NCBI GenBank assembly: GCA_023382715.1
Contig: JAHDWP010000010.1
Coordinates: 1-58,575 of the forward strand
DNA length: 58,575 nt
Source of the DNA: Anaerolineae bacterium
GTDB taxonomy: Bacteria; Chloroflexota; Anaerolineae; Aggregatilineales; Aggregatilineaceae
Direction of reading: 5' to 3'
Shown here: positions 1 to 58,575 of the stretch, piece after piece
How the letters are laid out: the number at the start of each line of letters is the position of its first letter
How positions within the stretch are numbered: the first letter of the stretch is position 1
Notes under the pieces: model-generated
The model's database searches: none
What the model saw: the letters and a program-made list of their open reading frames with translations, nothing else
Told to the model about the DNA's origin: nothing
Program-made: the position numbers and the translations under genes

Positions 1-55
1 AGAGGGGGCGGCGAGGCGCGCCAGCGCCGAGCGGGGGTGAGGTCAACCAGGGCGC
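1..55 (+). repeat. MITE-like GC-rich intergenic repeat, partial copy
   Basis: This is the right-hand half of the same unit that is seen complete at 200-294. It runs from a G-rich stretch through GCGCCAGCGCCGAG to a GGGGGTGAGGT end, and continues with the same TCAACCAGGGCGC flank as the copy at 200-294. The left end lies outside the window. Confidence 0.7.
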
Positions 56-59
56 TGTT

Positions 60-160
60 TCCCCTCACCCCAAACCCCTCTCCCGCAGGGAGGGAGAAGC
101 TCAGCGGGCGCGCTTTTCTCCCTTCCCCCCCGCGAGGGGGAAGGGTCGGGGATGAGGGGG
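60..160. repeat. Dispersed GC-rich repeat sharing a core with 20268-20345
   Basis: The stretch contains AAACCCCTCTCCC, then AGGGAGGG, then a core AGCGGGCGCGCTTTTCTCCC. The same order of blocks occurs at about 20268-20345. It is self-complementary in parts and non-coding on both strands by inspection. Confidence 0.6.
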
Positions 161-199
161 GCAAAGCCAGGCGCACGACTCGCCGCGCGGGGGGCATTG

Positions 200-294
200 A
201 CCTCACCCCCCGCCGCGCTACGCTTGGCGTGCCCCCTCTCCATCTGCGTGGAGAGGGGGCGGTGAGGCGCGTCAGCGCCGAGCGGGGGTGAGGT
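200..294 (+). repeat. MITE-like intergenic repeat, complete copy
   Basis: The unit begins ACCTCACCCCCC and ends GGGGGTGAGGT, which are inverted repeats of each other. The interior holds a second hairpin (CCCCCTCTCC paired with GGAGAGGGGG) and the conserved block GCGTCAGCGCCGAG. Related copies lie at 1-55, 27937-28025 and 32526-32591, with shorter relatives near 16998-17040 and 20387-20433. No transposase is present, so if mobile it would be non-autonomous. Confidence 0.7.
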
Positions 295-558
295 CAACCA
301 GGGCGCAGCAGAGCAGTGCCCCTACCGCCTGACTGGGTTTTGCACGCACTCGTTATTGGGGGGGCGCGAACAAGTCGTCAGGCAATCGCCAGAACGCCCC
401 TTCCTCTCGCAAAGCCAGGAGGAGGGGCGAGCGGCCTGCGTCCCTCCTCCAGCGAAGCGAGGGGAGATTGAGGGGGGAGGCTTTCAGCGAGCATTCCCGA
501 GCTTCCCCTGGCGGCAGGTTGTTCGTGGCTCTGGCTGTGCCGGAGCACGCCGACTCCT
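295..558. other. Intergenic stretch with short shared blocks
   Basis: No convincing gene is seen. A block TTTTGCACGCACTC near 337-351, following a GCCCCTAC tract and CTGACTGG, recurs with small changes at 7205-7230, so it is probably another dispersed repeat. The rest is GC-rich with no recognisable motif. Confidence 0.4.
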
Positions 559-1470
559 TCAGGTTGTCGAGGTGCCGCTCTGCTGCACCCTGACTGGCCG
601 CGCCCGCCCCCGCCAGTTGACGACCACCACGCCGGCCAGGATCATCCCCGCGCCGACGACGATCTTCCAGTCCACTGCCTCGTCGAGGAACAGCGCGCCC
701 AGCGTCACCCCGACGGGCGGCATCACATAGGTCACCAGCGTGGTGCGCGTCGCGCCCCAGGTGGAGATCAGTGTGTAGAACAGGAAATAAGCCAGCACCG
801 TGTTGACCAGGGCCAGCGTCACCACGGCCAGCACGTCCCGCACGCCCAGGTCGGCGGCGGCGGGCAGCGGCACGGCGACCAGCGTGATGGCGATGATCAG
901 CGCGCCGCCGATGATCAGCGAGCCGCCGGCGGTGGTGTAGGGGTCTACGCCGCGCAGGTAGCGGCGAATAATCACCGCCGATATGGCGTAGCAGGCCGAT
1001 GCTGCCAGCACGGCAGCCTGGCCCGCCAGCGGGTTGGGGCTGCTGGACTCGGCGCTGCGGCTGGCCAGCAAAGCCACGCCCGCGAAGCCCAGCACCAGGC
1101 CGAGCACCTTCTGCGACGTGATGCGCTCGTCGGGCAGGCCCACGTGGGCGATGACCAGTGTGAAGAGGGGCACCGTCGCATTGAGCACGGTCGCCAGGCC
1201 GCTGTCAATGTCCTGCTCGCCCCAGGTGATCAGCGTGAAGGGCACGGCAGTGTTGAGCACGCCGACGGCGAGCAACGCTGCCCGCTCGCGGGCACCTGTT
1301 GGCCAGTGGCGCCCGGTGGCGCGCAGAAAGATGGCCATGAACGTCGCCGCCAGACCCAGCCGCACCGAGACCAGCGGCAGCGGGCCAAAGGCGTCCACCG
1401 CCACTTTGATCAGCAGGAATGACGATCCCCAGATGAGGCCCAGCCCCCAAAACAGCAGCCAGTTGCGCAT
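559..1470 (-). CDS. EamA/DMT-superfamily permease
   Basis: This 303-residue protein is an integral membrane transporter of the drug/metabolite transporter superfamily. About ten hydrophobic segments alternate with short loops, and the two halves repeat: the first runs from the GLGLIWGSSFLLIKVA start to about residue 135, the second from about residue 150 (AASACYAISAVIIRR) to about 285. Pro and Gly in the second half (YVMPPVGVTLGALFLDE) and the final hydrophobic GMILAGVVVVNW segment are typical of EamA proteins. Length matches the family. The start is preceded by AGGGGG at a short distance. The substrate cannot be read from the sequence; members export amino acids, sugars or drugs. It stands alone and no operon partner is evident. 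Confidence 0.88.
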   Translation of the reverse strand: MRNWLLFWGLGLIWGSSFLLIKVAVDAFGPLPLVSVRLGLAATFMAIFLRATGRHWPTGARERAALLAVGVLNTAVPFTLITWGEQDIDSGLATVLNATVPLFTLVIAHVGLPDERITSQKVLGLVLGFAGVALLASRSAESSSPNPLAGQAAVLAASACYAISAVIIRRYLRGVDPYTTAGGSLIIGGALIIAITLVAVPLPAAADLGVRDVLAVVTLALVNTVLAYFLFYTLISTWGATRTTLVTYVMPPVGVTLGALFLDEAVDWKIVVGAGMILAGVVVVNWRGRARPVRVQQSGTSTT

Positions 1471-1624
1471 CGCGCCCCCTAGAAGCAGCAGATAGTGATC
1501 AGCGGTCAGCGGTCAGCACTCAACCAGACGGGCGCGGCTAACTCCCCGTCCCTGGTTTCAGCGAGAAAAACGAACGCCCTGCCCGGCGGCAGAGCGTGCG
1601 CGATACCTGCGGCGCTCCTGCAGA

Positions 1625-1909
1625 TCAACGCTGCGGGAGCGCCTCTTCGACGGTGATGTCGGGGAAGAATTGGCGCACCGTCCCGGCGATCCAGCCGTGC
1701 AGTGTGTTCAGCGACAGGGGGCAGCCTTCGCAGGCGCCGCCCAGCTCGACGCGGGCCACTCTGCCGTCGAAGGATACCAGGCGGCACCATCCGCCATGAT
1801 AATACTCGATGTAAGAGGACAGGTTTTCGATCAGGCTCTGCAACCGTTGCTCGATCGGCGCGTCGGCGCTCGCCCCATTGTCAATCGCATTCGGACTATC
1901 CGGCATCAT
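1625..1909 (-). CDS. NifU C-terminal-domain protein (Fe-S scaffold-like)
   Basis: This is a 94-residue stand-alone NifU-like domain. The hallmark is the GGACEGCPLS segment, giving a CxxC pair at Cys60 and Cys63, followed by a helix and an acidic C-terminal strand (ITVEEAL). In this family the two cysteines of a dimer hold a transient [4Fe-4S] cluster for transfer to apo-proteins. An upstream stretch DAPIEQRLQSLIENLSSYIE is predicted as helix and lies before a tryptophan-containing strand. GGAGAGGG precedes tandem ATG codons; the second one (1906) has the better spacing, so the first residue is uncertain. The gene sits next to unrelated genes, so its clients are unknown. The dense Fe-S enzymes of the CODH/ACS locus further along are plausible clients, but that is inference. 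Confidence 0.8.
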   Translation of the reverse strand: MMPDSPNAIDNGASADAPIEQRLQSLIENLSSYIEYYHGGWCRLVSFDGRVARVELGGACEGCPLSLNTLHGWIAGTVRQFFPDITVEEALPQR

Positions 1910-2318
1910 ACCCTCTCCTGCGCCACTTGATAGCTCAGCCTGATCTTAAACGATCGGGGCGGCTGCCGCAATGTGCAGGTTCGGAGTTTCGGAGCGGGGC
2001 GCGCAAAGATTACCAGCGCACGCCCTCCTGTCGCACTCGCTGCCGGACGCTGGAGCAAAGGATTACGGCAGAGGCGCAGAGAGCGCGGAGGAAAACAAAA
2101 TCATAAGTTCTTCTCTGTGTCCTCTGCGCCTCTGCGGTTCCAGAATTCTGCATCCCAGGCCGGGCGGGGGGGGCAGCCAGGGCGCAGCAGCCTGCCCTTC
2201 GAGCGCCCGCGTGAATATTGCACAAAGCGCCGCTCTTCTGTACATTCCACCATAGCGGCAGCGCCGATCCGGCCCGCCGCATTCCCAACTAAAACACATT
2301 CTTATGAGGAGCGATCCT
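1910..2318. other. Intergenic region with an AGAGGCGCAGAG inverted repeat
   Basis: No gene is supported. The main structure is an inverted repeat, CAGAGGCGCAGAG at 2069-2081 and its exact complement at 2122-2134. A weak promoter-like pair for the downstream amylase, TTGCAC at 2218-2223 and TACATT at 2241-2246, is spaced 17 bases apart; I give it low weight. Confidence 0.5.
2061..2150. repeat. Inverted repeat of the CTCTGCGCCTCTGCG type
   Basis: Arms CAGAGGCGCAGAG (2069-2081) and CTCTGCGCCTCTG (2122-2134) are perfect complements separated by 40 bases that contain AAAACAAAATCATAAG. The wording CTCTGTGTCCTCTGCGCC is familiar from dispersed repeats in other large-genome bacteria, by memory only. 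It could fold as a long hairpin in RNA. Confidence 0.6.
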
Positions 2319-5300
2319 ATGCGTAGGCTAGCCATTCACCTGGTTCGGTTTGTGGGATGCTCGTTGTTGATCGCCGCGCTCGTGCCCGTCAGCGGCCTGC
2401 TCGCCCAGGAGGGCGCAGAGGGTGGATTCGATCGCGCGGCGTTGCTGCACGACAGCCGCGATGACCTCTACCGCACGCCGACCGGCCCCGTGCCCACCGA
2501 AAGCGCGGTGACGCTGCGCTTGCGCACAGCGATGCGCCAAGCGGACTCGGTCACCGTGCGCGTGTGGGACGACCGCGCCCAAACGCAAACGTTGCTGCCC
2601 ATGAGCGTGGTCGCCAGCACGCCGGACGGCTTCGACCTGTGGGAAGCGACGCTGAACACGGGCAAGACGCCGACCATCTACTGGTACCGCTTCCTGATCA
2701 GCCGGGGCGACCAGACGGTGTACTACGAGGACGACACCCGCCCCGGTGCGGACGGCGTCTACTTCCCGGCCAACGAGGGCGGCCCCGGCGCCGTCTACGA
2801 CGCAAGCCCCGACCTCAGCTTCCAGCTCACCGTCTACGACCCGGCCTTCTACACGCCGGAATGGATGCGCAACGCGGTTGTCTACCAGATTTTTCCCGAC
2901 CGCTTCCGCAACGGCGACCTGGCCAACGACCCCGCCGATGACGAATTGGAGTTCTACGACGGGCTGCGCTCCATCTTCCACGAGACCTGGAACGAGCCGC
3001 CCGTTGACCCGCGCCAGCCGGGCGAATACCAGAATCGCTGGAACGTGGACTTCTTCGGCGGCGACCTGGCCGGGATCATCGAGAAGCTCGACTACCTGCA
3101 AGACCTGGGCGTGACGGCCCTCTACCTGAACCCGATCTTCGCCGCCCGCTCCAATCACCGCTACGACACCGCCGACTTCAAGGCGCTGGACCCGCTGCTG
3201 GGCGACCTGGAGACCTTCCAGACGCTGGTGGCCGAGGCGGAAGCGCGCGGCATGACTCTCATCCTCGACGGCGTGTTCAACCACCTGTCGTCGGACAGCG
3301 CCTTCTTCGACCGCTACGGGCGCTATGAGGAAGACGGCGCGTGCGAAAGCCTGGACTCGCTCTACCGCAACTGGTTCTTCTTCGTGCCGCCCAAGGGCGA
3401 GCAGCCCTCGCCGTGCGTGGACAACCCGCAGGGCGCGACCTTCTACATCTCCTGGGCCGGCTACGACAGCATCCCCAAGCTCAACAGCGACAACCCCGGC
3501 GTGCGCCTGTACGTCTACCTGGGGCGCAACAGCGTGGTGGCCACCTGGGGGCGCGAGGGCATCGGCGGCTGGCGGCTGGACGTGGGCGGCGACATTGATC
3601 CCGGCGGCCCGGCCAACGACTACTGGGAAGGCTTCCGCAATGCCGTGCGCAACGCCAACCCGCAGGGCGTGATCATCGGCGAGGAATGGGGTAACGCCAC
3701 GCGCTGGTTGCTGGGCAACGAGTGGGACTCGGTGATGAACTACCAGCTACGGCGCGGCATCCTCGGCTTCGTGCGCCAGGAAGACTTCACCGACAACGAT
3801 GCCAACGGCGACCGCATCCTCCACGCGCTGATGCCCAGCCAGCTCGACGCGATCATCCAGGACATCGCCGCCGACACCCCGCCGATGGCCAACCAGGCCA
3901 TGATGAACCTGCTGGGCAGCCACGACACGTCGCGCCTGCTCTTCGTGGCTGGCGACACAGAGCGCCAGAAGCTGGCCGCGCTGCTGCAATTCGCCCTGCC
4001 CGGTGCGCCGACCATCTACTACGGCGACGAGATCGCCCTCGACGCGCCCAGCCTCAGCGACGGCAGCACCCTGCAGGACGATCCCTACAACCGCGCGCCG
4101 TACCCCTGGCCGGACGCGGAGGGCGACGCCTACGGCCCGCCCGATGAAGACATGCTCGCCTTCTACCGGGCGCTGGCCGCGCTACGCCATGCCAATCCCG
4201 CGCTGCGCGAGGGCGAGCGAATCACTCTGCTGGCCGACGACGCGAGCGGCGTCTACGCTTTCCTGCGTCTGGACGCGGCGGCGGGCAACGCCGCCCTGGT
4301 CGTCGCCAACAAGGGCGACGCTGCGCAGACGGTGACGCTCGACGTGAGCGGGCTGCTGCCGGAGGGATTCACGCTCGACCCGGCCCTCGCCCAGGCGGGC
4401 GAGATGCGCACCGTCCCGATTGACGTGGGCGGCATCCTCACCGGCGAGCTGCGCCTGGTGCAGCCGGCGGAGCCAGCGATCGTCAGCGACGGCGCGCTGA
4501 CGGTGACGGTTGACGAACTGAGCGGCAACATCTGGGCCGGGGTGCGCCATGCCTCGTTCGTCGCGCCCAAATCGCCGGCGAACGTGGACGCCGCCGGCGT
4601 CAGCGGGCGCGTGACCGTGATCTGGGACGCCGTCCCTGGCGCGGCGGGCTATCGCGTCTACCGCAGCCCGGTGGCGACGGGCGGCTTTGCCCCGGTGGGC
4701 GACGTGCCAGCCGAAGCGAGCCGCTTCAGCGACGAGACGACGACGGACGGCTACCGCTACTTCTACGCCGTTGCCAGCGTCAGCGCGGACGGGCTGATCG
4801 GGCCGCTGAGCGCCAGCGTCTCCGCCGTGCCCAGCGCGGCCATCCGCGAGGCTTACTTCCTGGCGGACGATATGCCGACCGAGATCGCCCTGACCTACGG
4901 CGCGACGACGACCGTGCGCGCGGCGGTGCGCATCCCTGGCGCGACCGAAGTGGACGGTCCGGCGGCGGGCGTGCTGGCCGAGGCGGCGCTGCTGCCCGCA
5001 GAAGCCGCCGTGATCGAAATGCCCGCCTGGACGCCGATGCAGTACGCCGCAGACGAGGACGGCGTGGACGTGTACGAGGTCGCGCTGCCGCTGAGCGTCG
5101 CCGGCGACTTCGAGCACCTGGCCCGCTTCAGCAGCGACGCCGGCGAGACGTGGACGGTCGTCACCCTGCCCGACGGGACGCATCCGCCGCTGACGGTGCT
5201 CGCGCCCGAAGACACAGAAGCGCCCGCGCCGCCCGCTTCGGCGGAGATTCTACAGGCGTCGCTGGCCGGGGTGATCGTCACCTGGGAAGACTCGCCCGCC

Positions 5301-5855
5301 GAAGACGCCGCCGCCTATCGCATCTATCGCACCTTCGGCGGCGCGACGACCCTGGCCGGCGAAGTCCCGGCGGGCGCCGACAATCGCTTCGCTGATCGGT
5401 CGGTGAGCGCGGGCAACACCTACGCCTACGCGGTGTCGGCGCTGGACACAGCGCTCAACGAATCGGAGCCGGTGAGCGCGGGCGAGGCGAAAGTGCAGCG
5501 GCGCGGCCTCCCGGTGACCTTCATCGTCACCGTGCCCGACTACACCACAGAGGGCGCGGGCAGCGTGTTCATCGCCGGCGACTTCGGCACCAAAGACCTG
5601 CCCAACTGGGACCCGGCGGGGATCGAGATGACCCAGGTGGATGATCAGCACTGGACGGTCACGCTGGAGCTGCCAGAGAGCGCCGCCATCCAGTACAAGT
5701 ACGTGCGCGGGACGTGGAGCGCCGTCGAGAAGGGGGTAGAATGCGAAGAGATCGCCAACCGCACCCTGACCGTGACCGTCCCCGAAGGCGCGCCCGGGCT
5801 GATCGTGGACACGGACATCGTCGCCAAGTGGCGCGACCTGGACAAGTGCGGGTAG
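2319..5855 (+). CDS. Secreted multidomain GH13 alpha-amylase-family hydrolase
   Basis: An extracellular starch/maltodextrin hydrolase of 1178 residues. The start at 2319 is chosen because GAGGAG lies 7 bases upstream; it gives a signal peptide (LLIAALVPVSGLLAQEG). An N-terminal beta domain at about 45-160 resembles the N domain of neopullulanases. The GH13 barrel follows with region I DGVFNHL, region II GWRLDVGGD (nucleophile Asp421), region III GEEWG (acid Glu455) and region IV SHD (Asp536). C-terminal to the barrel are a beta domain, two fibronectin-III-like repeats each with YRVYRS/YRIYRT (about 755-840 and 970-1060), and a terminal starch-binding CBM20/48-like domain from about 1064 (VFIAGDFGT, then W and KYV). 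Fits upstream of the maltodextrin importer at 28-32 kb. Exact specificity (amylase or pullulanase type) is not decided. Confidence 0.9.
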   Translation: MRRLAIHLVRFVGCSLLIAALVPVSGLLAQEGAEGGFDRAALLHDSRDDLYRTPTGPVPTESAVTLRLRTAMRQADSVTVRVWDDRAQTQTLLPMSVVASTPDGFDLWEATLNTGKTPTIYWYRFLISRGDQTVYYEDDTRPGADGVYFPANEGGPGAVYDASPDLSFQLTVYDPAFYTPEWMRNAVVYQIFPDRFRNGDLANDPADDELEFYDGLRSIFHETWNEPPVDPRQPGEYQNRWNVDFFGGDLAGIIEKLDYLQDLGVTALYLNPIFAARSNHRYDTADFKALDPLLGDLETFQTLVAEAEARGMTLILDGVFNHLSSDSAFFDRYGRYEEDGACESLDSLYRNWFFFVPPKGEQPSPCVDNPQGATFYISWAGYDSIPKLNSDNPGVRLYVYLGRNSVVATWGREGIGGWRLDVGGDIDPGGPANDYWEGFRNAVRNANPQGVIIGEEWGNATRWLLGNEWDSVMNYQLRRGILGFVRQEDFTDNDANGDRILHALMPSQLDAIIQDIAADTPPMANQAMMNLLGSHDTSRLLFVAGDTERQKLAALLQFALPGAPTIYYGDEIALDAPSLSDGSTLQDDPYNRAPYPWPDAEGDAYGPPDEDMLAFYRALAALRHANPALREGERITLLADDASGVYAFLRLDAAAGNAALVVANKGDAAQTVTLDVSGLLPEGFTLDPALAQAGEMRTVPIDVGGILTGELRLVQPAEPAIVSDGALTVTVDELSGNIWAGVRHASFVAPKSPANVDAAGVSGRVTVIWDAVPGAAGYRVYRSPVATGGFAPVGDVPAEASRFSDETTTDGYRYFYAVASVSADGLIGPLSASVSAVPSAAIREAYFLADDMPTEIALTYGATTTVRAAVRIPGATEVDGPAAGVLAEAALLPAEAAVIEMPAWTPMQYAADEDGVDVYEVALPLSVAGDFEHLARFSSDAGETWTVVTLPDGTHPPLTVLAPEDTEAPAPPASAEILQASLAGVIVTWEDSPAEDAAAYRIYRTFGGATTLAGEVPAGADNRFADRSVSAGNTYAYAVSALDTALNESEPVSAGEAKVQRRGLPVTFIVTVPDYTTEGAGSVFIAGDFGTKDLPNWDPAGIEMTQVDDQHWTVTLELPESAAIQYKYVRGTWSAVEKGVECEEIANRTLTVTVPEGAPGLIVDTDIVAKWRDLDKCG

Positions 5856-5887
5856 AAGTAGCGCAATCTCTCGTGCTCCGATGCCAG

Positions 5888-5926
5888 GACTTCCGAAGTT
5901 TCCAGAAAACTTCGGAAGTCTCTTTT
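5888..5926 (+). terminator. ACTTCCGAAGT hairpin with T-run after the amylase gene
   Basis: GACTTCCGAAGTTT (5888-5901) pairs perfectly with AAACTTCGGAAGTC (5907-5920) across a 5-base loop, and TCTTTT follows. This reads as an intrinsic terminator about 30 bases after the amylase stop. The same palindrome is repeated at 24885-24915. Confidence 0.65.
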
Positions 5927-6033
5927 GGGAGAGAAAGCGCCTCAACCAGCGCGCGCTTAGCTCGCCAACGGTATCTCTTGGGGGGATTCGGGGAGCGAGG
6001 CGTGCAGGGGCGCATGGCAACAGGGTTCGCCTG

Positions 6034-6063
6034 TTGGTACTCCGCCCGTCGCCCGTGTAGAAT
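6034..6063 (+). promoter_or_regulatory. Putative sigma-70-type promoter for the 6133 hydrolase gene
   Basis: TTGGTA (6034-6039) and TAGAAT (6058-6063) are 18 bases apart. The -10 box matches the consensus at 5 of 6 positions. The spacing to the ATG at 6133 leaves a leader of about 60 bases. Confidence 0.4.
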
Positions 6064-6132
6064 TGACTTATGCTGCCTGTGGGGGGCCTGGCTGCAACGC
6101 TGACACGTCGCCGACACATGGAGACCCGGCCT

Positions 6133-7119
6133 ATGCGATCGCTCCCCGCTTTCCTGCTGAGCGCCCTGGGCGCGCTGATCGTCCTGCTGATGTTCGCCGC
6201 TCCAACCGGCGCGCAGACTCCCTCGCCGGTCATCGCCACTCCCACGCCCGACCCTTATGCCGGCCTGTCCATTGACGATCTGGCCGCGCGCTATTACGGG
6301 CGCGGGGCGCTCACCGTCGTCGAGACGATGGGCACCTACCCGGAGTTCACCCGCTACCTGGTCAGCTATCCGAGCGACGACCTGACCATCTACGGCTTCA
6401 TGAACGTGCCGGCTGGCACAGGGCCGTTCCCGGTGATCATCGCCCTGCACGGCTATATTGACCCGGCGGTCTACGGCACGCTGGACTACACCACGCACTA
6501 CGCCGACGACCTGGCCCGCGCCGGCTTTCTGGTGCTGCACCCCAACCTGCGCGGCTATCGCCCGTCGAGCGACGGGCCGAACCTGTTCCGCGTGGGCATG
6601 GCCCTCGACGTTCTGCACCTGGTGGGGCTGGTGCGGCAGACGGGCGGGCTGCCCGGCGCGCTGGTCGCCGCCGACCCGGACGCCATCGGCCTGTGGGGGC
6701 ACAGCATGGGCGGGGGCGTCTCGCTGCGGACGATCACCGTCAGCGCGGACGTGCGCGCCGCCGTGCTCTACGGGGCGATGAGCGGAAATGAGGCGTGGAA
6801 CTACGCCAAGATTCAGGAGTGGTCGGGCCGGATGCGCGGGGGAGCCGAGATGCGCGCGCCTGACGAAGTGATCCGGCGCGTCTCGCCGATCGAATACCTG
6901 GGGCGCATCCAGGCGGCGGTGAGCATCCATCACGGCGCGGCGGACGAGCTGGTGCCTCCGGAGTGGTCGGCGGACCTGTGTCAGCGGCTTAACGCGCTGG
7001 AAAAATCTGTCGAGTGCTTCGCTTACGAAGGCCAGCCGCACACCTTCACCGGAGAAGGCGACCGGCTCTTCATGCAGCGCACGATTGACTTCTTCAACCG
7101 CTGGCTGCGCCAGGGTTAG
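6133..7119 (+). CDS. Secreted alpha/beta hydrolase (S9/dienelactone-hydrolase-like)
   Basis: A 328-residue exported serine hydrolase. The ATG at 6133 is preferred: GGAG lies 9 bases upstream and it opens directly on a signal peptide (AFLLSALGALIVLLMFAAP, then TGAQ). After the peptide the mature part starts with a short threonine/proline stretch. The alpha/beta fold is marked by an oxyanion strand FPVIIALHGY, the nucleophile elbow WGHSMGGG with Ser191, the acid turn HHGAADELVPP with Asp271 and GQPHTF with His303, in the order and spacing expected of a Ser-Asp-His triad. Closest by eye to prolyl-oligopeptidase-like and acetyl-xylan-esterase-like hydrolases. The substrate is not readable; an ester or peptide bond is equally possible. 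It follows the amylase on the same strand but has its own promoter candidate. Confidence 0.85.
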   Translation: MRSLPAFLLSALGALIVLLMFAAPTGAQTPSPVIATPTPDPYAGLSIDDLAARYYGRGALTVVETMGTYPEFTRYLVSYPSDDLTIYGFMNVPAGTGPFPVIIALHGYIDPAVYGTLDYTTHYADDLARAGFLVLHPNLRGYRPSSDGPNLFRVGMALDVLHLVGLVRQTGGLPGALVAADPDAIGLWGHSMGGGVSLRTITVSADVRAAVLYGAMSGNEAWNYAKIQEWSGRMRGGAEMRAPDEVIRRVSPIEYLGRIQAAVSIHHGAADELVPPEWSADLCQRLNALEKSVECFAYEGQPHTFTGEGDRLFMQRTIDFFNRWLRQG

Positions 7120-7294
7120 GCGCTGATCATACGTTCCCACAGGGCCGCGGCCCTGCGAGGCTGGTGCACAGGGCAATCGCCAACAGCTTCAATCCGCAGC
7201 GCCCCACCCTGACAGGTTTTGCACGCACCCTTTCCAACCGGCACGTTGCGCGCTACCCTGCGGCAGTCTCTTTCTACGCCATGCCCCTGCCACC

Positions 7295-8626
7295 TCACAG
7301 ATTGGGCACCAGGTAGCGCTCCAGCGCGATCAGGGCGAACAGGGCCAGCGCCCCGACCGCCGCCAGCGGCAGCCAGTCCGCCAGGGCGCGCCGCCCGAAG
7401 ACCAGCCCCGCCCAGCCGCGCAGCCCCGCCGCGACGATCAGCGCCAGCGGGATCAGTGCCGGATAGAGGTAGCGGCCCTGGAACTGCACGAACTCGCGGT
7501 TGTAGAGGAGGAAGGCAGCGCTCACCAGCAGGATCACGGCGGCGAAGACGATCAGCGCATCGCGGCCCGGCCCGTCCAGGGCGCGCGGCAATCGCTCGCG
7601 CCAGGCGTAGATCGCCGCGCCGGCCAGCAGCCCCCCCGTGATCAGCCACAGGGCGCGGTACACGGTTGCAGGCAGTGGCACGGCCATCCAGCCGAACTGC
7701 CCCCAGAAGCTGTGAAAGGTCGTCCTGACCAGGTTCTCGACGTACTGCTGCTCGCTGTCACCAAGCGTGTCCTCGATGTACTCGTCCGTGCGCACCTGGC
7801 CCACCGTCACCGCGTCGTGACGCGCCAGCCCGGTGAAGTCCGTCCCACCGTAGGTATCCAGGTTGCGCGCCCACCACACGCCGCCGATCAGCAGCGCGGG
7901 CAGGATCGCCGCGGCCAGGTGCGCGGCAGCGACCCGCCGCGGCCAGCGCTCGCGCCGCCAGCGCAGCAGCGCCGCCAGCACGACAATACCCGCCAGGAAG
8001 TAGACCGTCGTCTTGGTGATCAGGGCGATCCCGGCCAGGACGCCCAGCGCCAGCGGGTGGGCGCGCGGCGCCGCGCGCAGATAGCCGACCGCCGTCCACA
8101 GCGTCAGCGCGACGACCAGGTCGGCCAGCGCGTCGTTGTTGACGCTGGCAGCGATGCTCAATCGCTGGGGCAGGAAGGCGACGAAGCCCGCGCTGGCCAG
8201 GGCCAGGATCGGGCGGCCCGGCAGCGCCGTGCGGACGACGGCCCAGGCCCCGATCACCGCGCCCGCACCGAGCAGCGCCGAGACCAGGCGCAGCGCCAGC
8301 AGGTCGCCGCCGGACAGCGCGTAGACCGGCGCTTGCAGCAGATAGTAGAGCGGGGGCTGATGGTCTTCGTACTGGACGGTATCCAGCCGGTCGAGCAGCG
8401 CCGGGTCGAAGCCGCTCGCCTTCAGGTGTTCCTGGTAGTCCTGCTGCCAGTCGCCGGGGGCGATGACCGGCAGACGGCCCTCGTCGGCGATCTGGCGCAC
8501 GTAGTTGTAGTGCGCTGGCTCGTCGGGAGCCTGCCAGTCGGGCGTGCGAACCGCGTACAGCCCGGCCAGGGCCAGGTACGCGGCCAGGATGACGGCCAGG
8601 GCCGCTCCCTCGACGCGACGGGTCAT
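7295..8626 (-). CDS. Polytopic membrane glycosyltransferase-like protein (ArnT/PMT or DUF2142 type)
   Basis: A 443-residue membrane protein with about ten hydrophobic segments. The ATG at 8626 follows GGAGGA by 6 bases, so the longer reading frame upstream is not used. After the first membrane helix an extracytoplasmic loop carries PDEPAHYNYVRQIADEGRLP; the Asp-Glu pair at this place is the hallmark of GT-C glycosyltransferases that use lipid-linked sugars. A second loop motif, YEDHQPPLYYLL, is also typical of this group. Multiple Arg-rich cytoplasmic turns (LRWRRERWPRR) separate later helices. Such proteins add sugars to lipids or proteins at the outer face of the membrane. No donor or acceptor gene is adjacent, so the role is open. 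It runs convergently to the hydrolase at 6133. Confidence 0.75.
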   Translation of the reverse strand: MTRRVEGAALAVILAAYLALAGLYAVRTPDWQAPDEPAHYNYVRQIADEGRLPVIAPGDWQQDYQEHLKASGFDPALLDRLDTVQYEDHQPPLYYLLQAPVYALSGGDLLALRLVSALLGAGAVIGAWAVVRTALPGRPILALASAGFVAFLPQRLSIAASVNNDALADLVVALTLWTAVGYLRAAPRAHPLALGVLAGIALITKTTVYFLAGIVVLAALLRWRRERWPRRVAAAHLAAAILPALLIGGVWWARNLDTYGGTDFTGLARHDAVTVGQVRTDEYIEDTLGDSEQQYVENLVRTTFHSFWGQFGWMAVPLPATVYRALWLITGGLLAGAAIYAWRERLPRALDGPGRDALIVFAAVILLVSAAFLLYNREFVQFQGRYLYPALIPLALIVAAGLRGWAGLVFGRRALADWLPLAAVGALALFALIALERYLVPNL

Positions 8627-8684
8627 GCGGCTTCCTCCGCGTCCCTGTCTGCCGCTGTTCGCTTCACGCTCCCGAATCGTCGTC

Positions 8685-9032
8685 TCACTTGGCGGCGGCG
8701 GCTGGCCCCGTCTCACCGCGCCGGTACGCCGGGCGCAGCAGCGGCTCGACGCGCGTCTCGATGTAGACGTACTCGACCTTCTTCGCCGTCATCCCGCGCG
8801 GGCCGCCGCCGACTTCCTTGTTGCTGTCGGAGACGTCGGCCCGCTCGACGAGGGTGATGCTCAGCCCGGCATTGGGCAGCACCCACAGCGTGTGATACTC
8901 GCCCCAAATTGCGTTGCGGTAATACTTGAGGATCGCGCCGGAGTCCAGGGCGCGGATTTCCTTGCGCACGTCTTTGAGCTTCATGGCGCTCAGACGGCGG
9001 GCCAGTTGCTCGTGGGCAGCCTGGTCGCTCAT
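8685..9032 (-). CDS. Small conserved protein, function unknown
   Basis: A 115-residue soluble protein. The ATG at 9032 has GGAGAG 6 bases upstream; a longer frame continues upstream but would overlap xseA on the other strand and is rejected. The N-terminal third is a charged helix (HEQLARRLSAMKLKDVRKEI), followed by a compact beta-rich part with YHTLWVLPNAGLSITLVERADVS and KKVEYVYIETRVEPLL, and a loose Ala-rich tail. I do not recognise the family. The last strands look like a small beta-barrel or sheet domain. It is divergent from xseA with 147 bases between the two start codons, so promoters for both must lie there. Confidence 0.7.
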   Translation of the reverse strand: MSDQAAHEQLARRLSAMKLKDVRKEIRALDSGAILKYYRNAIWGEYHTLWVLPNAGLSITLVERADVSDSNKEVGGGPRGMTAKKVEYVYIETRVEPLLRPAYRRGETGPAAAAK

Positions 9033-9179
9033 AGTTATCTCTCCGCTTTCATTCGCTGAAAGGGGGTGCTGCCAGATACCGGCGCTAATTCTAACACAGA
9101 ATGAGCGGCGAGGGGGCATGGCTTTGCCGCGCGGTGTGATGTACAATTTCACCGCGACGGAAGGGAGCCGCGGCCAGGC

Positions 9180-10391
9180 ATGACGATCCAACCCTATACC
9201 ATCTGGCAGCTCACCAGCTACATCCGCGACCTGTTCGATCAAGACCCTCGCCTGTTCGATGTGTGGGTGGAGGGGGAGATCAGCAATTTCGCGCGGGCGT
9301 CGTCGGGGCATCTCTATTTCACGCTCAAAGATGATCGCAGCGAGCTGCGCTGCGTGATGTGGCGCGCTCAGGCGGCGCGGCTGGCCTTTGACCCGCAGCA
9401 TGGCGACGCGGTGATCGCGCACGGCAGCGTGACCGTCTACGAGGCGCGCGGCCAGTACCAGCTTCAGTGCGACGCCCTGCAGATCGCCGGCGCCGGCGAC
9501 CTCAACCGCCAGTTCGAGCTGCTCAAGGCCCGCCTGGACGCCGAGGGACTGTTCGACCCGGCGCGCAAGCGCCCGCTGCCGCCCTTCCCGCGCCGCATCG
9601 GCGTCGTCACCTCGCCCACGACCGCCGCCTTCCAGGACATTCTCAACGTGCTGAGCCGGCGCTACCCGCTGGCCGAGATCATCCTCAGCCCGACGCTAGT
9701 GCAGGGCAAAGAAGCGCCGCCGCAGATCATCGCCGCGCTGCGCCGCCTCAACGAGCACAGCGCCGCCGACGTGATCCTGCTGGCGCGCGGCGGCGGCAGC
9801 CTGGAAGACCTGTGGTGCTTCAACGATGAAGCGGTTGTTCGCGCGGTGGTCGCTTCGCGCATCCCGGTCGTCACCGGGGTGGGCCACGAGATTGACTTCA
9901 CGCTGGTGGATTTCGCCGCCGATCTGCGCGCCCCCACGCCTTCCGCCGCCGCCGAAGTCATCACGCCGGACGGCCCGGCCATGCGCGCGACGGTCGAGGC
10001 GTGGTCCGCGCGACTGGCCGGGCGGATGGCGGCGCTGCTGACCGACCGCCGTGCGGCGCTGTACGGGCAGGCGCGCCTGCTGGGGCGGCTGTCGCCCGCC
10101 GTGCAGGTGCGCAGCGCCCGCCAGCAGGTGGACGATCTGCTGGGGCGGGCGGGGGCGCGCCTGCAGCTCGACCTGGAGCGACGGCGCGAGCGGCTGGCGG
10201 CGCAGACCCGCGCGCTGGACAGCGCCAGCCCGCTGCGGCTGTTGCAGCGCGGCTACGCCATCGTCGCGCGGGCCGAAGACGGGGCGCGCGTAACCAGCGT
10301 GCAGCACGTCGCCGAGGATATGCCCATCACCATCACGCTGCACGATGGGCAGCTTGCCGCCACCGTCCGCCGCCGCTTGTTCGGGGCTTAG
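9180..10391 (+). CDS. xseA: Exodeoxyribonuclease VII large subunit
   Basis: A 403-residue XseA, the catalytic subunit that cuts single-stranded DNA into short oligonucleotides together with XseB. The N-terminal OB-fold runs to about residue 100 (VWVEGEISNF, then GHLYFTLKD and VMWR, which are the classical XseA strings). The nuclease domain follows with RRIGVVTSPTTAAFQDIL, LSPTLVQG and DVILLARGGGSLEDLW, then GVGHEIDFTL and APTPSAAAE. The C-terminal third is the long coiled region that carries the small subunits, ending with a short barrel segment (LQRGYAIV). Length is slightly below the usual 400-450. Its partner xseB lies 4.3 kb downstream after a large kinase gene, an unusual separation since the two are normally adjacent. 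Confidence 0.96.
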   Translation: MTIQPYTIWQLTSYIRDLFDQDPRLFDVWVEGEISNFARASSGHLYFTLKDDRSELRCVMWRAQAARLAFDPQHGDAVIAHGSVTVYEARGQYQLQCDALQIAGAGDLNRQFELLKARLDAEGLFDPARKRPLPPFPRRIGVVTSPTTAAFQDILNVLSRRYPLAEIILSPTLVQGKEAPPQIIAALRRLNEHSAADVILLARGGGSLEDLWCFNDEAVVRAVVASRIPVVTGVGHEIDFTLVDFAADLRAPTPSAAAEVITPDGPAMRATVEAWSARLAGRMAALLTDRRAALYGQARLLGRLSPAVQVRSARQQVDDLLGRAGARLQLDLERRRERLAAQTRALDSASPLRLLQRGYAIVARAEDGARVTSVQHVAEDMPITITLHDGQLAATVRRRLFGA

Positions 10392-10419
10392 CCGGGCCTA
10401 TGTGGGCCGAGAGGCGTTG

Positions 10420-13400
10420 ATGAGCGAGGAGCACACGCTGGTCGCGGGGCGCTACCGGCTGGGCGAGCTGATCGGGCGCGGCGGCATGGGCGATGTCTTC
10501 AAGGGCACCGACACGCACACGGGCGAAACGGTCGCCATCAAGCGCCTGCACCAATCCGTCCTGGAAGAGAATCCGGACATCCTCGACCGCTTCACCCGCG
10601 AAGGCGAGGCGCTGCGCCAGCTCAACCACCCCAACATCATCACCATGCGGGCGATGGTGGCCGAAGAAAACCGCCACTACCTGGTCATGGAATATGTCGG
10701 CGGCGGATCGCTGCGGAGCCTGATGGATGCACAGGGCCGCCTGCCGCTGGAGGGCGTGCTCAACATCGCGCTCGACCTGGCCGATGCCCTGGCCCGCGCG
10801 CACCGCATGCACATCATCCACCGCGACATCAAGCCGGACAACGTGCTCCTGGCGGAGGACGGCACGCCGCGCCTGACCGATTTCGGCGTGGCGCACCTGG
10901 GCGACCGTTCCCGCCTGACCCAAACCGGCTCGGTGATCGGCACCTACGCCTACCTCAGCCCAGAGGCGTGCAACGGCCTGGACCTCGACGAGCGGGCCGA
11001 TATCTGGTCGTTCGGGGTGATGCTCTTCGAGGCGCTCACCGGGCGCGTGCCGTTCCAGGGAGACAGCATCGCCGCCATTCTCACCGCCATCCTGACCAGG
11101 CCCGCGCCCGATATTGACCGGCTGCGCCCCGGCCTGCCGCTCGCGCTGATCAGCCTGATTGCGCGCATGTTAGAAAAAGAGCGCGCGCGGCGCATCAGCA
11201 GCGTGCGCCTGGTCGGGGCCGAGCTGGAGGCGATCATCCGCAGCCTGGATACGCCGCTGCGCGATCTGGTGCTCAACGCGCAGAACCTCGCCGAAGGGGA
11301 ATCGCGCTTCGCCACGCCTTCCGACGAGCTGCCTGGCTTCGAAGTCCCGGCGATGGTGCGGGGCGACGCGCAGCAGACGCACGGCCTCACCCTCTACCCG
11401 CCGCTGGACACGCCGGACGGCGAAGCGCCGATGCTCGTGCCCGGCGTCACACCGGTGACCGGCGAGTATGGCGCCGCGAGCGCCAAATGGAAGTGGATCG
11501 CGCTGATGGTCATCGCGGTGGCCCTGGGCTGCTCCGCCGTGCTGGTGGCGGCCATCCTCAGCGGCAGCGCGCGCCCGCGCACAGACGAGCGCCACACCGC
11601 CTTGCCGGACAAAACGCCGCCGACTGCTGCGAGCGGGGCAGAGGCCACCGGCTCGCCGGGGGCTGCCCTGTGGCCGGAGATCGCGCCGGTTGCGCCGGGC
11701 CAGTACCAGATTCTGGTCGCCCGCTTCGAGGACTTGTCGGGCATCGGACAGATCGCTGCCGGGCGCCAGGTGGACGTGACCCGGCTGATCGCCGATCATC
11801 TGGCGGAGACGCTGGAGAAGTCGGTGCCCTTTTCCAATGTCGCCGTGCGCGTTTATGGAAGCGTGATCACCTCCAACGAACAGGCGCAGGCCGTCGCCAG
11901 CTATTACGGGGCGACGATCATCATCTGGGGCAATCACACGCCCGACCTGATCGAAGCGAATGTGCAGATAGGCGTGCTCAACGCCTTCCGCTACAACCAG
12001 TTCCCGCGCGACACGCTGGAGCGCACGGCCAACGTGCGCCTGCACATGGCCGACGCGCGGCGCGAATCGCTGGCCCCGTTCGTGCTCACGGCCCTCAACA
12101 TCCTGCACAACGCCGACGGAAACGCCTTTGAGACCATGCGCAGCAGCGCCATCCAGGACGCCATCACCGCGCAGCCAGCACAGATCACCGGCAGCGGTGT
12201 GGCCGCACACGTTCACCGCGCCATGCTCGCCGACGCCCCGCGCGAAATCGGCGAAGCGCTGAACGCGGCGCTGGCGCTCGATGCTGGCAACCCCCTGCTG
12301 TACACCTATCTGGCCATTCTCAAGCAGGTTCAGGGGCAGTTCGAGGCGTCGCGCGCCGACGCGCTCACCGCGCAGCGGCTCGGCCCAACGGGATGGGCGA
12401 TGCCGCTCATGCTGCTGGCCCACGCCACGCACGACGAGTCCGTGTTGCAGGTTTTCGATGAGATCATCGCTGAGCGGCCCGACGACTGGTTCCCGCGCTT
12501 TTATCGCGGCGCGATCTACTACGTGTATGGCAGTGCGGAGGCGGGCGCGCGCGATCTGGCCCGCGCCGACCTCGACGCGGCCATCACCCTGCGGCCTGTG
12601 GCCAATTTCCCCTACGTGTTCCGGGCGCTGCTGGCCCTGCACGAAAGCCGCCTGGACGATGCCTTCCGCGACATCCAGATCGTCCTGACCCAGTTTCCCG
12701 ATCCGGGCTTCATGGGGCGGCTGGTCACGGCCACCTTCGGGGATCAATCGGCAGACCCGTATGCGGTCATCCTGTCGGCGGTGGCCAACCAGATGCTGGG
12801 CCGCCACGACCTGGCCGTTGAGGAAACATCCGCCGGGCTGGAGGTTTTCCCCGATTTCACCGATCTGTACATGGTGCGGGGCGTGTCATACTGCTCGCTA
12901 GGGGATTACGCTGCCGCCGAAGAATCTTTTTCAGCGGCGCTGGCCCGCGAACCCGATTTCCTGCTCGTGCGCCTGCTGCGCGCCGACGCCCGCCTGCAAA
13001 ACGGTGACGCTGAGGGAGCGAACCGGGACCTGCGGGAAATCGCCGCCAATGCTCTGGGCGAGACGTTCAGGCCGTATGCAGAGGCGATCCGGGCCGGGGA
13101 AGTGGGCTGCGCGACGTTCTTCACGCCAAGGAACCCGCTCTCAGCGATGGGTATGGCCCAGGGGGCCGGCGACGCGACACCCATCCCCCCTGGTGACCAG
13201 CTTGACCTGCTGCTGACGCTTGCCCTGCGCGATGTCGCGCCGGTGAGCGAAGGCGAGTATATGGTGCTGCTCGCCCGCCCAGAGGCGCTGGAGGACGTGC
13301 CCCTGCGCGATGTCAACCGCTTCATCGCCGACGACCTGGAGCGAACGCTGGCGGGCGGCGCGCCCTACTCGCGCATCGCCGTGCGCCAACTGCCCGTTGT

Positions 13401-14709
13401 GATCACTTCCGCGGAGGAAGCGCGCATTGTGGCCGAAGCCGTCGGGGCGACGGTGATCGTGTGGGGCAACTACAGCCCTGACGTGATCGAGCTGAATATC
13501 CAGGTGGGCACGGCGCGCGAGTTCCCCTACAACCGTTTTTCGCACGATCTGCTGGAGAAAACGGGCAGCGTGCGCGTTCGCCTGACCAACGAGCGCAGCG
13601 AGTCCATCGCCCGGCCCATCATCGGCATCACCAGCCTGCTGAGCCTGGCCGACGGCGATCTGTTCGAGTTCGTGCTCAACCTGACCATCCTCGACTCGCT
13701 GCACGTCGTCGGGGCGCAGGCCGTTGGGGCGGATGTTGCCGCCCACCTGCACCGCGCGCTGGAAGCCTTCAGCAGCAATACCAAGCTGGCGATTGACGAG
13801 TTCGGCCTGGCCCTGGCCCTCGATTCGGGCAATTCGCTGCTGTACGCCTTTCGCAGCATCGCGCATCTGCGCAACGGCGCGTTCGATCGCGCTGCCGCCG
13901 ACCTCGGCACGGCAACGCGGCTGGCCCCCGTCGGGTGGGCCATGCCCGTCTATCTGAGCCTCGACGAAGCGGCGTCGGACCTGGCCCTTGTCGCCCGGTA
14001 CAGCCAGGTCATCGCCCTGCGCCCGGACGATTGGTACGCCTATTTCACGCGCGCCATGATACGCTACGGCGACGCCTACTATGCCGTGAACGATCTGGAA
14101 CAGGCCATTGCCCTCGGCCCCGAAGCCAACCTGCCCTATGTCGCCGCGCTGCTGATCGCGCTGCGCGAAGGGCACCTGGCCGAGGCACAAGACCTGGCGC
14201 ACACCATCCTGAAGCAGTTCCCCGACCCGGAGCTGACCAACCGCGCCTACGCGACGCTCTATGGCAGCCAGGCGCAGAGCCAGATCACAGGGGCGTACTT
14301 CGCGGCGGTGACCAACCTGGTGCTGGGTCAGTACACCCGCGTGGTGGACGACCTGGGCGCGGCCATCGCCCTGATTCCCCCCGAAGTGCTGAGCGATCCC
14401 GCGCCGGCTCAGGACGCGGTGCTGGCCGACCTGTTCCTGGTCTATGGGCTGGCCCATTGCAGCCTGGATCGCTATGAAGAGGCGGAAGCTGCGTTCTCGC
14501 AGGCGATCCGCTTTAACAAGGGCTATGCGCTGGCCTATGTGCTGCGCGGCCAGATGCGGGGTGCCCTGGGCGACGAGACGGGCGCGGCGCGCGACTTCGC
14601 CGGCGCACGCGGGCACAAGCTCGGCGACGAATTCGACCGCTGGATTGACACCGCCGAACAGAACCGGTGGACTTGCACGACCCTGTGGGACTACACCCCG
14701 CCAGAGTGA
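10420..14709 (+). CDS. Membrane Ser/Thr protein kinase with duplicated sensor-TPR modules
   Basis: A 1429-residue Hanks-type kinase. The start at 10420 follows GAGAGG and places the kinase domain at residues 10-270: glycine loop IGRGGMGDVFKG, Lys41 in VAIKRLH, catalytic HRDIKPDN at about 134, DFGVAHL at about 154. One membrane helix (about 357-381, IALMVIAVALGCSAVLVAAIL) separates it from an extracytoplasmic part. That part contains two homologous modules: the first opens near 429 with YQILVARFEDL, the second near 946 with EYMVLLARPEAL. Each has VxVYG/VRQLPVVIT SxEEA, then GATxIxWGN and DxIExNxQxG, then TPR helices. The kinase sits between xseA and xseB with only 28 bases between the xseA stop and its ATG, so the three are probably one transcript. 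Ligand and targets are unknown. Confidence 0.9.
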   Translation: MSEEHTLVAGRYRLGELIGRGGMGDVFKGTDTHTGETVAIKRLHQSVLEENPDILDRFTREGEALRQLNHPNIITMRAMVAEENRHYLVMEYVGGGSLRSLMDAQGRLPLEGVLNIALDLADALARAHRMHIIHRDIKPDNVLLAEDGTPRLTDFGVAHLGDRSRLTQTGSVIGTYAYLSPEACNGLDLDERADIWSFGVMLFEALTGRVPFQGDSIAAILTAILTRPAPDIDRLRPGLPLALISLIARMLEKERARRISSVRLVGAELEAIIRSLDTPLRDLVLNAQNLAEGESRFATPSDELPGFEVPAMVRGDAQQTHGLTLYPPLDTPDGEAPMLVPGVTPVTGEYGAASAKWKWIALMVIAVALGCSAVLVAAILSGSARPRTDERHTALPDKTPPTAASGAEATGSPGAALWPEIAPVAPGQYQILVARFEDLSGIGQIAAGRQVDVTRLIADHLAETLEKSVPFSNVAVRVYGSVITSNEQAQAVASYYGATIIIWGNHTPDLIEANVQIGVLNAFRYNQFPRDTLERTANVRLHMADARRESLAPFVLTALNILHNADGNAFETMRSSAIQDAITAQPAQITGSGVAAHVHRAMLADAPREIGEALNAALALDAGNPLLYTYLAILKQVQGQFEASRADALTAQRLGPTGWAMPLMLLAHATHDESVLQVFDEIIAERPDDWFPRFYRGAIYYVYGSAEAGARDLARADLDAAITLRPVANFPYVFRALLALHESRLDDAFRDIQIVLTQFPDPGFMGRLVTATFGDQSADPYAVILSAVANQMLGRHDLAVEETSAGLEVFPDFTDLYMVRGVSYCSLGDYAAAEESFSAALAREPDFLLVRLLRADARLQNGDAEGANRDLREIAANALGETFRPYAEAIRAGEVGCATFFTPRNPLSAMGMAQGAGDATPIPPGDQLDLLLTLALRDVAPVSEGEYMVLLARPEALEDVPLRDVNRFIADDLERTLAGGAPYSRIAVRQLPVVITSAEEARIVAEAVGATVIVWGNYSPDVIELNIQVGTAREFPYNRFSHDLLEKTGSVRVRLTNERSESIARPIIGITSLLSLADGDLFEFVLNLTILDSLHVVGAQAVGADVAAHLHRALEAFSSNTKLAIDEFGLALALDSGNSLLYAFRSIAHLRNGAFDRAAADLGTATRLAPVGWAMPVYLSLDEAASDLALVARYSQVIALRPDDWYAYFTRAMIRYGDAYYAVNDLEQAIALGPEANLPYVAALLIALREGHLAEAQDLAHTILKQFPDPELTNRAYATLYGSQAQSQITGAYFAAVTNLVLGQYTRVVDDLGAAIALIPPEVLSDPAPAQDAVLADLFLVYGLAHCSLDRYEEAEAAFSQAIRFNKGYALAYVLRGQMRGALGDETGAARDFAGARGHKLGDEFDRWIDTAEQNRWTCTTLWDYTPPE

Positions 14710-14717
14710 GGCACCCC

Positions 14718-14942
14718 ATGAAACCGGACGATGATCTGAGCACCCTGACGTTCGAGCAAGCCTATGCGCAGCTTGAGGAGATCGTGGCGCGCCTGGAATC
14801 CGGCGAGCTTTCGCTGGAAGATTCGGTGGCGCTCTACGAGCGGGGGCAGGTGCTGGCCCGGCTGTGCGGCGACCTGCTGGACAAGGCCGAACTGCGCGTG
14901 CAGCAGATCGCCGACGACGGGACGCTTGCGCCGCTGGAGTAG
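14718..14942 (+). CDS. xseB: Exodeoxyribonuclease VII small subunit
   Basis: A 74-residue XseB. The string TFEQAYAQLEEIVARLESGE followed by LSLEDSVALYERGQVL is diagnostic of the family and forms the two-helix hairpin that binds the long coiled coil of XseA. The ATG at 14718 follows GTGAGG by 6 bases and lies 8 bases after the stop of the kinase gene, consistent with translation from a shared transcript. The C-terminal residues (QQIADDGTLAPLE) are short and acidic as in other members. Together with xseA it makes a complete exonuclease VII. Confidence 0.94.
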   Translation: MKPDDDLSTLTFEQAYAQLEEIVARLESGELSLEDSVALYERGQVLARLCGDLLDKAELRVQQIADDGTLAPLE

Positions 14943-15006
14943 GGAGAGACAACCATTTCACACATGGGCTAACGCCGACCCGCGTTATGGGAGAGATGAG
15001 AGACAC

Positions 15007-15429
15007 GTGACCTCTGCAAGTCCTGAAACCAGGAAGATGCTGGATCGCATCAATGATTGGCTCAGAGCAATATACCGAGAAGAGACGCTCATCAGCGATC
15101 TACTGACACGATTGGGTCTGCCAGAGCATGACGTTGAACGAATCAAGAGATATCATGTGAGCGAGTTTGTCGTTCAGTTGTTGGTGTACATCCAGAACCG
15201 TACTCATGGTCACGATGGTAAAAGGCGGCATCTGATCATGCTTCGCTATTATGGTCTCTTGGGCGGAAACACAGAAACCCTGCAATCAATCGCTAATGAC
15301 TTCTCTTTATCACGCGAGCGAATTCGACAGCTAAGAGACAACCGCCTGAAGTTTTTCAGGCGGCAGAAGCAAAGAACGGCCCTTGAGGCCGAGTTGTGTG
15401 CAATTGCGAAGAAGCTATTGGACGAATGA
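15007..15429 (+). CDS. Small sigma-region-4-like helix-turn-helix protein
   Basis: A 140-residue protein opening most likely at a GTG (15007) after GAGAGATGAGAGACAC; an ATG at 15037 is an alternative. The C-terminal third, TLQSIANDFSLSRERIRQL, is a classical sigma-70 region-4 helix-turn-helix (compare T-L-x-x-I-A-x-x-x-x-x-S-R-E-R-I-R-Q). The preceding part has HLIMLRYYGLLGGN, which matches the region before the HTH in sigma factors. No region 2 is present, so it is not a complete sigma factor; it could be a partner, anti-sigma decoy or regulator. Its base use is visibly richer in A and T than the neighbours, suggesting a different origin. It follows xseB closely but on a weak Shine-Dalgarno. 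Confidence 0.65.
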   Translation: MTSASPETRKMLDRINDWLRAIYREETLISDLLTRLGLPEHDVERIKRYHVSEFVVQLLVYIQNRTHGHDGKRRHLIMLRYYGLLGGNTETLQSIANDFSLSRERIRQLRDNRLKFFRRQKQRTALEAELCAIAKKLLDE

Positions 15430-15462
15430 GCTTACAATACATAGACGCCGCTTCATCCCCTA

Positions 15463-15499
15463 AAGTCCCCCTCTCCAGCCGAGCTAGAGAGGGGGACTT
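15463..15499. terminator. Perfect GC-rich hairpin after the sigma-like gene
   Basis: AAGTCCCCCTCTC (15463-15475) and GAGAGGGGGACTT (15487-15499) form a 13-bp perfect stem with an 11-base loop CAGCCGAGCTA. The loop and part of the stem recur at 24771-24806, so this is a mobile or dispersed hairpin that may act as a terminator. There is no long T-run. Confidence 0.5.
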
Positions 15500-15627
15500 G
15501 TGACCGGCTGACGCAGCACTTTCCCCTCCTAACTCTGTATATAGACGGGAAAGTGGGTATCAGGCACCAGGGTCTCTGCACAACACGAGCGTGCTGTGTT
15601 CTAACTCCTGACCACGCTGGCATTCAC

Positions 15628-16824
15628 CTATTGTTCCTCGTACTCTACGATCTCCACGTAGTCCTCGGTGCCGCCGCGCTGCCAGTAGATGCGCGGGATG
15701 ATCGAATGCTGGATGATGCGGTCTTTATACTGGATGATGCGCTTGAGCACCTGTTCCACCAGCGTATCGTCGAGCAGGTGCGGCTTGAGGCCCAGCCCGT
15801 AAAGCTCGTTGTGATCCGGGTTGTAGTAGTGCTCCTCAGCCTCGACGCGCGGGTTGATGTAGTGGGCGATCCGAACATCCAGCCCCACCTGGCGCGCCGC
15901 CTTGCGCACGTGCAGCGCCAGGTCGAGCACCGAGAAGTGCTCCACCCACTGGTTGAAGACGCGCAACTGGCCCGGTTGGGGCGGGTGCAGCGCGGTCAGC
16001 TCGACGCATTGCAGCGTGTCGAGGATGTTGAGGTAGCCGCGCGTCTGCTGGCCCTTGCCGTAGAGCGTCAGCGGGATGCCGGCCACCGCCTGCACGCAGA
16101 AACGGTTGAGCGCCGTCCCAAAGGACTCGTCGTAGTCGAAGCGGGTCAACAGGCGGTCATCGAGATTGGACTCTGCCGTCTCGATGCCGTAGACCACGCC
16201 CTGGTTGAGGTCGGTGGCGCGCAGGCCCCAGATTTTGCAGGCGAACATGATGTTGTTGCTATCGTGCACTTTGGTCAGGTGATAGAACGAGCCGGCCTGT
16301 TTGGGGAAGGGCAGCACATCCTTGCGCCCGCGATACTCGATCTCGAAGTAGCCTTCGGGGATGTCAATGTTCGGCGTGCCGTACTCGCCCATCGTGCCCA
16401 GCTTGATCAGGTGCGAGTCTGGGGCGAACTGGTGCATGGCCCACAGCACGTTGAGCGTGCCGTTGACGTTATTCTCGTGAACGCGCACGGCATGGTGCAC
16501 GTCAATCATCGAGTAGGGCGCGCTGGGAATCTCGCCGTAGTGCACAATCGCGTCCGGCTTGAAGTCGGCGATCACTTTGCTGATGAAGAACCAGTCCTGG
16601 ATGTCGCCGATGAACATCTCGATGGCTCGCCCGGTCACCTCGCGCCAGGCGGCCACACGGGCATGCAACGAGTGGATCGGCGTCAGGCTGTCGGTGCCGC
16701 GCTCGATGTGCATCGCGCGGCGGGTGAAGTTGTCCACCACGCCGACGGCGTGCCCGCGCTGGCTGAAGTACATGGCCGTGGCCCAGCCCAGATAGCCATC
16801 GCCGCCCAGAATAAGGATACGCAT
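15628..16824 (-). CDS. sqdB: UDP-sulfoquinovose synthase (SqdB/SQD1 family)
   Basis: A 398-residue NAD-dependent short-chain dehydrogenase/epimerase that makes UDP-sulfoquinovose from UDP-glucose and sulfite, the head-group donor for sulfolipid. The N-terminal nucleotide loop is GGDGYLG (residues 7-13). The catalytic set Thr144 (TMGEYGTP), Tyr181 and Lys185 (SFYHLTKVHDSNNI) matches plant SQD1 Thr145, Tyr182 and Lys186 almost position for position. ATDLNQGVVYG is another SQD1-specific string. The ATG is followed by RILILGGDG and preceded by AGGAGGAAG. The sulfolipid synthase (SqdX/SqdD) is not in this window. The adjacent bisphosphate nucleotidase at 17473 runs divergently and also belongs to sulfur metabolism. 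The sulfur source and final product in this organism are inference; some archaeal relatives use the enzyme for protein glycosylation. Confidence 0.92.
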   Translation of the reverse strand: MRILILGGDGYLGWATAMYFSQRGHAVGVVDNFTRRAMHIERGTDSLTPIHSLHARVAAWREVTGRAIEMFIGDIQDWFFISKVIADFKPDAIVHYGEIPSAPYSMIDVHHAVRVHENNVNGTLNVLWAMHQFAPDSHLIKLGTMGEYGTPNIDIPEGYFEIEYRGRKDVLPFPKQAGSFYHLTKVHDSNNIMFACKIWGLRATDLNQGVVYGIETAESNLDDRLLTRFDYDESFGTALNRFCVQAVAGIPLTLYGKGQQTRGYLNILDTLQCVELTALHPPQPGQLRVFNQWVEHFSVLDLALHVRKAARQVGLDVRIAHYINPRVEAEEHYYNPDHNELYGLGLKPHLLDDTLVEQVLKRIIQYKDRIIQHSIIPRIYWQRGGTEDYVEIVEYEEQ

Positions 16825-16997
16825 CTCTTCCTCCTGAACTCACCGCTGCCCCGCCCCCCGCGAAACAACTCTGCGCCCGGCGGCAGGGACTACCCGGCCA
16901 TTATAACGCGCAAACCGTTTCCGGCGAGGGCGGGGGCGGGCGGAGTGCGTGCGACGGTTGACAGAGACCGTTTGAGAAGCCCTGACTGGCGGGGTTA

Positions 16998-17040
16998 CCT
17001 CACCCCTCAATCCCCTCTCCACACGCGGAGAGAGGGGGCC
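16998..17040 (+). repeat. Short relative of the MITE-like repeat
   Basis: ACCTCACCCCTCAATCCCC followed by TCTCC, ACACGC and GGAGAGAGGGGG. It has the left inverted-repeat end and the central hairpin of the larger unit, but lacks the GCGCCGAG block and the right end. Confidence 0.5.
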
Positions 17041-17164
17041 TGGCCCTGCACGTGCTTCCCCGCTCCGTTTACGGCTATACATTGCCCACATCCCGGATCG
17101 CGCCTGCTTCGCCATCCCAGGCCCTTCTGCCGCGAGGGGTGCTGGTGGCGAAATACTTCCGTAT

Positions 17165-17185
17165 GGGCGTATAGTAATACGCCCC
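17165..17185. repeat. GGGCGTAT palindrome
   Basis: GGGCGTAT (17165-17172) and ATACGCCC (17177-17184) form an 8-bp inverted repeat with a 4-base spacer. The same design appears at 24731-24751 and 24920-24940, always followed by C/T-rich sequence. Confidence 0.6.
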
Positions 17186-17472
17186 TGCGGGGCCGCAGCA
17201 GAGTAGCGCCCCTACGAAACCAGCGCGCCGCGCTTCGTTTGCCAACGGGATCGGGATGAAGGGGGAAAGCGGCGGGCCTGCTCCCCTTTTCTTCGCGCAG
17301 TGTGGGGGAAGGGGCGGCCTGGGGCGTGAACGCCGAGCGGGAGTGCGATCGGGGAGCCGCGTGCGCAGCGGGTTTTGGCGCGATGACCGGTACCCTCTTC
17401 GTCCCTGTTTCGCCCCCGCCTCTCCTGCGCTACAATGGCGCGCACGTTCCTGACCACAGGGAGTCTAACCGG

Positions 17473-18462
17473 GTGACACTATCTTTCGAGCTAGAAACTG
17501 CCAAGACCATCGCCCGCATCGCCGCGGGCATCTGCCAGAACATCCAGGCCGAGCTGGTCAGCCCGTCACAGAAGGACGGGCGCGAGCCGGTGACCATCGC
17601 CGACTACGCCTCGCAGGCGCTGATCGGCCACGCCCTGTCTGAGAATTTCCCGGACGACGCGGTGCTCTCCGAGGAGCGTTCCGAGGAGTTCATGCTGCTG
17701 CTCAATGACCGCCAGCGCGCGCTGGTGAGCCGTTTCGTCACCGACGCAGTGGGCGGCTATGTGTTCGAGGAGCAGGTCTGCGCCTGGCTCGACTTCGGCA
17801 AGCAGAAGCAGGCCGAGCGCACCTGGATCGTGGACCCGATTGACGGGACGAAGGGCTTTCTGGGCGGGCGGCATTACTGCGTCGCCATCGCCCTGATGGC
17901 CGGCGGCGAGCCGCAGCTCGGCGTGCTGGCCAGCCCTGGCTTCTACAGCGATCAGGACGATCCGCCCGCCGATACGGGCGCGCTGATCTACGCTATGCGC
18001 GGCGCGGGCGCCTATAAGGAGTCGCTGGCAGGCGGCGAGCGCGAGCCGATCCAGGTCTCCCTGAACACCGATCCACGCGCGGCCACGCTGCTGACCAGCT
18101 TCGAGGCGGAGCACACCGATTGGTCGTTCATTGACGACGTGAGCCGGGCGCTGGGACGCGGCCCGGACGCGCCCCGCCGGGCGCTGGACAGCCAGGACAA
18201 GTACGCGATGATCGCCAGCGGCCTGGGCGACATGTACCTGCGCGTCGTGCCAGACCCGCGCTTTCGCGAGAAGCTGTGGGATCACGCGGCGGGCTACGTC
18301 GTCGTCAGCGAGGCGGGCGGGCGGGTGACCGATGTCGCCGGACGCCCCTTCGACTGGACTACTGGCACGCGCATGGTCAGCAACCGGGGCGTGATCGTCA
18401 CCAACCGCTTTCTGCACGACGCCGTGCTGGATGCCGTCGCCCGCGCCGGCTGGGCGGAGTGA
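17473..18462 (+). CDS. 3'(2'),5'-bisphosphate nucleotidase / inositol-monophosphatase-family phosphatase
   Basis: A 329-residue lithium-sensitive-type phosphatase resembling HAL2/SAL1 rather than plain inositol monophosphatase. Signature parts are SPSQKDGREPVTIADYASQA (HAL2-like start), a metal-site Glu in LSEER, the metal motif DPIDGTKGF at about 121-129, and the C-terminal LWDHAAGYVVVSEAGG where the WD motif supplies the last metal ligand. HAL2-type enzymes remove the 3' phosphate of PAP, the by-product of sulfotransfer and sulfate reduction. The GTG at 17473 is preferred over the longer open frame because AGGGAG lies 9 bases upstream and the protein begins at the expected place. The neighbouring sqdB fits a sulfur theme. 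A 4-polyphosphate or fructose-bisphosphatase activity cannot be excluded. Confidence 0.85.
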   Translation: MTLSFELETAKTIARIAAGICQNIQAELVSPSQKDGREPVTIADYASQALIGHALSENFPDDAVLSEERSEEFMLLLNDRQRALVSRFVTDAVGGYVFEEQVCAWLDFGKQKQAERTWIVDPIDGTKGFLGGRHYCVAIALMAGGEPQLGVLASPGFYSDQDDPPADTGALIYAMRGAGAYKESLAGGEREPIQVSLNTDPRAATLLTSFEAEHTDWSFIDDVSRALGRGPDAPRRALDSQDKYAMIASGLGDMYLRVVPDPRFREKLWDHAAGYVVVSEAGGRVTDVAGRPFDWTTGTRMVSNRGVIVTNRFLHDAVLDAVARAGWAE

Positions 18463-18572
18463 CGCCCTCAGCGAACAGCGCACAACAATCAGCAGTCAGC
18501 GAGCGACAAGTGGCAACCGCTCACTGATCATCAACAGCCACACCCGATCGCTCCCGCCGAATCGAGGCCCGC

Positions 18573-19472
18573 ATGGACGCTTCCCGTTTTCACGGCATGA
18601 TCCCCCCGCTGGCGACGCCGCTGCACGCCGACGGCTCGCTCAACCTGGGCGCGGTGCCCGCGCTGGTCGAGCACGTGCTGGGCGCTGGCGTGCACGGCAT
18701 CTTCGCGCCGGGCAGCCAGGGCGAAGCCTATGCCCTGAGCGCCGATGAGCGTATCGCCGTGCTGGAAGCGGTGCTGACCGCGGTCAATGGGCGCGTCCCG
18801 GTCATCGCCGGGACAGGCGCGATCACCACGCGCGACGCCATCGCCCACACCCGCCACGCCGAGCGCGCCGGGGCCGACGCCGTGACCATCATCACGCCGT
18901 ATTTCATCAGCCCGTCGCAGGATGAGCTGTTTGCCTTCTACAGCGACATCGCGGCGGCGACCTCGCTGCCCATCCTCGCCTATTCCAACCCTGCGCGGAC
19001 GGGCGGCGTGCGCATCGCGCCGGAGACGCTGGCGCGGCTGGCAGCGGACATCCCGCACTTCGTCGGCGTCAAGGATTCCAGCGGCGACCTGGCGACAACT
19101 ATGGCGATCATCCGCGCCTGCCCGCCGCGCTTCCGCGTCTTCACCGGGCGCGACACGCTGATCTACGCCGCGCTGTGCCAGGGAGCGGTCGGCGCGGTGG
19201 GGCTGACGATGAACGTCGCGCCGGCATGGTCGGTGGGCGTTTACGAGGCGTTCCGCGCCGGCGATCACGCCCGCGCCCGCGCGCTGCAGGATCGCGTCGC
19301 GGTGCTGCGCGAAGGGCTGCCGCGCTTCGGCTCGTACCCGCTGTGGGTCAAGGAAGCGATGGAGCTGCTGGGCCTGCCCGCCGGGCCGGCTCGCCGTCCG
19401 ATCCTGCCGCTGAGCGAGGGGCAGCGAGCCGAGCTGCGCGCGTTTCTGCGCGATCTTGGCCTGATCGGGTGA
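18573..19472 (+). CDS. Dihydrodipicolinate synthase / N-acetylneuraminate lyase family aldolase
   Basis: A 299-residue TIM-barrel class I aldolase. The Schiff-base lysine is Lys167 in VGVKDSSGD and the catalytic tyrosine Tyr137 in ILAYSNP. The GSQGEAYALS segment around residue 48 is the place of the DapA GTTGE carboxylate-binding loop, but here it reads GSQGE, so a true DapA role is uncertain. Other members of the family are KDG aldolase, 5-keto-4-deoxyglucarate dehydratase and sialic acid lyase. GAGG lies 6 bases before the ATG. A KDG kinase gene is present 5.5 kb away (24957-25991), which makes a KDG-aldolase function attractive but unproved. No other lysine genes are adjacent. Confidence 0.85.
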   Translation: MDASRFHGMIPPLATPLHADGSLNLGAVPALVEHVLGAGVHGIFAPGSQGEAYALSADERIAVLEAVLTAVNGRVPVIAGTGAITTRDAIAHTRHAERAGADAVTIITPYFISPSQDELFAFYSDIAAATSLPILAYSNPARTGGVRIAPETLARLAADIPHFVGVKDSSGDLATTMAIIRACPPRFRVFTGRDTLIYAALCQGAVGAVGLTMNVAPAWSVGVYEAFRAGDHARARALQDRVAVLREGLPRFGSYPLWVKEAMELLGLPAGPARRPILPLSEGQRAELRAFLRDLGLIG

Positions 19473-19485
19473 TGTTGAGGCGCGA

Positions 19486-20148
19486 TCAGTTGGTCGAGAA
19501 GAAGCGGTGCACCTGGGCCAGGGCGCGATCGCGCTCCAGGATGGCATCCAGCAAAGCGACTTCGCGGCGGTAGATGGCGCGCATCTCCGCCAGCAGGCGC
19601 GCGGTCTCGCTGGTGGCCAGCAGCGACTGCTTCTCCTCAACGGGAATTTGCACCAGCGAGGCAGCCAGATAGCCCAGTGCCAGCGGATCTTCTGGCAGCG
19701 AGGCGGGGTGGAAGGTCACGCTTTCTGACGCGCGGGCCAGCACTGCCAGGTAACGCTCCACCCAGGGGCGAAGCTGGCGGCTGGCCTGGATCACGGCGGG
19801 GGCCTGAGCATCACTCGGCGCCAGCGGCTCGACGGTGCCCACCAGGTAGGGCAGCTCGCGCGACAATGAGACGATACGGAAGCGCTCGCGGCCCACGGCG
19901 ACGATGTTCATGTGCCCATTCTCCAGGTGTTCCACATCGGTGATCGCCGCGCTGCAACCGACGGGATACGGCTCGGCCAGCGGCCCCAGAGCCTCGCGCC
20001 CCTCGCGGATGAGCACCACGCCGAACAACTGATCGGTTCGCAGGCACTGCGCGATCATGAGCCGGTAGCGCGGCTCGAAGATATGCAGCGTGATCGGCAT
20101 GTTCGGAAAAAGCACGGTCTTGAGCGGGAACAGCGGCAGCCGGTACAT
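19486..20148 (-). CDS. Lon-protease N-terminal-domain protein (stand-alone LON substrate-binding domain)
   Basis: A 220-residue protein with only the Lon N-terminal (PUA-like) substrate-binding domain and no ATPase or protease part. The opening LPLFPLKTVLFPNMPITLHIFEPRYRLMI is nearly a family consensus, followed by FGVVLIREG and the strand IVAVGRERFRI. The C-terminal half is a helical bundle (SARQLRPWVERYLAVL, then SLLATSETARLLAEM) as in other bacterial copies. These proteins are widespread in Cyanobacteria, Actinobacteria and Chloroflexota, and their role is unknown; protein quality control or ubiquitin-ligase-like recognition have been suggested. GGGAGAG precedes the ATG. A good promoter is found at 20212-20240. 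It converges with the aldolase gene, with 13 bases between the two stops. Confidence 0.87.
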   Translation of the reverse strand: MYRLPLFPLKTVLFPNMPITLHIFEPRYRLMIAQCLRTDQLFGVVLIREGREALGPLAEPYPVGCSAAITDVEHLENGHMNIVAVGRERFRIVSLSRELPYLVGTVEPLAPSDAQAPAVIQASRQLRPWVERYLAVLARASESVTFHPASLPEDPLALGYLAASLVQIPVEEKQSLLATSETARLLAEMRAIYRREVALLDAILERDRALAQVHRFFSTN

Positions 20149-20211
20149 AGACTCTCCCTCGTAGGCGACGGGCGTCGCACCACATCGGGCGACCTCTCCG
20201 CGATATGACAG

Positions 20212-20240
20212 ATTCTAGACCATGCGAGTTGGACTGTCCA
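20212..20240 (-). promoter_or_regulatory. Sigma-70-type promoter of the LON-domain gene
   Basis: On the minus strand TGGACA (20240-20235) and TAGAAT (20217-20212) are separated by 17 bases. Both boxes match the consensus at 5 of 6 positions. The predicted start of transcription is about 55 bases before the ATG at 20148. Confidence 0.6.
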
Positions 20241-20267
20241 TTAGAGACTATATGAGAAGTTATTTCC

Positions 20268-20345
20268 CCCCATCCCAAACCCCTCCCCCACAAGAAGGGA
20301 GGGGCTTAGCGGGCGCGCTTTTCTCCCTGCCTCCCCTCGTGGGGC
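20268..20345. repeat. Second copy of the GC-rich repeat at 60-160
   Basis: The blocks AAACCCCTCCCCC, GGGAGGGG and AGCGGGCGCGCTTTTCTCCC occur in the same order as at 60-160, with small differences between blocks. Confidence 0.6.
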
Positions 20346-20386
20346 CAGGTCAAAACACTACCACCGGAGCGGGGGCGTCACTGTGC

Positions 20387-20433
20387 AGTTAAATCCCCTC
20401 TCCGCGTGTGGAGAGGGGATTTAGGGGTGAGGT
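20387..20433. repeat. Short relative of the MITE-like repeat, strong hairpin
   Basis: AAATCCCCTCTCC (20391-20403) and GGAGAGGGGATTT (20410-20422) are perfect complements with a 6-base loop. The right end GGGGTGAGGT matches the larger repeat family. It lies downstream of the rhomboid gene stop (20466) and could help terminate that transcript. Confidence 0.55.
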
Positions 20434-20465
20434 AAATCGTAACGTAGACCTTTCCACAGGGCCTT

Positions 20466-21326
20466 TCAGAGCGAGCGCCCGTGCAGGTAGCGCAGCAGCA
20501 GGTCTTTGCGCACGAAGAAAAACACGGTCAGCGAGGCCAGAAGACCCGCCAGGTGCGCCAGGTGGTTGATGCCCTGAATTTCCTCGTCGCTGCGAATGGT
20601 CTCCAGCGAGGGCAGGAAACTGCGCACCACGAACCAGATCAGCACCAGCCACGCCGGCAGGGGCACCGTCCAGCGCCAGAACTTGTACTCGCCGCCGGCG
20701 GTCAGCTTGCGGATAGCCGCGTAGGGAATGCGCAGGATAGTTCCCAGCCCCCACAGGCAGTTGACCCACGCGCCGGGGAACAGCAGCAGATAGGCGCCCA
20801 TCACACCGGAGATCGCGCCGCTGGCACCGATGGAGGGCAGGGTGTCCGTCTTGGACGTGAACAGGACGCTCCCCACGTTGGCCAGCAGGCCCGCCAGCAG
20901 GTAGAACAGCAGGAAGCGCGACGACCCGCAGGCATCTTCCACACGCCGCCCGAACGCCCACAGATAAACCATGTTGCCGAACAAATGCCAGAAATCGGCG
21001 TGCATGAACATCGAGGTGAACGTGGCCAGCGCGGCGATCCCCTCGCCCCGGCGCAACACCTGCTCGTTGAAGCCATACGTGTTGATCTTGCCCACGTAGG
21101 TTTCGAAGGTCGGCTGGATGATGATGCCCTGATCCTGCTGCCCGTAGAGGTCTGGCGCGATCCACAGCACGAAGATCGCCGTGTTGATCATGATCAACAG
21201 CAGCGTTACCCAGGGAATCGTGCGGTAGCGCACCACCCCAGTGTCGTTGACCGGCATGGGAGACAGCAGGGTAGAGATGAACAGGATGAGCAGAAAGTAG
21301 GCGAGGATAGCGGCCAGCAGGCACAT
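20466..21326 (-). CDS. Rhomboid-family intramembrane serine protease
   Basis: A 286-residue membrane protein with about seven hydrophobic segments. Rhomboids cut single-pass membrane proteins inside the bilayer with a Ser-His dyad. Here the nucleophile is Ser169 in GASGAISGVMGAY, the partner is probably His258 in HLAHLAGL, and the oxyanion residues His114/Asn118 sit in WHLFGNMVYLWAFG. All three blocks are in the usual order. The loop between helices 1 and 2 is long (about residues 60-95). A short helical extension near 225-250 contains the IRSDEEI string. The stop of the upstream TPR-membrane gene (21352) lies 25 bases before this ATG, so both are likely co-transcribed, but a functional link is not shown. 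Confidence 0.92.
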   Translation of the reverse strand: MCLLAAILAYFLLILFISTLLSPMPVNDTGVVRYRTIPWVTLLLIMINTAIFVLWIAPDLYGQQDQGIIIQPTFETYVGKINTYGFNEQVLRRGEGIAALATFTSMFMHADFWHLFGNMVYLWAFGRRVEDACGSSRFLLFYLLAGLLANVGSVLFTSKTDTLPSIGASGAISGVMGAYLLLFPGAWVNCLWGLGTILRIPYAAIRKLTAGGEYKFWRWTVPLPAWLVLIWFVVRSFLPSLETIRSDEEIQGINHLAHLAGLLASLTVFFFVRKDLLLRYLHGRSL

Positions 21327-21351
21327 GGCGCGTTCTCTCCAGGCTCTGGCA

Positions 21352-22767
21352 TCACCAGGGCAGGTAGGGCGGGCGATTGCCGCTCACCCAGTCAAGCGTA
21401 TGGAACAGCACGAGCGCGAGCGCAATTCCCAGCAGCACCATCCCGGCGACGCCCAGCCCGTAGCGCACGCCGGGTGACAGCATGGGCAGGGCCGTAGGCT
21501 CTTCCAGGGCGCGGCCCGGCACGGGGACCGCTGGCCCATCGGCGGGGCCGCGCGGCGGCGGGGGGGGCGGGACGACCCCGCCCAGCCAGCCGGCCAGCGG
21601 GCGCTGCTGTGGCGAAGAGGTCGCCGTGACCAGCAGATAGCCGCCGAGCAGGCTGATCAGCACGCCGATCCAGCGGCGCGGCCCCAGGGCGAGCAGGTCG
21701 AGCCGGGCGTCCTGCCAGCCCAGCAGCACGTACAGCCCGGCGATGCCCACCGCCTCGCGCACGGCCAGCCACACGCTGCCCCGCTCGCGGTCGGTCAGCA
21801 CCGGCACATAGCCGCGCAGCTTCTTCTCGACTTCCTTGCGCGTTTTGCCGCGCGCGCCAGTCCGGGCGGCGCGCTCGTACAGGCGCGACGCTTCCACGCG
21901 ATCTCCCGACTCTTGCTGCAGGTCGCCCAGCTTGATCAGCGCCGTCGGCATGTTGGGGTGCGCTTTAAGCGCGCGCTCCAGAAAATCGTATGCCGTGGGG
22001 GACTGATAATGCGCCAGGTAGTAGTCGGCCACCTTGACCACGAGCTGCTCGTCGGCGACGGGCAGCGCCACCACGCGCTCGCGCAGTTCTCGCGCCCAGA
22101 TGCCGTCATTCTGCCGCTCGGCCATGTCTATGGCGGTCAGGTAGATGGTGGGCACGCGCGTGCCGGCGTCAATGGCCCGCTGCACCAGCTCTTTGGCGTC
22201 CTGCCAGTATTGGAGCTTCCACAGGTGGCCGGCGGCGTTGCGCAGGGCCTGCTCGTGATCCACGCGAATCGCCAGCACCTCGACCCATAGCGCGATGGCG
22301 TCCTCGATCTCCCCGGCCTCGCGGTAAATCTCGGCCCGATCCATCAGGTGGGCGATGCGCTCTTTCTCGGCAGGCGTGACCGGCTCGTCAACCGTCTTGC
22401 GCTGCAGGGGGCGGATGACGCTGGGCGCGGGCTGTGCAACCGGCACCTCTGGCACCTGCGTGGGCGCAGGGGCGGAGGAAGGGGCCGGTTCGGGCGTGGT
22501 GACGGGGGGCGGCGCGGGATGCTGCTCGGCCAGAAGCTGCGCCCGCCACTTCTGCGCAGCTTCGCTGGCGGGGTTGGCGCGCAGCGCGCGCTCGACCAGC
22601 TCGAGACGGCGGGCGGGGTCGGAGGTGGTGCGCGCCAGCCACAGCCAGGCCATGTCGTTATGCGGGTCCAGCTTGAGCGCCTGCACCAGCAGATCGCGCC
22701 CGCGCACGAGGTCGTTCTGCTCGCGGATGGCGATCACACCCTGGCGGTACAGCTCCTGCGCGTCCAT
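21352..22767 (-). CDS. TPR-repeat membrane protein
   Basis: A 471-residue protein with N-terminal tetratricopeptide helices, a Pro/Ala-rich linker near 95-125, a second set of TPR helices (about 135-300) and, at the C-terminus, two or three hydrophobic segments (about 325-350, 355-385 and 430-460). The first TPR is ELYRQGVIAIREQNDLVRGRD followed by ALKLDPHNDMAWLWLAR, which is close to consensus. The start at 22767 is chosen because it follows a leader, CCTGGCGCAATTTCT, that is identical to the leader of the GH13 gene starting at 27826; a start 21 bases upstream is possible. No enzyme motif is seen. The partner of the TPR surface is unknown. It is followed by the rhomboid gene. Confidence 0.75.
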   Translation of the reverse strand: MDAQELYRQGVIAIREQNDLVRGRDLLVQALKLDPHNDMAWLWLARTTSDPARRLELVERALRANPASEAAQKWRAQLLAEQHPAPPPVTTPEPAPSSAPAPTQVPEVPVAQPAPSVIRPLQRKTVDEPVTPAEKERIAHLMDRAEIYREAGEIEDAIALWVEVLAIRVDHEQALRNAAGHLWKLQYWQDAKELVQRAIDAGTRVPTIYLTAIDMAERQNDGIWARELRERVVALPVADEQLVVKVADYYLAHYQSPTAYDFLERALKAHPNMPTALIKLGDLQQESGDRVEASRLYERAARTGARGKTRKEVEKKLRGYVPVLTDRERGSVWLAVREAVGIAGLYVLLGWQDARLDLLALGPRRWIGVLISLLGGYLLVTATSSPQQRPLAGWLGGVVPPPPPPRGPADGPAVPVPGRALEEPTALPMLSPGVRYGLGVAGMVLLGIALALVLFHTLDWVSGNRPPYLPW

Positions 22768-22785
22768 AGAAATTGCGCCAGGGAA

Positions 22786-22805
22786 CACCGGGTTTCAACC
22801 CGGTG
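22786..22805 (-). promoter_or_regulatory. Hairpin in the leader of the TPR-membrane gene
   Basis: CACCGGGTT (22786-22794) and AACCCGGTG (22797-22805) are perfect complements with a 2-base loop. The hairpin ends 19 bases upstream of the ATG on the minus strand. It may tune translation or be a dispersed palindrome. Confidence 0.45.
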
Positions 22806-23071
22806 GGGAAGGGCGCTTGCCTCCTTTCGGACATAGAGTAGCGAACGAATGTGCGGTATGCTTCCCGTATACGGTTGGGCGAGAGCGTGACAGCAGGAGC
22901 ATAGCCTCAGCACGCGCCCCATGCGGCTCTTTGACCACTTCAGGTACAGGGTTGCAGCGGGCAGGCCGCTGCGTAACATCTGAACCGCACCTAAGAGAGA
23001 AACGGCTACTCGGCCCGGACGGGGCCGCCAGAGCGTAACGTGGCCCGTTGCGGCGCGCGTGCTCTGGGAAG

Positions 23072-23091
23072 CTCCCCGCTAAAGCGGGGAG
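23072..23091. terminator. Short perfect hairpin, terminator-like
   Basis: CTCCCCGCT and AGCGGGGAG are separated by AA. There is no T-run on either side, so an intrinsic terminator is only a possibility. Confidence 0.3.
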
Positions 23092-23435
23092 AGTCGTCAC
23101 AGCAGCCATTCCCTGTCGCGATCGTGTTGCGCGGCCTGTGTGAGATCACGGACGCACTATAGCATTGGGCGCGTCGGCGCACAACTGGAATGGCCAGGGC
23201 GAGATGTCATGCGGGCGAATTTTCGAACCCTGTGCTAAAGGGGTCGAACGAGTGAGACGAAGCCCGTAGAAGCGAGCGCTCGAAGGCTGAGGCAGCGCCA
23301 GGCTCCGGCTCCCTCTTCGGCAGAGCCAGGGTGGGGGGAAACGCCGTACCTGGCGGTCAAAGCCTCTCTCTGGCTTGGCTGAAGGGTGGGGGCGCATGGC
23401 AATGCGTCTTGCGCAGCTTCGCCCCCGCTCGCTTC

Positions 23436-24671
23436 TCACCGCGCGAAGTGGGCTACGCACTCGATGTGGTACGTCTGCGGGAACATGTCCACCGGCGTCA
23501 CGGCCAGCAGCCGGTAGCCATGCGCAGCCAGTCGCTTGGCGTCGCGGGCCAGCGTGGACGGCTCGCAGCTTACGTAGACGAGGGCGCGCGGCCCCAGCGC
23601 CACCAGCGCATCGAGCGCCGCCCCGTCCATCCCGGCGCGCGGCGGGTCGAGCACGGCGGCGTCGTAAGGCCCCTCTAGCTCCGGCAGCACGTCCTCGACG
23701 CTCCCCTCGATCAGGTCCACGTTGTCCAGGTCGGCCAGGTTGACATCGGCATCGGTCACCGCCGGGGGGTAGCTCTCCACCGAAGTGACCAGCGCGGCGC
23801 GCTCGGCCAGGAACGCGGTGAACAGCCCCACCCCCGCGTAGAGGTCGAGCACGGTCTCCTCGCCGCGCAGTTCGAGCGCCTCCAGCCCCAGCCCGACGAG
23901 CGCCTCGGCCTGGGGCGGATTCGCCCGGAAGAAGCCGCCCGCCGTCACGCGGAAAGATCGCCCGCGCACCGTATAGCTGACGGTGCTGGCCCCGATCAGG
24001 TTGACCGGCTCGTTGTCGCTCAGCAGCAGGTTGACCGAGACGGGCATAGTCACTTCCAATTCCGGCGCTTCGTCGTCCGCCGTGCTCAGCACGAGCATCA
24101 GGTCGCCCGCCGAGCCGACCTGCACGCGCACGCGGGTCAGCCCCTGCACATCCTCGAAGTTCAGTTCGGCCAGCAGATCGCGCAGCTCCGGGCGCAGGAT
24201 GTGGCACTCGTCAATGGGGATCAGGGTGGTGTTGTCCGTGCCGACGAAGCACAGATTGCCCGCCTCGTCCACCTGGAAAGTGGCGTGATAGCGGTAGGCC
24301 CAGGCGTCCGGGCTGGCGATGGTCGGGCGGACGGGCGGGTCGCTGAAGCCGCCGATGCGCCGCAGTTGGTCGATCACCACGTCGCGCTTGTAGCCGGGCT
24401 GGGCGGCGTAGTCAATGTGCTGGAAGTGGCAGCCGCCGCACTGCCCAGGGCCGAAGTGCGGGCAGCGCGGCGTCACCCGCTGCGCTGACGGGGCCAGCAC
24501 GCGCAGGTTCTCGGCGAAAGCGTAGCGCCCCCGGTCGTCGGTGAGCTGGGCCAGGAAGCGCTCGCCGGGGATGGTATACGGCGTGAAGATGGCGCGCTTG
24601 CCCTGCCGGGCGAGCGTCTGCCCGCCGTGCACCATCTCGGCGGGGGTGAGTTCGAGCGTGTCGCCAGCCAT
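23436..24671 (-). CDS. rlmD: 23S rRNA (uracil-5)-methyltransferase, RlmD/TrmA family
   Basis: A 411-residue S-adenosylmethionine-dependent RNA methyltransferase of the RumA/RlmD/TrmA class. The start at 24671 follows GGAG with a 6-base spacer. An N-terminal TRAM-like beta barrel covers about residues 1-55 (the domain that holds the RNA). Next comes the [4Fe-4S]-cluster region with CPHFGPGQCGGCHFQHI. The methyltransferase fold shows DLYAGVGLFT (SAM loop), and the catalytic string LDPPRAGMD and YVSCEPSTLARD with the nucleophilic Cys and Glu-like partners. It is shorter than most and lacks no obvious motif. The exact target uracil (RlmC/RlmD-like U747/U1939 or tRNA) cannot be told from the sequence. 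It is a housekeeping gene; the neighbours do not bear on its role. Confidence 0.9.
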   Translation of the reverse strand: MAGDTLELTPAEMVHGGQTLARQGKRAIFTPYTIPGERFLAQLTDDRGRYAFAENLRVLAPSAQRVTPRCPHFGPGQCGGCHFQHIDYAAQPGYKRDVVIDQLRRIGGFSDPPVRPTIASPDAWAYRYHATFQVDEAGNLCFVGTDNTTLIPIDECHILRPELRDLLAELNFEDVQGLTRVRVQVGSAGDLMLVLSTADDEAPELEVTMPVSVNLLLSDNEPVNLIGASTVSYTVRGRSFRVTAGGFFRANPPQAEALVGLGLEALELRGEETVLDLYAGVGLFTAFLAERAALVTSVESYPPAVTDADVNLADLDNVDLIEGSVEDVLPELEGPYDAAVLDPPRAGMDGAALDALVALGPRALVYVSCEPSTLARDAKRLAAHGYRLLAVTPVDMFPQTYHIECVAHFAR

Positions 24672-24730
24672 GCGCGCTCCTTTGCGCTGATCGCGGGGGT
24701 CAGCGGAGAAGTATAGCGCAGATGGGGGGC

Positions 24731-24751
24731 GGGGCGTATCGCATACGCTCC
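24731..24751. repeat. GGGGCGTAT palindrome, imperfect
   Basis: GGGGCGTATCGCATACGCTCC, an inverted repeat with one mismatch. Matches 17165-17185 and 24920-24940. Confidence 0.5.
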
Positions 24752-24770
24752 TGCGCACGCCTCTCCCCCT

Positions 24771-24840
24771 AAATCCCCTCTCCAGCCGAGCTAGCGAGGG
24801 GGACTTTGACCGGCGGACGCGGCACTTCCCCCTCCCTGGC
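24771..24840. repeat. CCAGCCGAGCTAG hairpin repeat
   Basis: CCCCTCTCCAGCCGAGCTAG followed by CGAGGGGGACTTTGACCGGC. The loop CAGCCGAGCTA and part of the stem are shared with 15463-15499, as is the following ACCGGC(T/G)GACGC(A/G)GCACTT segment. Confidence 0.6.
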
Positions 24841-24884
24841 TTTGCCGGGGAGGGGGCCAGGAGGAGGGGCGCTGCGCAGAGAAA

Positions 24885-24915
24885 GACTTCCGAAGTTTTC
24901 AAAACTTCGGAAGTC
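24885..24915. repeat. ACTTCCGAAGT hairpin, perfect
   Basis: GACTTCCGAAGTTTT and AAAACTTCGGAAGTC, 15-bp arms with a single-base loop. Related copies are at 5888-5920 and 49502-49533. It lies between the stop of the KDG kinase gene (24957) and the start of the methyltransferase gene. Confidence 0.6.
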
Positions 24916-24919
24916 TGGC

Positions 24920-24940
24920 GGGGCGTATGCGATGCGCCCC
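24920..24940. repeat. GGGGCGTAT palindrome, near-perfect
   Basis: GGGGCGTATGCGATGCGCCCC; a G-T wobble replaces one pair, otherwise self-complementary. Followed by TACGGTCC. Confidence 0.55.
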
Positions 24941-24956
24941 TACGGTCCAGCGTCCC

Positions 24957-25991
24957 CTACCGCGCCACGCGCCCGGAAGCGTCGCCGCCCATCAGCTTCT
25001 CGACTTCGCTCACCGTCACCAGGTTGAAGTCGCCGTAGATCGAGTGCTTGAGACACGAGGCGGCGATGGCGAAGTCGAGCGCGCGCTGGCGATCGTCGTA
25101 GGCGCGCAAGCCGTAGATCAGCCCGCCCATGAACGAGTCGCCGCCACCCACGCGGTCTACGATGTGCGCGATGTCATACGTCGCGCCGCTGTAGAAGCGC
25201 CCACCGTCCCACAGCACGCCCGACCAGGTGTTGTGGCTGGCTGAGAGCGAGCCGCGCAGGGTGATGGCGACCGTCTTCAGCGCGGGGAAGCGCGCGTGAA
25301 GCTGCTCGCACACGCCCCGGTACTTGTCCGCCTCGACCTTGCCGGCGAGCACGTCCGTGTCCGGCGCGTGAATGCCGAAGACCTGGGCGGCGTCTTCCTC
25401 GTTGCCGATGGCCACGTCGCACAGGCTGACCAGCTCCGGCATGACCTCGCTCGCCTTCTTGCCCCAGCGCCACAGGTTCTTGCGGTAATTCAGGTCGCAG
25501 GAGACGGCCAGGCCCAGCGCGCGGGCGGCCTGGGCCGCCTCCAGGCAGACGGCGGCGGCGCCGGCGGAGATGGCCGGGGTGATGCCCGTCCAGTGAAACC
25601 AGTCCGCATCGGCGAAGACGGCCTGCCAGTCAATCATGCCCGGCTCGATGGTGGCGATGGCCGAGTGTGCGCGGTCGTAGACGACCTTGCTGCCGCGCTG
25701 GGCGGCGCCCATCTCCAGGAAGTAGATGCCCAGCCGCTCGCCGCCGCGCACGATCTTCTGCGTGCCGACGCCGTGCCCGCGCAGATAATGCAGGCACGCC
25801 TCGCCCAGGTCGTTGGCGGGCAGCCGCGTGACGAAATCCACCGCCACGCCGTAATTGGCCAATGACACGGCGACGTTGGCCTCGCCGCCGCCGTAGGTCA
25901 CGTCGAACGACGACGCCTGCCCAAAGCGCAGGAAGCCCGGCGGCGTCAGGCGCATCATGATCTCACCGAAAGTCACAACCTTTTTCGACAT
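24957..25991 (-). CDS. kdgK: 2-keto-3-deoxygluconate kinase-like PfkB-family sugar kinase
   Basis: A 344-residue ribokinase-fold enzyme. The start at 25991 is supported by GGGAG 8 bases upstream. FGEIMMRLTPPGFLRF at the N-terminus followed by YGGGEANVAVSLANYG is the KdgK-type opening. The catalytic base is Asp285 in the second PfkB signature DRVGGGDSFMGG. The first signature region with GGGEANVA binds the sugar. KDG kinase phosphorylates 2-keto-3-deoxygluconate for cleavage by KDPG aldolase. Specificity within the family is inferred from the N-terminal strings. The gene precedes nothing on its strand (it is the last one of a minus-strand group with the GH13 enzyme and the ABC importer upstream), which suits sugar catabolism. 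Confidence 0.85.
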   Translation of the reverse strand: MSKKVVTFGEIMMRLTPPGFLRFGQASSFDVTYGGGEANVAVSLANYGVAVDFVTRLPANDLGEACLHYLRGHGVGTQKIVRGGERLGIYFLEMGAAQRGSKVVYDRAHSAIATIEPGMIDWQAVFADADWFHWTGITPAISAGAAAVCLEAAQAARALGLAVSCDLNYRKNLWRWGKKASEVMPELVSLCDVAIGNEEDAAQVFGIHAPDTDVLAGKVEADKYRGVCEQLHARFPALKTVAITLRGSLSASHNTWSGVLWDGGRFYSGATYDIAHIVDRVGGGDSFMGGLIYGLRAYDDRQRALDFAIAASCLKHSIYGDFNLVTVSEVEKLMGGDASGRVAR

Positions 25992-26212
25992 AGAAACTTC
26001 TCCCTGGTGACGGCGGTCAGCTCTCAAAGGGTGTCTGTCAGCTCCCCCTCATCCCCCCAACCCCTTCTCCCTCCGAGGGGAGAAGGGGAGCAAGGCGCAG
26101 GATTTCCCCTCGCCCCGGTGAGGGAGAGGGGTGCAGGGGTGAGGGGTTCCTCAGCAGATAATGCTGCTGATTATAGCGGGAGTCTGGCGCGTGTTCAGCT
26201 TCAGAAGACGCT
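25992..26212. repeat. Intergenic GC-rich tract related to the MITE-like repeats
   Basis: The gap between the GH13 and KDG kinase genes contains CCCAACCCCTTCTCCC, GGGGAGAAGGGG and, near 26115-26150, GGTGAGGGAGAGGGG with GGGGTGAGGGG. These are weak relatives of the main repeat family. A short heptad-like TGTCAGCTCCC string is at about 26035. Confidence 0.4.
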
Positions 26213-27826
26213 TCACCCTCGCTGCCGGATCAGGTCGCGGTAGAAGGCCAGCAGATCGCCGTCCTGCCGGTCGCCCCAGAGCATCGGCTCGCGGCTGGAC
26301 TCCAGGCCCAGCGCGCCCCCCTTGCCCTGGCGCTGGCTCAGGCCGACCTCGGTGCCGTAATAGACGACTGGCGGGCCGGGCAGACGCATCTGGGCGGCGG
26401 CGGCGCGGCGCAGCGCGGCCTTGTCGTCCCCGGCGATGAACAGGAAGCGATCCATATCGTGGTTGTCAATGAACGTGGGCCGCAGGAAGTCGCCCTGCCC
26501 GGCGAAGTATGCTTCCTGGCGCGCGGCGAAGCGCTCGAAATCGGCTTCTGTCCAGGTGTGGTAGGCGTAGGTCTTGCGCAGCGCCTCGCCCAGGTGAAAG
26601 TCCAGGCAGCCGTCCAGCCGCCCGATATAGGGCAGCAGGGCCGCGGGCTGGTCCACGATCTCGCCGAAGCAGAAGCAGTCCGGCTTGACGGCGCGGCAGG
26701 CGGCGCGGAAATCCGTCCAGAAGCCGGGGCCGGGGCCGTTGGCGTAATCCAGCCGATAGCCGTCCACGTCGAAGGCGCGCAGCCAGTGCTGCGCGATGTC
26801 CAGCATCCACGCTCGCGCGCCCGGATGCGCCAGGTCGAGCTGTGGCATGGACGGCACCCCGAAGAAAGTGCGGTAGCCGACCGGTGAGTCGTCGAAGGTG
26901 AACCAGGCGCGGTAGGGACTATTTGGAGTGTGCAGGGCCTCCTGGAAGATCGGGTGCTGATGCGAAAGATGGTTGCACACCAGGTCGAGCAGGATGCGGA
27001 TGCCCCGCGCGTGGGCTGCCTCCACCAGGGCATGCAGCGCCTCATCACCGCCCAGGCGCGGCTCAGTGCGCGTGTAGTCCAGCACGTCGTAGCCGTGATG
27101 CGTCGGGCTGACCCAGGTGGGGCTGAGCCAGATACACGTCGCGCCCAGGTCGGCGATATAGTCCAGCTTGTCGCGCACACCCCACAGCGTCCCGCCGAAA
27201 AAGCCGCGCAGCGAGTCCGGCTGAAGCCAGGCGCGCCCATCGCCGGGATAGAAGCGATCCACGAACACCTGGTAGATGATCGCGCGGCGCGCCCAGTCGG
27301 GCGGTTGCAGGCGGTCTATGTGAACGCAGAACGTCTGGCCGCGCGCCGGGTCGCCAGGCGGATCGGCGGGGGCCGGCTCGCCGCGAAAGAAGGCGGCGGC
27401 GGCGCGCTCGGCAGTGTCCTGCACATCCGGCCAGTCGGCGAAGGCTTCCGGCCCGCCTTCCGTCCACGCGCCGACGCGGTAGCGCACGATCGCCCCTTCC
27501 GGCTGGGCGGGCAATGTCGCTTGCCAGCGCGTCACATAGCCCCAGGCGACCGCGTCCCAGGCGATGCCGGTCTGCGCCAGGCGCAGCACCGCGCCGTTGG
27601 AAGCGACGCCGCGCGCGCCCACCGGCTCGCTCCCGTCCAGCGTGTAGTAGCAAGCTACCGCGTCGGCGGTGAGATCGGTGCCGATCTGCACGGTGAGGGT
27701 GATCGGCTGGCCGGGGAGCGGATCGCGGGGGGATAGCGCAAACCCATGCTGCACCCCCCGCCGCGCCGTCCGGTGATGGACGACTTTCAGTTCGTCGGTG
27801 GCAAACGTTCCGAAGATGAATTCCAT
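26213..27826 (-). CDS. Intracellular GH13 maltodextrin hydrolase (neopullulanase/cyclomaltodextrinase-like)
   Basis: A 537-residue GH13 enzyme without a signal peptide, so cytoplasmic. An N-terminal beta domain (to about 165, ITLTVQIGTDLTADAVACYYTLDG) is like those of neopullulanases. The barrel has GFFGGTLWGVRDKLDYIADLG, DLVCNHLS (region I), GYRLDYANG with nucleophile Asp360, FGEIVD with acid Glu389 and FIDNHDMDR with Asp457; the set is complete. The C-terminal beta domain is missing or very short, since the ORF ends soon after GDLLAFYRDLIRQRG. The leader CCTGGCGCAATTTCT directly before the ATG is shared with the TPR gene at 22767 and lacks a Shine-Dalgarno. The importer genes 28124-32053 lie upstream in the same direction, so a role in breaking imported maltodextrins is likely. 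Confidence 0.9.
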   Translation of the reverse strand: MEFIFGTFATDELKVVHHRTARRGVQHGFALSPRDPLPGQPITLTVQIGTDLTADAVACYYTLDGSEPVGARGVASNGAVLRLAQTGIAWDAVAWGYVTRWQATLPAQPEGAIVRYRVGAWTEGGPEAFADWPDVQDTAERAAAAFFRGEPAPADPPGDPARGQTFCVHIDRLQPPDWARRAIIYQVFVDRFYPGDGRAWLQPDSLRGFFGGTLWGVRDKLDYIADLGATCIWLSPTWVSPTHHGYDVLDYTRTEPRLGGDEALHALVEAAHARGIRILLDLVCNHLSHQHPIFQEALHTPNSPYRAWFTFDDSPVGYRTFFGVPSMPQLDLAHPGARAWMLDIAQHWLRAFDVDGYRLDYANGPGPGFWTDFRAACRAVKPDCFCFGEIVDQPAALLPYIGRLDGCLDFHLGEALRKTYAYHTWTEADFERFAARQEAYFAGQGDFLRPTFIDNHDMDRFLFIAGDDKAALRRAAAAQMRLPGPPVVYYGTEVGLSQRQGKGGALGLESSREPMLWGDRQDGDLLAFYRDLIRQRG

Positions 27827-28123
27827 AGAAATTGCGCCAGGATTTAGCCCGCTAACGAGATACGGATTGCGGATTGCGAATTGCGGATTGCGAATTTGAC
27901 AAGCTCTCAGGAAGACTTTGCGAAATTCAGCAGCTTACCTCACCCCCGGCCTCGCTTCGCTCGGCTTGCCCCCTCTCCACGTTGGAGGGGGCGATGAGGC
28001 GCGTCAGCGCCGAGGGGGGTGAGGTAAACCGGGGCATGGCAACTCATTTCTTCAATTCCTTGCCTGGGATCACTCATTCCGCAATCCGCAATCCGCAATT
28101 CGCAATCCGCAATGTAACCATGC
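27827..28123. repeat. GGATTGCGAATT arrays in inverted orientation flanking a MITE-like repeat
   Basis: At 27864-27897 GGATTGC and GAATTGC alternate; at 28076-28114 the complement of the same words (CCGCAATCCGCAATTCGCAA) appears. The two arrays are therefore inverted relative to each other and enclose the MITE-like copy at 27937-28025. The block sits between the GH13 and MalG-like genes. Confidence 0.65.
27937..28025 (+). repeat. MITE-like intergenic repeat, complete copy
   Basis: ACCTCACCCCCGG at the left and GGGGGGTGAGGT at the right end; interior GCTTCGCTCGG, CCCCCTCTCCACG/GGAGGGGG and GCGTCAGCGCCGAG as in the copy at 200-294. Confidence 0.7.
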
Positions 28124-29011
28124 CTAGCCCTTGACCGCCCCCTCCGTCAGGCCGCTGACAAAGAACCGCTGGAAGGTGAGGATCAGGATGACGATCGGGA
28201 TGGCGCCGATCAGCGCGCCCGCCGAGAAAACGCCCCACTCGCGGTTGAAGCTGTCGCTGATGAAGCGGTTGAGGCCGATGGCCAGCGTCTGCACGTCCTT
28301 GTCCTTGAGCAGCGTCAGCGAGATGATCACGTCGCCATAGGTGCCGATGAAGGACAGGATGCCGACCACGGCCAGCACCGGACGCACCAGCGGCAGGATG
28401 ATCCGCCAGAAGATCAGCCAGTCCGACGCGCCATCAATGCGCGCCGACTCGTCCAGATCGCGCGGGATGGAGTCGAAGAAGCCCTTCATCAGCCAGGTGT
28501 TGATGCCCAGCGCCGCGCCCAGGTAGACCAGGATCAGGCCGCCGTGCGTGTTCAGCCCCAGCCAGGGCACGTGGCGACCGATGGTCTGGATGAGCAGGAA
28601 GGTGGCCACGATGGTCAGCGAGTTGGGAAAGACCTGGACGATGAAGACGGTCAGCATCAGGTTGCGCCGCCCCCGGAAGCGAAAGCGCGAGAAGGCATAG
28701 GCGCTGATCGCGCTGACCAGGACGGTCAGAATGGCCGTGATCGAGGCGATCTTAATCGAGTTCCACATCCAGGTGCCGAAGGGGTGAATGTTGCTGGTCA
28801 GCAGCGTGTCATAGTTGCCCAGGCCCGAAGTGCGGGGGATGAGCCGCTGCGTGTTGAGCGTGCCTGTCTCGTCAAACGATGCCGAGGCAATCCACAGGAT
28901 CGGGAAGAAGGCGAAGAACAGGGCCAGCAGGATGAGCACCAGCCGGCCCAGGTAGTTCAGCCAGCGGTCGCGGGCCATCTTGTTCTGCATGATGTGGCTG
29001 GGGCTAGACAT
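28124..29011 (-). CDS. malG: Sugar ABC transporter permease, MalG type
   Basis: A 295-residue inner-membrane permease with six membrane segments. The EAA loop is DESARIDGASDWLIFWRIILPLV, the contact with the ATPase. The N-terminal segment follows a short basic region (MARDRWLNYLGR) after the ATG. The large periplasmic loop carries WIASASFDETGTL, characteristic of MalG. It overlaps the stop of malF by 8 bases (ATGTCTAG), so the two are translationally coupled. The C-terminal end (FFVSGLTEGAVKG) is the classical MalG ending. No ATPase gene is in this cluster; a shared MsiK/MalK encoded elsewhere is the usual solution. Maltose/maltodextrin is the likely substrate. Confidence 0.92.
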   Translation of the reverse strand: MSSPSHIMQNKMARDRWLNYLGRLVLILLALFFAFFPILWIASASFDETGTLNTQRLIPRTSGLGNYDTLLTSNIHPFGTWMWNSIKIASITAILTVLVSAISAYAFSRFRFRGRRNLMLTVFIVQVFPNSLTIVATFLLIQTIGRHVPWLGLNTHGGLILVYLGAALGINTWLMKGFFDSIPRDLDESARIDGASDWLIFWRIILPLVRPVLAVVGILSFIGTYGDVIISLTLLKDKDVQTLAIGLNRFISDSFNREWGVFSAGALIGAIPIVILILTFQRFFVSGLTEGAVKG

Positions 29012-30686
29012 TTTCCGAGATCTCCTCCCACGACTGCGTGAAGCGGAAGTTGAAGAAGGTGATCAGGGCGACCATCAGGAAGATGACCAGGCTGATCGTC
29101 GAAGCGAACCCATAGTCCGCGCCGCGCCCGCTGCCGAAGGCCAGCTCGTAGGTGTAGGTGATCAGGATGTCGCTGTGCCCGGCGGGCTGGTCGGGCGAGA
29201 TGGGCGGGCCGCCTTTGTTGAACAGCTCGACGATGGTGAAGTTGTTGAAATTGTAGGCGAACGAGGCGATCAGCAGCGGGCCAACAGACACCAGCAGCAG
29301 GGGCAGCGTCAGGTGGCGGAACTGCTGCAATGCGCTGGCCCCGTCCACACGCGCCGCCTCGTAGATGTCGCCGGGCAGCGATTGCAGCGCGCCGGTCGTG
29401 ATCAGCATCATGTAGGGGAAGCCCAGCCAGAGCTGGATGAGCAGGATGGCCGCCTTGACCCATCCGGCGTTGGAAGTCCAGCGCGGGCCGGCGTCAATGA
29501 GCGGCAGCGAGGTGAGGAACTTGTTGATCACGCCGAGCTGCTCGTTGAGCAGGCCCTTCCACACCAGCACGCTGATGAAGGCGGGCATGGCGTAGGGCAC
29601 CAGCAGCAGCGTGCGCAGCACGGCGCGCCCCGGCGTGAACTTGACGTTGAGCAGCAGCGCCAGGAACAGCCCGAACCAGAAAGTGATGAACACCGTCAAA
29701 AAGGCGTGGGCGAACGTCCACAGGAAGACGCGGATGAACGGCCCGCGAATCCTGTCGTTCTCGACCAGGCGCTTGAAGTTGTCCAGGCCAATGGGCACAT
29801 AGTAGCCGGGGCGGATCACAGACAGCGGCACCCCTTCGACGTCGGTCACCTGGCCCTGCGCGTTCTTGTGCGGTCCGTCTACCGGCGTGTACGTGCCTTT
29901 CATGGCCTGGTAGGTCACGCCAGTTTCGCGGTCATACAACGTCCCGTCTTCGTTGAGCGCGTACTTGGCCTCGAAGCGCCCGGCCTGCTTGGTCGGGTTC
30001 TTCGGGTTGAGCATGAAGGTGCTCTCGTCTTCGCCGAACTGAATCTTGGATAGCACGCTGTCCAGGATGGCGATGGTCTTGGCGAAGGGCACGCGCTCCC
30101 AGCCGGGCAGGCCGGTGGGGATGCCGTCTTCGTCCAGCGTGTAGTCGCCGAGGTCTACTTTGCTGGCGGGCGTGGCGTCCCCCGGCTCGGCGAAGATGGC
30201 CTCACCCTGGCCATCCGTCGGGATCAGCCACAGCGCCCAGCGACTTGAGTCTTCCGACGACTGAAATGCCGTCCAGTTGAAAGTCTTGGCATCCTGGGGC
30301 AGGAAGGTGCGGCTGAGCAGCACGTCCTCCGCCTGGACGCGCGTGAGCAGGTTGCCGTCTTTATAGTTGGTGAAGGCCACATAAAGGGTGAAGAGAGTGG
30401 GATAAATGATCATCAGGATCAGCAGCGCCAGGCCGGGGGTGAACCAGCGGTACGGGTACATCCCCTCGAACAGAAAGGCGGCGTTGATCCCCAGCGTGAT
30501 CACGGCGACGAAGAGTGCCAGGAGGTATTCGCCGTCGTTGATCAGGCGCGCGGCAAACCAGACGGCAAAGGCGTCTACGAGCGCCAACCCAGCCAGCCGC
30601 AGAGCAATCACCACGAGCGAGCGTGACGAAAACAGCGCAGCGGGTTGGCGAAAGGACGCACCTGGAGCAGATTTCGCGGTTGCCAT
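29004..30686 (-). CDS. malF: Sugar ABC transporter permease, MalF type
   Basis: A 560-residue permease, longer than most ABC sugar permeases because it keeps the large periplasmic P2 domain found in MalF (about residues 110-290, WTAFQSSEDSSRWALWLIPTDG). ATG at 30686 follows GGAGAA; the open frame begins earlier but lacks a ribosome site. Eight membrane segments are apparent. The coupling loop is YEAARVDGASALQQFRHLTLP. The segment FFNFRFTQSWEEISENV closes the protein. The P2 domain is what interacts with the binding protein in the enterobacterial MalFGK system, so this supports a maltose/maltodextrin role. Next to the malE-like gene, which lies upstream, with a hairpin in the 158-base gap. Confidence 0.92.
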   Translation of the reverse strand: MATAKSAPGASFRQPAALFSSRSLVVIALRLAGLALVDAFAVWFAARLINDGEYLLALFVAVITLGINAAFLFEGMYPYRWFTPGLALLILMIIYPTLFTLYVAFTNYKDGNLLTRVQAEDVLLSRTFLPQDAKTFNWTAFQSSEDSSRWALWLIPTDGQGEAIFAEPGDATPASKVDLGDYTLDEDGIPTGLPGWERVPFAKTIAILDSVLSKIQFGEDESTFMLNPKNPTKQAGRFEAKYALNEDGTLYDRETGVTYQAMKGTYTPVDGPHKNAQGQVTDVEGVPLSVIRPGYYVPIGLDNFKRLVENDRIRGPFIRVFLWTFAHAFLTVFITFWFGLFLALLLNVKFTPGRAVLRTLLLVPYAMPAFISVLVWKGLLNEQLGVINKFLTSLPLIDAGPRWTSNAGWVKAAILLIQLWLGFPYMMLITTGALQSLPGDIYEAARVDGASALQQFRHLTLPLLLVSVGPLLIASFAYNFNNFTIVELFNKGGPPISPDQPAGHSDILITYTYELAFGSGRGADYGFASTISLVIFLMVALITFFNFRFTQSWEEISENV

Positions 30687-30769
30687 TGCTTTCTCCGCGC
30701 CGCATCGCATGGGTGACCGGCCCGGTGCGGCGCGTTTCTCCTTTCGGCGGGTGGCCGTTCTTTCTAAAA

Positions 30770-30793
30770 GGGCCGGCAGCGCGCTGCCGGCCC
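30770..30793 (-). terminator. Perfect 24-base palindrome with T-run between malE and malF
   Basis: GGGCCGGCAGCG at 30770-30781 is exactly self-complementary with CGCTGCCGGCCC. On the minus strand it is followed by TTTTAG. It lies 52 bases after the malE-like stop. In other sugar importers such a structure allows more binding protein than permease to be made; that is the likely role here. Confidence 0.7.
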
Positions 30794-30844
30794 TGTATGA
30801 GCTTACCTAGCCTGAAGAGCGAAAGAGCGATCCGGCGCGGGGTG

Positions 30845-32053
30845 TCACTCGCCAGCCGCTGCCGCGCGGATGGTCTCCGCCGCCGCCGTCGCCAGCGCCA
30901 CCGCGTCCTGATCCGGGTTCTGCATGGCCAGGGTGATGGCGTCAGTCCAGGCCGTCCACACTGCCGACATCGCCGGGATGGCCGGCATAGCCTGGCCCAC
31001 TGCACCGGCAGCCGTCAGGCCAGCCAGGTACGGATCCTCAACGCGCTCGGCTGCCGCCAGATACGCCGGCGTCCGGTTGCCCTTTTCGTACAGCGCGTAC
31101 TGCACGTCTTCAGTGGCGACCCACTCGGTCAGGAAGGCCTGGGCCAGCAGCGGGTTCTCGCTGAAGGCGCTGACCATGAAGGCCTGCACGCCCAGGAACG
31201 GGCGGCCAGGGTCGCCATCCGGGCCAGCGGGGAGCGCGGCGATGCCGAAGGGCACGCCCGCCGTCTTGAAGCGATCCAGGTTCCAGGGGCCGGTGATGTA
31301 CATGGCCGCCTTGCCATCCTGGAACAGCGCCTCGGCGTCACCGCCTTCGAGCGAGGATGGCATCATGCCGTCCTTGATCAGGCCTTGCAGCCACTGCAGC
31401 GCGGCGATGGAGCCTTCATTGTCCACGCCCACATCCATCGCGTCGTAGTTGCCTTCCTCATCCACGCCGAAGATGTAGCCGCCAAAGGCCGTCTGGATGG
31501 GGTAGAAGTGGTACGGGTCGCCGATCTGGCGGATGAAGCCGTACTCCGCCTTGCCCTCGTCCATCAGCGCCTTGGAGATCTCGATGGCCTCATCCCAGGT
31601 CTCTGGAGGGGTCGGGACCAGGTCGGTGTTGTAGAACAGGGCGATGTTCTCGATGGCGTAGGGCACGCCGTAGAGCTGGCTGTCCTCGTACCAGGTCAGC
31701 GCCGACAGCGCGCCTGGGTTGAACTCTTCCGCCTTGTCGCCCAGCTCGACCGGGGCCAGGAGACCGTTGGTCACCAGCTCGCCCAGCCAGTCGTGCGCGC
31801 CGATGATCACGTCCGGGCCTTCGCCCGCCGGGCCGGCAATGCGCAGTTGGTCGCGGATGTCGCCGAAGCCAAGCTGCTGGACGACCAGCTCAACGCCATA
31901 TTCTTCCGAGAACGACGCGCCCAGCTCTTCGATCACGGCGGCGCGAGTCTCGTCCGTCCAGATCAGCAGGCTGGGGGCCTGGGCCGAGGTGAGCGCGGGC
32001 AGAGCGCCAACGATCAGCGCGATCACCACCAACAGGGTCAAATGCTTTTTCAT
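30845..32053 (-). CDS. malE: Maltodextrin-binding protein (MalE-like)
   Basis: A 402-residue extracytoplasmic solute-binding protein of the family 1 type. ATG at 32053 is preceded by GGAGGA. The signal peptide is KKHLTLLVVIALIVGALPALTSAQ. The mature part opens LLIWTDETRAAVIEELGASFSEEYGVELV, the usual start of MalE-like proteins (IWxxE...FEKxxGIxV), and later contains YGVPYAIENIALFYNTDLV and AAMYITGPWNLDRF, which are the textbook hinge/ligand strings of maltose-binding proteins. It should deliver maltodextrins to the MalF-MalG permease encoded downstream. Oligosaccharide specificity cannot be told more precisely. The promoter is probably far upstream (32457-32485). Confidence 0.93.
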   Translation of the reverse strand: MKKHLTLLVVIALIVGALPALTSAQAPSLLIWTDETRAAVIEELGASFSEEYGVELVVQQLGFGDIRDQLRIAGPAGEGPDVIIGAHDWLGELVTNGLLAPVELGDKAEEFNPGALSALTWYEDSQLYGVPYAIENIALFYNTDLVPTPPETWDEAIEISKALMDEGKAEYGFIRQIGDPYHFYPIQTAFGGYIFGVDEEGNYDAMDVGVDNEGSIAALQWLQGLIKDGMMPSSLEGGDAEALFQDGKAAMYITGPWNLDRFKTAGVPFGIAALPAGPDGDPGRPFLGVQAFMVSAFSENPLLAQAFLTEWVATEDVQYALYEKGNRTPAYLAAAERVEDPYLAGLTAAGAVGQAMPAIPAMSAVWTAWTDAITLAMQNPDQDAVALATAAAETIRAAAAGE

Positions 32054-32256
32054 GGTATCCTCCAACAGGTGTGCTGTGCTATGAGAATGCTTGGGTGTGC
32101 GAACGATGTGAGATCAGGTGGTTAGCTACGTTCCGATGTTCCAGTTTGTCCCAGATCAGCGATCGTATCGTTGAATCGCCAGTGCGATGTGTTCTCCTTT
32201 CCATAACCCACTATGTGGTATGTCAGCCCGGCGACTCGCGCTCTATCGAACACATA

Positions 32257-32296
32257 GGGCAGCCTCCGCTGTCGCTCAACGAGCGGCGGGCTGCCC
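32257..32296. promoter_or_regulatory. Long hairpin in the presumed malE leader
   Basis: GGGCAGCC-T-CCGCT (32257-32270) pairs with AGCGG-CG-GGCTGCCC (32282-32296) with one unpaired base in the stem and an 11-base loop. It lies about 200 bases before malE, inside the putative leader. It may be a regulatory structure or a terminator for read-through. Confidence 0.4.
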
Positions 32297-32456
32297 CTGT
32301 CCGGTTTAACTGTGATCTGTCGCCGGCATCAACCACCAGCCTACATGAGCTTCACTAAGAAAGCGCCCATGCCACGCTGAGCCTGCATAGATATTGACGG
32401 CAACGGTGTACCGGCTCAACGCTTACCCAAATTCCTGTTCGCCGACCTATGTTTCC

Positions 32457-32485
32457 ATTATAGACTAAGCCGTTCTGAAGGCCAA
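32457..32485 (-). promoter_or_regulatory. Sigma-70-type promoter candidate pointing to malE
   Basis: On the minus strand TTGGCC (32485-32480) and a perfect TATAAT (32462-32457) are 17 bases apart. If used, the malE leader is nearly 400 bases long, which is unusual. Confidence 0.45.
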
Positions 32486-32525
32486 TAACGATATTTGGAG
32501 AGGGATGCCTTTCAGCAAAGTCTGG

Positions 32526-32591
32526 CCTCACTCCCTCTCCGCGCGTGGAGAGGGGGCGGCGAGGCGCGCCAGCGCCGGGCGGGGGTGAGGT
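32526..32591 (+). repeat. MITE-like intergenic repeat, shortened copy
   Basis: CCTCACTCCCTCTCC on the left, GCGTGGAGAGGGGGCGGCGAG in the middle and GCCGGGCGGGGGTGAGG on the right. The left half is shorter than in the copy at 200-294. Confidence 0.6.
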
Positions 32592-32833
32592 CAGCGCGCG
32601 GCGTAGCGCCCTGATGCGAGACCGGCGGGGGACTTCGCAGGGGCGCGCGTCGCAGGAGATTTCCGAAGTGTGGTTCTGGGGCCGGGGGACGAGGGAAACA
32701 AGAGCCTGTGCCAGGCGCGCCCCGGTTCGCATGGGCGCTGATTGTGACAAACGCAAGAAAGATAAGTGATGGTTTTCACTGCATGACAACCTGGTTTTAG
32801 CCCATTATGGAGACTATGGGTGACTTTAAGCGA

Positions 32834-32863
32834 TTGATTAGTTATTAAGAATATTATTATAAA
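32834..32863 (+). promoter_or_regulatory. Promoter candidate for the CODH/ACS operon
   Basis: TTGATT (32834-32839) and TATAAA (32858-32863) are 18 bases apart inside the most A/T-rich stretch of the window. The predicted start would leave a leader of about 80 bases to the first gene at 32948. Confidence 0.5.
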
Positions 32864-32947
32864 TAGTTCTCCTTAGTTTTGAACGTGCTTACGAGACCGC
32901 TCTGCATCGTTCCTAGCCAGTCATGGAGAGTAGAAGAGAGCTGTCAT

Positions 32948-33346
32948 ATGGACAAACTCACCCTGGAACTCCCCGCCCTGTACGCAGACCACCACGTGCT
33001 GGCCGTCCGCCAACTCCTCGCAGAGCTGCCGGGCGTCACAGCGATCTACGCCAGCAGCGCCTTTCAGGTGGTCGAAGTCACCTTCGATCCCGCGCAGATT
33101 GACGCCGAGCGCCTTCGTATGCGCCTCGGCGAAGCGGGCTACCTGGAGCCGCTGCCCGTGCCCGCCGAGTCGGGCAGAGCAGTCTATCATTCCGACGATC
33201 CCAATATCTATTTCCGCCATACTGCCGCCTATGCCCATACCGGACAGACTGTCGGCTTTGCGCAGCAAGTGGCCCAGGCCGGGCGCCCGCTCTGGCCGTG
33301 TCCGGGCATGGGTCCGCTGAAGATCACGGGTGAAGAAGGGGAATAG
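32948..33346 (+). CDS. HMA-fold (heavy-metal-associated-like) protein heading the CODH/ACS operon
   Basis: A 132-residue protein. ATG at 32948 follows AAGAGAG with a loose spacer; the stop is 2 bases before the cooS ATG. Residues 1-75 read like a ferredoxin-fold HMA domain: KLTLELPALYADHHVLAVRQLLAELPGVTAIYAS, then VVEVTFDPAQIDAERLRMRLGEAGY. Strand order and the LPGV turn fit, but the metal-binding CxxC of copper chaperones is absent (the position reads ALYADHH). The remaining part is loose (SDDPNIYFRHTAAYAHTG) and ends WPCPGMGPLKITG. Position next to CO dehydrogenase suggests a role in metal delivery or operon-specific assembly, but this is inference only. I do not know a named family for the C-terminal half. 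Confidence 0.7.
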   Translation: MDKLTLELPALYADHHVLAVRQLLAELPGVTAIYASSAFQVVEVTFDPAQIDAERLRMRLGEAGYLEPLPVPAESGRAVYHSDDPNIYFRHTAAYAHTGQTVGFAQQVAQAGRPLWPCPGMGPLKITGEEGE

Positions 33347-33348
33347 TC

Positions 33349-35364
33349 ATGGCCAAAGAAAAACGCAGCCCCGAAGAACTGAGCATTGATCCCGCTGCTC
33401 AGCAGATGCTGATCCGCGCCGATCAGCTTGGCATCAGCACCGCGTTCACCCGCGCCTCGGACATGGTCGCCTGCAACATCGGTGGGGCCGGCATGTGCTG
33501 CAAGCTATGCGGCATGGGACCCTGCCGGCTGACCAAAGACGGCCAGACCGGCGTGTGCGGCGCGACGCTGGACACCATCCAGGCGCGCAACTTCATCCGC
33601 GCCATCGCCGCCGGCGCCGCCGCCCACTCCGATCACGGGCGCGACATGGCCTTCACGCTCAAGGCCGTGGCCAATGGCCAGGCCGAAGGCTACGTCATCC
33701 GCGACGTGGCCAAGCTGCGCAATGTCGCGGCGGAGTACGACATCCCCATCGAAGGCCGCAGCCCGCAGGAGATCGCCAACGACCTGGCCGACCTGTATAT
33801 CGCCCAGTTCGGCCAGCAGAAGGGCCACGTGGCCCCCGTCATTCGCGCGCCCAAGAAGCGCCAGAAGCTGTGGGAAGAGCGGCGCGTGATGCCGCGCGGC
33901 GTAGACCGCGAAGTGGTGGAGGCGCTGCACCGCACCCATATCGGCGACGACCAGGAAGCGGAGCACATCCTGGAGCACGCCGTGCGCACGGCGCTCTCTG
34001 ATGGCTGGGGCGGCAGCCTGATCGCCACGGATGTCTCGGACATCCTCTTCGGCACGCCGGCGCCCATCCTGGGCCAGGCCAACCTGGGCGTGCTGAAAGA
34101 CGACATGGTCAACGTGATCGTGCACGGCCACGAGCCGACGCTCAGCCAGATGATCGTCGCCGCCTCGCAGGACCCGGAGATCATCGCCTACGCGCGCAAG
34201 GCGGGCGCGAAGGGCATCAACCTGTCTGGCATCTGCTGCACGGCCAACGAAATCCTGATGCGCCAGGGCATCCCGGCGGCGGGCAACTTCCTGCAGCAGG
34301 AGCTGGCCATCCTCACCGGCGCGGTCGAGGCGATGGTCGTGGATGTGCAGTGCATCATGCAGGCGCTGGTCAACCTGGCGACCAACTTCCACACCAAGAT
34401 CATCACCACCTCGCCGAAGGTGCGCATCAAGGGCGCGACGCACATCGAGTTCGACGAGCACAAGGCGCTGACCATCGCCAAGCAAATCCTGCGCGAGGCG
34501 ATTGACAATTACCAGCATCGCGGCGAGACGCAGATCCCCGACGTGCGCGAAGACCTGATCCCCGGCTTCTCGCACGAATACATCAACTACATGCTCGGTG
34601 GCAGCTATCGCGCCTCCTTCCGCCCGCTCAACGATGCCATCATGGCCGGGCGCATTCGCGGTGTGGCGGCTATCGTCGGCTGCAACAACCCGCGCAGCAA
34701 GCACGACTACCTGCACACCTACGTCACGCGCGAGCTGCTGCGCCAGGATGTGCTGGTCGTCGAGACCGGCTGCGGGGCCATCGCCAGCGCCAAGCTGGGC
34801 CTGCTGCTCGGCGAGGCCGGGCTGGACCAGGTGGGGCCGGGCCTGCGCGAGATCTGCGAGACGGTCGGCATCCCGCCCGTGCTGCATATGGGCTCGTGCG
34901 TGGACAACAGCCGCATCCTGACCGTGCTGACGCAGATGGTCGAGGACGGCGGCCTGGGCGACGACATTGACCAGATTCCCGCCGTCGGCCTGGCCCCGGA
35001 GTGGATGAGCGAGAAGGCGCTCTCTATCGGCACGTACTGCGTCGCATCAGGTGCGTATGTCATCTTCGGCGGCTCCTCGCCGATCGGCGGCATGCCCGAC
35101 CGCGTGGACGACTCCGACCGCGTGCTGCGCTACATCAGCGAAGGCTGGGAAGCGCTCTACGGCGGCAAGATGGAATTCGTCGCCAACCCCGACGAGATGA
35201 TCCGCCGCACGCTGGAACATATTGACAAGAAGCGCGCCGCGCTCAACCTGCCCGCCTATGATCCAGGGCGTTTCGGGCGCAGCGGCGATCAGCGCATGTT
35301 GGAACTCGAAGAGCTGCCGCTGGCCGAACGCCAGGCGGCGCTCTATGGCGTACCGGCCAAGTAG
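33349..35364 (+). CDS. cooS: Anaerobic carbon monoxide dehydrogenase catalytic subunit
   Basis: A 671-residue Ni-Fe-S CO dehydrogenase that interconverts CO and CO2. The N-terminal cysteine field is Cys42, Cys50, Cys51, Cys54, Cys59 and Cys70 (CNIGGAGMCCKLCGMGPCRL then GVCGA), which holds the B and D clusters. The C-cluster region is recognisable through HGHEPTLSQM, NLSGICCTANEIL, DVQCIM, IVGCNNPR, ETGCGA and LHMGSCVDNSR, each close to the CooS/AcsA consensus. Length is usual. It lies directly upstream of the acetyl-CoA synthase fusion, so it should be the CODH partner of the CODH/ACS complex (AcsA) rather than an energy-only CooS. The ATG follows GAAGGGGA. Confidence 0.97.
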   Translation: MAKEKRSPEELSIDPAAQQMLIRADQLGISTAFTRASDMVACNIGGAGMCCKLCGMGPCRLTKDGQTGVCGATLDTIQARNFIRAIAAGAAAHSDHGRDMAFTLKAVANGQAEGYVIRDVAKLRNVAAEYDIPIEGRSPQEIANDLADLYIAQFGQQKGHVAPVIRAPKKRQKLWEERRVMPRGVDREVVEALHRTHIGDDQEAEHILEHAVRTALSDGWGGSLIATDVSDILFGTPAPILGQANLGVLKDDMVNVIVHGHEPTLSQMIVAASQDPEIIAYARKAGAKGINLSGICCTANEILMRQGIPAAGNFLQQELAILTGAVEAMVVDVQCIMQALVNLATNFHTKIITTSPKVRIKGATHIEFDEHKALTIAKQILREAIDNYQHRGETQIPDVREDLIPGFSHEYINYMLGGSYRASFRPLNDAIMAGRIRGVAAIVGCNNPRSKHDYLHTYVTRELLRQDVLVVETGCGAIASAKLGLLLGEAGLDQVGPGLREICETVGIPPVLHMGSCVDNSRILTVLTQMVEDGGLGDDIDQIPAVGLAPEWMSEKALSIGTYCVASGAYVIFGGSSPIGGMPDRVDDSDRVLRYISEGWEALYGGKMEFVANPDEMIRRTLEHIDKKRAALNLPAYDPGRFGRSGDQRMLELEELPLAERQAALYGVPAK

Positions 35365-35375
35365 GAGAGCGAAGC

Positions 35376-38300
35376 ATGTCCCGATACATTGCTACGCGCG
35401 CGATTCGCGGGGCGAACGCGCTGGTCACTGAAGCCGAGCTGATGCTCAACAGGGCGCTGGCCGAAAAAGGGCCAGATACGCCCGTCGCTTTTCCCAACAC
35501 GGCCTACTACCTGCCCGTGATCTACGGCATGACCGGGCGCGAAGTGACCAGGATCGGCGACCTGACCGCTGCGGTGCGCCATGCTCGCGAGCTGCTGCAC
35601 CCGCTGCCCTCGCGCCAGAAGTGGACGCCCTACCTGGGCGAAACGCTCGACAGCGGCATGGCCACCCTGCTGGCCGCCGAAACCATCGAGGCGATCCGCT
35701 TCGTCTATGGCTTGCAGCCAGAGCCGTTTCCCGGCATCGAGCTGGCCGGCGGCACGTCCTACGGCGGCGGCGGTGACAATGTCGGCCACCTCAACGGCCC
35801 CATTGACGACATTCAGCTTCGCTCGTGGGGCATCCAGTTGGTGGACGGGCGCATGCCCGGCTTCGCGGCGATTGTCGGCGCGGCCAAGTCCAACGAGGTC
35901 GCCGTCAAGATCGTGCGCGAGCTTCAGCAGCGCAACATCCTGTGCTTCCTCTCCGGCAACGTCAACGGGCGCAGCATCATCCACCAGTTGCAGGAAGAGG
36001 GCGTCGAGCTGGGTTACGACACCTACACCGTGCCCTTCGGCACCGACACGATCAGCGCCATCTACGCGCTCGGCTTTGCCACGCGCTCGGCGCTGACCTT
36101 CGGCGGCATCAAGCCCGGCCAGGCGCGCGACATCCTGCTGTACAACAAGCAGCGCGTGTTCGCCTTTGTGCTGGCCCTGGGCGAAGTGGACGATCTCAAG
36201 TACGCGGCGGCGGCGGGCGCCATCAACTACGGCTTCCCGGTCATCGCCGACACGGTCATCCCCGAAATCCTGCCGACCGGCGTCACCACCTACGAACACG
36301 TGGTCAGCATGCCCTTCAACGAGATCGAGGGCAAGGACGACCTGGAGCGCGCCGAAATCCTGGTGCAGAAGTGCATCGAGGTGCGCGGCGTGAAGATCAA
36401 GCTCGCCGACGTGCCCGTGCCCGTGCCCTACGGCTCTGCCTTCGAGGGCGAAGTGGTGCGCAAGGCCGACATGCGCGTCGAGTTTGGCGGCAAATACACG
36501 CGCTGCTTCGAGTACCTGCGCATGGTGGACATGGACCAGGTGCAGGACGGCAAGGTTGAGATCGTCGGCCCCACCTTCGACGAGATCGAGGCGCAGGGCC
36601 ATATGGACCTGGGCATCGTCATCGAAGTGGCCGGTCGCCAGATGCAGAAGGACTTCGAGCCGGTGCTGGAGCGCCAGGTGCACTACTTCGTCAACGGCGC
36701 GTCCGGCATCCAGCACATCGGCCAGCGCGACATCGCCTGGATTCGCATCTCCAACGCCGCCGCCGACAAGGGCTTCAGCCTGGAGCATTTCGGCAAGATT
36801 CTACACGCCCGCTATCACGCCGACTTCGGCGCGATTGTGGACAAGGTGCAGGTGACGCTCTACACCGACAAGACCAAGATCGAAGAGTGGCTGGCGCGGG
36901 CGCGCGAAGCCTACGATTACCGCAACAAGCGCCTGGAAGACCTGACCGATACGGCGGTGGACGAGTTCTACTCGTGCACGCTGTGCGTCCCGCCCGACCA
37001 GGACATCATGCTGGCCGACGGCTCGTTCCTGCCCATCGAAACGCTGATCCACCAGGCAGTGGACGATGGCCTGCGCCCGGTCATGACCTTCGCCCAGGAT
37101 CGCCTCACCAGCCACTCGATGGGCGAGTTGTTCATCAACCCCGCCCCCCGCGATCTGGTGTGTATCCGCCTGAAGAACGGCAACGACCTGACCCTGACCG
37201 CCAACCATAAGGTGTTGGTAGACAGGCCGGAAGGGTTGCTGTGGGTGGCGGCGGGCAAGCTCCAGGCCGGGGACTACGTGCTGGACGCGCTGCCCGCGCT
37301 CGAAGAGGCCGGCGGAGAACTTCCCGCCATCGTTGACTTTCTGCCAGAGGACTACAAGGTTGCGGATGAGGCGTTCTATCAGCAGTTGCGCACCTGGACG
37401 CTGGCTCGCTACCCGCGCCTGAGCGAAGCGGCTGCCGCTTTCGGCATCCCCTACCGGCGGCTGTACAGCGCGCTCTACCCGCGCCAGGAAGTTTCACACC
37501 AGCGACTGACCATTGGTGAGATCAAGACGGCGCTGGCCGCGCTCGGCCAGGACTGGGACGCCGTGAAACGGACGCTGCGCTGCTTCCAGGCAAAAACAAT
37601 GCTGCACCGCGCGCAGCTTGACGCCGATCTGCTCTACCTGGCCGGCCTGGTGGCCGCAGACGGCTGTGTGCGCTGGCGCGGCCCCCAGGGGCGCAGCGGC
37701 GTATTCGTGCAGTTCACCAACACCGAACCCGCACTCATCCGCCGTTTCAGCGACATCGTGACCCAGGTCTTTGGGCGCACCCCCACCCAGCAAACCCACT
37801 CGCCCAGGGCCAGCCGTTCGGACGATCTGCTGATCGGGGATCGCCGCGATGTCACGGTAGCTATCGCTGGCAACGCCCTGCTGGGCCGCCTGCTCAACGG
37901 GCTGGGAATCGGCCTGCCCGACCAGGAACAGAAATGGGCCGGTTACGCTATCTCCGCGCTCCCCACCGATCTGGTGGCGGCTTTCCTGCGCGGGCTGTTC
38001 GATGGCGATGGGCACGTTTCGGACCAGCGGGTGCTGTTCACCACGCGCACGAAGATCGAGGCGCGCCACGTCCACCTGCTGCTCAAGCGGCTGGGCATTG
38101 TGTCGTCCATCAGCCCCATCACGCGCGGCTACCAGGTAGCGACCAGCTCGGACGGGGATGCGCTGCGCTTCCGCGAGCGGGTCGGCTCCGACCATCCGGC
38201 CAAGCGCGCCCGCCTGGACGCGATCAGCCAGCGCCAGGATGAGGGTCATGTCGTGCGCAACGACGCGATCCCGCTGTCGTGCCACACGCACCTGGCGACC

Positions 38301-41300
38301 CTGGTGGAACGCTACCCGATTCCTGCCAGCCGCCTGCCGGTGGACAGCAAGACGCTGCTAAGCTGGCGCAAGGGCGAGACGCGCCCCAGCAAGGTCAAGC
38401 TCGCCGCTGTGCTGGATGCTCTGAGCGACATAGTCCCGCCCGACGACGCAGATTACGCGGCGCTGCGGGCCTGGACGCAAGCCGACGTGCGCTTCCAGAA
38501 AATCAGCGAGGTCGTCTCCGTCCCCAGCCAGGGTGAGCGCGTCTACAACTTCAGCGTCGAGCATACGCACAACTACGTGGTCAACGGCGTGATCGTCAAG
38601 AACTGCCAATCCTTCGCGCCAGACCACGTCTGCATCGTCAGCCCCGAACGGCTGGGGCTGTGCGGCGCGTACAACTGGCTGGACTGCAAGGCGTCGTTCA
38701 GCATCAACCCCACCGGTCCCAACCAGCCGATCAAGCTCGGCCAGGTCATTGACCCGGTCAAGGGCTACTGGACGGGCACCAACGAATACGCCGCCATCGG
38801 CTCGCACGGTACCGTGCAGCAGGTGTCCATGTATTCGATCCTAGAAAACCCAATGACGGCCTGCCTCACCTCGGACGCTGAAGTGATCGTTGATGGCCGT
38901 CTGACGACCATCGGGGAATGGGTAGACGCCCACCAGGGTCAGCAGGGGCCGTTCGACGCAGAGGCTACGACGCTCGACGATCAGGGCCAAATCACGCCGA
39001 GCCGCGTGCTCGGCGTTCACCGCAATCCCGCGCCGCCGTTTCTGGTGGAGCTGGAGACCAAATCCGGCCAGCGGCTGACCCTGACGCCGAACCATCCCGT
39101 CGCGGTTGATCGCCCCACAGGGCCGGCCTGGATTCGGGCAGATGAGGTGCAGGCTGCTGACCGGCTGTATGCCGTCAGACACGTTAAGGTCGAGGAACGG
39201 ACTCCACTGGCAATAGACCTGCTGCCGGATGGCTGGCGCATGGCCGATGATCTCCTGATCGCCGAAGTCTGGGCAAAACTGGAGACGGTTTACGGCTCAA
39301 AGGCCGCAGCCCGCCGCGCGCTGCCAGAACTGCCAGAGGTGCGCTCAAGCTGGCCGCTTGCCCTCTACCGCAAGGTTTGCGAAAGCCTGGGCGAAGACTG
39401 GCCGCAGCTCAAGACACGTATCCAGCGAGTGGCTCCGCCCGCCGGAAACCCGGCCCAGTCGCTGCCGGAAATCTCGCCTGACCTGCTCTACCTGTTCGGT
39501 TTCCTGGCCTCAGGCGGGGCGCTGAACCGTGTGGGCAAGAACCAATGCCAGGTCTTCTTCACCAACAGCGAACCGGCCCTGCTGGACCACGTCCAGGCAG
39601 TCTATGAGCGCGTCTTTCCAGACAAGTCGCTGGGCCGCCGGGAAAAGACTCACAGCGGCAGCGTCGGGCTGCGCCCTGTCATCCCGACCAAGACAGGGAT
39701 GGACCTCTATGGTGCCAACGCGCTTTTTGGCGCTCTGGCCGACGCGCTGGGCATCCGACGGGCTGGCTCCCCCACCTGGGACTTGAAGCGTCTTTTCGCT
39801 CTGCCCGAAACGCACATTGCGGCGTTCATGGCCGGCGTCTTCGACGGAGACGGCTCTGTACGAGTTCGGGAGCAGAACGGCTGGATCGCTGGGGAAGCAT
39901 ACCTGTGCCACAGCGACGAGCGAGCCGCGCGCCATCTGGCGCTTCTGCTGAGACGGCTCGGCGTCGTGGCCCATCTCAGCGCAGGCCCGGTCTGCAAGCT
40001 GACCATGCACGGCGCCGATCTGCGACGGTTTGCCTCGCTCATTCACAGCCATCACCCCGCGCGGGCCGCCAAGCTGGCAATTCTGAAGGCCGAGAATGCT
40101 GTTGAGCTGGACAAGTCCCAGTCGGAAGTGTTGCCCTATGCCGCCGGACAGGCGCTGGCCCAGGCAGACACGGCAGGAACACTGAGCACGTCCATGCGCC
40201 ACTACTATGCAACTGGGCGTTCACGGCCCGTCAGGGGCAATGTGGCGCGAGTCCTGGAAGCTCAGCCTGATAGAGTCACGACACTGCAACCCTGGCTTGA
40301 GCGCGATGACTTTCTGGACACCGTGACGCGCGTTGAGATGATCAGACATGACGGCAGGTACGAGCACGTTTACAACCTGAGCCTGCTGGACATCAACAGC
40401 TACCTGGCAAACGGCCTGCTCGTCAAGAACTGCGGCTGCTTTGAGTGCATCGTCATGCTCATCCCCGAAGCGAACGGCGTGATGATCGTCAGCCGCGAAG
40501 ACACCAGCATGACCCCGGCGGGCATGACCTTCAGCACCCTGGCTGGCATAGCCGGCGGCGGCCTGCAAACGCCGGGCGTGATGGGCGTCGGCAAGTACTA
40601 CCTGATCAGCCCCAAGTTCATCTCCGCCGACGGCGGCCTGAAGCGCGTGGTATGGATGAGCAGCATCCTCAAAGAGACGATGGCCGACGAGTTCAAGATC
40701 GCCGCCGAGCGCGAGGGTATGCCCAACCTGCTCGAAAAGATCGCCGACGAGCGCAGCGTGACCGACGTGAGCGAGCTGGTCGCCTGGCTGGAAGAGCACA
40801 ATCACCCGGCCCTGGCCATGGGGCCGATGGAAGCCGGCGCCGCGCCGGAAGCAGCGGCAGAAGCCATGCCCGCCAGCGCCAGCGAGCTTGATGTGGCGCT
40901 CGACGCGCTGGAGGACGCTGCGCCGGCGGTTGAACCGGAACCGGAGCCTGCCCTGCCCGAACCAGCACCGGCTGCGTTCGCAGCACAGGCGGAGCCAGAA
41001 CCCGCTATGACCCCTGAACCTGTACCAGCCGATCTGCCGCCCGGCGATCCGGGCGCACCCCAAGGCCCGGCAGCCCAACAGCCGCCGGCCCCGGTGCCTC
41101 CCACTGCGCTGGGAGACGCGAGCGCGGCGTTCTTCGACCAGCTTCGCCGCGCGCTGGCTGCCGGTCTGCTGGCTGCCGCGCGCGAGCTTGGCGCGGACGT
41201 GAGCAGCGTGCCCACGCCACCGGCGCCCGCCGTGCCCGTACAGGCTGCTCCGCCGCCGGCCCTCGCTGTGCCCGTGCAGGCTGCCCCACCGCCGGCCCCG

Positions 41301-42404
41301 TCCGCGCCACCGGCTCCACCTGCCGAACCGGTACAGGCCGCGGCTCCCGTCGCGCCGCCCAAGCCTGCTGCGCCGCCCGCGCCGCCTGCTCCGCCCAAGA
41401 AGGCGCTGCCGCCCGACAAGCCCTGGGCGAGCGCCGAGACCAAGACGGAGATCGTCAAGGAGAAGTGGCCCGGCAGGGTGCGCGAGGTGACGCTTGGCGC
41501 GACCAAAGAACAGGGCGGCACGCGCGCCCGCGCTCTGACCGTTGGCGGCGAGAGCGCCCTGCCCTTCATGTTCTTCGAGGGCGACATCCCGCATCGGCCA
41601 GCGGTAGCCATCGAGATCGAAGACCGCCGCCCGGACGACTGGCCGCCGGTGCTGCTGCAGGCGTGGGGCGAGGCCGCCAACGACCCGGCAGCGTGGGCCA
41701 AAGCCGCCGAAAGCGCCGGGGCCGATGCCCTGGTGCTGGCGCTGAGCCTCACCGACGCCGACGGCAAGCCCAACACGCCAGAGCGCGCCGTCGCCGTGAC
41801 CAAAGCCGTGCTCCAGGCCAGCGCCCTGCCGCTGATCGTCTGGGGGCCGGGCCAGGCCGAGGCCGACAACGCCCTGCTGGTGCCCATCGCCGAAGCGACC
41901 GCGGGCGAACGGCTGGCGCTCGGCCTGTGCGAGGACAAAAACTACCGCACCATCATCGCCACCGCGATGGCCAACAATCACCTGGTCATCGCCCGCACGG
42001 CGATGGATGTCAACCTGGCCAAGCAGCTCAATATCCTGATCAGCGACATGGGCCTGCCGCTCGACCGCGTGCTGATGGACCCGACGACCGGCGCCCTGGG
42101 CTATGGCATTGAATACGGCTACTCGGTGATGGAGCGCCTGCGCCTGGCAGCCCTGCAAGGCGACGCCATGACCCAGCTTCCGATGATCGTCACGCCCGGC
42201 TACGAAACCTGGAAAGCCAAGGAGGCGAAGGTGGGCAGCGGCGTGCCGGAGGCCTGGGGCGACTGGGAAGCGCGTGCCATCCACTGGGAGACGCTGACCG
42301 CCATGGCCCTGGTCGAGTCGGCGGCGAACATCGTCGTGCTGCGCCACCCGGAGAGCGTCAAGCGGGTGCGCCTGGCCATTGACGACCTGATGAGCGCCCG
42401 ATGA
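35376..42404 (+). CDS. acsB-acsD: Acetyl-CoA synthase fused to corrinoid protein small subunit, interrupted by two inteins
   Basis: A 2342-codon gene. The first part is AcsB, the enzyme that joins CO, a methyl group and CoA at the Ni-Ni-[4Fe-4S] A-cluster. Residues 1-536 are the AcsB N-terminal two domains (YGGGGDNVGHLNGPIDD, LSGNVNGRS, INYGFPVIADT). Intein 1 (537-1076), 86 AcsB residues, intein 2 (1163-1685) and the last AcsB part (CGCFECIVMLIPEANGVM, to about 1815) follow. Spliced numbering gives cluster cysteines 534, 537, 546, 556, 623 and 625, the same spacing as Moorella 506, 509, 518, 528, 595 and 597. Next is a Pro/Ala-rich linker (about 1815-2015) and AcsD, the corrinoid iron-sulfur protein small subunit (RPAVAIEIEDR, DKNYRTIIATAMANNHLVIA, LMDPTTGALGYGIEYGYS). 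Mature product: 1279 residues. No separate acsD is in the window. Confidence 0.95.
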   Translation: MSRYIATRAIRGANALVTEAELMLNRALAEKGPDTPVAFPNTAYYLPVIYGMTGREVTRIGDLTAAVRHARELLHPLPSRQKWTPYLGETLDSGMATLLAAETIEAIRFVYGLQPEPFPGIELAGGTSYGGGGDNVGHLNGPIDDIQLRSWGIQLVDGRMPGFAAIVGAAKSNEVAVKIVRELQQRNILCFLSGNVNGRSIIHQLQEEGVELGYDTYTVPFGTDTISAIYALGFATRSALTFGGIKPGQARDILLYNKQRVFAFVLALGEVDDLKYAAAAGAINYGFPVIADTVIPEILPTGVTTYEHVVSMPFNEIEGKDDLERAEILVQKCIEVRGVKIKLADVPVPVPYGSAFEGEVVRKADMRVEFGGKYTRCFEYLRMVDMDQVQDGKVEIVGPTFDEIEAQGHMDLGIVIEVAGRQMQKDFEPVLERQVHYFVNGASGIQHIGQRDIAWIRISNAAADKGFSLEHFGKILHARYHADFGAIVDKVQVTLYTDKTKIEEWLARAREAYDYRNKRLEDLTDTAVDEFYSCTLCVPPDQDIMLADGSFLPIETLIHQAVDDGLRPVMTFAQDRLTSHSMGELFINPAPRDLVCIRLKNGNDLTLTANHKVLVDRPEGLLWVAAGKLQAGDYVLDALPALEEAGGELPAIVDFLPEDYKVADEAFYQQLRTWTLARYPRLSEAAAAFGIPYRRLYSALYPRQEVSHQRLTIGEIKTALAALGQDWDAVKRTLRCFQAKTMLHRAQLDADLLYLAGLVAADGCVRWRGPQGRSGVFVQFTNTEPALIRRFSDIVTQVFGRTPTQQTHSPRASRSDDLLIGDRRDVTVAIAGNALLGRLLNGLGIGLPDQEQKWAGYAISALPTDLVAAFLRGLFDGDGHVSDQRVLFTTRTKIEARHVHLLLKRLGIVSSISPITRGYQVATSSDGDALRFRERVGSDHPAKRARLDAISQRQDEGHVVRNDAIPLSCHTHLATLVERYPIPASRLPVDSKTLLSWRKGETRPSKVKLAAVLDALSDIVPPDDADYAALRAWTQADVRFQKISEVVSVPSQGERVYNFSVEHTHNYVVNGVIVKNCQSFAPDHVCIVSPERLGLCGAYNWLDCKASFSINPTGPNQPIKLGQVIDPVKGYWTGTNEYAAIGSHGTVQQVSMYSILENPMTACLTSDAEVIVDGRLTTIGEWVDAHQGQQGPFDAEATTLDDQGQITPSRVLGVHRNPAPPFLVELETKSGQRLTLTPNHPVAVDRPTGPAWIRADEVQAADRLYAVRHVKVEERTPLAIDLLPDGWRMADDLLIAEVWAKLETVYGSKAAARRALPELPEVRSSWPLALYRKVCESLGEDWPQLKTRIQRVAPPAGNPAQSLPEISPDLLYLFGFLASGGALNRVGKNQCQVFFTNSEPALLDHVQAVYERVFPDKSLGRREKTHSGSVGLRPVIPTKTGMDLYGANALFGALADALGIRRAGSPTWDLKRLFALPETHIAAFMAGVFDGDGSVRVREQNGWIAGEAYLCHSDERAARHLALLLRRLGVVAHLSAGPVCKLTMHGADLRRFASLIHSHHPARAAKLAILKAENAVELDKSQSEVLPYAAGQALAQADTAGTLSTSMRHYYATGRSRPVRGNVARVLEAQPDRVTTLQPWLERDDFLDTVTRVEMIRHDGRYEHVYNLSLLDINSYLANGLLVKNCGCFECIVMLIPEANGVMIVSREDTSMTPAGMTFSTLAGIAGGGLQTPGVMGVGKYYLISPKFISADGGLKRVVWMSSILKETMADEFKIAAEREGMPNLLEKIADERSVTDVSELVAWLEEHNHPALAMGPMEAGAAPEAAAEAMPASASELDVALDALEDAAPAVEPEPEPALPEPAPAAFAAQAEPEPAMTPEPVPADLPPGDPGAPQGPAAQQPPAPVPPTALGDASAAFFDQLRRALAAGLLAAARELGADVSSVPTPPAPAVPVQAAPPPALAVPVQAAPPPAPSAPPAPPAEPVQAAAPVAPPKPAAPPAPPAPPKKALPPDKPWASAETKTEIVKEKWPGRVREVTLGATKEQGGTRARALTVGGESALPFMFFEGDIPHRPAVAIEIEDRRPDDWPPVLLQAWGEAANDPAAWAKAAESAGADALVLALSLTDADGKPNTPERAVAVTKAVLQASALPLIVWGPGQAEADNALLVPIAEATAGERLALGLCEDKNYRTIIATAMANNHLVIARTAMDVNLAKQLNILISDMGLPLDRVLMDPTTGALGYGIEYGYSVMERLRLAALQGDAMTQLPMIVTPGYETWKAKEAKVGSGVPEAWGDWEARAIHWETLTAMALVESAANIVVLRHPESVKRVRLAIDDLMSAR
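36984..38603 (+). other. Intein 1 in acsB with LAGLIDADG endonuclease
   Basis: A 540-residue in-frame intervening protein. It starts with Cys537 (CVPPDQDIMLADGS, block A) and ends with Asn1076 (NYVVNGVIVKN), followed by extein Cys1077. Block B is TANH near residue 608. The endonuclease has two LAGLIDADG motifs, LYLAGLVAADG near 755 and FLRGLFDGDG near 874, both with the catalytic Asp. A helical part with DSKTLLSWRKGETRPSKVKL before the C-terminal block looks like a DNA-binding helix-turn-helix. The penultimate residue is Lys, not the usual His. Removing it restores FYSCTL-CQSFAPDHVC, the A-cluster segment. Confidence 0.95.
38862..40430 (+). other. Intein 2 in acsB with degenerate LAGLIDADG endonuclease
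   Basis: A 523-residue in-frame intervening protein beginning at Cys1163 (CLTSDAEVIVDGRLTTIGEW) and ending with Asn1685 (LDINSYLANGLLVKN), followed by extein Cys1686. Block B is TPNH near residue 1238. The first LAGLIDADG motif reads LYLFGFLASGG near 1372, with Gly in place of the catalytic Asp; the second, AGVFDGDG near 1488, is intact. The penultimate residue is Lys and block F has NSY instead of HNY. It shares FFTNSEPALL and related strings with intein 1, so the two are homologues. Removing it restores ENPMTA-CGCFECI. Confidence 0.93.
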
Positions 42405-42415
42405 TGACTCGGCGC

Positions 42416-42442
42416 GAGGGGCGGCCCGCCAGGCTGCCCCTC
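42416..42442 (+). promoter_or_regulatory. Hairpin between acsB-acsD and the first CBS gene
   Basis: GAGGGGCGGCC (42416-42426) pairs with GGCTGCCCCTC (42432-42442), one G-T wobble, loop CGCCA. There is no T-run; it may stabilise the upstream mRNA or attenuate transcription into the distal operon. Confidence 0.5.
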
Positions 42443-42480
42443 GCTGACCCCGTCAGCAACTGAGAGATGGACGCCGCCCG

Positions 42481-43014
42481 ATGACCCAACGCCACCTTGT
42501 GCGCGACCTGATGACTGTGGGCGTCCTCACCTGCACGCCGGATGCCACCGTCGCCGAGATCGCGCGGCTGCTGCTCGAACACAACCTCGACGGCGTGATC
42601 GTCCTCGACCACGAGGGCCACGCCGTCGGGGCGGTGACGCAGCACGAGCTGATCGGCGCGTACCAGCACGAAACGCCGCGCGCCCTGACCGCCGCCGCGA
42701 TCATGCGCGAGGATGTGCCAGAGCTGCCGCCCGACATCCCACTCGTCGCAGCGGCGGGCCTGATGCGCGACAAAGGCTGGCGCGTCGTCTTCCTGATGCA
42801 CAACACGACGGGCATCAGCTATCCGGCGGCCCAGCTATCCTACCGCCATTTCCTGCGCCATCTCGCCGCGCGCAGCGACGCCGAGCTGGCCGACCTGGGC
42901 ATCCGCGCCGCACGCCAGTCGCCGATGCAGCTTTACGCGCAGAAGCGCGACGCGGCCCGCCGCCAGCGTCTCGGCGCCGCGCCCGGCCAGCCGGTGCGGA
43001 GGGAACGCTCATGA
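42481..43014 (+). CDS. CBS-domain-pair protein 1 of the CODH/ACS operon
   Basis: A 177-residue soluble protein made of a CBS pair (residues about 3-60 and 68-120). The first CBS is VRDLMTVGVLTCTPDATVAEIARLLLEHNLDGVIVLDHEGHAVGAVTQHELI; the second is ITAAAIMREDVPELPPDIPL...MRDKGWRVVFLM. CBS pairs usually bind adenine nucleotides (AMP, ATP, SAM) and modulate a partner. The C-terminal extension (ISYPAAQLSYRHFLRHLAARSDAELADLGI) is shared with the next gene and is not part of CBS. It overlaps the next gene by 4 bases (ATGA), so the pair is translationally coupled. The partner is not known; the position between acsB-acsD and acsC suggests regulation of the CODH/ACS system by energy charge. Confidence 0.88.
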   Translation: MTQRHLVRDLMTVGVLTCTPDATVAEIARLLLEHNLDGVIVLDHEGHAVGAVTQHELIGAYQHETPRALTAAAIMREDVPELPPDIPLVAAAGLMRDKGWRVVFLMHNTTGISYPAAQLSYRHFLRHLAARSDAELADLGIRAARQSPMQLYAQKRDAARRQRLGAAPGQPVRRERS

Positions 43015-43487
43015 GCGCGCGCACCCTGGTCCGCGAGCTGATCGGCCCGGCGGTGACCTGCGCGCCGGATGCGCCCGTCGCGGAGATCGCGCGGCTGCTG
43101 CTGACCCATGACCTGGAAGGCGTGGTCGTGCTCAACGAGGACGGGCACGCCGTCGGCGTGGTGGGCCAGGACGAGCTGGTGACCGCCTACGGGCGTCCCG
43201 ACCGCGCCGGGCTGACCGCCGAAGACGTGATGAACGAGGCGATTCCCCACGTGCGCCCGGATATTCCGCTGGCTGCCGCCGCGCAGATCATGCGGGATTT
43301 GGGCGTGCGGATGCTGTTCCTGATGCCCCAGCGCGGTGGCATCACCTATCCGGCGGCCATGCTGTCCTATCGCCAGTTGCTGCGGCACCTGGCCGCCCAC
43401 AACGATGACGAATTGACCGATCTGGGCATTAACGTGGTGCGCCCGCCGCTCGCCCGGCCCTCCGCGCCGCTGCGCCCCGGCTCTTAG
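43011..43487 (+). CDS. CBS-domain-pair protein 2 of the CODH/ACS operon
   Basis: A 158-residue paralogue of the preceding protein. It reads LVRELIGPAVTCAPDAPVAEIARLLLTHDLEGVVVLNEDGHAVGVVGQDELVTAYG, then MNEAIPHVRPDIPLAAAAQIMRDLGVRMLFLM, then the same tail, ITYPAAMLSYRQLLRHLAAHNDDELTDLGI. The two proteins probably form a heterodimer, which would create a two-pair CBS module as found in larger regulators. The ATG overlaps the stop of the first gene. 41 bases separate it from acsC, whose own ribosome site is GAGGAGAC. Confidence 0.88.
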   Translation: MSARTLVRELIGPAVTCAPDAPVAEIARLLLTHDLEGVVVLNEDGHAVGVVGQDELVTAYGRPDRAGLTAEDVMNEAIPHVRPDIPLAAAAQIMRDLGVRMLFLMPQRGGITYPAAMLSYRQLLRHLAAHNDDELTDLGINVVRPPLARPSAPLRPGS

Positions 43488-43528
43488 GCCGGGCACTGGC
43501 CGGCAGAGCATCCGTTGAGGAGACAACG

Positions 43529-44869
43529 ATGGCACTCTCAGGCATTCAGATCTACCAACTGCTGCCGCAGACCAACTGCAAGGAATGTGGGTTCCCCACC
43601 TGCATGGCCTTCGCCATGAAGCTGGCCGCCAAACAGGCCGAGCTTGCCGCCTGCCCCTATGTCAGCGGCGAAGCGAAGGAGAAGCTCTCCGCCGCCGCGC
43701 AGCCGCCCGTGCGCCTGATCACGCTCAAGGCCGACGGCCACGAGGTCAAAGCGGGCAACGAGACGGTGATGTTCCGCCACGAAAAACGCTTCTTCCACAA
43801 GCCGGGGCTGTTCGTGCGCGTGCGCGACGATCAGCCGCGCGATGCGATCAAAGCGAAAGTATCCGCCGCCGAAGCCTATAAAGTGAACTACGTGGGCATG
43901 GACCTGGCCCTGGACGGCTTCGCGGTCGAGGCGGTCAAGGGCGACCCGGCGGCTTTCGCCGACGCGGTGGGCGCTGTGCGCGAAGTGAGCGAGCGCCCGC
44001 TGATCCTGATAGGTCGCGATCCGGCGGTGATCGCCGCCGGGCTGAAGGCCATTGATGGCGAAGCTCCGCTCATTCACGGCGCAGACTCGGCCAACTGGGG
44101 CGCGATGGCGGACCTGGCCAAGAGCGTCGGCGCACCGCTGTCGGTCATCGCTGACACGCTCGACGGCCTGGTCGCCCTCAGCAGCAAGCTGAAAGACAAG
44201 GGCCTGGACGACCTGGCGCTGGCCCCCACTGCCCGGCACCTGGGCACGTCGCTGGGCCTCTACACCCAGCTTCGCCGGCTGGCGCTGAAAAAAAACCTGC
44301 GCCCGGCTGGTTACCCCATCCTGGCCATCCCCGGCGATGCGCCCGACCCAGCCTACGAGTCGCTGCTGGCGGCGCAGGCCATCGCCAAGTACGCCGGGTT
44401 TGTCGTGCTGGACACCTTCACGCCGGAGCTGGCCTATGGGCTGCTCGTGCTGCGCGAGAACCTGTACACCGATCCGCAGAAGCCGATCCAGGTGCAGCCG
44501 GGCGTCTACGAGCTGAACAGCCCGACACCGGAATCGCCGGTGATGGTCACCACCAACTTCAGCATCACCTACTTCAGCGTGGCCAACGAGGTCGAAGGCT
44601 CCGGGCTGCCCGCCTGGCTGCTGGTGACCGACGCCGAAGGCATGAGCGTGCTGACCGCCTGGGCCGCCGGCAAGTTCGACGCCGAGCGCATCGCCAAATC
44701 AGTCAAGGAGTTCGGGCTGGCCGAGAAGGTCAGCACCAGGCGGATCGTGCTGCCCGGCCATGTGGCCGTGCTCTCTGGCGAGCTGGAAGAAGAGCTGCCC
44801 GACTGGGATGTGCGCGTCGGCCCGCGCGAGGCGGTGGACATCCCGTCGTTCATGAAACAGGCGTTGTAA
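43529..44869 (+). CDS. acsC: Corrinoid iron-sulfur protein large subunit
   Basis: A 446-residue AcsC/CdhE, the gamma-type subunit that carries the [4Fe-4S] cluster and the B12 cofactor which accepts the methyl group from methyl-THF and hands it to AcsB. The N-terminal cluster motif is Cys17, Cys20, Cys25 and Cys42 (TNCKECGFPTCMAFAMKLA). The TIM barrel follows with KADGHEVKAGNETVMFRHEKRFFHKPGLFV and PGVYELNSPTPESPVMVTTNFSITYFSVANEVEGSG, which are nearly universal AcsC strings. The C-terminal corrinoid-binding part has LPAWLLVTDAEGMSVLTAWAAGKF and GHVAVLSGELEEELPDWDVRVGPREA. It should pair with the AcsD part of the upstream fusion. Confidence 0.97.
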   Translation: MALSGIQIYQLLPQTNCKECGFPTCMAFAMKLAAKQAELAACPYVSGEAKEKLSAAAQPPVRLITLKADGHEVKAGNETVMFRHEKRFFHKPGLFVRVRDDQPRDAIKAKVSAAEAYKVNYVGMDLALDGFAVEAVKGDPAAFADAVGAVREVSERPLILIGRDPAVIAAGLKAIDGEAPLIHGADSANWGAMADLAKSVGAPLSVIADTLDGLVALSSKLKDKGLDDLALAPTARHLGTSLGLYTQLRRLALKKNLRPAGYPILAIPGDAPDPAYESLLAAQAIAKYAGFVVLDTFTPELAYGLLVLRENLYTDPQKPIQVQPGVYELNSPTPESPVMVTTNFSITYFSVANEVEGSGLPAWLLVTDAEGMSVLTAWAAGKFDAERIAKSVKEFGLAEKVSTRRIVLPGHVAVLSGELEEELPDWDVRVGPREAVDIPSFMKQAL

Positions 44870-44878
44870 ACACGGCTG

Positions 44879-46813
44879 ATGGCTGAGCACACTGTCACAT
44901 TTGATATCGCCGCCGGCCCGGTCACGGTGCCGACCGGGACGCGGCTGACCGAGGCCGCACGGCGGGCCGGAGTGGAGATCGCCCAGCCGTGCGGCGGGCA
45001 AGGGCGCTGCGGGCGCTGCGCCGTGCAGGTGACCGCCGGCACCGTCCGCCGCCGCAGCGCGCTGCGCCTGTCCGCCGAAGATGTGGCAGCGGGCTACGCG
45101 CTCGCTTGCCAGGCGGTTGTCGAAGGCGATGTGCACGTCGTCGTCCCGCCCCAGGAGAAGATCGAGCGGCGGCTGACGACGGATCGCACGGCAGCCGAAG
45201 TCCAGGTGCCGGAGGGTTACGAGCCGGCCCGCGTCCAGCCGATTCACCGCGTGACGCTGACAACCGCGCCGCCCAGCCTGGACGACCAGACCGACGACTG
45301 GAGCCGCATCCAGAAGGCGCTGCGCCAGCACGCGCGCCTGGCCGAGGCGCAGATCTCGCTGATGCAGCTTCGCCGTATCGGGCACATCCTGCGCCGGGGG
45401 GACTGGCAGATGACGGTGGTCCTCGACGCCGAAGCGTGGGATTGCCCGCACTGCCCGGTGCGCCTGATCGAGCTGAAGCGCGGCGCGGTGAGCGAAGACG
45501 CGCCGCTGTGGGGCGTGGCCATTGACATCGGCACGACGACCGTCTCGCTGTGGCTGGTAGACCTGCTGACAGGGCGAGTTCACGCGCAGGTGGCCGAGTA
45601 CAACGGCCAGATCGCGCGCGGCGAAGATGTCATCTCGCGCATCATCTACAGCGGCAAAGGCAGCGGCGGCGAAGAACTGCGCGACCTGGTGCTGGGCACG
45701 ATCAAGACACTGGTCGAAGAAGCCTGCCAGCGCGTCCAGATCGCCCCGACCGAGATCATGAAAGCGACCATCGCCGGCAACAGCACGATGACTCACCTGC
45801 TGCTGGGCATCCCGGCCCGCAGCATCCGCCTGATGCCCTTCGTCACCGCCGTCAACCACGTGCCCACCCTGACGGCGCACGAAGTGGGCCTGGCCATCCA
45901 CCCGGACGCGACGGTGGACTGCCTGCCGGGGGTGGCCAGCTACGTGGGCGCAGACATCACGGCAGGCGTGCTCTCGTCCGGCCTGGACGACACCGACCTG
46001 GTGACGCTGTTCATTGACGTGGGCACCAACGGTGAGATCGTGCTCGGCAACAAGGACTGGCTGGTGACGGTCGCTGCCTCGGCGGGGCCGGCCTTCGAGG
46101 GCAGTGGTGTGCAGCATGGGATGCGCGCCACCAAAGGGGCCATCGAGGAGGTGTGGGTCAACGGCGACACCTACGAGCCGACCTACCGCGTGATCGGCGG
46201 TGTCAAGCCGCGCGGACTGTGCGGCAGCGGCCTGATCTCGCTGCTGGCCGAGATGTTCCTGACCGGCGTGGTGGACAAAGGCGGGCACATCAACACGCAC
46301 CTGCCCACCCCGCGCGTGCGCGTCGGCGAGCACGGCCCGGAGTACGTCGTCTGCTGGGCCGCCGACAGCGCCACAGGCAGCGACATCGTCGTCACCGATG
46401 TGGACATGGACAACCTGATCCGCACCAAGGCGGCCATCTACGCCGGCTTCACCGTGCTGGCGCAGAGCGTCGGCCTCACGCTCGACGACGTGGAGCAGGT
46501 GCTGGTGGGCGGCTCGTTCGGCAAATACATCAATGTCGAGAAGGCCATTCAGATCGGCCTGCTGCCCGACATGCCCTGGGATCGCTTCCAGTTCCTGGGC
46601 AACACGTCCATCAAGGGGGCGTACCTGGCGCTGCTCGATCGCCGGGCGCGCAACCGCATCAAGGACATCGCCAGCCGCATGACCTATATCGAGCTATCGG
46701 CGGATAACACGTTCTACGAAGCGTTCACATCGGCGCTGTTCCTGCCGCACACCGATCTGTCGCATTTCCCGTCGGTGCAGGCAGCGGTAGAAACCAAGAA
46801 CGGCGGGGCCTAG
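44879..46813 (+). CDS. acsV: Corrinoid activation ATPase/ferredoxin (RACo-type)
   Basis: A 644-residue reductive activator of the corrinoid iron-sulfur protein. RACo re-reduces accidentally oxidised Co(II) corrinoid, driven by ATP. The N-terminal [2Fe-2S] ferredoxin domain has Cys38, Cys44, Cys47 and Cys77 (QPCGGQGRCGRCAVQV, ALACQAV). A linker domain follows (about 90-205), then the ASKHA-type ATPase: GVAIDIGTTTVSLWLVD, GNSTMTHLLLGI, DVGTNGEIVLG, GVKPRGLCGSGLIS and GGSFGKYINVEKAIQIGLLPD, all typical for RACo/DUF4445. The start lies 9 bases after the acsC stop; its ribosome site is weak, so coupling with acsC is likely. Absent from methanogenic ACDS operons, so it marks the bacterial type of the pathway. 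Confidence 0.93.
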   Translation: MAEHTVTFDIAAGPVTVPTGTRLTEAARRAGVEIAQPCGGQGRCGRCAVQVTAGTVRRRSALRLSAEDVAAGYALACQAVVEGDVHVVVPPQEKIERRLTTDRTAAEVQVPEGYEPARVQPIHRVTLTTAPPSLDDQTDDWSRIQKALRQHARLAEAQISLMQLRRIGHILRRGDWQMTVVLDAEAWDCPHCPVRLIELKRGAVSEDAPLWGVAIDIGTTTVSLWLVDLLTGRVHAQVAEYNGQIARGEDVISRIIYSGKGSGGEELRDLVLGTIKTLVEEACQRVQIAPTEIMKATIAGNSTMTHLLLGIPARSIRLMPFVTAVNHVPTLTAHEVGLAIHPDATVDCLPGVASYVGADITAGVLSSGLDDTDLVTLFIDVGTNGEIVLGNKDWLVTVAASAGPAFEGSGVQHGMRATKGAIEEVWVNGDTYEPTYRVIGGVKPRGLCGSGLISLLAEMFLTGVVDKGGHINTHLPTPRVRVGEHGPEYVVCWAADSATGSDIVVTDVDMDNLIRTKAAIYAGFTVLAQSVGLTLDDVEQVLVGGSFGKYINVEKAIQIGLLPDMPWDRFQFLGNTSIKGAYLALLDRRARNRIKDIASRMTYIELSADNTFYEAFTSALFLPHTDLSHFPSVQAAVETKNGGA

Positions 46814-46906
46814 AGTCCGGCCAGGCTGCCTGGGGCGTCCGCGCGGGCGCCGACAGGCCAGCCCTATTTCGTGCGACCGATTACCGACACGGAAAAGGAC
46901 AAGACC

Positions 46907-47830
46907 ATGTACATCATCGGTGAGAATATTCACATCATTTCGCCCAGGGTCAAAGAGGCGCTGGCCGCCAAAGACCGCGAATTCTTCATGGACCTGGCTG
47001 TGCGCCAGGTGGAGGCGGGCGCGCAGGCGGTGGACCTCAACCTCGGCCCGCGCAAAAAGGACTGGGAAGAGGTTTTCCCCTGGATGGTCGAGACGGTCGA
47101 GGCGGTGGTGGACGTGCCGCTGGTCTTCGACAGCACCAATCTGCAGGGCATTGAGGCCGGCCTGAAGAAGGTGACCAAAGCCCAGCCGATCATCAACTCG
47201 ACGTCGGCGGAGCCGGAGCGGCTGGAGAAAGTGCCGCTCGTCGCCAAGCAGTACAACGCCAAGCTGATCGCCCTGACGATGGGCACCAGCGGCATCCCGA
47301 TCAGCGCCGACGAGCGCGTCAACATCGCCGTCGAGCAGCTCATCCCGCGCATGGTCGAGATTGACTACCCCGTGCAAGACCTGATCGTAGACCCGCTGGT
47401 GCTCACCGTCTCCGGCTGCCAGGAATACTGCCCGGAGTGCATCGAGGCGGTACGTATGCTGCCCTACGTGTGGGACCCGGCCCCGCAGATTTCGGTCGGG
47501 CTGTCCAACGTCTCCAACGCCGTCCCGCGCGAAGGCCGCCCGCTGATCAACCGCGTCTACTGCGCCATGCTGATGGGGGCCGGCCTGCAGATGATGATCG
47601 CCGACCCGTTCGACCAGGAGCAGAACGAGGTCATCCGCGTCATCGAGCAGCGCGACGAGAGCACGGCCCTGGGCCGCCTGTACCTCAAGATTCACGACCG
47701 GGTGCAGGCGATGGAACAGCCGCAGATCGAAGACGTGGACCTGGGCGACCCGGAGCAGGCGGCCATCTGGAAGACGGTGCAGATTCTGCTCAACAAGGTC
47801 ATCTACGCGGACAGCTACCTTCAGCAGTAA
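46907..47830 (+). CDS. acsE: 5-methyltetrahydrofolate:corrinoid iron-sulfur protein methyltransferase
   Basis: A 307-residue pterin-binding TIM barrel. It transfers the methyl group of CH3-THF to the corrinoid protein. The start at 46907 follows AGGA by 8 bases; MYIIGENIHII is a characteristic AcsE opening. The string AQAVDLNLGPRKKDWEEVFPWMV is the pterin-site DLNxGP motif, then PLVFDSTN, NSTSAEPERL and MGTSGIPISADER follow in family order. ECIEAVRMLPY and GLSNVSNAVPREGRPLINRVY near the C-terminus also match. Length is slightly greater than the Moorella enzyme. It belongs to the operon though a gap of 93 bases follows the acsV gene. Confidence 0.96.
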   Translation: MYIIGENIHIISPRVKEALAAKDREFFMDLAVRQVEAGAQAVDLNLGPRKKDWEEVFPWMVETVEAVVDVPLVFDSTNLQGIEAGLKKVTKAQPIINSTSAEPERLEKVPLVAKQYNAKLIALTMGTSGIPISADERVNIAVEQLIPRMVEIDYPVQDLIVDPLVLTVSGCQEYCPECIEAVRMLPYVWDPAPQISVGLSNVSNAVPREGRPLINRVYCAMLMGAGLQMMIADPFDQEQNEVIRVIEQRDESTALGRLYLKIHDRVQAMEQPQIEDVDLGDPEQAAIWKTVQILLNKVIYADSYLQQ

Positions 47831-47986
47831 GGGCAGGGCGCCTCTCGCTGATTGTGAGTTTTCGATGATAAATAACTGAGATTCTGCACTGGGCCGCGCC
47901 CTGTGCTATCCTCTACAATGGTGCGTGTGTCTGGCGAGTCGCCGACACCCTGAGTGGCGCCATCAGGTGCCAAAGGACATGCTCCG

Positions 47987-49477
47987 ATGCCCGGATTCAC
48001 ACCCGTCCGACGTTGGCAGCCGCCGTTTTACCCCTTCAAGCGCGAGACCTTCCGCCGGCGTATGCTGGCCCGTATCGAGCGCATGGTCAAGGGGCCGATG
48101 TTCGGCTGCCGTATGTGCGGCAACTGTCTGCTGCAAGAAACCGCCTTCATCTGCCCGATGGAATGTCCCAAGGGCGTGCGCAACGGCCCCTGCGGCGGCT
48201 CCACCGAGGAACACTGCTACGTAGATCCCACGCGCGCCTGCGTGTGGTACAAGATTTACGAGCGGTCGTTCAAGATGGGTCGCCAGGAGAAGCTGCTCGA
48301 AGTGCTGCCCCCGCTCGACTGGGACAAGGTCGGCACCGAGACCTGGGGCGACATCTACCGCCAGGTGCGCAAGGTGGGCACGACCAGGTTCGTCGGCGGG
48401 ATGCTCTCGCGCGACCCGGCCAGGCGCGCCGCCAACTGGGACGCCGTCTTCCGCCCGGTGCGCCAGCCGGACTGGTGGCAGGGCGACGACAAGTATCACC
48501 CGCCCGCCTATACTGAGCCGGTCTCCGAGCTGGAGCGGCGGCTGCGCGCTGGCGAGTTCGTCGTCACGGCAGAGGTTGCGCCCCCGCTGAGCACGGCGAC
48601 GGGCAAGCTCGGTCAGAATATTGACCTGGTGAAGCCCTATGTCGCCGCCGTCAACTTCACCGACAACCCCTCGGCCACAGCGCGCATGTCCAGCCTGGCC
48701 TGCAGCACCATTGCCGTGCAGCACGGGGCCGAGCCGGTCATGCAGATGCAGGGTCGCGACCGCACGCGGGCCACGCTGCAATCGGAGATGCTGGGGGCGA
48801 GCGCCCTGGGCGTGCGCAACGTGCTGGTGCTCTCCGGTGACAGCGGGCGCATGGGGCCACCCCCCTTGGGGCGGCTGGACATCATTGACCTGGACTCGGT
48901 GCAGATGTTGTGGGTGCTGCGCCGGATGCGCGACGAAGAGCACTACCTCGACGGGCGTCCGATCAAGTTCCCGCCCAAGATGTTCCTGGGCGCGGCAGCA
49001 GCACCGTTCGCCTCGCGGCCCGAATTCCAGGCCCTGCGCGAGCATAAGAAGGTCAACGCCGGGGCGCAGTTCTTCCAGACCAACCTGGTCTATGACGCCG
49101 ACGGCTTCGAAGTCTGGCTCAACGAGCTGGCCAAGCGCGACATCCTGGACAAGGTGTTCGTGCTGGTGGGCGTCACGCCGCTCAAGTCGCTGAAGATGGC
49201 CCACTACATGCATCACGAGGTGCCGGGCGTGGTCATCCCGGAGCGGCTGATCAAGCGCCTGGAAGCGGCGGGCGACGGCGTGCAGGAAGAGGCGATCACC
49301 ATCACGCTGGAGCTGATCGAAGCGATCAAGAGCAAGCAGGGCGTGCACGGCATTCACCTGATGGCCGTCGGCTGGGAGGAGATCGTCCCGCGCATTGTCA
49401 CCGAGGCCGGGCTGCTGCCGTCGAACTTCGTGCCGCCCCAGGAAGCGCCAGCGAAGGCGGGCGCGGCGGCCCGTTAG
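47987..49477 (+). CDS. metVF: MetV-MetF fusion: zinc/Fe-S domain plus methylenetetrahydrofolate reductase
   Basis: A 496-residue fusion. Residues 1-100 form a MetV-like domain with eight conserved cysteines (Cys41, 44, 47, 56, 60, 69, 77 and 85: GCRMCGNCLLQETAFICPMEC, NGPCGG, EHCYVD, RACVWYKI). This domain is the partner of MetF in acetogens, usually a separate protein. From about residue 180 the MetF TIM barrel begins: EFVVTAEVAPPLSTATGKLGQNI, VNFTDNPSATARMSSLACS, MQMQGRDRTRATLQSEMLGA, GVRNVLVLSGDSG, NAGAQFFQTNLVYD. It makes methyl-THF for the methyl branch. ATG at 47987 follows AAAGGA; the in-frame GTG at 47954 is an alternative. Electron donor not readable. Confidence 0.93.
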   Translation: MPGFTPVRRWQPPFYPFKRETFRRRMLARIERMVKGPMFGCRMCGNCLLQETAFICPMECPKGVRNGPCGGSTEEHCYVDPTRACVWYKIYERSFKMGRQEKLLEVLPPLDWDKVGTETWGDIYRQVRKVGTTRFVGGMLSRDPARRAANWDAVFRPVRQPDWWQGDDKYHPPAYTEPVSELERRLRAGEFVVTAEVAPPLSTATGKLGQNIDLVKPYVAAVNFTDNPSATARMSSLACSTIAVQHGAEPVMQMQGRDRTRATLQSEMLGASALGVRNVLVLSGDSGRMGPPPLGRLDIIDLDSVQMLWVLRRMRDEEHYLDGRPIKFPPKMFLGAAAAPFASRPEFQALREHKKVNAGAQFFQTNLVYDADGFEVWLNELAKRDILDKVFVLVGVTPLKSLKMAHYMHHEVPGVVIPERLIKRLEAAGDGVQEEAITITLELIEAIKSKQGVHGIHLMAVGWEEIVPRIVTEAGLLPSNFVPPQEAPAKAGAAAR

Positions 49478-49501
49478 GCGCAACCGGGCTGGCTTGAAGG
49501 G

Positions 49502-49533
49502 GACTTCCGAAGTCTGCCAGACTTCCGAAGTCT
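49502..49533. repeat. ACTTCCGAAGT repeat, two direct copies
   Basis: GACTTCCGAAGTCTG followed by CCAGACTTCCGAAGTCTGG. Each half is a near-palindrome on its own. It follows the metVF stop by 24 bases and may end the upstream transcript. Confidence 0.6.
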
Positions 49534-49605
49534 GGTGCCTGCGACCAGACACCGCGCCCAGGGACGATCATCGTGCGGGCGCGGTGTTGCTGTGAGAGCG
49601 GTGAT

Positions 49606-49712
49606 CAGTGGTCAGCTTTCAGCTTTTAGCTTTCAGCGGTCAGAGGATATTGTGAGCTTGTCCGGCCACAGATCACCAACAACCAATAACCGATCACTGA
49701 CAACCGAGGACT
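49606..49712. repeat. Heptad-repeat tract upstream of the first CooC gene
   Basis: Runs of the type (T)CAGCTTTCAGCTTTTAGCTT plus AGCGGTCAGAGG with 7-base periodicity at 49612-49641. Then follows ATCACCAACAACCAATAACC, a complementary-looking tract. It separates metVF from the CooC genes by 239 bases in all. Non-coding. Confidence 0.55.
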
Positions 49713-49716
49713 CCCT

Positions 49717-50499
49717 ATGAAACTCGCCATCAGCGGCAAGGGGGGCGTGGGCAAAACGACGCTCACGGCCCTGCTCGCCCAGGTTTACGCCGACGCCGGG
49801 CGCGACGTGCTGGCCGTGGACGCCGATCCTGCGCCGTGCCTGGCCGGGGCGCTTGGCTTCCCGCCCGACCTGCGCGCCCATCTGCGCCCCATCGCCGAGA
49901 TGGACGCGCTGATCGAGGAGCGCACCGGGGCCAAGCCGGGCACCGTCGGCGGCTTTTTCACGCTCAACCCGCGCGTGGACGACCTGCCGGAGCGCTTCAG
50001 CGCCACGCATCGCGGCGTGCGCCTGCTGGAGATGGGATCGGTGGACCTGGGCGGATCGGGCTGCATCTGCCCGGAGAGCGCCATGCTCAAGACGCTGTTC
50101 ACGCACCTGCTCTTCCGCCAGGATGACGTGCTGATCCTGGACATGTACGCGGGCGTCGAGCATCTGGGCCGGGCGACGGTAGACTTCGTGGACGCGATGA
50201 TCGTCGTCGTCGAGCCGACGCGGCGCAGCCTGGGCACCGCCGCCCAGATCAAGAAGCTGGCAGCGGACATCGGCCTGACGCGGCTGTGGCTGGTCGGCAA
50301 CAAGGTGCGCGACGAGGAGGAGGCCGCCTTCCTGGCCGCCGAGACACCCGGCCTGCCCCTGCTGGGCACGCTGCCCGCTGACCTGGCCGTGCAGGAAGCC
50401 GACCGGCGCGGCCTCGCCGTATACGATTTCGTCCCGGCTCTGCGCCAGTCTGCTGAGCGCATGGCCGCGACGCTGAGCGCGGAGATTGAACGCCGATGA
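49717..50499 (+). CDS. cooC: CooC/AcsF-type nickel-insertion ATPase 1
   Basis: A 260-residue MinD/ParA-type ATPase. Deviant Walker A SGKGGVGKTTL at residues 6-16, switch DADPAP at 35-40. The CxC metal site is Cys116-Ile-Cys118 in GSGCICPESAM, which in the CooC/AcsF family holds Ni or Zn between two monomers. It reads to the usual length (about 260). The ATG overlaps no upstream gene; 239 bases of heptad-repeat DNA precede it. It overlaps the second copy by 4 bases (ATGA), so both are co-translated. In acetogens CooC matures CODH and AcsF matures ACS; with two copies one may serve each enzyme, but which one does what is inference. Confidence 0.93.
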   Translation: MKLAISGKGGVGKTTLTALLAQVYADAGRDVLAVDADPAPCLAGALGFPPDLRAHLRPIAEMDALIEERTGAKPGTVGGFFTLNPRVDDLPERFSATHRGVRLLEMGSVDLGGSGCICPESAMLKTLFTHLLFRQDDVLILDMYAGVEHLGRATVDFVDAMIVVVEPTRRSLGTAAQIKKLAADIGLTRLWLVGNKVRDEEEAAFLAAETPGLPLLGTLPADLAVQEADRRGLAVYDFVPALRQSAERMAATLSAEIERR

Positions 50500-51284
50500 C
50501 GACGACTATCGCCCTGGCGGGCAAGGGCGGCGTGGGCAAGACGACCATCGCTGCCATGATCATCAAGTACCTGGCCCAGACGCAGCACGGGGCCATCCTG
50601 GCCATTGACGCCGACCCCAGCAGCAACCTGAACATGGTGCTCGGCCTGGGCCTGGACTGGACGGTTGGCGACATCCGCGAGGGGCTGCTGGAAAAGGTCA
50701 AGGAGTCCCTGACGGCGGGCGGGGCGGCGATGGGCGCGCTGAACGGCGGCCTGACCAAGCGCGAATACCTGGACTATGAGGTGCGCGCCGCGCTGTCCGA
50801 AGGCTCGCGCTTCGACCTGATCGCTATGGGGCGCTCCGAAGGCCCCGGCTGCTACTGCGCCGTCAACCACAACCTGCGCGAAGTGGTGGACAGCATCAGC
50901 AAGAACTACCGCTATGTGGTCATTGACAACGAGGCGGGCATGGAGCACCTCAGCCGGCGCACCACGCGCGACGTGGAGGCGCTGCTCGTCGTCAGCGACG
51001 CGACGCAGCGCGGCATTGTCGCCGCCGAGCGCATCGCTTCGTTCCGCCACGAGCTGGGCATCAACATCAACGCGGCTTATCTCGTCCTCAACAACGTGCC
51101 CGGCGGGGTGATCCCGCCCCCGCTGCAAGCGCGCATCGCGCAGCTTGATCTGCCGCTGCTGGGCGCAGTGCCGGGCGATGAGAAGCTGGTCGAGTTCGAG
51201 TTCAGCGGGCGCCCGCTGGTCGAGCTGGGCGACGACTCGCCGGTCTACCAGGCGGTCGCGGCCATGATGGGGCAGATTCTGTAG
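50496..51284 (+). CDS. cooC: CooC/AcsF-type nickel-insertion ATPase 2
   Basis: A 262-residue paralogue of the preceding ATPase. Walker A AGKGGVGKTTI at 8-18, DADPSSNLNMVLG, Cys119-Tyr-Cys121 in EGPGCYCAVNHNLREV, and VVIDNEAGMEHLSRRTT, closer to the textbook CooC sequence than the first copy. Nickel insertion into CO dehydrogenase is therefore the more likely job of this one. It is the last gene of the operon. Downstream converge the ABC importer genes. Confidence 0.94.
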   Translation: MTTTIALAGKGGVGKTTIAAMIIKYLAQTQHGAILAIDADPSSNLNMVLGLGLDWTVGDIREGLLEKVKESLTAGGAAMGALNGGLTKREYLDYEVRAALSEGSRFDLIAMGRSEGPGCYCAVNHNLREVVDSISKNYRYVVIDNEAGMEHLSRRTTRDVEALLVVSDATQRGIVAAERIASFRHELGININAAYLVLNNVPGGVIPPPLQARIAQLDLPLLGAVPGDEKLVEFEFSGRPLVELGDDSPVYQAVAAMMGQIL

Positions 51285-51314
51285 GGCGCAGAACTGCCGC
51301 CGGCAACGCCAATC

Positions 51315-51340
51315 AAAAACGCCCGGCGCGCGGCGCGGGC
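51315..51340 (-). terminator. Intrinsic terminator of the ABC importer operon
   Basis: On the minus strand GCCCGCGCCGCGCGCCGGGC forms a GC-rich hairpin with one bulge, followed by GTTTTTGATT. It lies about 30 bases after the stop of the ATPase gene at 51373. It may also slow read-through from cooC on the plus strand. Confidence 0.6.
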
Positions 51341-51372
51341 GCTCAGCGTATGGGAGAGACTGATCGCCGGTA

Positions 51373-52470
51373 TCAGGCGACGGGTTCGGCCAGCAGATGG
51401 ACCGTTTCAGGCTTGAACGCCAGCCCGACGGTCGCTCCCTCGCCGAACACTCGACCGAGATGCGGGTCGGCGTCCACGATAATCAGGCGCTGTTGGCCCA
51501 GGCGAACGATGTACTCGATCGTCGAGCCGAGGTACATCGCCTGCTCGATGACGACCTGCTCCAGCGCGGAGTTTTCTTCGAGCCTGAGCACTTCAGGGCG
51601 CAGCACCGCGATGGCGCGATCGCCGGGGCGCAGCGGTGCGCTGGTGGACAGCGTCGCGGTCTGCCCCAGCAAGGTGACGGTTGCCTGGTTGTCGCCGGCG
51701 GCTTCGACGGTGGCGTCCAGGAAGTTCGCCCGCCCGATGAAGTCCGCCACGAAGCGCGACGCCGGGTGCCGATAGATTTCTTCCGGCGATCCTATCTGTT
51801 CGATCTGCCCGTTGTTCATGACGACGATCCGGTCAGACATCGCCATCGCCTCGACCTGGTCGTGCGTCACATAGACGCTGGTGATGTTCAGGCGGCGCTG
51901 GAGATTGCGGATCTCGCTGCGCATCTGGACGCGGAGCTTGGCGTCCAGGTTGGACAGCGGCTCGTCGAACAGCAAGACGCGCGGCTCGACCACCAGCGAG
52001 CGAGCCAGCGCAACGCGCTGCTGCTGGCCGCCCGACAGCTCGTGCGGACGGCGCTCGCCCAGACCGCCCAGGCTCATAAGCTCCAGCACGCGCTGCACGC
52101 GCTGGCGGATGTCGCCCCGCGCCGTATGCTGCACGCGCAGCCCGTAAGCGACGTTGTTGAAGACGGTCATGTGCGGAAACAGCGCATAGCTCTGGAAGAC
52201 CATCGCCATGTCGCGCTTGTTGGGGGGGCGATGCGAGATGTCCTTCCCGTCGAGCAAAATCCGCCCCGACGTGGGCATCTCAAAGCCGGAGATCAGGCGC
52301 AGCGTCGTGGTTTTGCCGCAGCCCGATGGCCCCAGCAGCGTGACGAACTCGCCCGGCTCGATCGTCAGCGAGACCCGATCGACGGCCCGCACATCCCCCT
52401 GTCCGCTGCGCTGAGGGAAAAGTTTGGACACAGTTTCGAGAACCAGAGTCCCCGCCTGACTGGCAGCCAT
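51373..52470 (-). CDS. ABC transporter ATPase, PotA/FbpC type
   Basis: A 365-residue ATP-binding subunit. Walker A is GPSGCGKTTTLRLISG near residue 49, Q-loop MAMVFQSYALFPHMT, signature LSGGQQQRVALARSL, Walker B VLLFDEPLSNLD, and H-loop TSVYVTHDQVEAM. The C-terminal part has the OB-like TOBE domain (DRAIAVLRPEVLRL), as in the PotA/CysA/FbpC group. The ATG directly abuts the TAA of the permease gene, so translation is coupled. The group includes importers for Fe3+, spermidine/putrescine, thiamine and 2-aminoethylphosphonate. Substrate must be inferred from the binding protein. Confidence 0.92.
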   Translation of the reverse strand: MAASQAGTLVLETVSKLFPQRSGQGDVRAVDRVSLTIEPGEFVTLLGPSGCGKTTTLRLISGFEMPTSGRILLDGKDISHRPPNKRDMAMVFQSYALFPHMTVFNNVAYGLRVQHTARGDIRQRVQRVLELMSLGGLGERRPHELSGGQQQRVALARSLVVEPRVLLFDEPLSNLDAKLRVQMRSEIRNLQRRLNITSVYVTHDQVEAMAMSDRIVVMNNGQIEQIGSPEEIYRHPASRFVADFIGRANFLDATVEAAGDNQATVTLLGQTATLSTSAPLRPGDRAIAVLRPEVLRLEENSALEQVVIEQAMYLGSTIEYIVRLGQQRLIIVDADPHLGRVFGEGATVGLAFKPETVHLLAEPVA

Positions 52471-54243
52471 TTACGCGGCTCCTTCTATCGTCTTCTCGGC
52501 GCCGGAGGATGTGCCCACCGCCACCGCCAGAATCCCAATCGCAACCAGCACGATCGCGATCAAAATCACGCAATAAGCGAAGGCATTGCCGTACCGCCCG
52601 TTTTCGACTTCGTTCAGAATCTGGTGCGTCATAATCTTGGTGCCAGGCGTCGTCAGGAAGATGATCGCCGAGATGGTTGTCATCGAGCGTGCGAAGGCGT
52701 AGATCAGGCCGGAGAAGAACGCAGGCCGGATCAATGGCAGGGTGATCCGGCGGAAGGTCCCGAAATTGTCCGCGCCGAGGCTGATTGACGCTTCTTCGAT
52801 GGCCGGGTCAATCTGCGACAACGCCGCGACTCCGGCGCGCAGCGCCGCCGGCACGCTGCGCACGATGTACACCAGCACGATCGCGATCGCGCCGCCAAAA
52901 ATCGCGCGCCCGCCGGTCAGCTTGGGAATGAGGGTGATGGTTCCGATGACCGGCAGGGCGACCGTCTGCGGCCTGTTGAAGACCAGCAGGTAACCGATGC
53001 CCAGGATCGTGCCGGGCACAGCGATGCCGAGCATTGTCGCGAAGTCCAGCGCATGGCGGCCAGTGAACTTTTTGCGCGCGACCAGAAACGCGATCAGCAT
53101 ACCCAGCACGCCGGCGATTGGCGTGGCGATGGCCGCTAGCTGGGTCGTATCCTTCATCGCTTCGGAGCCATAGCCATTGATCACGAAATCGAAGTGGTCG
53201 AGCGTCAGCGTGTTGTTGACGTTCAGAATCTTGGTGAAGGCCCCGGCGAAGATCACGCCGTAGATCAGCACGATCAGCAGCAGCACGAACATCACCGCTG
53301 CAAACAGCGGCCAGACCACCAGCGGGTGCCGGATCATCTGCGGTGTGCCGGTCGGCTTGCCGGTGACCGAGACGACCGAAGTGCGGCTGATCCAGTAACG
53401 CTGAACGATGAAGACCAGCAGCGACGGCACCAGCAGAATCACCGACAGCACGGCGGCGGCAGTGGTGTCGTACAGGCCGACAATCGAGACGTAGATGCGC
53501 GTGGCGAGCACCTCGTAATTGCCGCCCAGCACCAGGGGGTTGCCCAGGTCGGCAATCGCCTCGACGAACAGCAGCAGAAACGACCCCGCAATGCCGGGGA
53601 TCAGCATCGGCACGGTGACGGTGCGGAAGATGCGCCATCTGTTCGCGCCGAGATTGGTCGCCGCTTCGTCGAGAGCCGGGTCGAGAGCCTGCATCATCCC
53701 GCGCAGGTTGAGATAGGCGACCGGGAAATAGGACAGCGCCAGCACCAGGGTCAACCCGTCCAGCCCATAAATATCATAACGCTCGCCAAAAATTCCATAC
53801 GAGATAATGCCGTTGCGCCCGAAGAGCAGCAGCGCCGCCGTCGCCACCGCGAAGGGCGGCGAGATGATCGGTACCATCGCCAGGATGTGAATCAGGCGCT
53901 TGAACGGGACGGCGACTTTGACCTGGACGTAAGCGATTGTGAAGCCGACGAAGGTGCCGACGGCGGCCACCAACAGCCCCATTTCCATCGTGTTGCGGAT
54001 GATATGCTGGTAAACCGGGGAGCTGAGGTAGCGCTCGAACAGCGCCTTCCCCTTCACGGTCAGGCTTTCCTCAACCATCGCATAAATCGGATGGATGATC
54101 GTGATGACGACGAACAACACGACCAGAACAAGCCCGATAAAGAGGACTGGGTCCTGAAAGATGCGCCAGAATTCCGCGATCCGACGGCTGCGAGCGAGGG
54201 CCTGAAGAGGCGAGCTGCGGCGCTTGGTGCTGGCGGTTTCCAC
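52471..54243 (-). CDS. ABC transporter permease, FbpB/ThiP-type double permease
   Basis: A 590-residue permease consisting of two fused half-permeases with about 12 membrane segments. Coupling loops are LDEAATNLGANRWRIFRTVTVPM and IEEASISLGADNFGTFRRITLPL, one in each half. A GTG at 54243 is chosen: GGAG lies 8 bases upstream and the resulting protein opens with a basic segment (TKRRSSPLQALARSRRI); the frame extends 69 bases further but has no ribosome site. Double permeases of this type belong to importers for Fe3+ (FbpB), thiamine (ThiP) or phosphonates. The hairpin 54280-54316 lies between it and the binding protein gene. Confidence 0.9.
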   Translation of the reverse strand: METASTKRRSSPLQALARSRRIAEFWRIFQDPVLFIGLVLVVLFVVITIIHPIYAMVEESLTVKGKALFERYLSSPVYQHIIRNTMEMGLLVAAVGTFVGFTIAYVQVKVAVPFKRLIHILAMVPIISPPFAVATAALLLFGRNGIISYGIFGERYDIYGLDGLTLVLALSYFPVAYLNLRGMMQALDPALDEAATNLGANRWRIFRTVTVPMLIPGIAGSFLLLFVEAIADLGNPLVLGGNYEVLATRIYVSIVGLYDTTAAAVLSVILLVPSLLVFIVQRYWISRTSVVSVTGKPTGTPQMIRHPLVVWPLFAAVMFVLLLIVLIYGVIFAGAFTKILNVNNTLTLDHFDFVINGYGSEAMKDTTQLAAIATPIAGVLGMLIAFLVARKKFTGRHALDFATMLGIAVPGTILGIGYLLVFNRPQTVALPVIGTITLIPKLTGGRAIFGGAIAIVLVYIVRSVPAALRAGVAALSQIDPAIEEASISLGADNFGTFRRITLPLIRPAFFSGLIYAFARSMTTISAIIFLTTPGTKIMTHQILNEVENGRYGNAFAYCVILIAIVLVAIGILAVAVGTSSGAEKTIEGAA

Positions 54244-54279
54244 GGTGACTATCTCCGTTGACGTGTAATCAAGTGATCC

Positions 54280-54316
54280 GGCGGTGGAGCGCCTGCGATG
54301 CAGTGGCTCCACCGCC
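54280..54316 (-). promoter_or_regulatory. Hairpin between binding-protein and permease genes
   Basis: GGCGGTGGAGC (54280-54290) and GCTCCACCGCC (54306-54316) are perfect complements with a 15-base loop. Its position, after the binding-protein gene and before the permease gene, mirrors the malE/malF hairpin and may raise binding-protein levels. Confidence 0.55.
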
Positions 54317-54348
54317 GAAGATAGACGGTCAGGATGGCGAAGCGCCCG

Positions 54349-55458
54349 TTACTGAGTGGGCTGCGGAGCGATCTCGGCGTCGAAGCGCTCGACCATCTCG
54401 GTGCGATGCATCCCCGCCGCCACGAAGTTGTAATCCACCAGGTTGATGTCTTCGAACTTCGGCGAAAGCTCAGAGACTGGCGTGTTCGGGTTGGTCGGCA
54501 GTTGCAGCGAGTTCACCGTCGCGCCGATGGCCTGCACCTCAGGGGTCAGCGCCCACTCGATCCACTGCTTGGCCGCTTCCGGTTCCGGGCCGTTCTTGAT
54601 CAGGGCCATGCCACCGATCTCGTAGCCGGTGCCTTCTTCGGGGAACGTGTTGACCACCACGTCCTGGAAGCCTTCGACCTGGAGCTTCACGCAGTCATGC
54701 GCGAAGATGATCGCGACGGCGATCTGGCCGGTTGCAGCCATCTGGCCGGGGGCCGAGCCGGAGCGGGTGTACTGGAGGATGTTCTTGTGAAGCTCTGCGA
54801 AGTACTCGAACGCGGCGTCAATGGCAGCTTCGGTCGGGTTGCCTTCTTCGTCGTAGCCGGTGCCTTCTTCTGCGGCTTCCAACTCGTCAGCCCGCAGCGT
54901 CACAATCGTCCAGAACGACGTGAACGACGTGCCAGAGGTCGCGGGGTGCGCCATTGCGATGTTGCCCTTCAGCGCAGGATTGAGCAGGGCTTCCCACGAG
55001 GTGGGCGGCTCTACCCCAAGCTCTTCGAGATAATCCACGTTGGAGCAGAAGCCGATCGCCCCCATGTAAATGCCGTGCCAGGAATGATCCTCACCGACGG
55101 CCTTCTCCGGCAGCACCGAAGCCAGCTCTGGCTCGTATAGCTCGAGCAGCCCCTCTTCATTGGCCGCGATGAACGCATCCGCCGGGCCACCCCACCACAC
55201 GGAGAATTCCGGGTCGTCCTGGGTGGCGCGGATGCGGGCCAGCGACTCGCCCGACGACATGCGGACATAGTTCGTCTCGATGCCGGTTTCCTCTTCGAAC
55301 GCCTGCGTCATGGCGACACACCAGTCTTCCTGTGGGGTACACAGCACGGTCAGCGTGTCGTCCTGGGCCAGGACACGGGTGGCAGGGGCAACCGACAGTA
55401 GCGGGGAAGCCAGAACCGCGATCAGCACCCACATCACGACAATGGATACCTTCTTCAT
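54349..55458 (-). CDS. Periplasmic-type binding protein of an Fe3+/organic-cation-type ABC importer
   Basis: A 369-residue extracytoplasmic protein of the PotD/FbpA group. ATG at 55458 follows AAAGGAG by 7 bases. Signal peptide: KKVSIVVMWVLIAVLASPLLSVAPATRVLAQ. The mature part starts DTLTVLCTPQEDWCVAMTQAFEEETGIETNYVRMSSGESLARI, the FbpA/FutA/PhnS pattern. WWGGPADAFIAANEEGLLELY and HSWHGIYMGAIGFCSNVDYL fit the ligand-hinge parts. The Fe-binding tyrosine pair of FbpA is not clearly seen, so a different ligand (for example an organic phosphonate or oligosaccharide) is possible. A clear promoter is at 55528-55556. Confidence 0.88.
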   Translation of the reverse strand: MKKVSIVVMWVLIAVLASPLLSVAPATRVLAQDDTLTVLCTPQEDWCVAMTQAFEEETGIETNYVRMSSGESLARIRATQDDPEFSVWWGGPADAFIAANEEGLLELYEPELASVLPEKAVGEDHSWHGIYMGAIGFCSNVDYLEELGVEPPTSWEALLNPALKGNIAMAHPATSGTSFTSFWTIVTLRADELEAAEEGTGYDEEGNPTEAAIDAAFEYFAELHKNILQYTRSGSAPGQMAATGQIAVAIIFAHDCVKLQVEGFQDVVVNTFPEEGTGYEIGGMALIKNGPEPEAAKQWIEWALTPEVQAIGATVNSLQLPTNPNTPVSELSPKFEDINLVDYNFVAAGMHRTEMVERFDAEIAPQPTQ

Positions 55459-55527
55459 AGCGCAACTCCTTTGCATAAAAATCAGGTGACGAAGTGCTTC
55501 GAGCAGCTTGCCGCTTGAAGGAACCCG

Positions 55528-55556
55528 ATTTTAGTGATTTTTAAGCGCCCCGTCAA
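55528..55556 (-). promoter_or_regulatory. Sigma-70-type promoter of the ABC importer operon
   Basis: On the minus strand TTGACG (55556-55551) and TAAAAT (55533-55528) are 17 bases apart; both are 5 of 6 to consensus. Leader about 60 bases to the ATG at 55458. This is the best promoter in the window. Confidence 0.7.
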
Positions 55557-55639
55557 ATAAATCGTTGAGGTTTTGTAAACTCCGGTCAGCCCTGTCCCAC
55601 CCGCCGCGCCCTGCAGAAGGGGGGGCTGGGCGCAGGGCG

Positions 55640-58575
55640 TCAGAAGTCAGTAACATCATCCGTATACAAGACGCGGGTTCCCACCCGCTCGATGCCCAGG
55701 ATGATCCCGCGCTCAAATTCCTGAATGAACATGACCGAACCTGGGCGCTCGACACCCGTCGCCCGCCCCAGCACGCGCGCGACACCCGGATTGTCACAGT
55801 AGACCTCGCCGAAGCCGCGGTCAATATACTGCCCGGAACAGGTGAGAACTGTGCCAGGGGACCAGTCGTCATCATAGACGGCCCAGCGACCATCGTCCAG
55901 AATCACATAGATCATCCGCGATGGCTCGCTGCGATAAACCATGACGCCCTTGGCGAATGGCTGCGAGGTTCCCAGCATGGATCGCTCGCTGCTGGCCGGG
56001 CAGCCAAGCCGCCAGTGCACCCGTGCCCAATTGGACGCAGTGTTGCTGCCCGGCGGATCGCAGAGCGGGACTCCTGCCGCTTCCGGGGCGGGCAGGCTGC
56101 GCAGGTCGCCGCTGTAGTCCAGCAAATCCCGGTAAATCCAACCATAAGACTCGTCAACTTGCGCGTAAACCCACTCATTGCGCAGGCTCAGCAGCTCGAG
56201 CGAGCTGCTCCGGTTGGCGGACAGGACGATGGGATAGTTGGTGCCGGGGCCGGATCGGACATTGACCCCCTCGCCGCCCCTGATGCGGGCAACGCCTGAC
56301 TCAGATGCAGCGGGCGTGGGGACAAGCTCAGAGTGCGCACCGTCCGGCGCGCGCCGCCAGGTCGGGCTGTCGTTCCACGAGCTGAGTGGGGTCAGGCGGC
56401 GTGGATTGCTCCCGTCCGCCGCCATCAGGTAGATCGCGCCGACTCCGTCGCGGTCGGAGATGAAGGCGATAAACTGCCCGTCCGCTGTCCACTCTGGCCA
56501 CCAGTCATTGGAGCCTGCCGTCGTCAGGCGGCGCTGACCGGACCCATCGGAGCCGATCGTGTAGATCGCAAATCGCCCGTCGCGGTTGGACTGGAAGGCG
56601 ATCTGCGTCCCGTCCGGCGACCAGGCGGAGAGGCCGTCATTGCCAGGGCTGAAGGTCAGGCGCGTCTGGCCGCTCCCGTCGGCGTTCATCACGTAGATTT
56701 CGTCATCCCCGCCGCGCGAGGAATTGAAGGCGATGCGCATCCCATCCGGCGACCAGGCCGGGCTGCCGCTGTACGACCCCGGCCCGGTCAGGCGTTGTAA
56801 GCTGCTCCCATCGTCGTTCATCACATAGATTTCGGTGCTTCCGCCACGATCGGACGTAAAAGCCAGGCGCGTCCCGTCCGGCGACCAGGCGGGGCGGTAC
56901 TCGTTGGCCGGGTGGTTGGTCAGGTTGCGCAGGCCGCCGCCATCAGCGTCCATCACGTAGATGTCGGCGTTGCCCGTGCGGTCGGAATAGAAAGCCAGGC
57001 GCATCCCGTCCGGCGACCAGGCCGGATCGCGGTCGTTGGCGCGGTTGTTGGTCAGGCGGCGCACGTTCGACCCGTCCACGCTCATCGCGTAAATCTCGCG
57101 GTTGCCGTCGCGCTCGGAGACAAAAGCGAACTCCCCCCGGCCCCCGCCGAGCGGCGTCGGTGTGGGCGGGCCGGCGGGCGCGGATGACTGCGTCTCGCCG
57201 AGGCCGGCGGGCACGGCGATGCGGAAGCCGAGCACGTAGGTCACGTAGTCCGGGTAATTGCCGCCCTGGTAGAAAGCCCGCGCGTAGCGCGCTTCGTTCT
57301 CCCACGAGCTGCCGCGCACATTGTGCATATCGCCAAAGGGCGGGCCGAGCGGGTCGAGCGCGCCATCGGTCAGCGTCGCGTAATAATCGCGCGCGTAGTA
57401 ATCGGCCACCCATTCCCAGGCATTGCCGGCCAGGTCGAGCGCGCCCACCCACGACGCCCCGTCCGGATAGGCTCCCACCGGGCTGGTGCCGCTCGTGCAG
57501 CGTTCCAGGTTGGCCAGGGCGCACGTGGCCGGGCTGTCGCCCCAGGGGTATGTCCAGCTTTGCGGCCCGCGCGCGGCGAATTCCCACTGCGCGCCGGTGG
57601 GCAGCGCCGCCCCGATCCACTCGACGAAAGCGGCGGCGTCGAACCACGAGACCCATGTCACCGGGTGATCGGCCAGGGCCGGGTTGTCGAAGGCGGTTCG
57701 GTCGCGCGGCGGCGCGCACGCCCCCGCGCTCACGCAGGCGGCGTACTGCGCGTTGGTGACTTCCGTCTGGCCGATCCAGTAGGCGCTCAGGCAGACGCGG
57801 CGCACTGGCTTCTCGTCAACGTCGCCTTCCTCGCTGCCCATCATGAAGCAGCCGGGCGGCACGCCCACCAGCGGGATGCCGCGATAGTCGCCGATGACTG
57901 GCTCCCAGGCGACGTTGGCGCTGCCCACCGGCAGGGAGGTCGCGCCGGGCGGCGGCGGGAAGACGACCGGCCCGGCGCTGGGCGGCGGCGTCGCTGTCGG
58001 GACGGGTGAAGGCGTGGCGGGGGGCGTGACCGTTGGCGAAGGGGTCAGCGTCTCCGTCGGCGTGTCGGTGGGCGTCGGCGTGTCGGTGGGCGTGGGCGTG
58101 TCTGTCCAGGCGGCAGCCGTCGCCGTCATGGCGGCATTGGCCATCGCCTCGACCGTCGCCTCGAAATCGGGCGTGGGCGTGCTCGTCCAGCTTTGCGCAG
58201 TCTGAGTCAGCCGCTCGGCGACCAGCGCCTCCGCTGTGGCCTCGAAATCGGGCGTGGGCGTGCTCGTCCAGCTTTGCGCAGTCTGAGTCAGCCGCTCGGC
58301 AACCAGCGCCTCCGCTGTGGCCTCGAAATCAGGCGTCGCCGTGTCGGTAGCGCTGGGCGTGGACGTGGCGGTGGGCGATGGCGTGTGGCTGAGCGTCGCC
58401 GTGGGCGTTGCCGTGGCCGTGGCCGGGCGAACAGTGGGCGTCTCCGTGCCCAGGCCCACCAGGCCGCTCTCAGTGGCAGATGTCTCGCTCGGCGCGGCGC
58501 TGGCGGTGAGCGAGGGCGCAGCCCGCGTCGCCGTGAGCGTTGCGGTCGCTGTGTCTGGGGGGGCGATCGGCGTCT
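55640..58575 (-). CDS. Secreted FGE-like/TolB-propeller/SH3 protein, 5' end outside the window
   Basis: Partial: the frame stays open to the end of the window in the same Thr-Pro-rich style, so the true start lies beyond 58575. The visible 978 residues are, in order: a Thr/Pro/Ala-rich low-complexity stretch with a 27-residue repeat ([20 protein letters not shown] plus WTSTPTP, two full copies and a third diverged), a formylglycine-generating-enzyme-like domain ([73 protein letters not shown]), six PD40/TolB-type beta-propeller strands ([25 protein letters not shown]), an SH3b domain ([15 protein letters not shown]) and a C-terminal cysteine-containing part ([21 protein letters not shown]). 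It is extracytoplasmic by style. I know no function for this domain arrangement. The two FGE Cu-site cysteines cannot be placed. Confidence 0.85.
58159..58320 (-). repeat. 81-base tandem repeat within the coding region
   Basis: Two near-identical 81-base units (58159-58239, 58240-58320) code for the 27-residue repeat of the preceding entry; a partial third begins at 58321. CCTCGAAATC marks the start of each unit on the plus strand. The near identity suggests recent duplication. Confidence 0.85.

Follow-up and report, generated by a model that had tools for sequence, protein, structure and literature searches.

Two inteins inserted before A-cluster cysteines in the acetyl-CoA synthase gene of Anaerolineae

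Acetyl-CoA synthase (ACS), a key enzyme of the Wood-Ljungdahl pathway, is encoded in the window analyzed here (the whole 58,575-nucleotide stretch of an Anaerolineae contig) by a reading frame that carries two long inserts. The locus raises the questions of what these inserts are, why each ends immediately before a cysteine of the A-cluster, and whether their removal acts as a gate on maturation of the enzyme, as a sequence-only reading of the same DNA had proposed. ACS inteins are apparently unreported: we found no earlier description in the literature searched, in line with that reading, which knew of no described case with both ligands split in this manner.

The host gene and its A-cluster ligands

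The ACS frame (35376–42404, + strand; 2342 codons) encodes, besides the two inserts, a Pro/Ala-rich linker and a C-terminal AcsD/CdhD-type domain, corresponding to the small subunit of the corrinoid iron-sulfur protein (CFeSP). No stop codons interrupt it across the inserts, which are in frame. The N-extein (35376–36983, +) comprises the N-terminal and middle ACS domains and ends in YSC(534)TL; the 86-aa middle extein (38604–38861, +) begins with Cys537 and contains Cys546 and Cys556; and the C-extein (40431–42401, +) carries Cys623-Gly-Cys625 of the A-cluster, the remainder of ACS, the linker and the AcsD/CdhD-type domain (about 41445–42392). Removal of both inserts leaves a chain of 1279 aa with homology to ACS over its full chain (7zkj_B, E 6.5e-204, residues 10–755) and with cysteines at 534, 537, 546, 556, 564, 623, 625 and 628, and also at 190, 333, 377 and 1122; the mature enzyme should be ACS of the usual kind, joined to an AcsD-type domain. 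The frame is the sole ACS match detected in the genome (82 contigs, 98.6% complete). It is preceded by a CO dehydrogenase (CODH) catalytic subunit (TIGR01702; 33349–35364, +) and followed by genes for an AcsC-type CFeSP large subunit (43529–44869, +), an AcsV-like corrinoid activation protein (44879–46813, +) and an AcsE-like methyltransferase (46871–47830, +), the latter two scoring below their curated cut-offs.

A phmmer search aligned the spliced A-cluster segment to residues 467–628 of the Moorella chain 1oao_C without gaps, and Cys534, 537, 546, 556, 623 and 625 correspond to Moorella Cys506, 509, 518, 528, 595 and 597. All six A-cluster cysteines are therefore present once ACS is spliced, at the positions and in the 1279-aa chain that the sequence-only reading had given. 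The same alignment bears out its central claim that the +1 residues of the two inserts, Cys537 and Cys623, are the ligands Cys509 and Cys595. The proximal nickel is ligated by Cys509, 595 and 597, and the distal nickel by Cys595 and 597 together with backbone amides (PMC10299331); hence the two splice acceptors align to two of the three proximal-nickel ligands. It is reasonable to expect that an A-cluster would be precluded while the inserts stay in the chain. The codon of Cys534 (Moorella Cys506; 36975–36977, +) lies at position −3 relative to Cys1 of the first insert, a redox point absent from the sequence-only reading.

Domain architecture of the two inteins

Both inserts are identified as in-frame inteins by their NCBIfam and Pfam matches and by uninterrupted alleles at both junctions in relatives. 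Intein a (36984–38603, +; 540 aa, frame residues 537–1076) runs from Cys1 to Asn540 and precedes Cys537 of the spliced chain, and intein b (38862–40430, +; 523 aa, frame residues 1163–1685) runs from Cys1 to Asn523 and precedes Cys623. The NCBIfam profile intein_Nterm (TIGR01445) scores above its cut-off in both (E 1.3e-8 for a, 5.1e-9 for b) and intein_Cterm is found only in the first; Pfam Intein_splicing matches both, the second below its curated cut-off (31.6 versus 35.8 bits), and both match inteins of known structure in the PDB.

Cys1 is invariant in the inteins compared, block B retains its TxxH signature (LTLTANH, LTLTPNH), and the C-terminal junction reads VKN followed by C at both sites, supplying the terminal Asn and the +1 Cys. 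The A- and B-type features and the junction residues thus agree with the blocks claimed from the letters, but blocks F and G are not fully canonical: the block F Asp is replaced by Asn and the penultimate His by Lys in 26 of 26 inteins with the C-terminus present (28 aligned). These two residues are common rather than obligatory in class 1 inteins, and working inteins can lack the penultimate His. A Ser at G:6 is recorded for the KlbA intein (PMC4031507). The noncanonical block F and penultimate residues could mean slow or altered splicing.

The claimed LAGLIDADG domains are recovered in both inserts (Pfam LAGLIDADG_3), with a qualification for the second. The nuclease region of intein a (37608–38240, +) has Asp in both motifs, whereas in that of intein b (39177–40076, +) motif 1 reads LASGG without the usual Asp, which is also absent from the intein b of a congener (G757), so the intein b nuclease may be dead. 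A helical, helix-turn-helix-like accessory region lies between nuclease and block F in intein a (38256–38483, +), and a comparable helix-turn-helix-like region in intein b (40092–40295, +) is retained in three mini-inteins of relatives. Pfam did not recognize the accessory region in the pieces submitted; one piece of intein a, upstream, matches HTH_28 below cut-off only.

Predicted models of intein a and of a site-b mini-intein from a relative, the two that were modelled (mean pLDDT 88.7 and 90.5), show the HINT fold, with solved inteins as best matches. The closest structure to the intein a model is 7qss, the homing intein TliVMA (Z 27.0, rmsd 3.5, 395/432 residues aligned); TliVMA and PI-TkoII (2cw7) are among its nearest folds and occupy the top two rows for the mini-intein, at 15–18% identity in the structural alignments. 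Both come from archaeal hosts, one in an ATPase and the other in a DNA polymerase. Both combine a HINT domain, a LAGLIDADG nuclease and a helix-turn-helix accessory domain, as here, and the accessory domains of such homing inteins have been described (PMC8966425). In each ACS intein, a HINT splicing domain is combined with a LAGLIDADG nuclease region and an accessory region resembling a helix-turn-helix, and both inteins are of class 1 type.

Distribution, mobility and selection

Among the matches listed for the class sample, 14 of 152 ACS-bearing genomes have one or both inteins at exactly these sites and 138 show neither, some of the ACS genes being fragments; adding the window's order raises the intein-bearing set to 22 of 174. 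ACS genes that were not fetched were scored by frame length and HMM search. Within the window's own genus, the window carries a and b, G756 carries a only, and G754 and G757 carry b only. The intein-free alleles that the sequence-only reading suggested looking for exist: in relatives, the DNA is uninterrupted exactly at both junctions. The same sites are occupied in many separate assemblies, and the mapped ACS genes of the fetched loci contain no further long inserts (L071 of G129 was excluded for an assembly gap near site a). Class frames of about 1180–1370 aa without an intein match are ACS-AcsD fusions, with both sites empty where fetched. In other classes of the phylum, none of 38 ACS genomes has a frame above 812 aa (400 searched, 49 hits, 11 from the window's own genome or class). 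A CdhC match was obtained for 56 of 250 genomes in the phylum of an archaeal genome; here the longest frame, of 774 aa, proved to be a fusion with an intein at neither site, and a 643-aa frame is also intein-free (four frames of 690–702 aa were left out). Carriage by phages gained no clear support: two scans of viral contigs gave nine loci with partial matches of 26–41% in one and none in the other.

Inteins a and b of the window share 28% identity, and the a-inteins (6) and b-inteins (22) form separate clades with support 100/100. A recent duplication between the two sites is rejected on this identity and on the two clades, which extend over many hosts. On an 86-row ACS tree, the fewest presence changes are 5 for a and 16 for b; this is a quick tree with some poorly supported branches, in which L109 duplicates L032 and six rows are partial. 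The AU test rejects a tree in which the a-inteins group according to the order of their hosts (p-AU 3.7e-5), which points to lateral movement. Restricted to the ACS of the six hosts, the test tolerates a topology that joins G303 and G852 (p-AU 0.207), so the argument for lateral transfer rests on the intein tree together with the quick ACS tree.

Within the genus, dN/dS is 0.15 for intein a and 0.14–0.23 for intein b, and constraint extends to the splicing, nuclease and accessory parts alike; the exteins give 0.04–0.13 (comparisons excluding the pair of the window and L136). By this measure, both inteins are under purifying selection. Site-b mini-inteins in six genomes have lost the nuclease and kept the splicing residues. 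Three of these (G064, G149, G176) still have the accessory region, G760 has part of it, and G773 and G852 have none, leaving a requirement for it in splicing unsupported. Of the features expected of a homing intein, empty alleles at the exact site occur in close relatives, and the nuclease motifs give a mixed picture, with Asp in both LAGLIDADG motifs of intein a and missing from motif 1 of intein b in the window and in G757. Taken together, the distribution looks like homing and loss rather than a fixed gate.

Insertion sites and the case for a splicing gate

Inteins generally favour conserved functional sites and insert before C, S or T, a preference that accounts for placement at functional residues without regulation (PMC2814812, in passages of which ACS does not figure as a host). 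At the DNA level, site b is highly conserved (rank 12/755) and site a not especially so (346/755). In 79 ACS, seven cysteines are invariant, six of them A-cluster ligands, so the placement is largely explained if Cys is needed at +1: random hits on two of the seven would give both ligands in 15/21 cases and both proximal-nickel ligands in 3/21, equal chances assumed. With Ser or Thr also allowed, the candidate positions, those with C, S or T in 95% or more of ACS, number 36 and the chance of hitting two ligands drops to 15/630, so the explanation holds only under a preference for Cys. Metal-ligand placement was accordingly dropped as strong evidence for a gate.

At the level of sequence, the identity of the inteins, their exact sites and exact empty alleles, the two site-specific lineages, the repeated gain or loss and the purifying selection can be regarded as established. 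They are very probably explained by two mobile class 1-type inteins that occupy two fixed homing sites of Anaerolineae acsB and use Cys at +1. The nuclease of an intein-bearing allele would cut an empty acsB allele, into which the intein would then be copied; after translation, each intein would excise itself through Cys1, the terminal Asn and the +1 Cys, freeing Cys509 and Cys595 for A-cluster ligation. Any outcome other than faithful splicing or precise deletion would leave no working ACS, which would explain why the inteins persist. The metal-ligand location would stem mainly from the family's Cys at +1 and from nearly all invariant ACS cysteines being A-cluster ligands, and metal insertion would have to follow splicing, an order that may be a by-product and need not be regulatory.

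The proposal of a splicing gate is weakened, and finds no support as a general function, on these grounds: 138 of the 152 class-sample ACS genomes show neither intein among the matches listed, a-only, b-only and double alleles coexist in one genus, and the sites are those expected from a need for Cys at +1. A redox effect confined to site a is possible, since Cys506 sits at −3 of Cys1. MoaA is an iron-sulfur radical-SAM protein. In its Pyrococcus abyssi intein, a native N-extein Cys at −3 is reported to pair with Cys1 in a disulfide that can control splicing activity (PMC3922620); host and site differ from ours, and at ACS site a the disulfide is putative. Under oxygen stress, the CxxC pair of Cys506 and Cys1 would be oxidized, keeping ACS as an unspliced chain without metal until conditions become reducing again, and splicing would protect or time A-cluster assembly. 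Seven of seven site-a junctions (the window, L134, L136, L097/L151, L046, L032 and L135) have the Cys at −3 (C-T-x-C), the noncanonical catalytic residues may slow splicing, and a and b co-occur beyond independence (both 4, a 7, b 19, total 174; Fisher p 0.003, a test that ignores kinship and enters one genome of unknown b as a only). Against this, the −3 Cys is an A-cluster ligand invariant in the 79 mostly intein-free ACS and so did not evolve for the intein, congeners live without intein a, a Cys at −3 is missing from site b, and most class-sample ACS genomes show neither intein. We consider such a gate unlikely. Its fuller form, in which the site-a intein recruits the [4Fe-4S] ligand Cys506 as partner of Cys1, oxidation locks ACS unspliced and metal-free, reduction releases splicing and A-cluster assembly, and, with intein b, two of three proximal-nickel ligands are freed only by splicing, would place acetyl-CoA synthesis under a built-in oxygen gate and seems slightly less likely still.

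More doubtful is a metal gate, in which Ni2+ or Zn2+ bound by Cys1, Cys+1 and neighbouring thiols would pause precursor splicing and link the maturation of ACS to the supply of nickel. In its favour, the spliced enzyme would use both +1 residues to bind metal, PMC7360933 deals with the inhibition of mycobacterial DnaB splicing by zinc, and inteins are sensitive to divalent cations (PMC4031507); but such inhibition has been described for several inteins and does not single out this host. A chimeric assembly or dead gene, with unspliced inserts and non-functional ACS, is hardly credible despite the 82 contigs and the unusual residues in blocks F and G, given in-frame inserts without stops, the same sites in many separate assemblies, a sole ACS match in a 98.6% complete genome beside CODH and AcsC-, AcsV- and AcsE-like genes, and the low extein dN/dS.

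The locus can be set beside known cases. SufB of Mycobacterium tuberculosis is not known to carry more than one intein. The SufB intein sits in an iron-sulfur assembly protein and is reported to be oxidation-sensitive (PMC6195587, PMC8891592); the SufB host is a scaffold protein, whereas the ACS inteins occupy the nickel site of an enzyme. Two inteins per gene, as in ACS, occur in M. smegmatis DnaB and in the Thermococcus kodakarensis DNA polymerase (PMC6195587, PMC8966425). The DnaB inteins are unequal in rate and stress response (PMC6195587) and differ in sequence and splicing mechanism, whereas the two ACS inteins are distantly homologous and each precedes a ligand of the same metal cluster.

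A genus with a-only, b-only and double alleles offers a natural experiment in intein homing and loss within a metal enzyme, and the double allele allows a direct test of whether splicing can time formation of a nickel-iron-sulfur site. The nuclease-free site-b mini-inteins that keep the accessory region form a useful set for probing its role. Overall, the ACS inteins look like mobile parasites settled in conserved sites, one junction of which could be oxidation-switched.

Two inteins at the A-cluster of acetyl-CoA synthase

The acetyl-CoA synthase (ACS) frame of the window (35376-42404, + strand) is open over 2342 codons and is interrupted by intein a (36984-38603, +) and intein b (38862-40430, +), with the ACS flanks of both matching Pfam PF18537, PF03598 and PF19436. 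The identification of both inserts as inteins in the sequence-only reading was confirmed by matches to NCBIfam and Pfam intein families and to LAGLIDADG_3: intein_Nterm exceeded its cut-off in both, intein_Cterm was found in intein a only, and Intein_splicing matched intein a and, under its cut-off, intein b. The spliced A-cluster segment aligned without gaps to residues 467-628 of Moorella ACS (1oao_C), with Cys534, 537, 546, 556, 623 and 625 corresponding to Moorella Cys506, 509, 518, 528, 595 and 597. This alignment upholds the proposal that the splice acceptors at +1, Cys537 for intein a and Cys623 for intein b, are the equivalents of Cys509 and Cys595. Passages of PMC10299331 and PMC8910529 describe Cys509, 595 and 597 as ligands of the proximal nickel, and Cys595/597 together with backbone amides as those of the distal nickel. 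Intein-free alleles, which that reading had proposed to seek, were found among relatives, and their DNA runs on exactly across each junction.

The predicted structure of intein a (mean pLDDT 88.7) combines a HINT fold, a LAGLIDADG region and a helical accessory region, and its closest solved fold is that of a homing intein, TliVMA (7qss; Z 27.0, rmsd 3.5, 395 residues aligned); PMC8966425 describes accessory domains of the helix-turn-helix type in the TliVMA and PI-TkoII inteins. Of 28 aligned inteins, 26 retain the C-terminal blocks, and every one of these carries Asn in place of the block-F Asp and Lys in place of the penultimate His; the first LAGLIDADG motif lacks its Asp in intein b of both the window and its congener G757. 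Six site-b mini-inteins (174-222 aa) lack the nuclease; a 222-aa example from a relative is predicted to adopt a HINT fold with accessory helices retained (best model at mean pLDDT 90.5, the remaining four at 67-80). Among these mini-inteins, those at loci L034, L044 and L053 have lost the nuclease and kept a helix-turn-helix-like accessory region that is absent from L137 and L151; the accessory region therefore seems to be bound neither to the nuclease nor to splicing.

A CO dehydrogenase gene precedes the ACS frame, the only ACS match in this 98.6% complete genome, and AcsC-, AcsV- and AcsE-like genes follow, the latter two assigned by matches under their curated cut-offs. At its C-terminus, after a Pro/Ala-rich linker, the frame carries an AcsD/CdhD-type domain (41445-42392; NF003376 over cut-off). 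The same linker-joined arrangement of ACS and this CFeSP small-subunit domain was read from sequence at L041, L139 and L140, in intein-bearing and intein-free genes, and a similar fusion at the archaeal L165; elsewhere in the window genome, no additional free-standing AcsD-like gene was conspicuous. Between ACS and AcsC, weak matches suggest regulatory CBS-type domains in two small consecutive ORFs (42481-43014 and 43011-43487), and downstream of the gene cluster two MinD-like ATPases are encoded side by side (49717-50499 and 50496-51284), possible CooC-type nickel-insertion factors.

Distribution, origin and selection

In a sample of 396 genomes from the window's class, inferred to be Anaerolineae (Chloroflexota), 152 had an ACS match, and 14 showed strong intein matches in ACS (site b 13, site a 3, both 2); judged by frame length where the gene had not been fetched and by an intein-alignment HMM run on the same genomes, the other 138 showed neither intein. 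A search of the order recovered ACS in 28 of 154 genomes, 22 of them new to the class sample, of which eight bear inteins. In the union, inteins occur in 22 of 174 ACS genomes (a 7, b 19, both 4), a count covering only site a of G755, whose contig stops within intein a; contig ends also cut intein b in G748 and, in the class sample, G265. Among named records matched with the site-b alignment, 16 of 19 loci are ACS inteins, all from Chloroflexota by title; the other three belong to Thermus and two Hecatellales archaea. The Hecatellales elements (L093:3869-5449 and L095:5001-6581) are distant relatives (25% identity) of the ACS site-b intein, and interrupt a radical-SAM-like protein, where the insertion point is likewise followed at once by a cysteine-rich stretch (CCAAWFC). 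Genome G000 has three further intein-bearing frames, on contigs 24, 7 and 16 (L072, L073 and L075), whose host genes look, from their sequence, like DNA polymerase III alpha, dCTP deaminase and class II ribonucleotide reductase. No description of ACS inteins was found among the open-licence papers searched, including PMC6390638, PMC3087415 and PMC11208441, in agreement with the sequence-only reading, which knew of no described case with both ligands split this way.

Inteins a and b share 28% identity over most of their length, and with their relatives form two clades divided by site (support 100/100), and each lineage is therefore tied to one site. A grouping of a-inteins by host order was rejected (p-AU 3.7e-5), while the converse test, on the six ACS hosts, did not reject a tree that groups G303 with G852 (p-AU 0.207). 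A quickly built ACS tree of 86 rows, some of its branches poorly supported, requires at least 5 changes of presence for intein a and 16 for intein b. The window's genus alone holds three states: both inteins in the window, a only in G756 (L134), and b only in G754 (L142) and G757 (L141). The ACS of the window and that of L134 are 95% identical, which makes the gain or loss recent. The metagenome-assembled L087 starts inside intein a and also has an intein b, which clusters with the window genus. Within the genus, the ACS extein had a dN/dS of 0.04-0.13 over four pairs; intein a stood at 0.15 (one pair) and intein b at 0.14-0.23 (three pairs). Three of four wider pairs yielded values of 0.10-0.20. 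In the close pairs constraint extended to the splicing, nuclease and accessory parts alike (0.05-0.34). Read from sequence, this pattern fits elements still splicing and recently moved.

Probable homing elements and a possible splicing gate

The sequence-only reading proposed that splicing gates ACS maturation according to redox or metal state. The inteins do sit at metal ligands, and they co-occur above independence (Fisher p 0.003, without correction for kinship). In addition, a Cys (Cys534 in the window) lies at -3 of Cys1 in all seven site-a junctions, and PMC3922620 reports native Cys-3/Cys1 control for the MoaA intein. Against a gate, 138 of the 152 ACS-bearing genomes sampled from the class revealed neither element, and one- and two-intein states coexist in a single genus. 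Moreover, A-cluster ligands make up six of the seven invariant ACS cysteines, and an element that requires Cys at +1 would therefore land on one in most cases; this argument fails if Ser or Thr can serve, since C, S or T is conserved at 36 positions and inteins in general use any of the three at +1 (PMC2814812). The same source describes a preference of inteins for conserved regions, which site b fits (rank 12 of 755 in DNA conservation), whereas site a, at rank 346, does not stand out. The preferred reading is therefore that both are ordinary homing inteins, a lower probability being left to redox sensitivity at site a.
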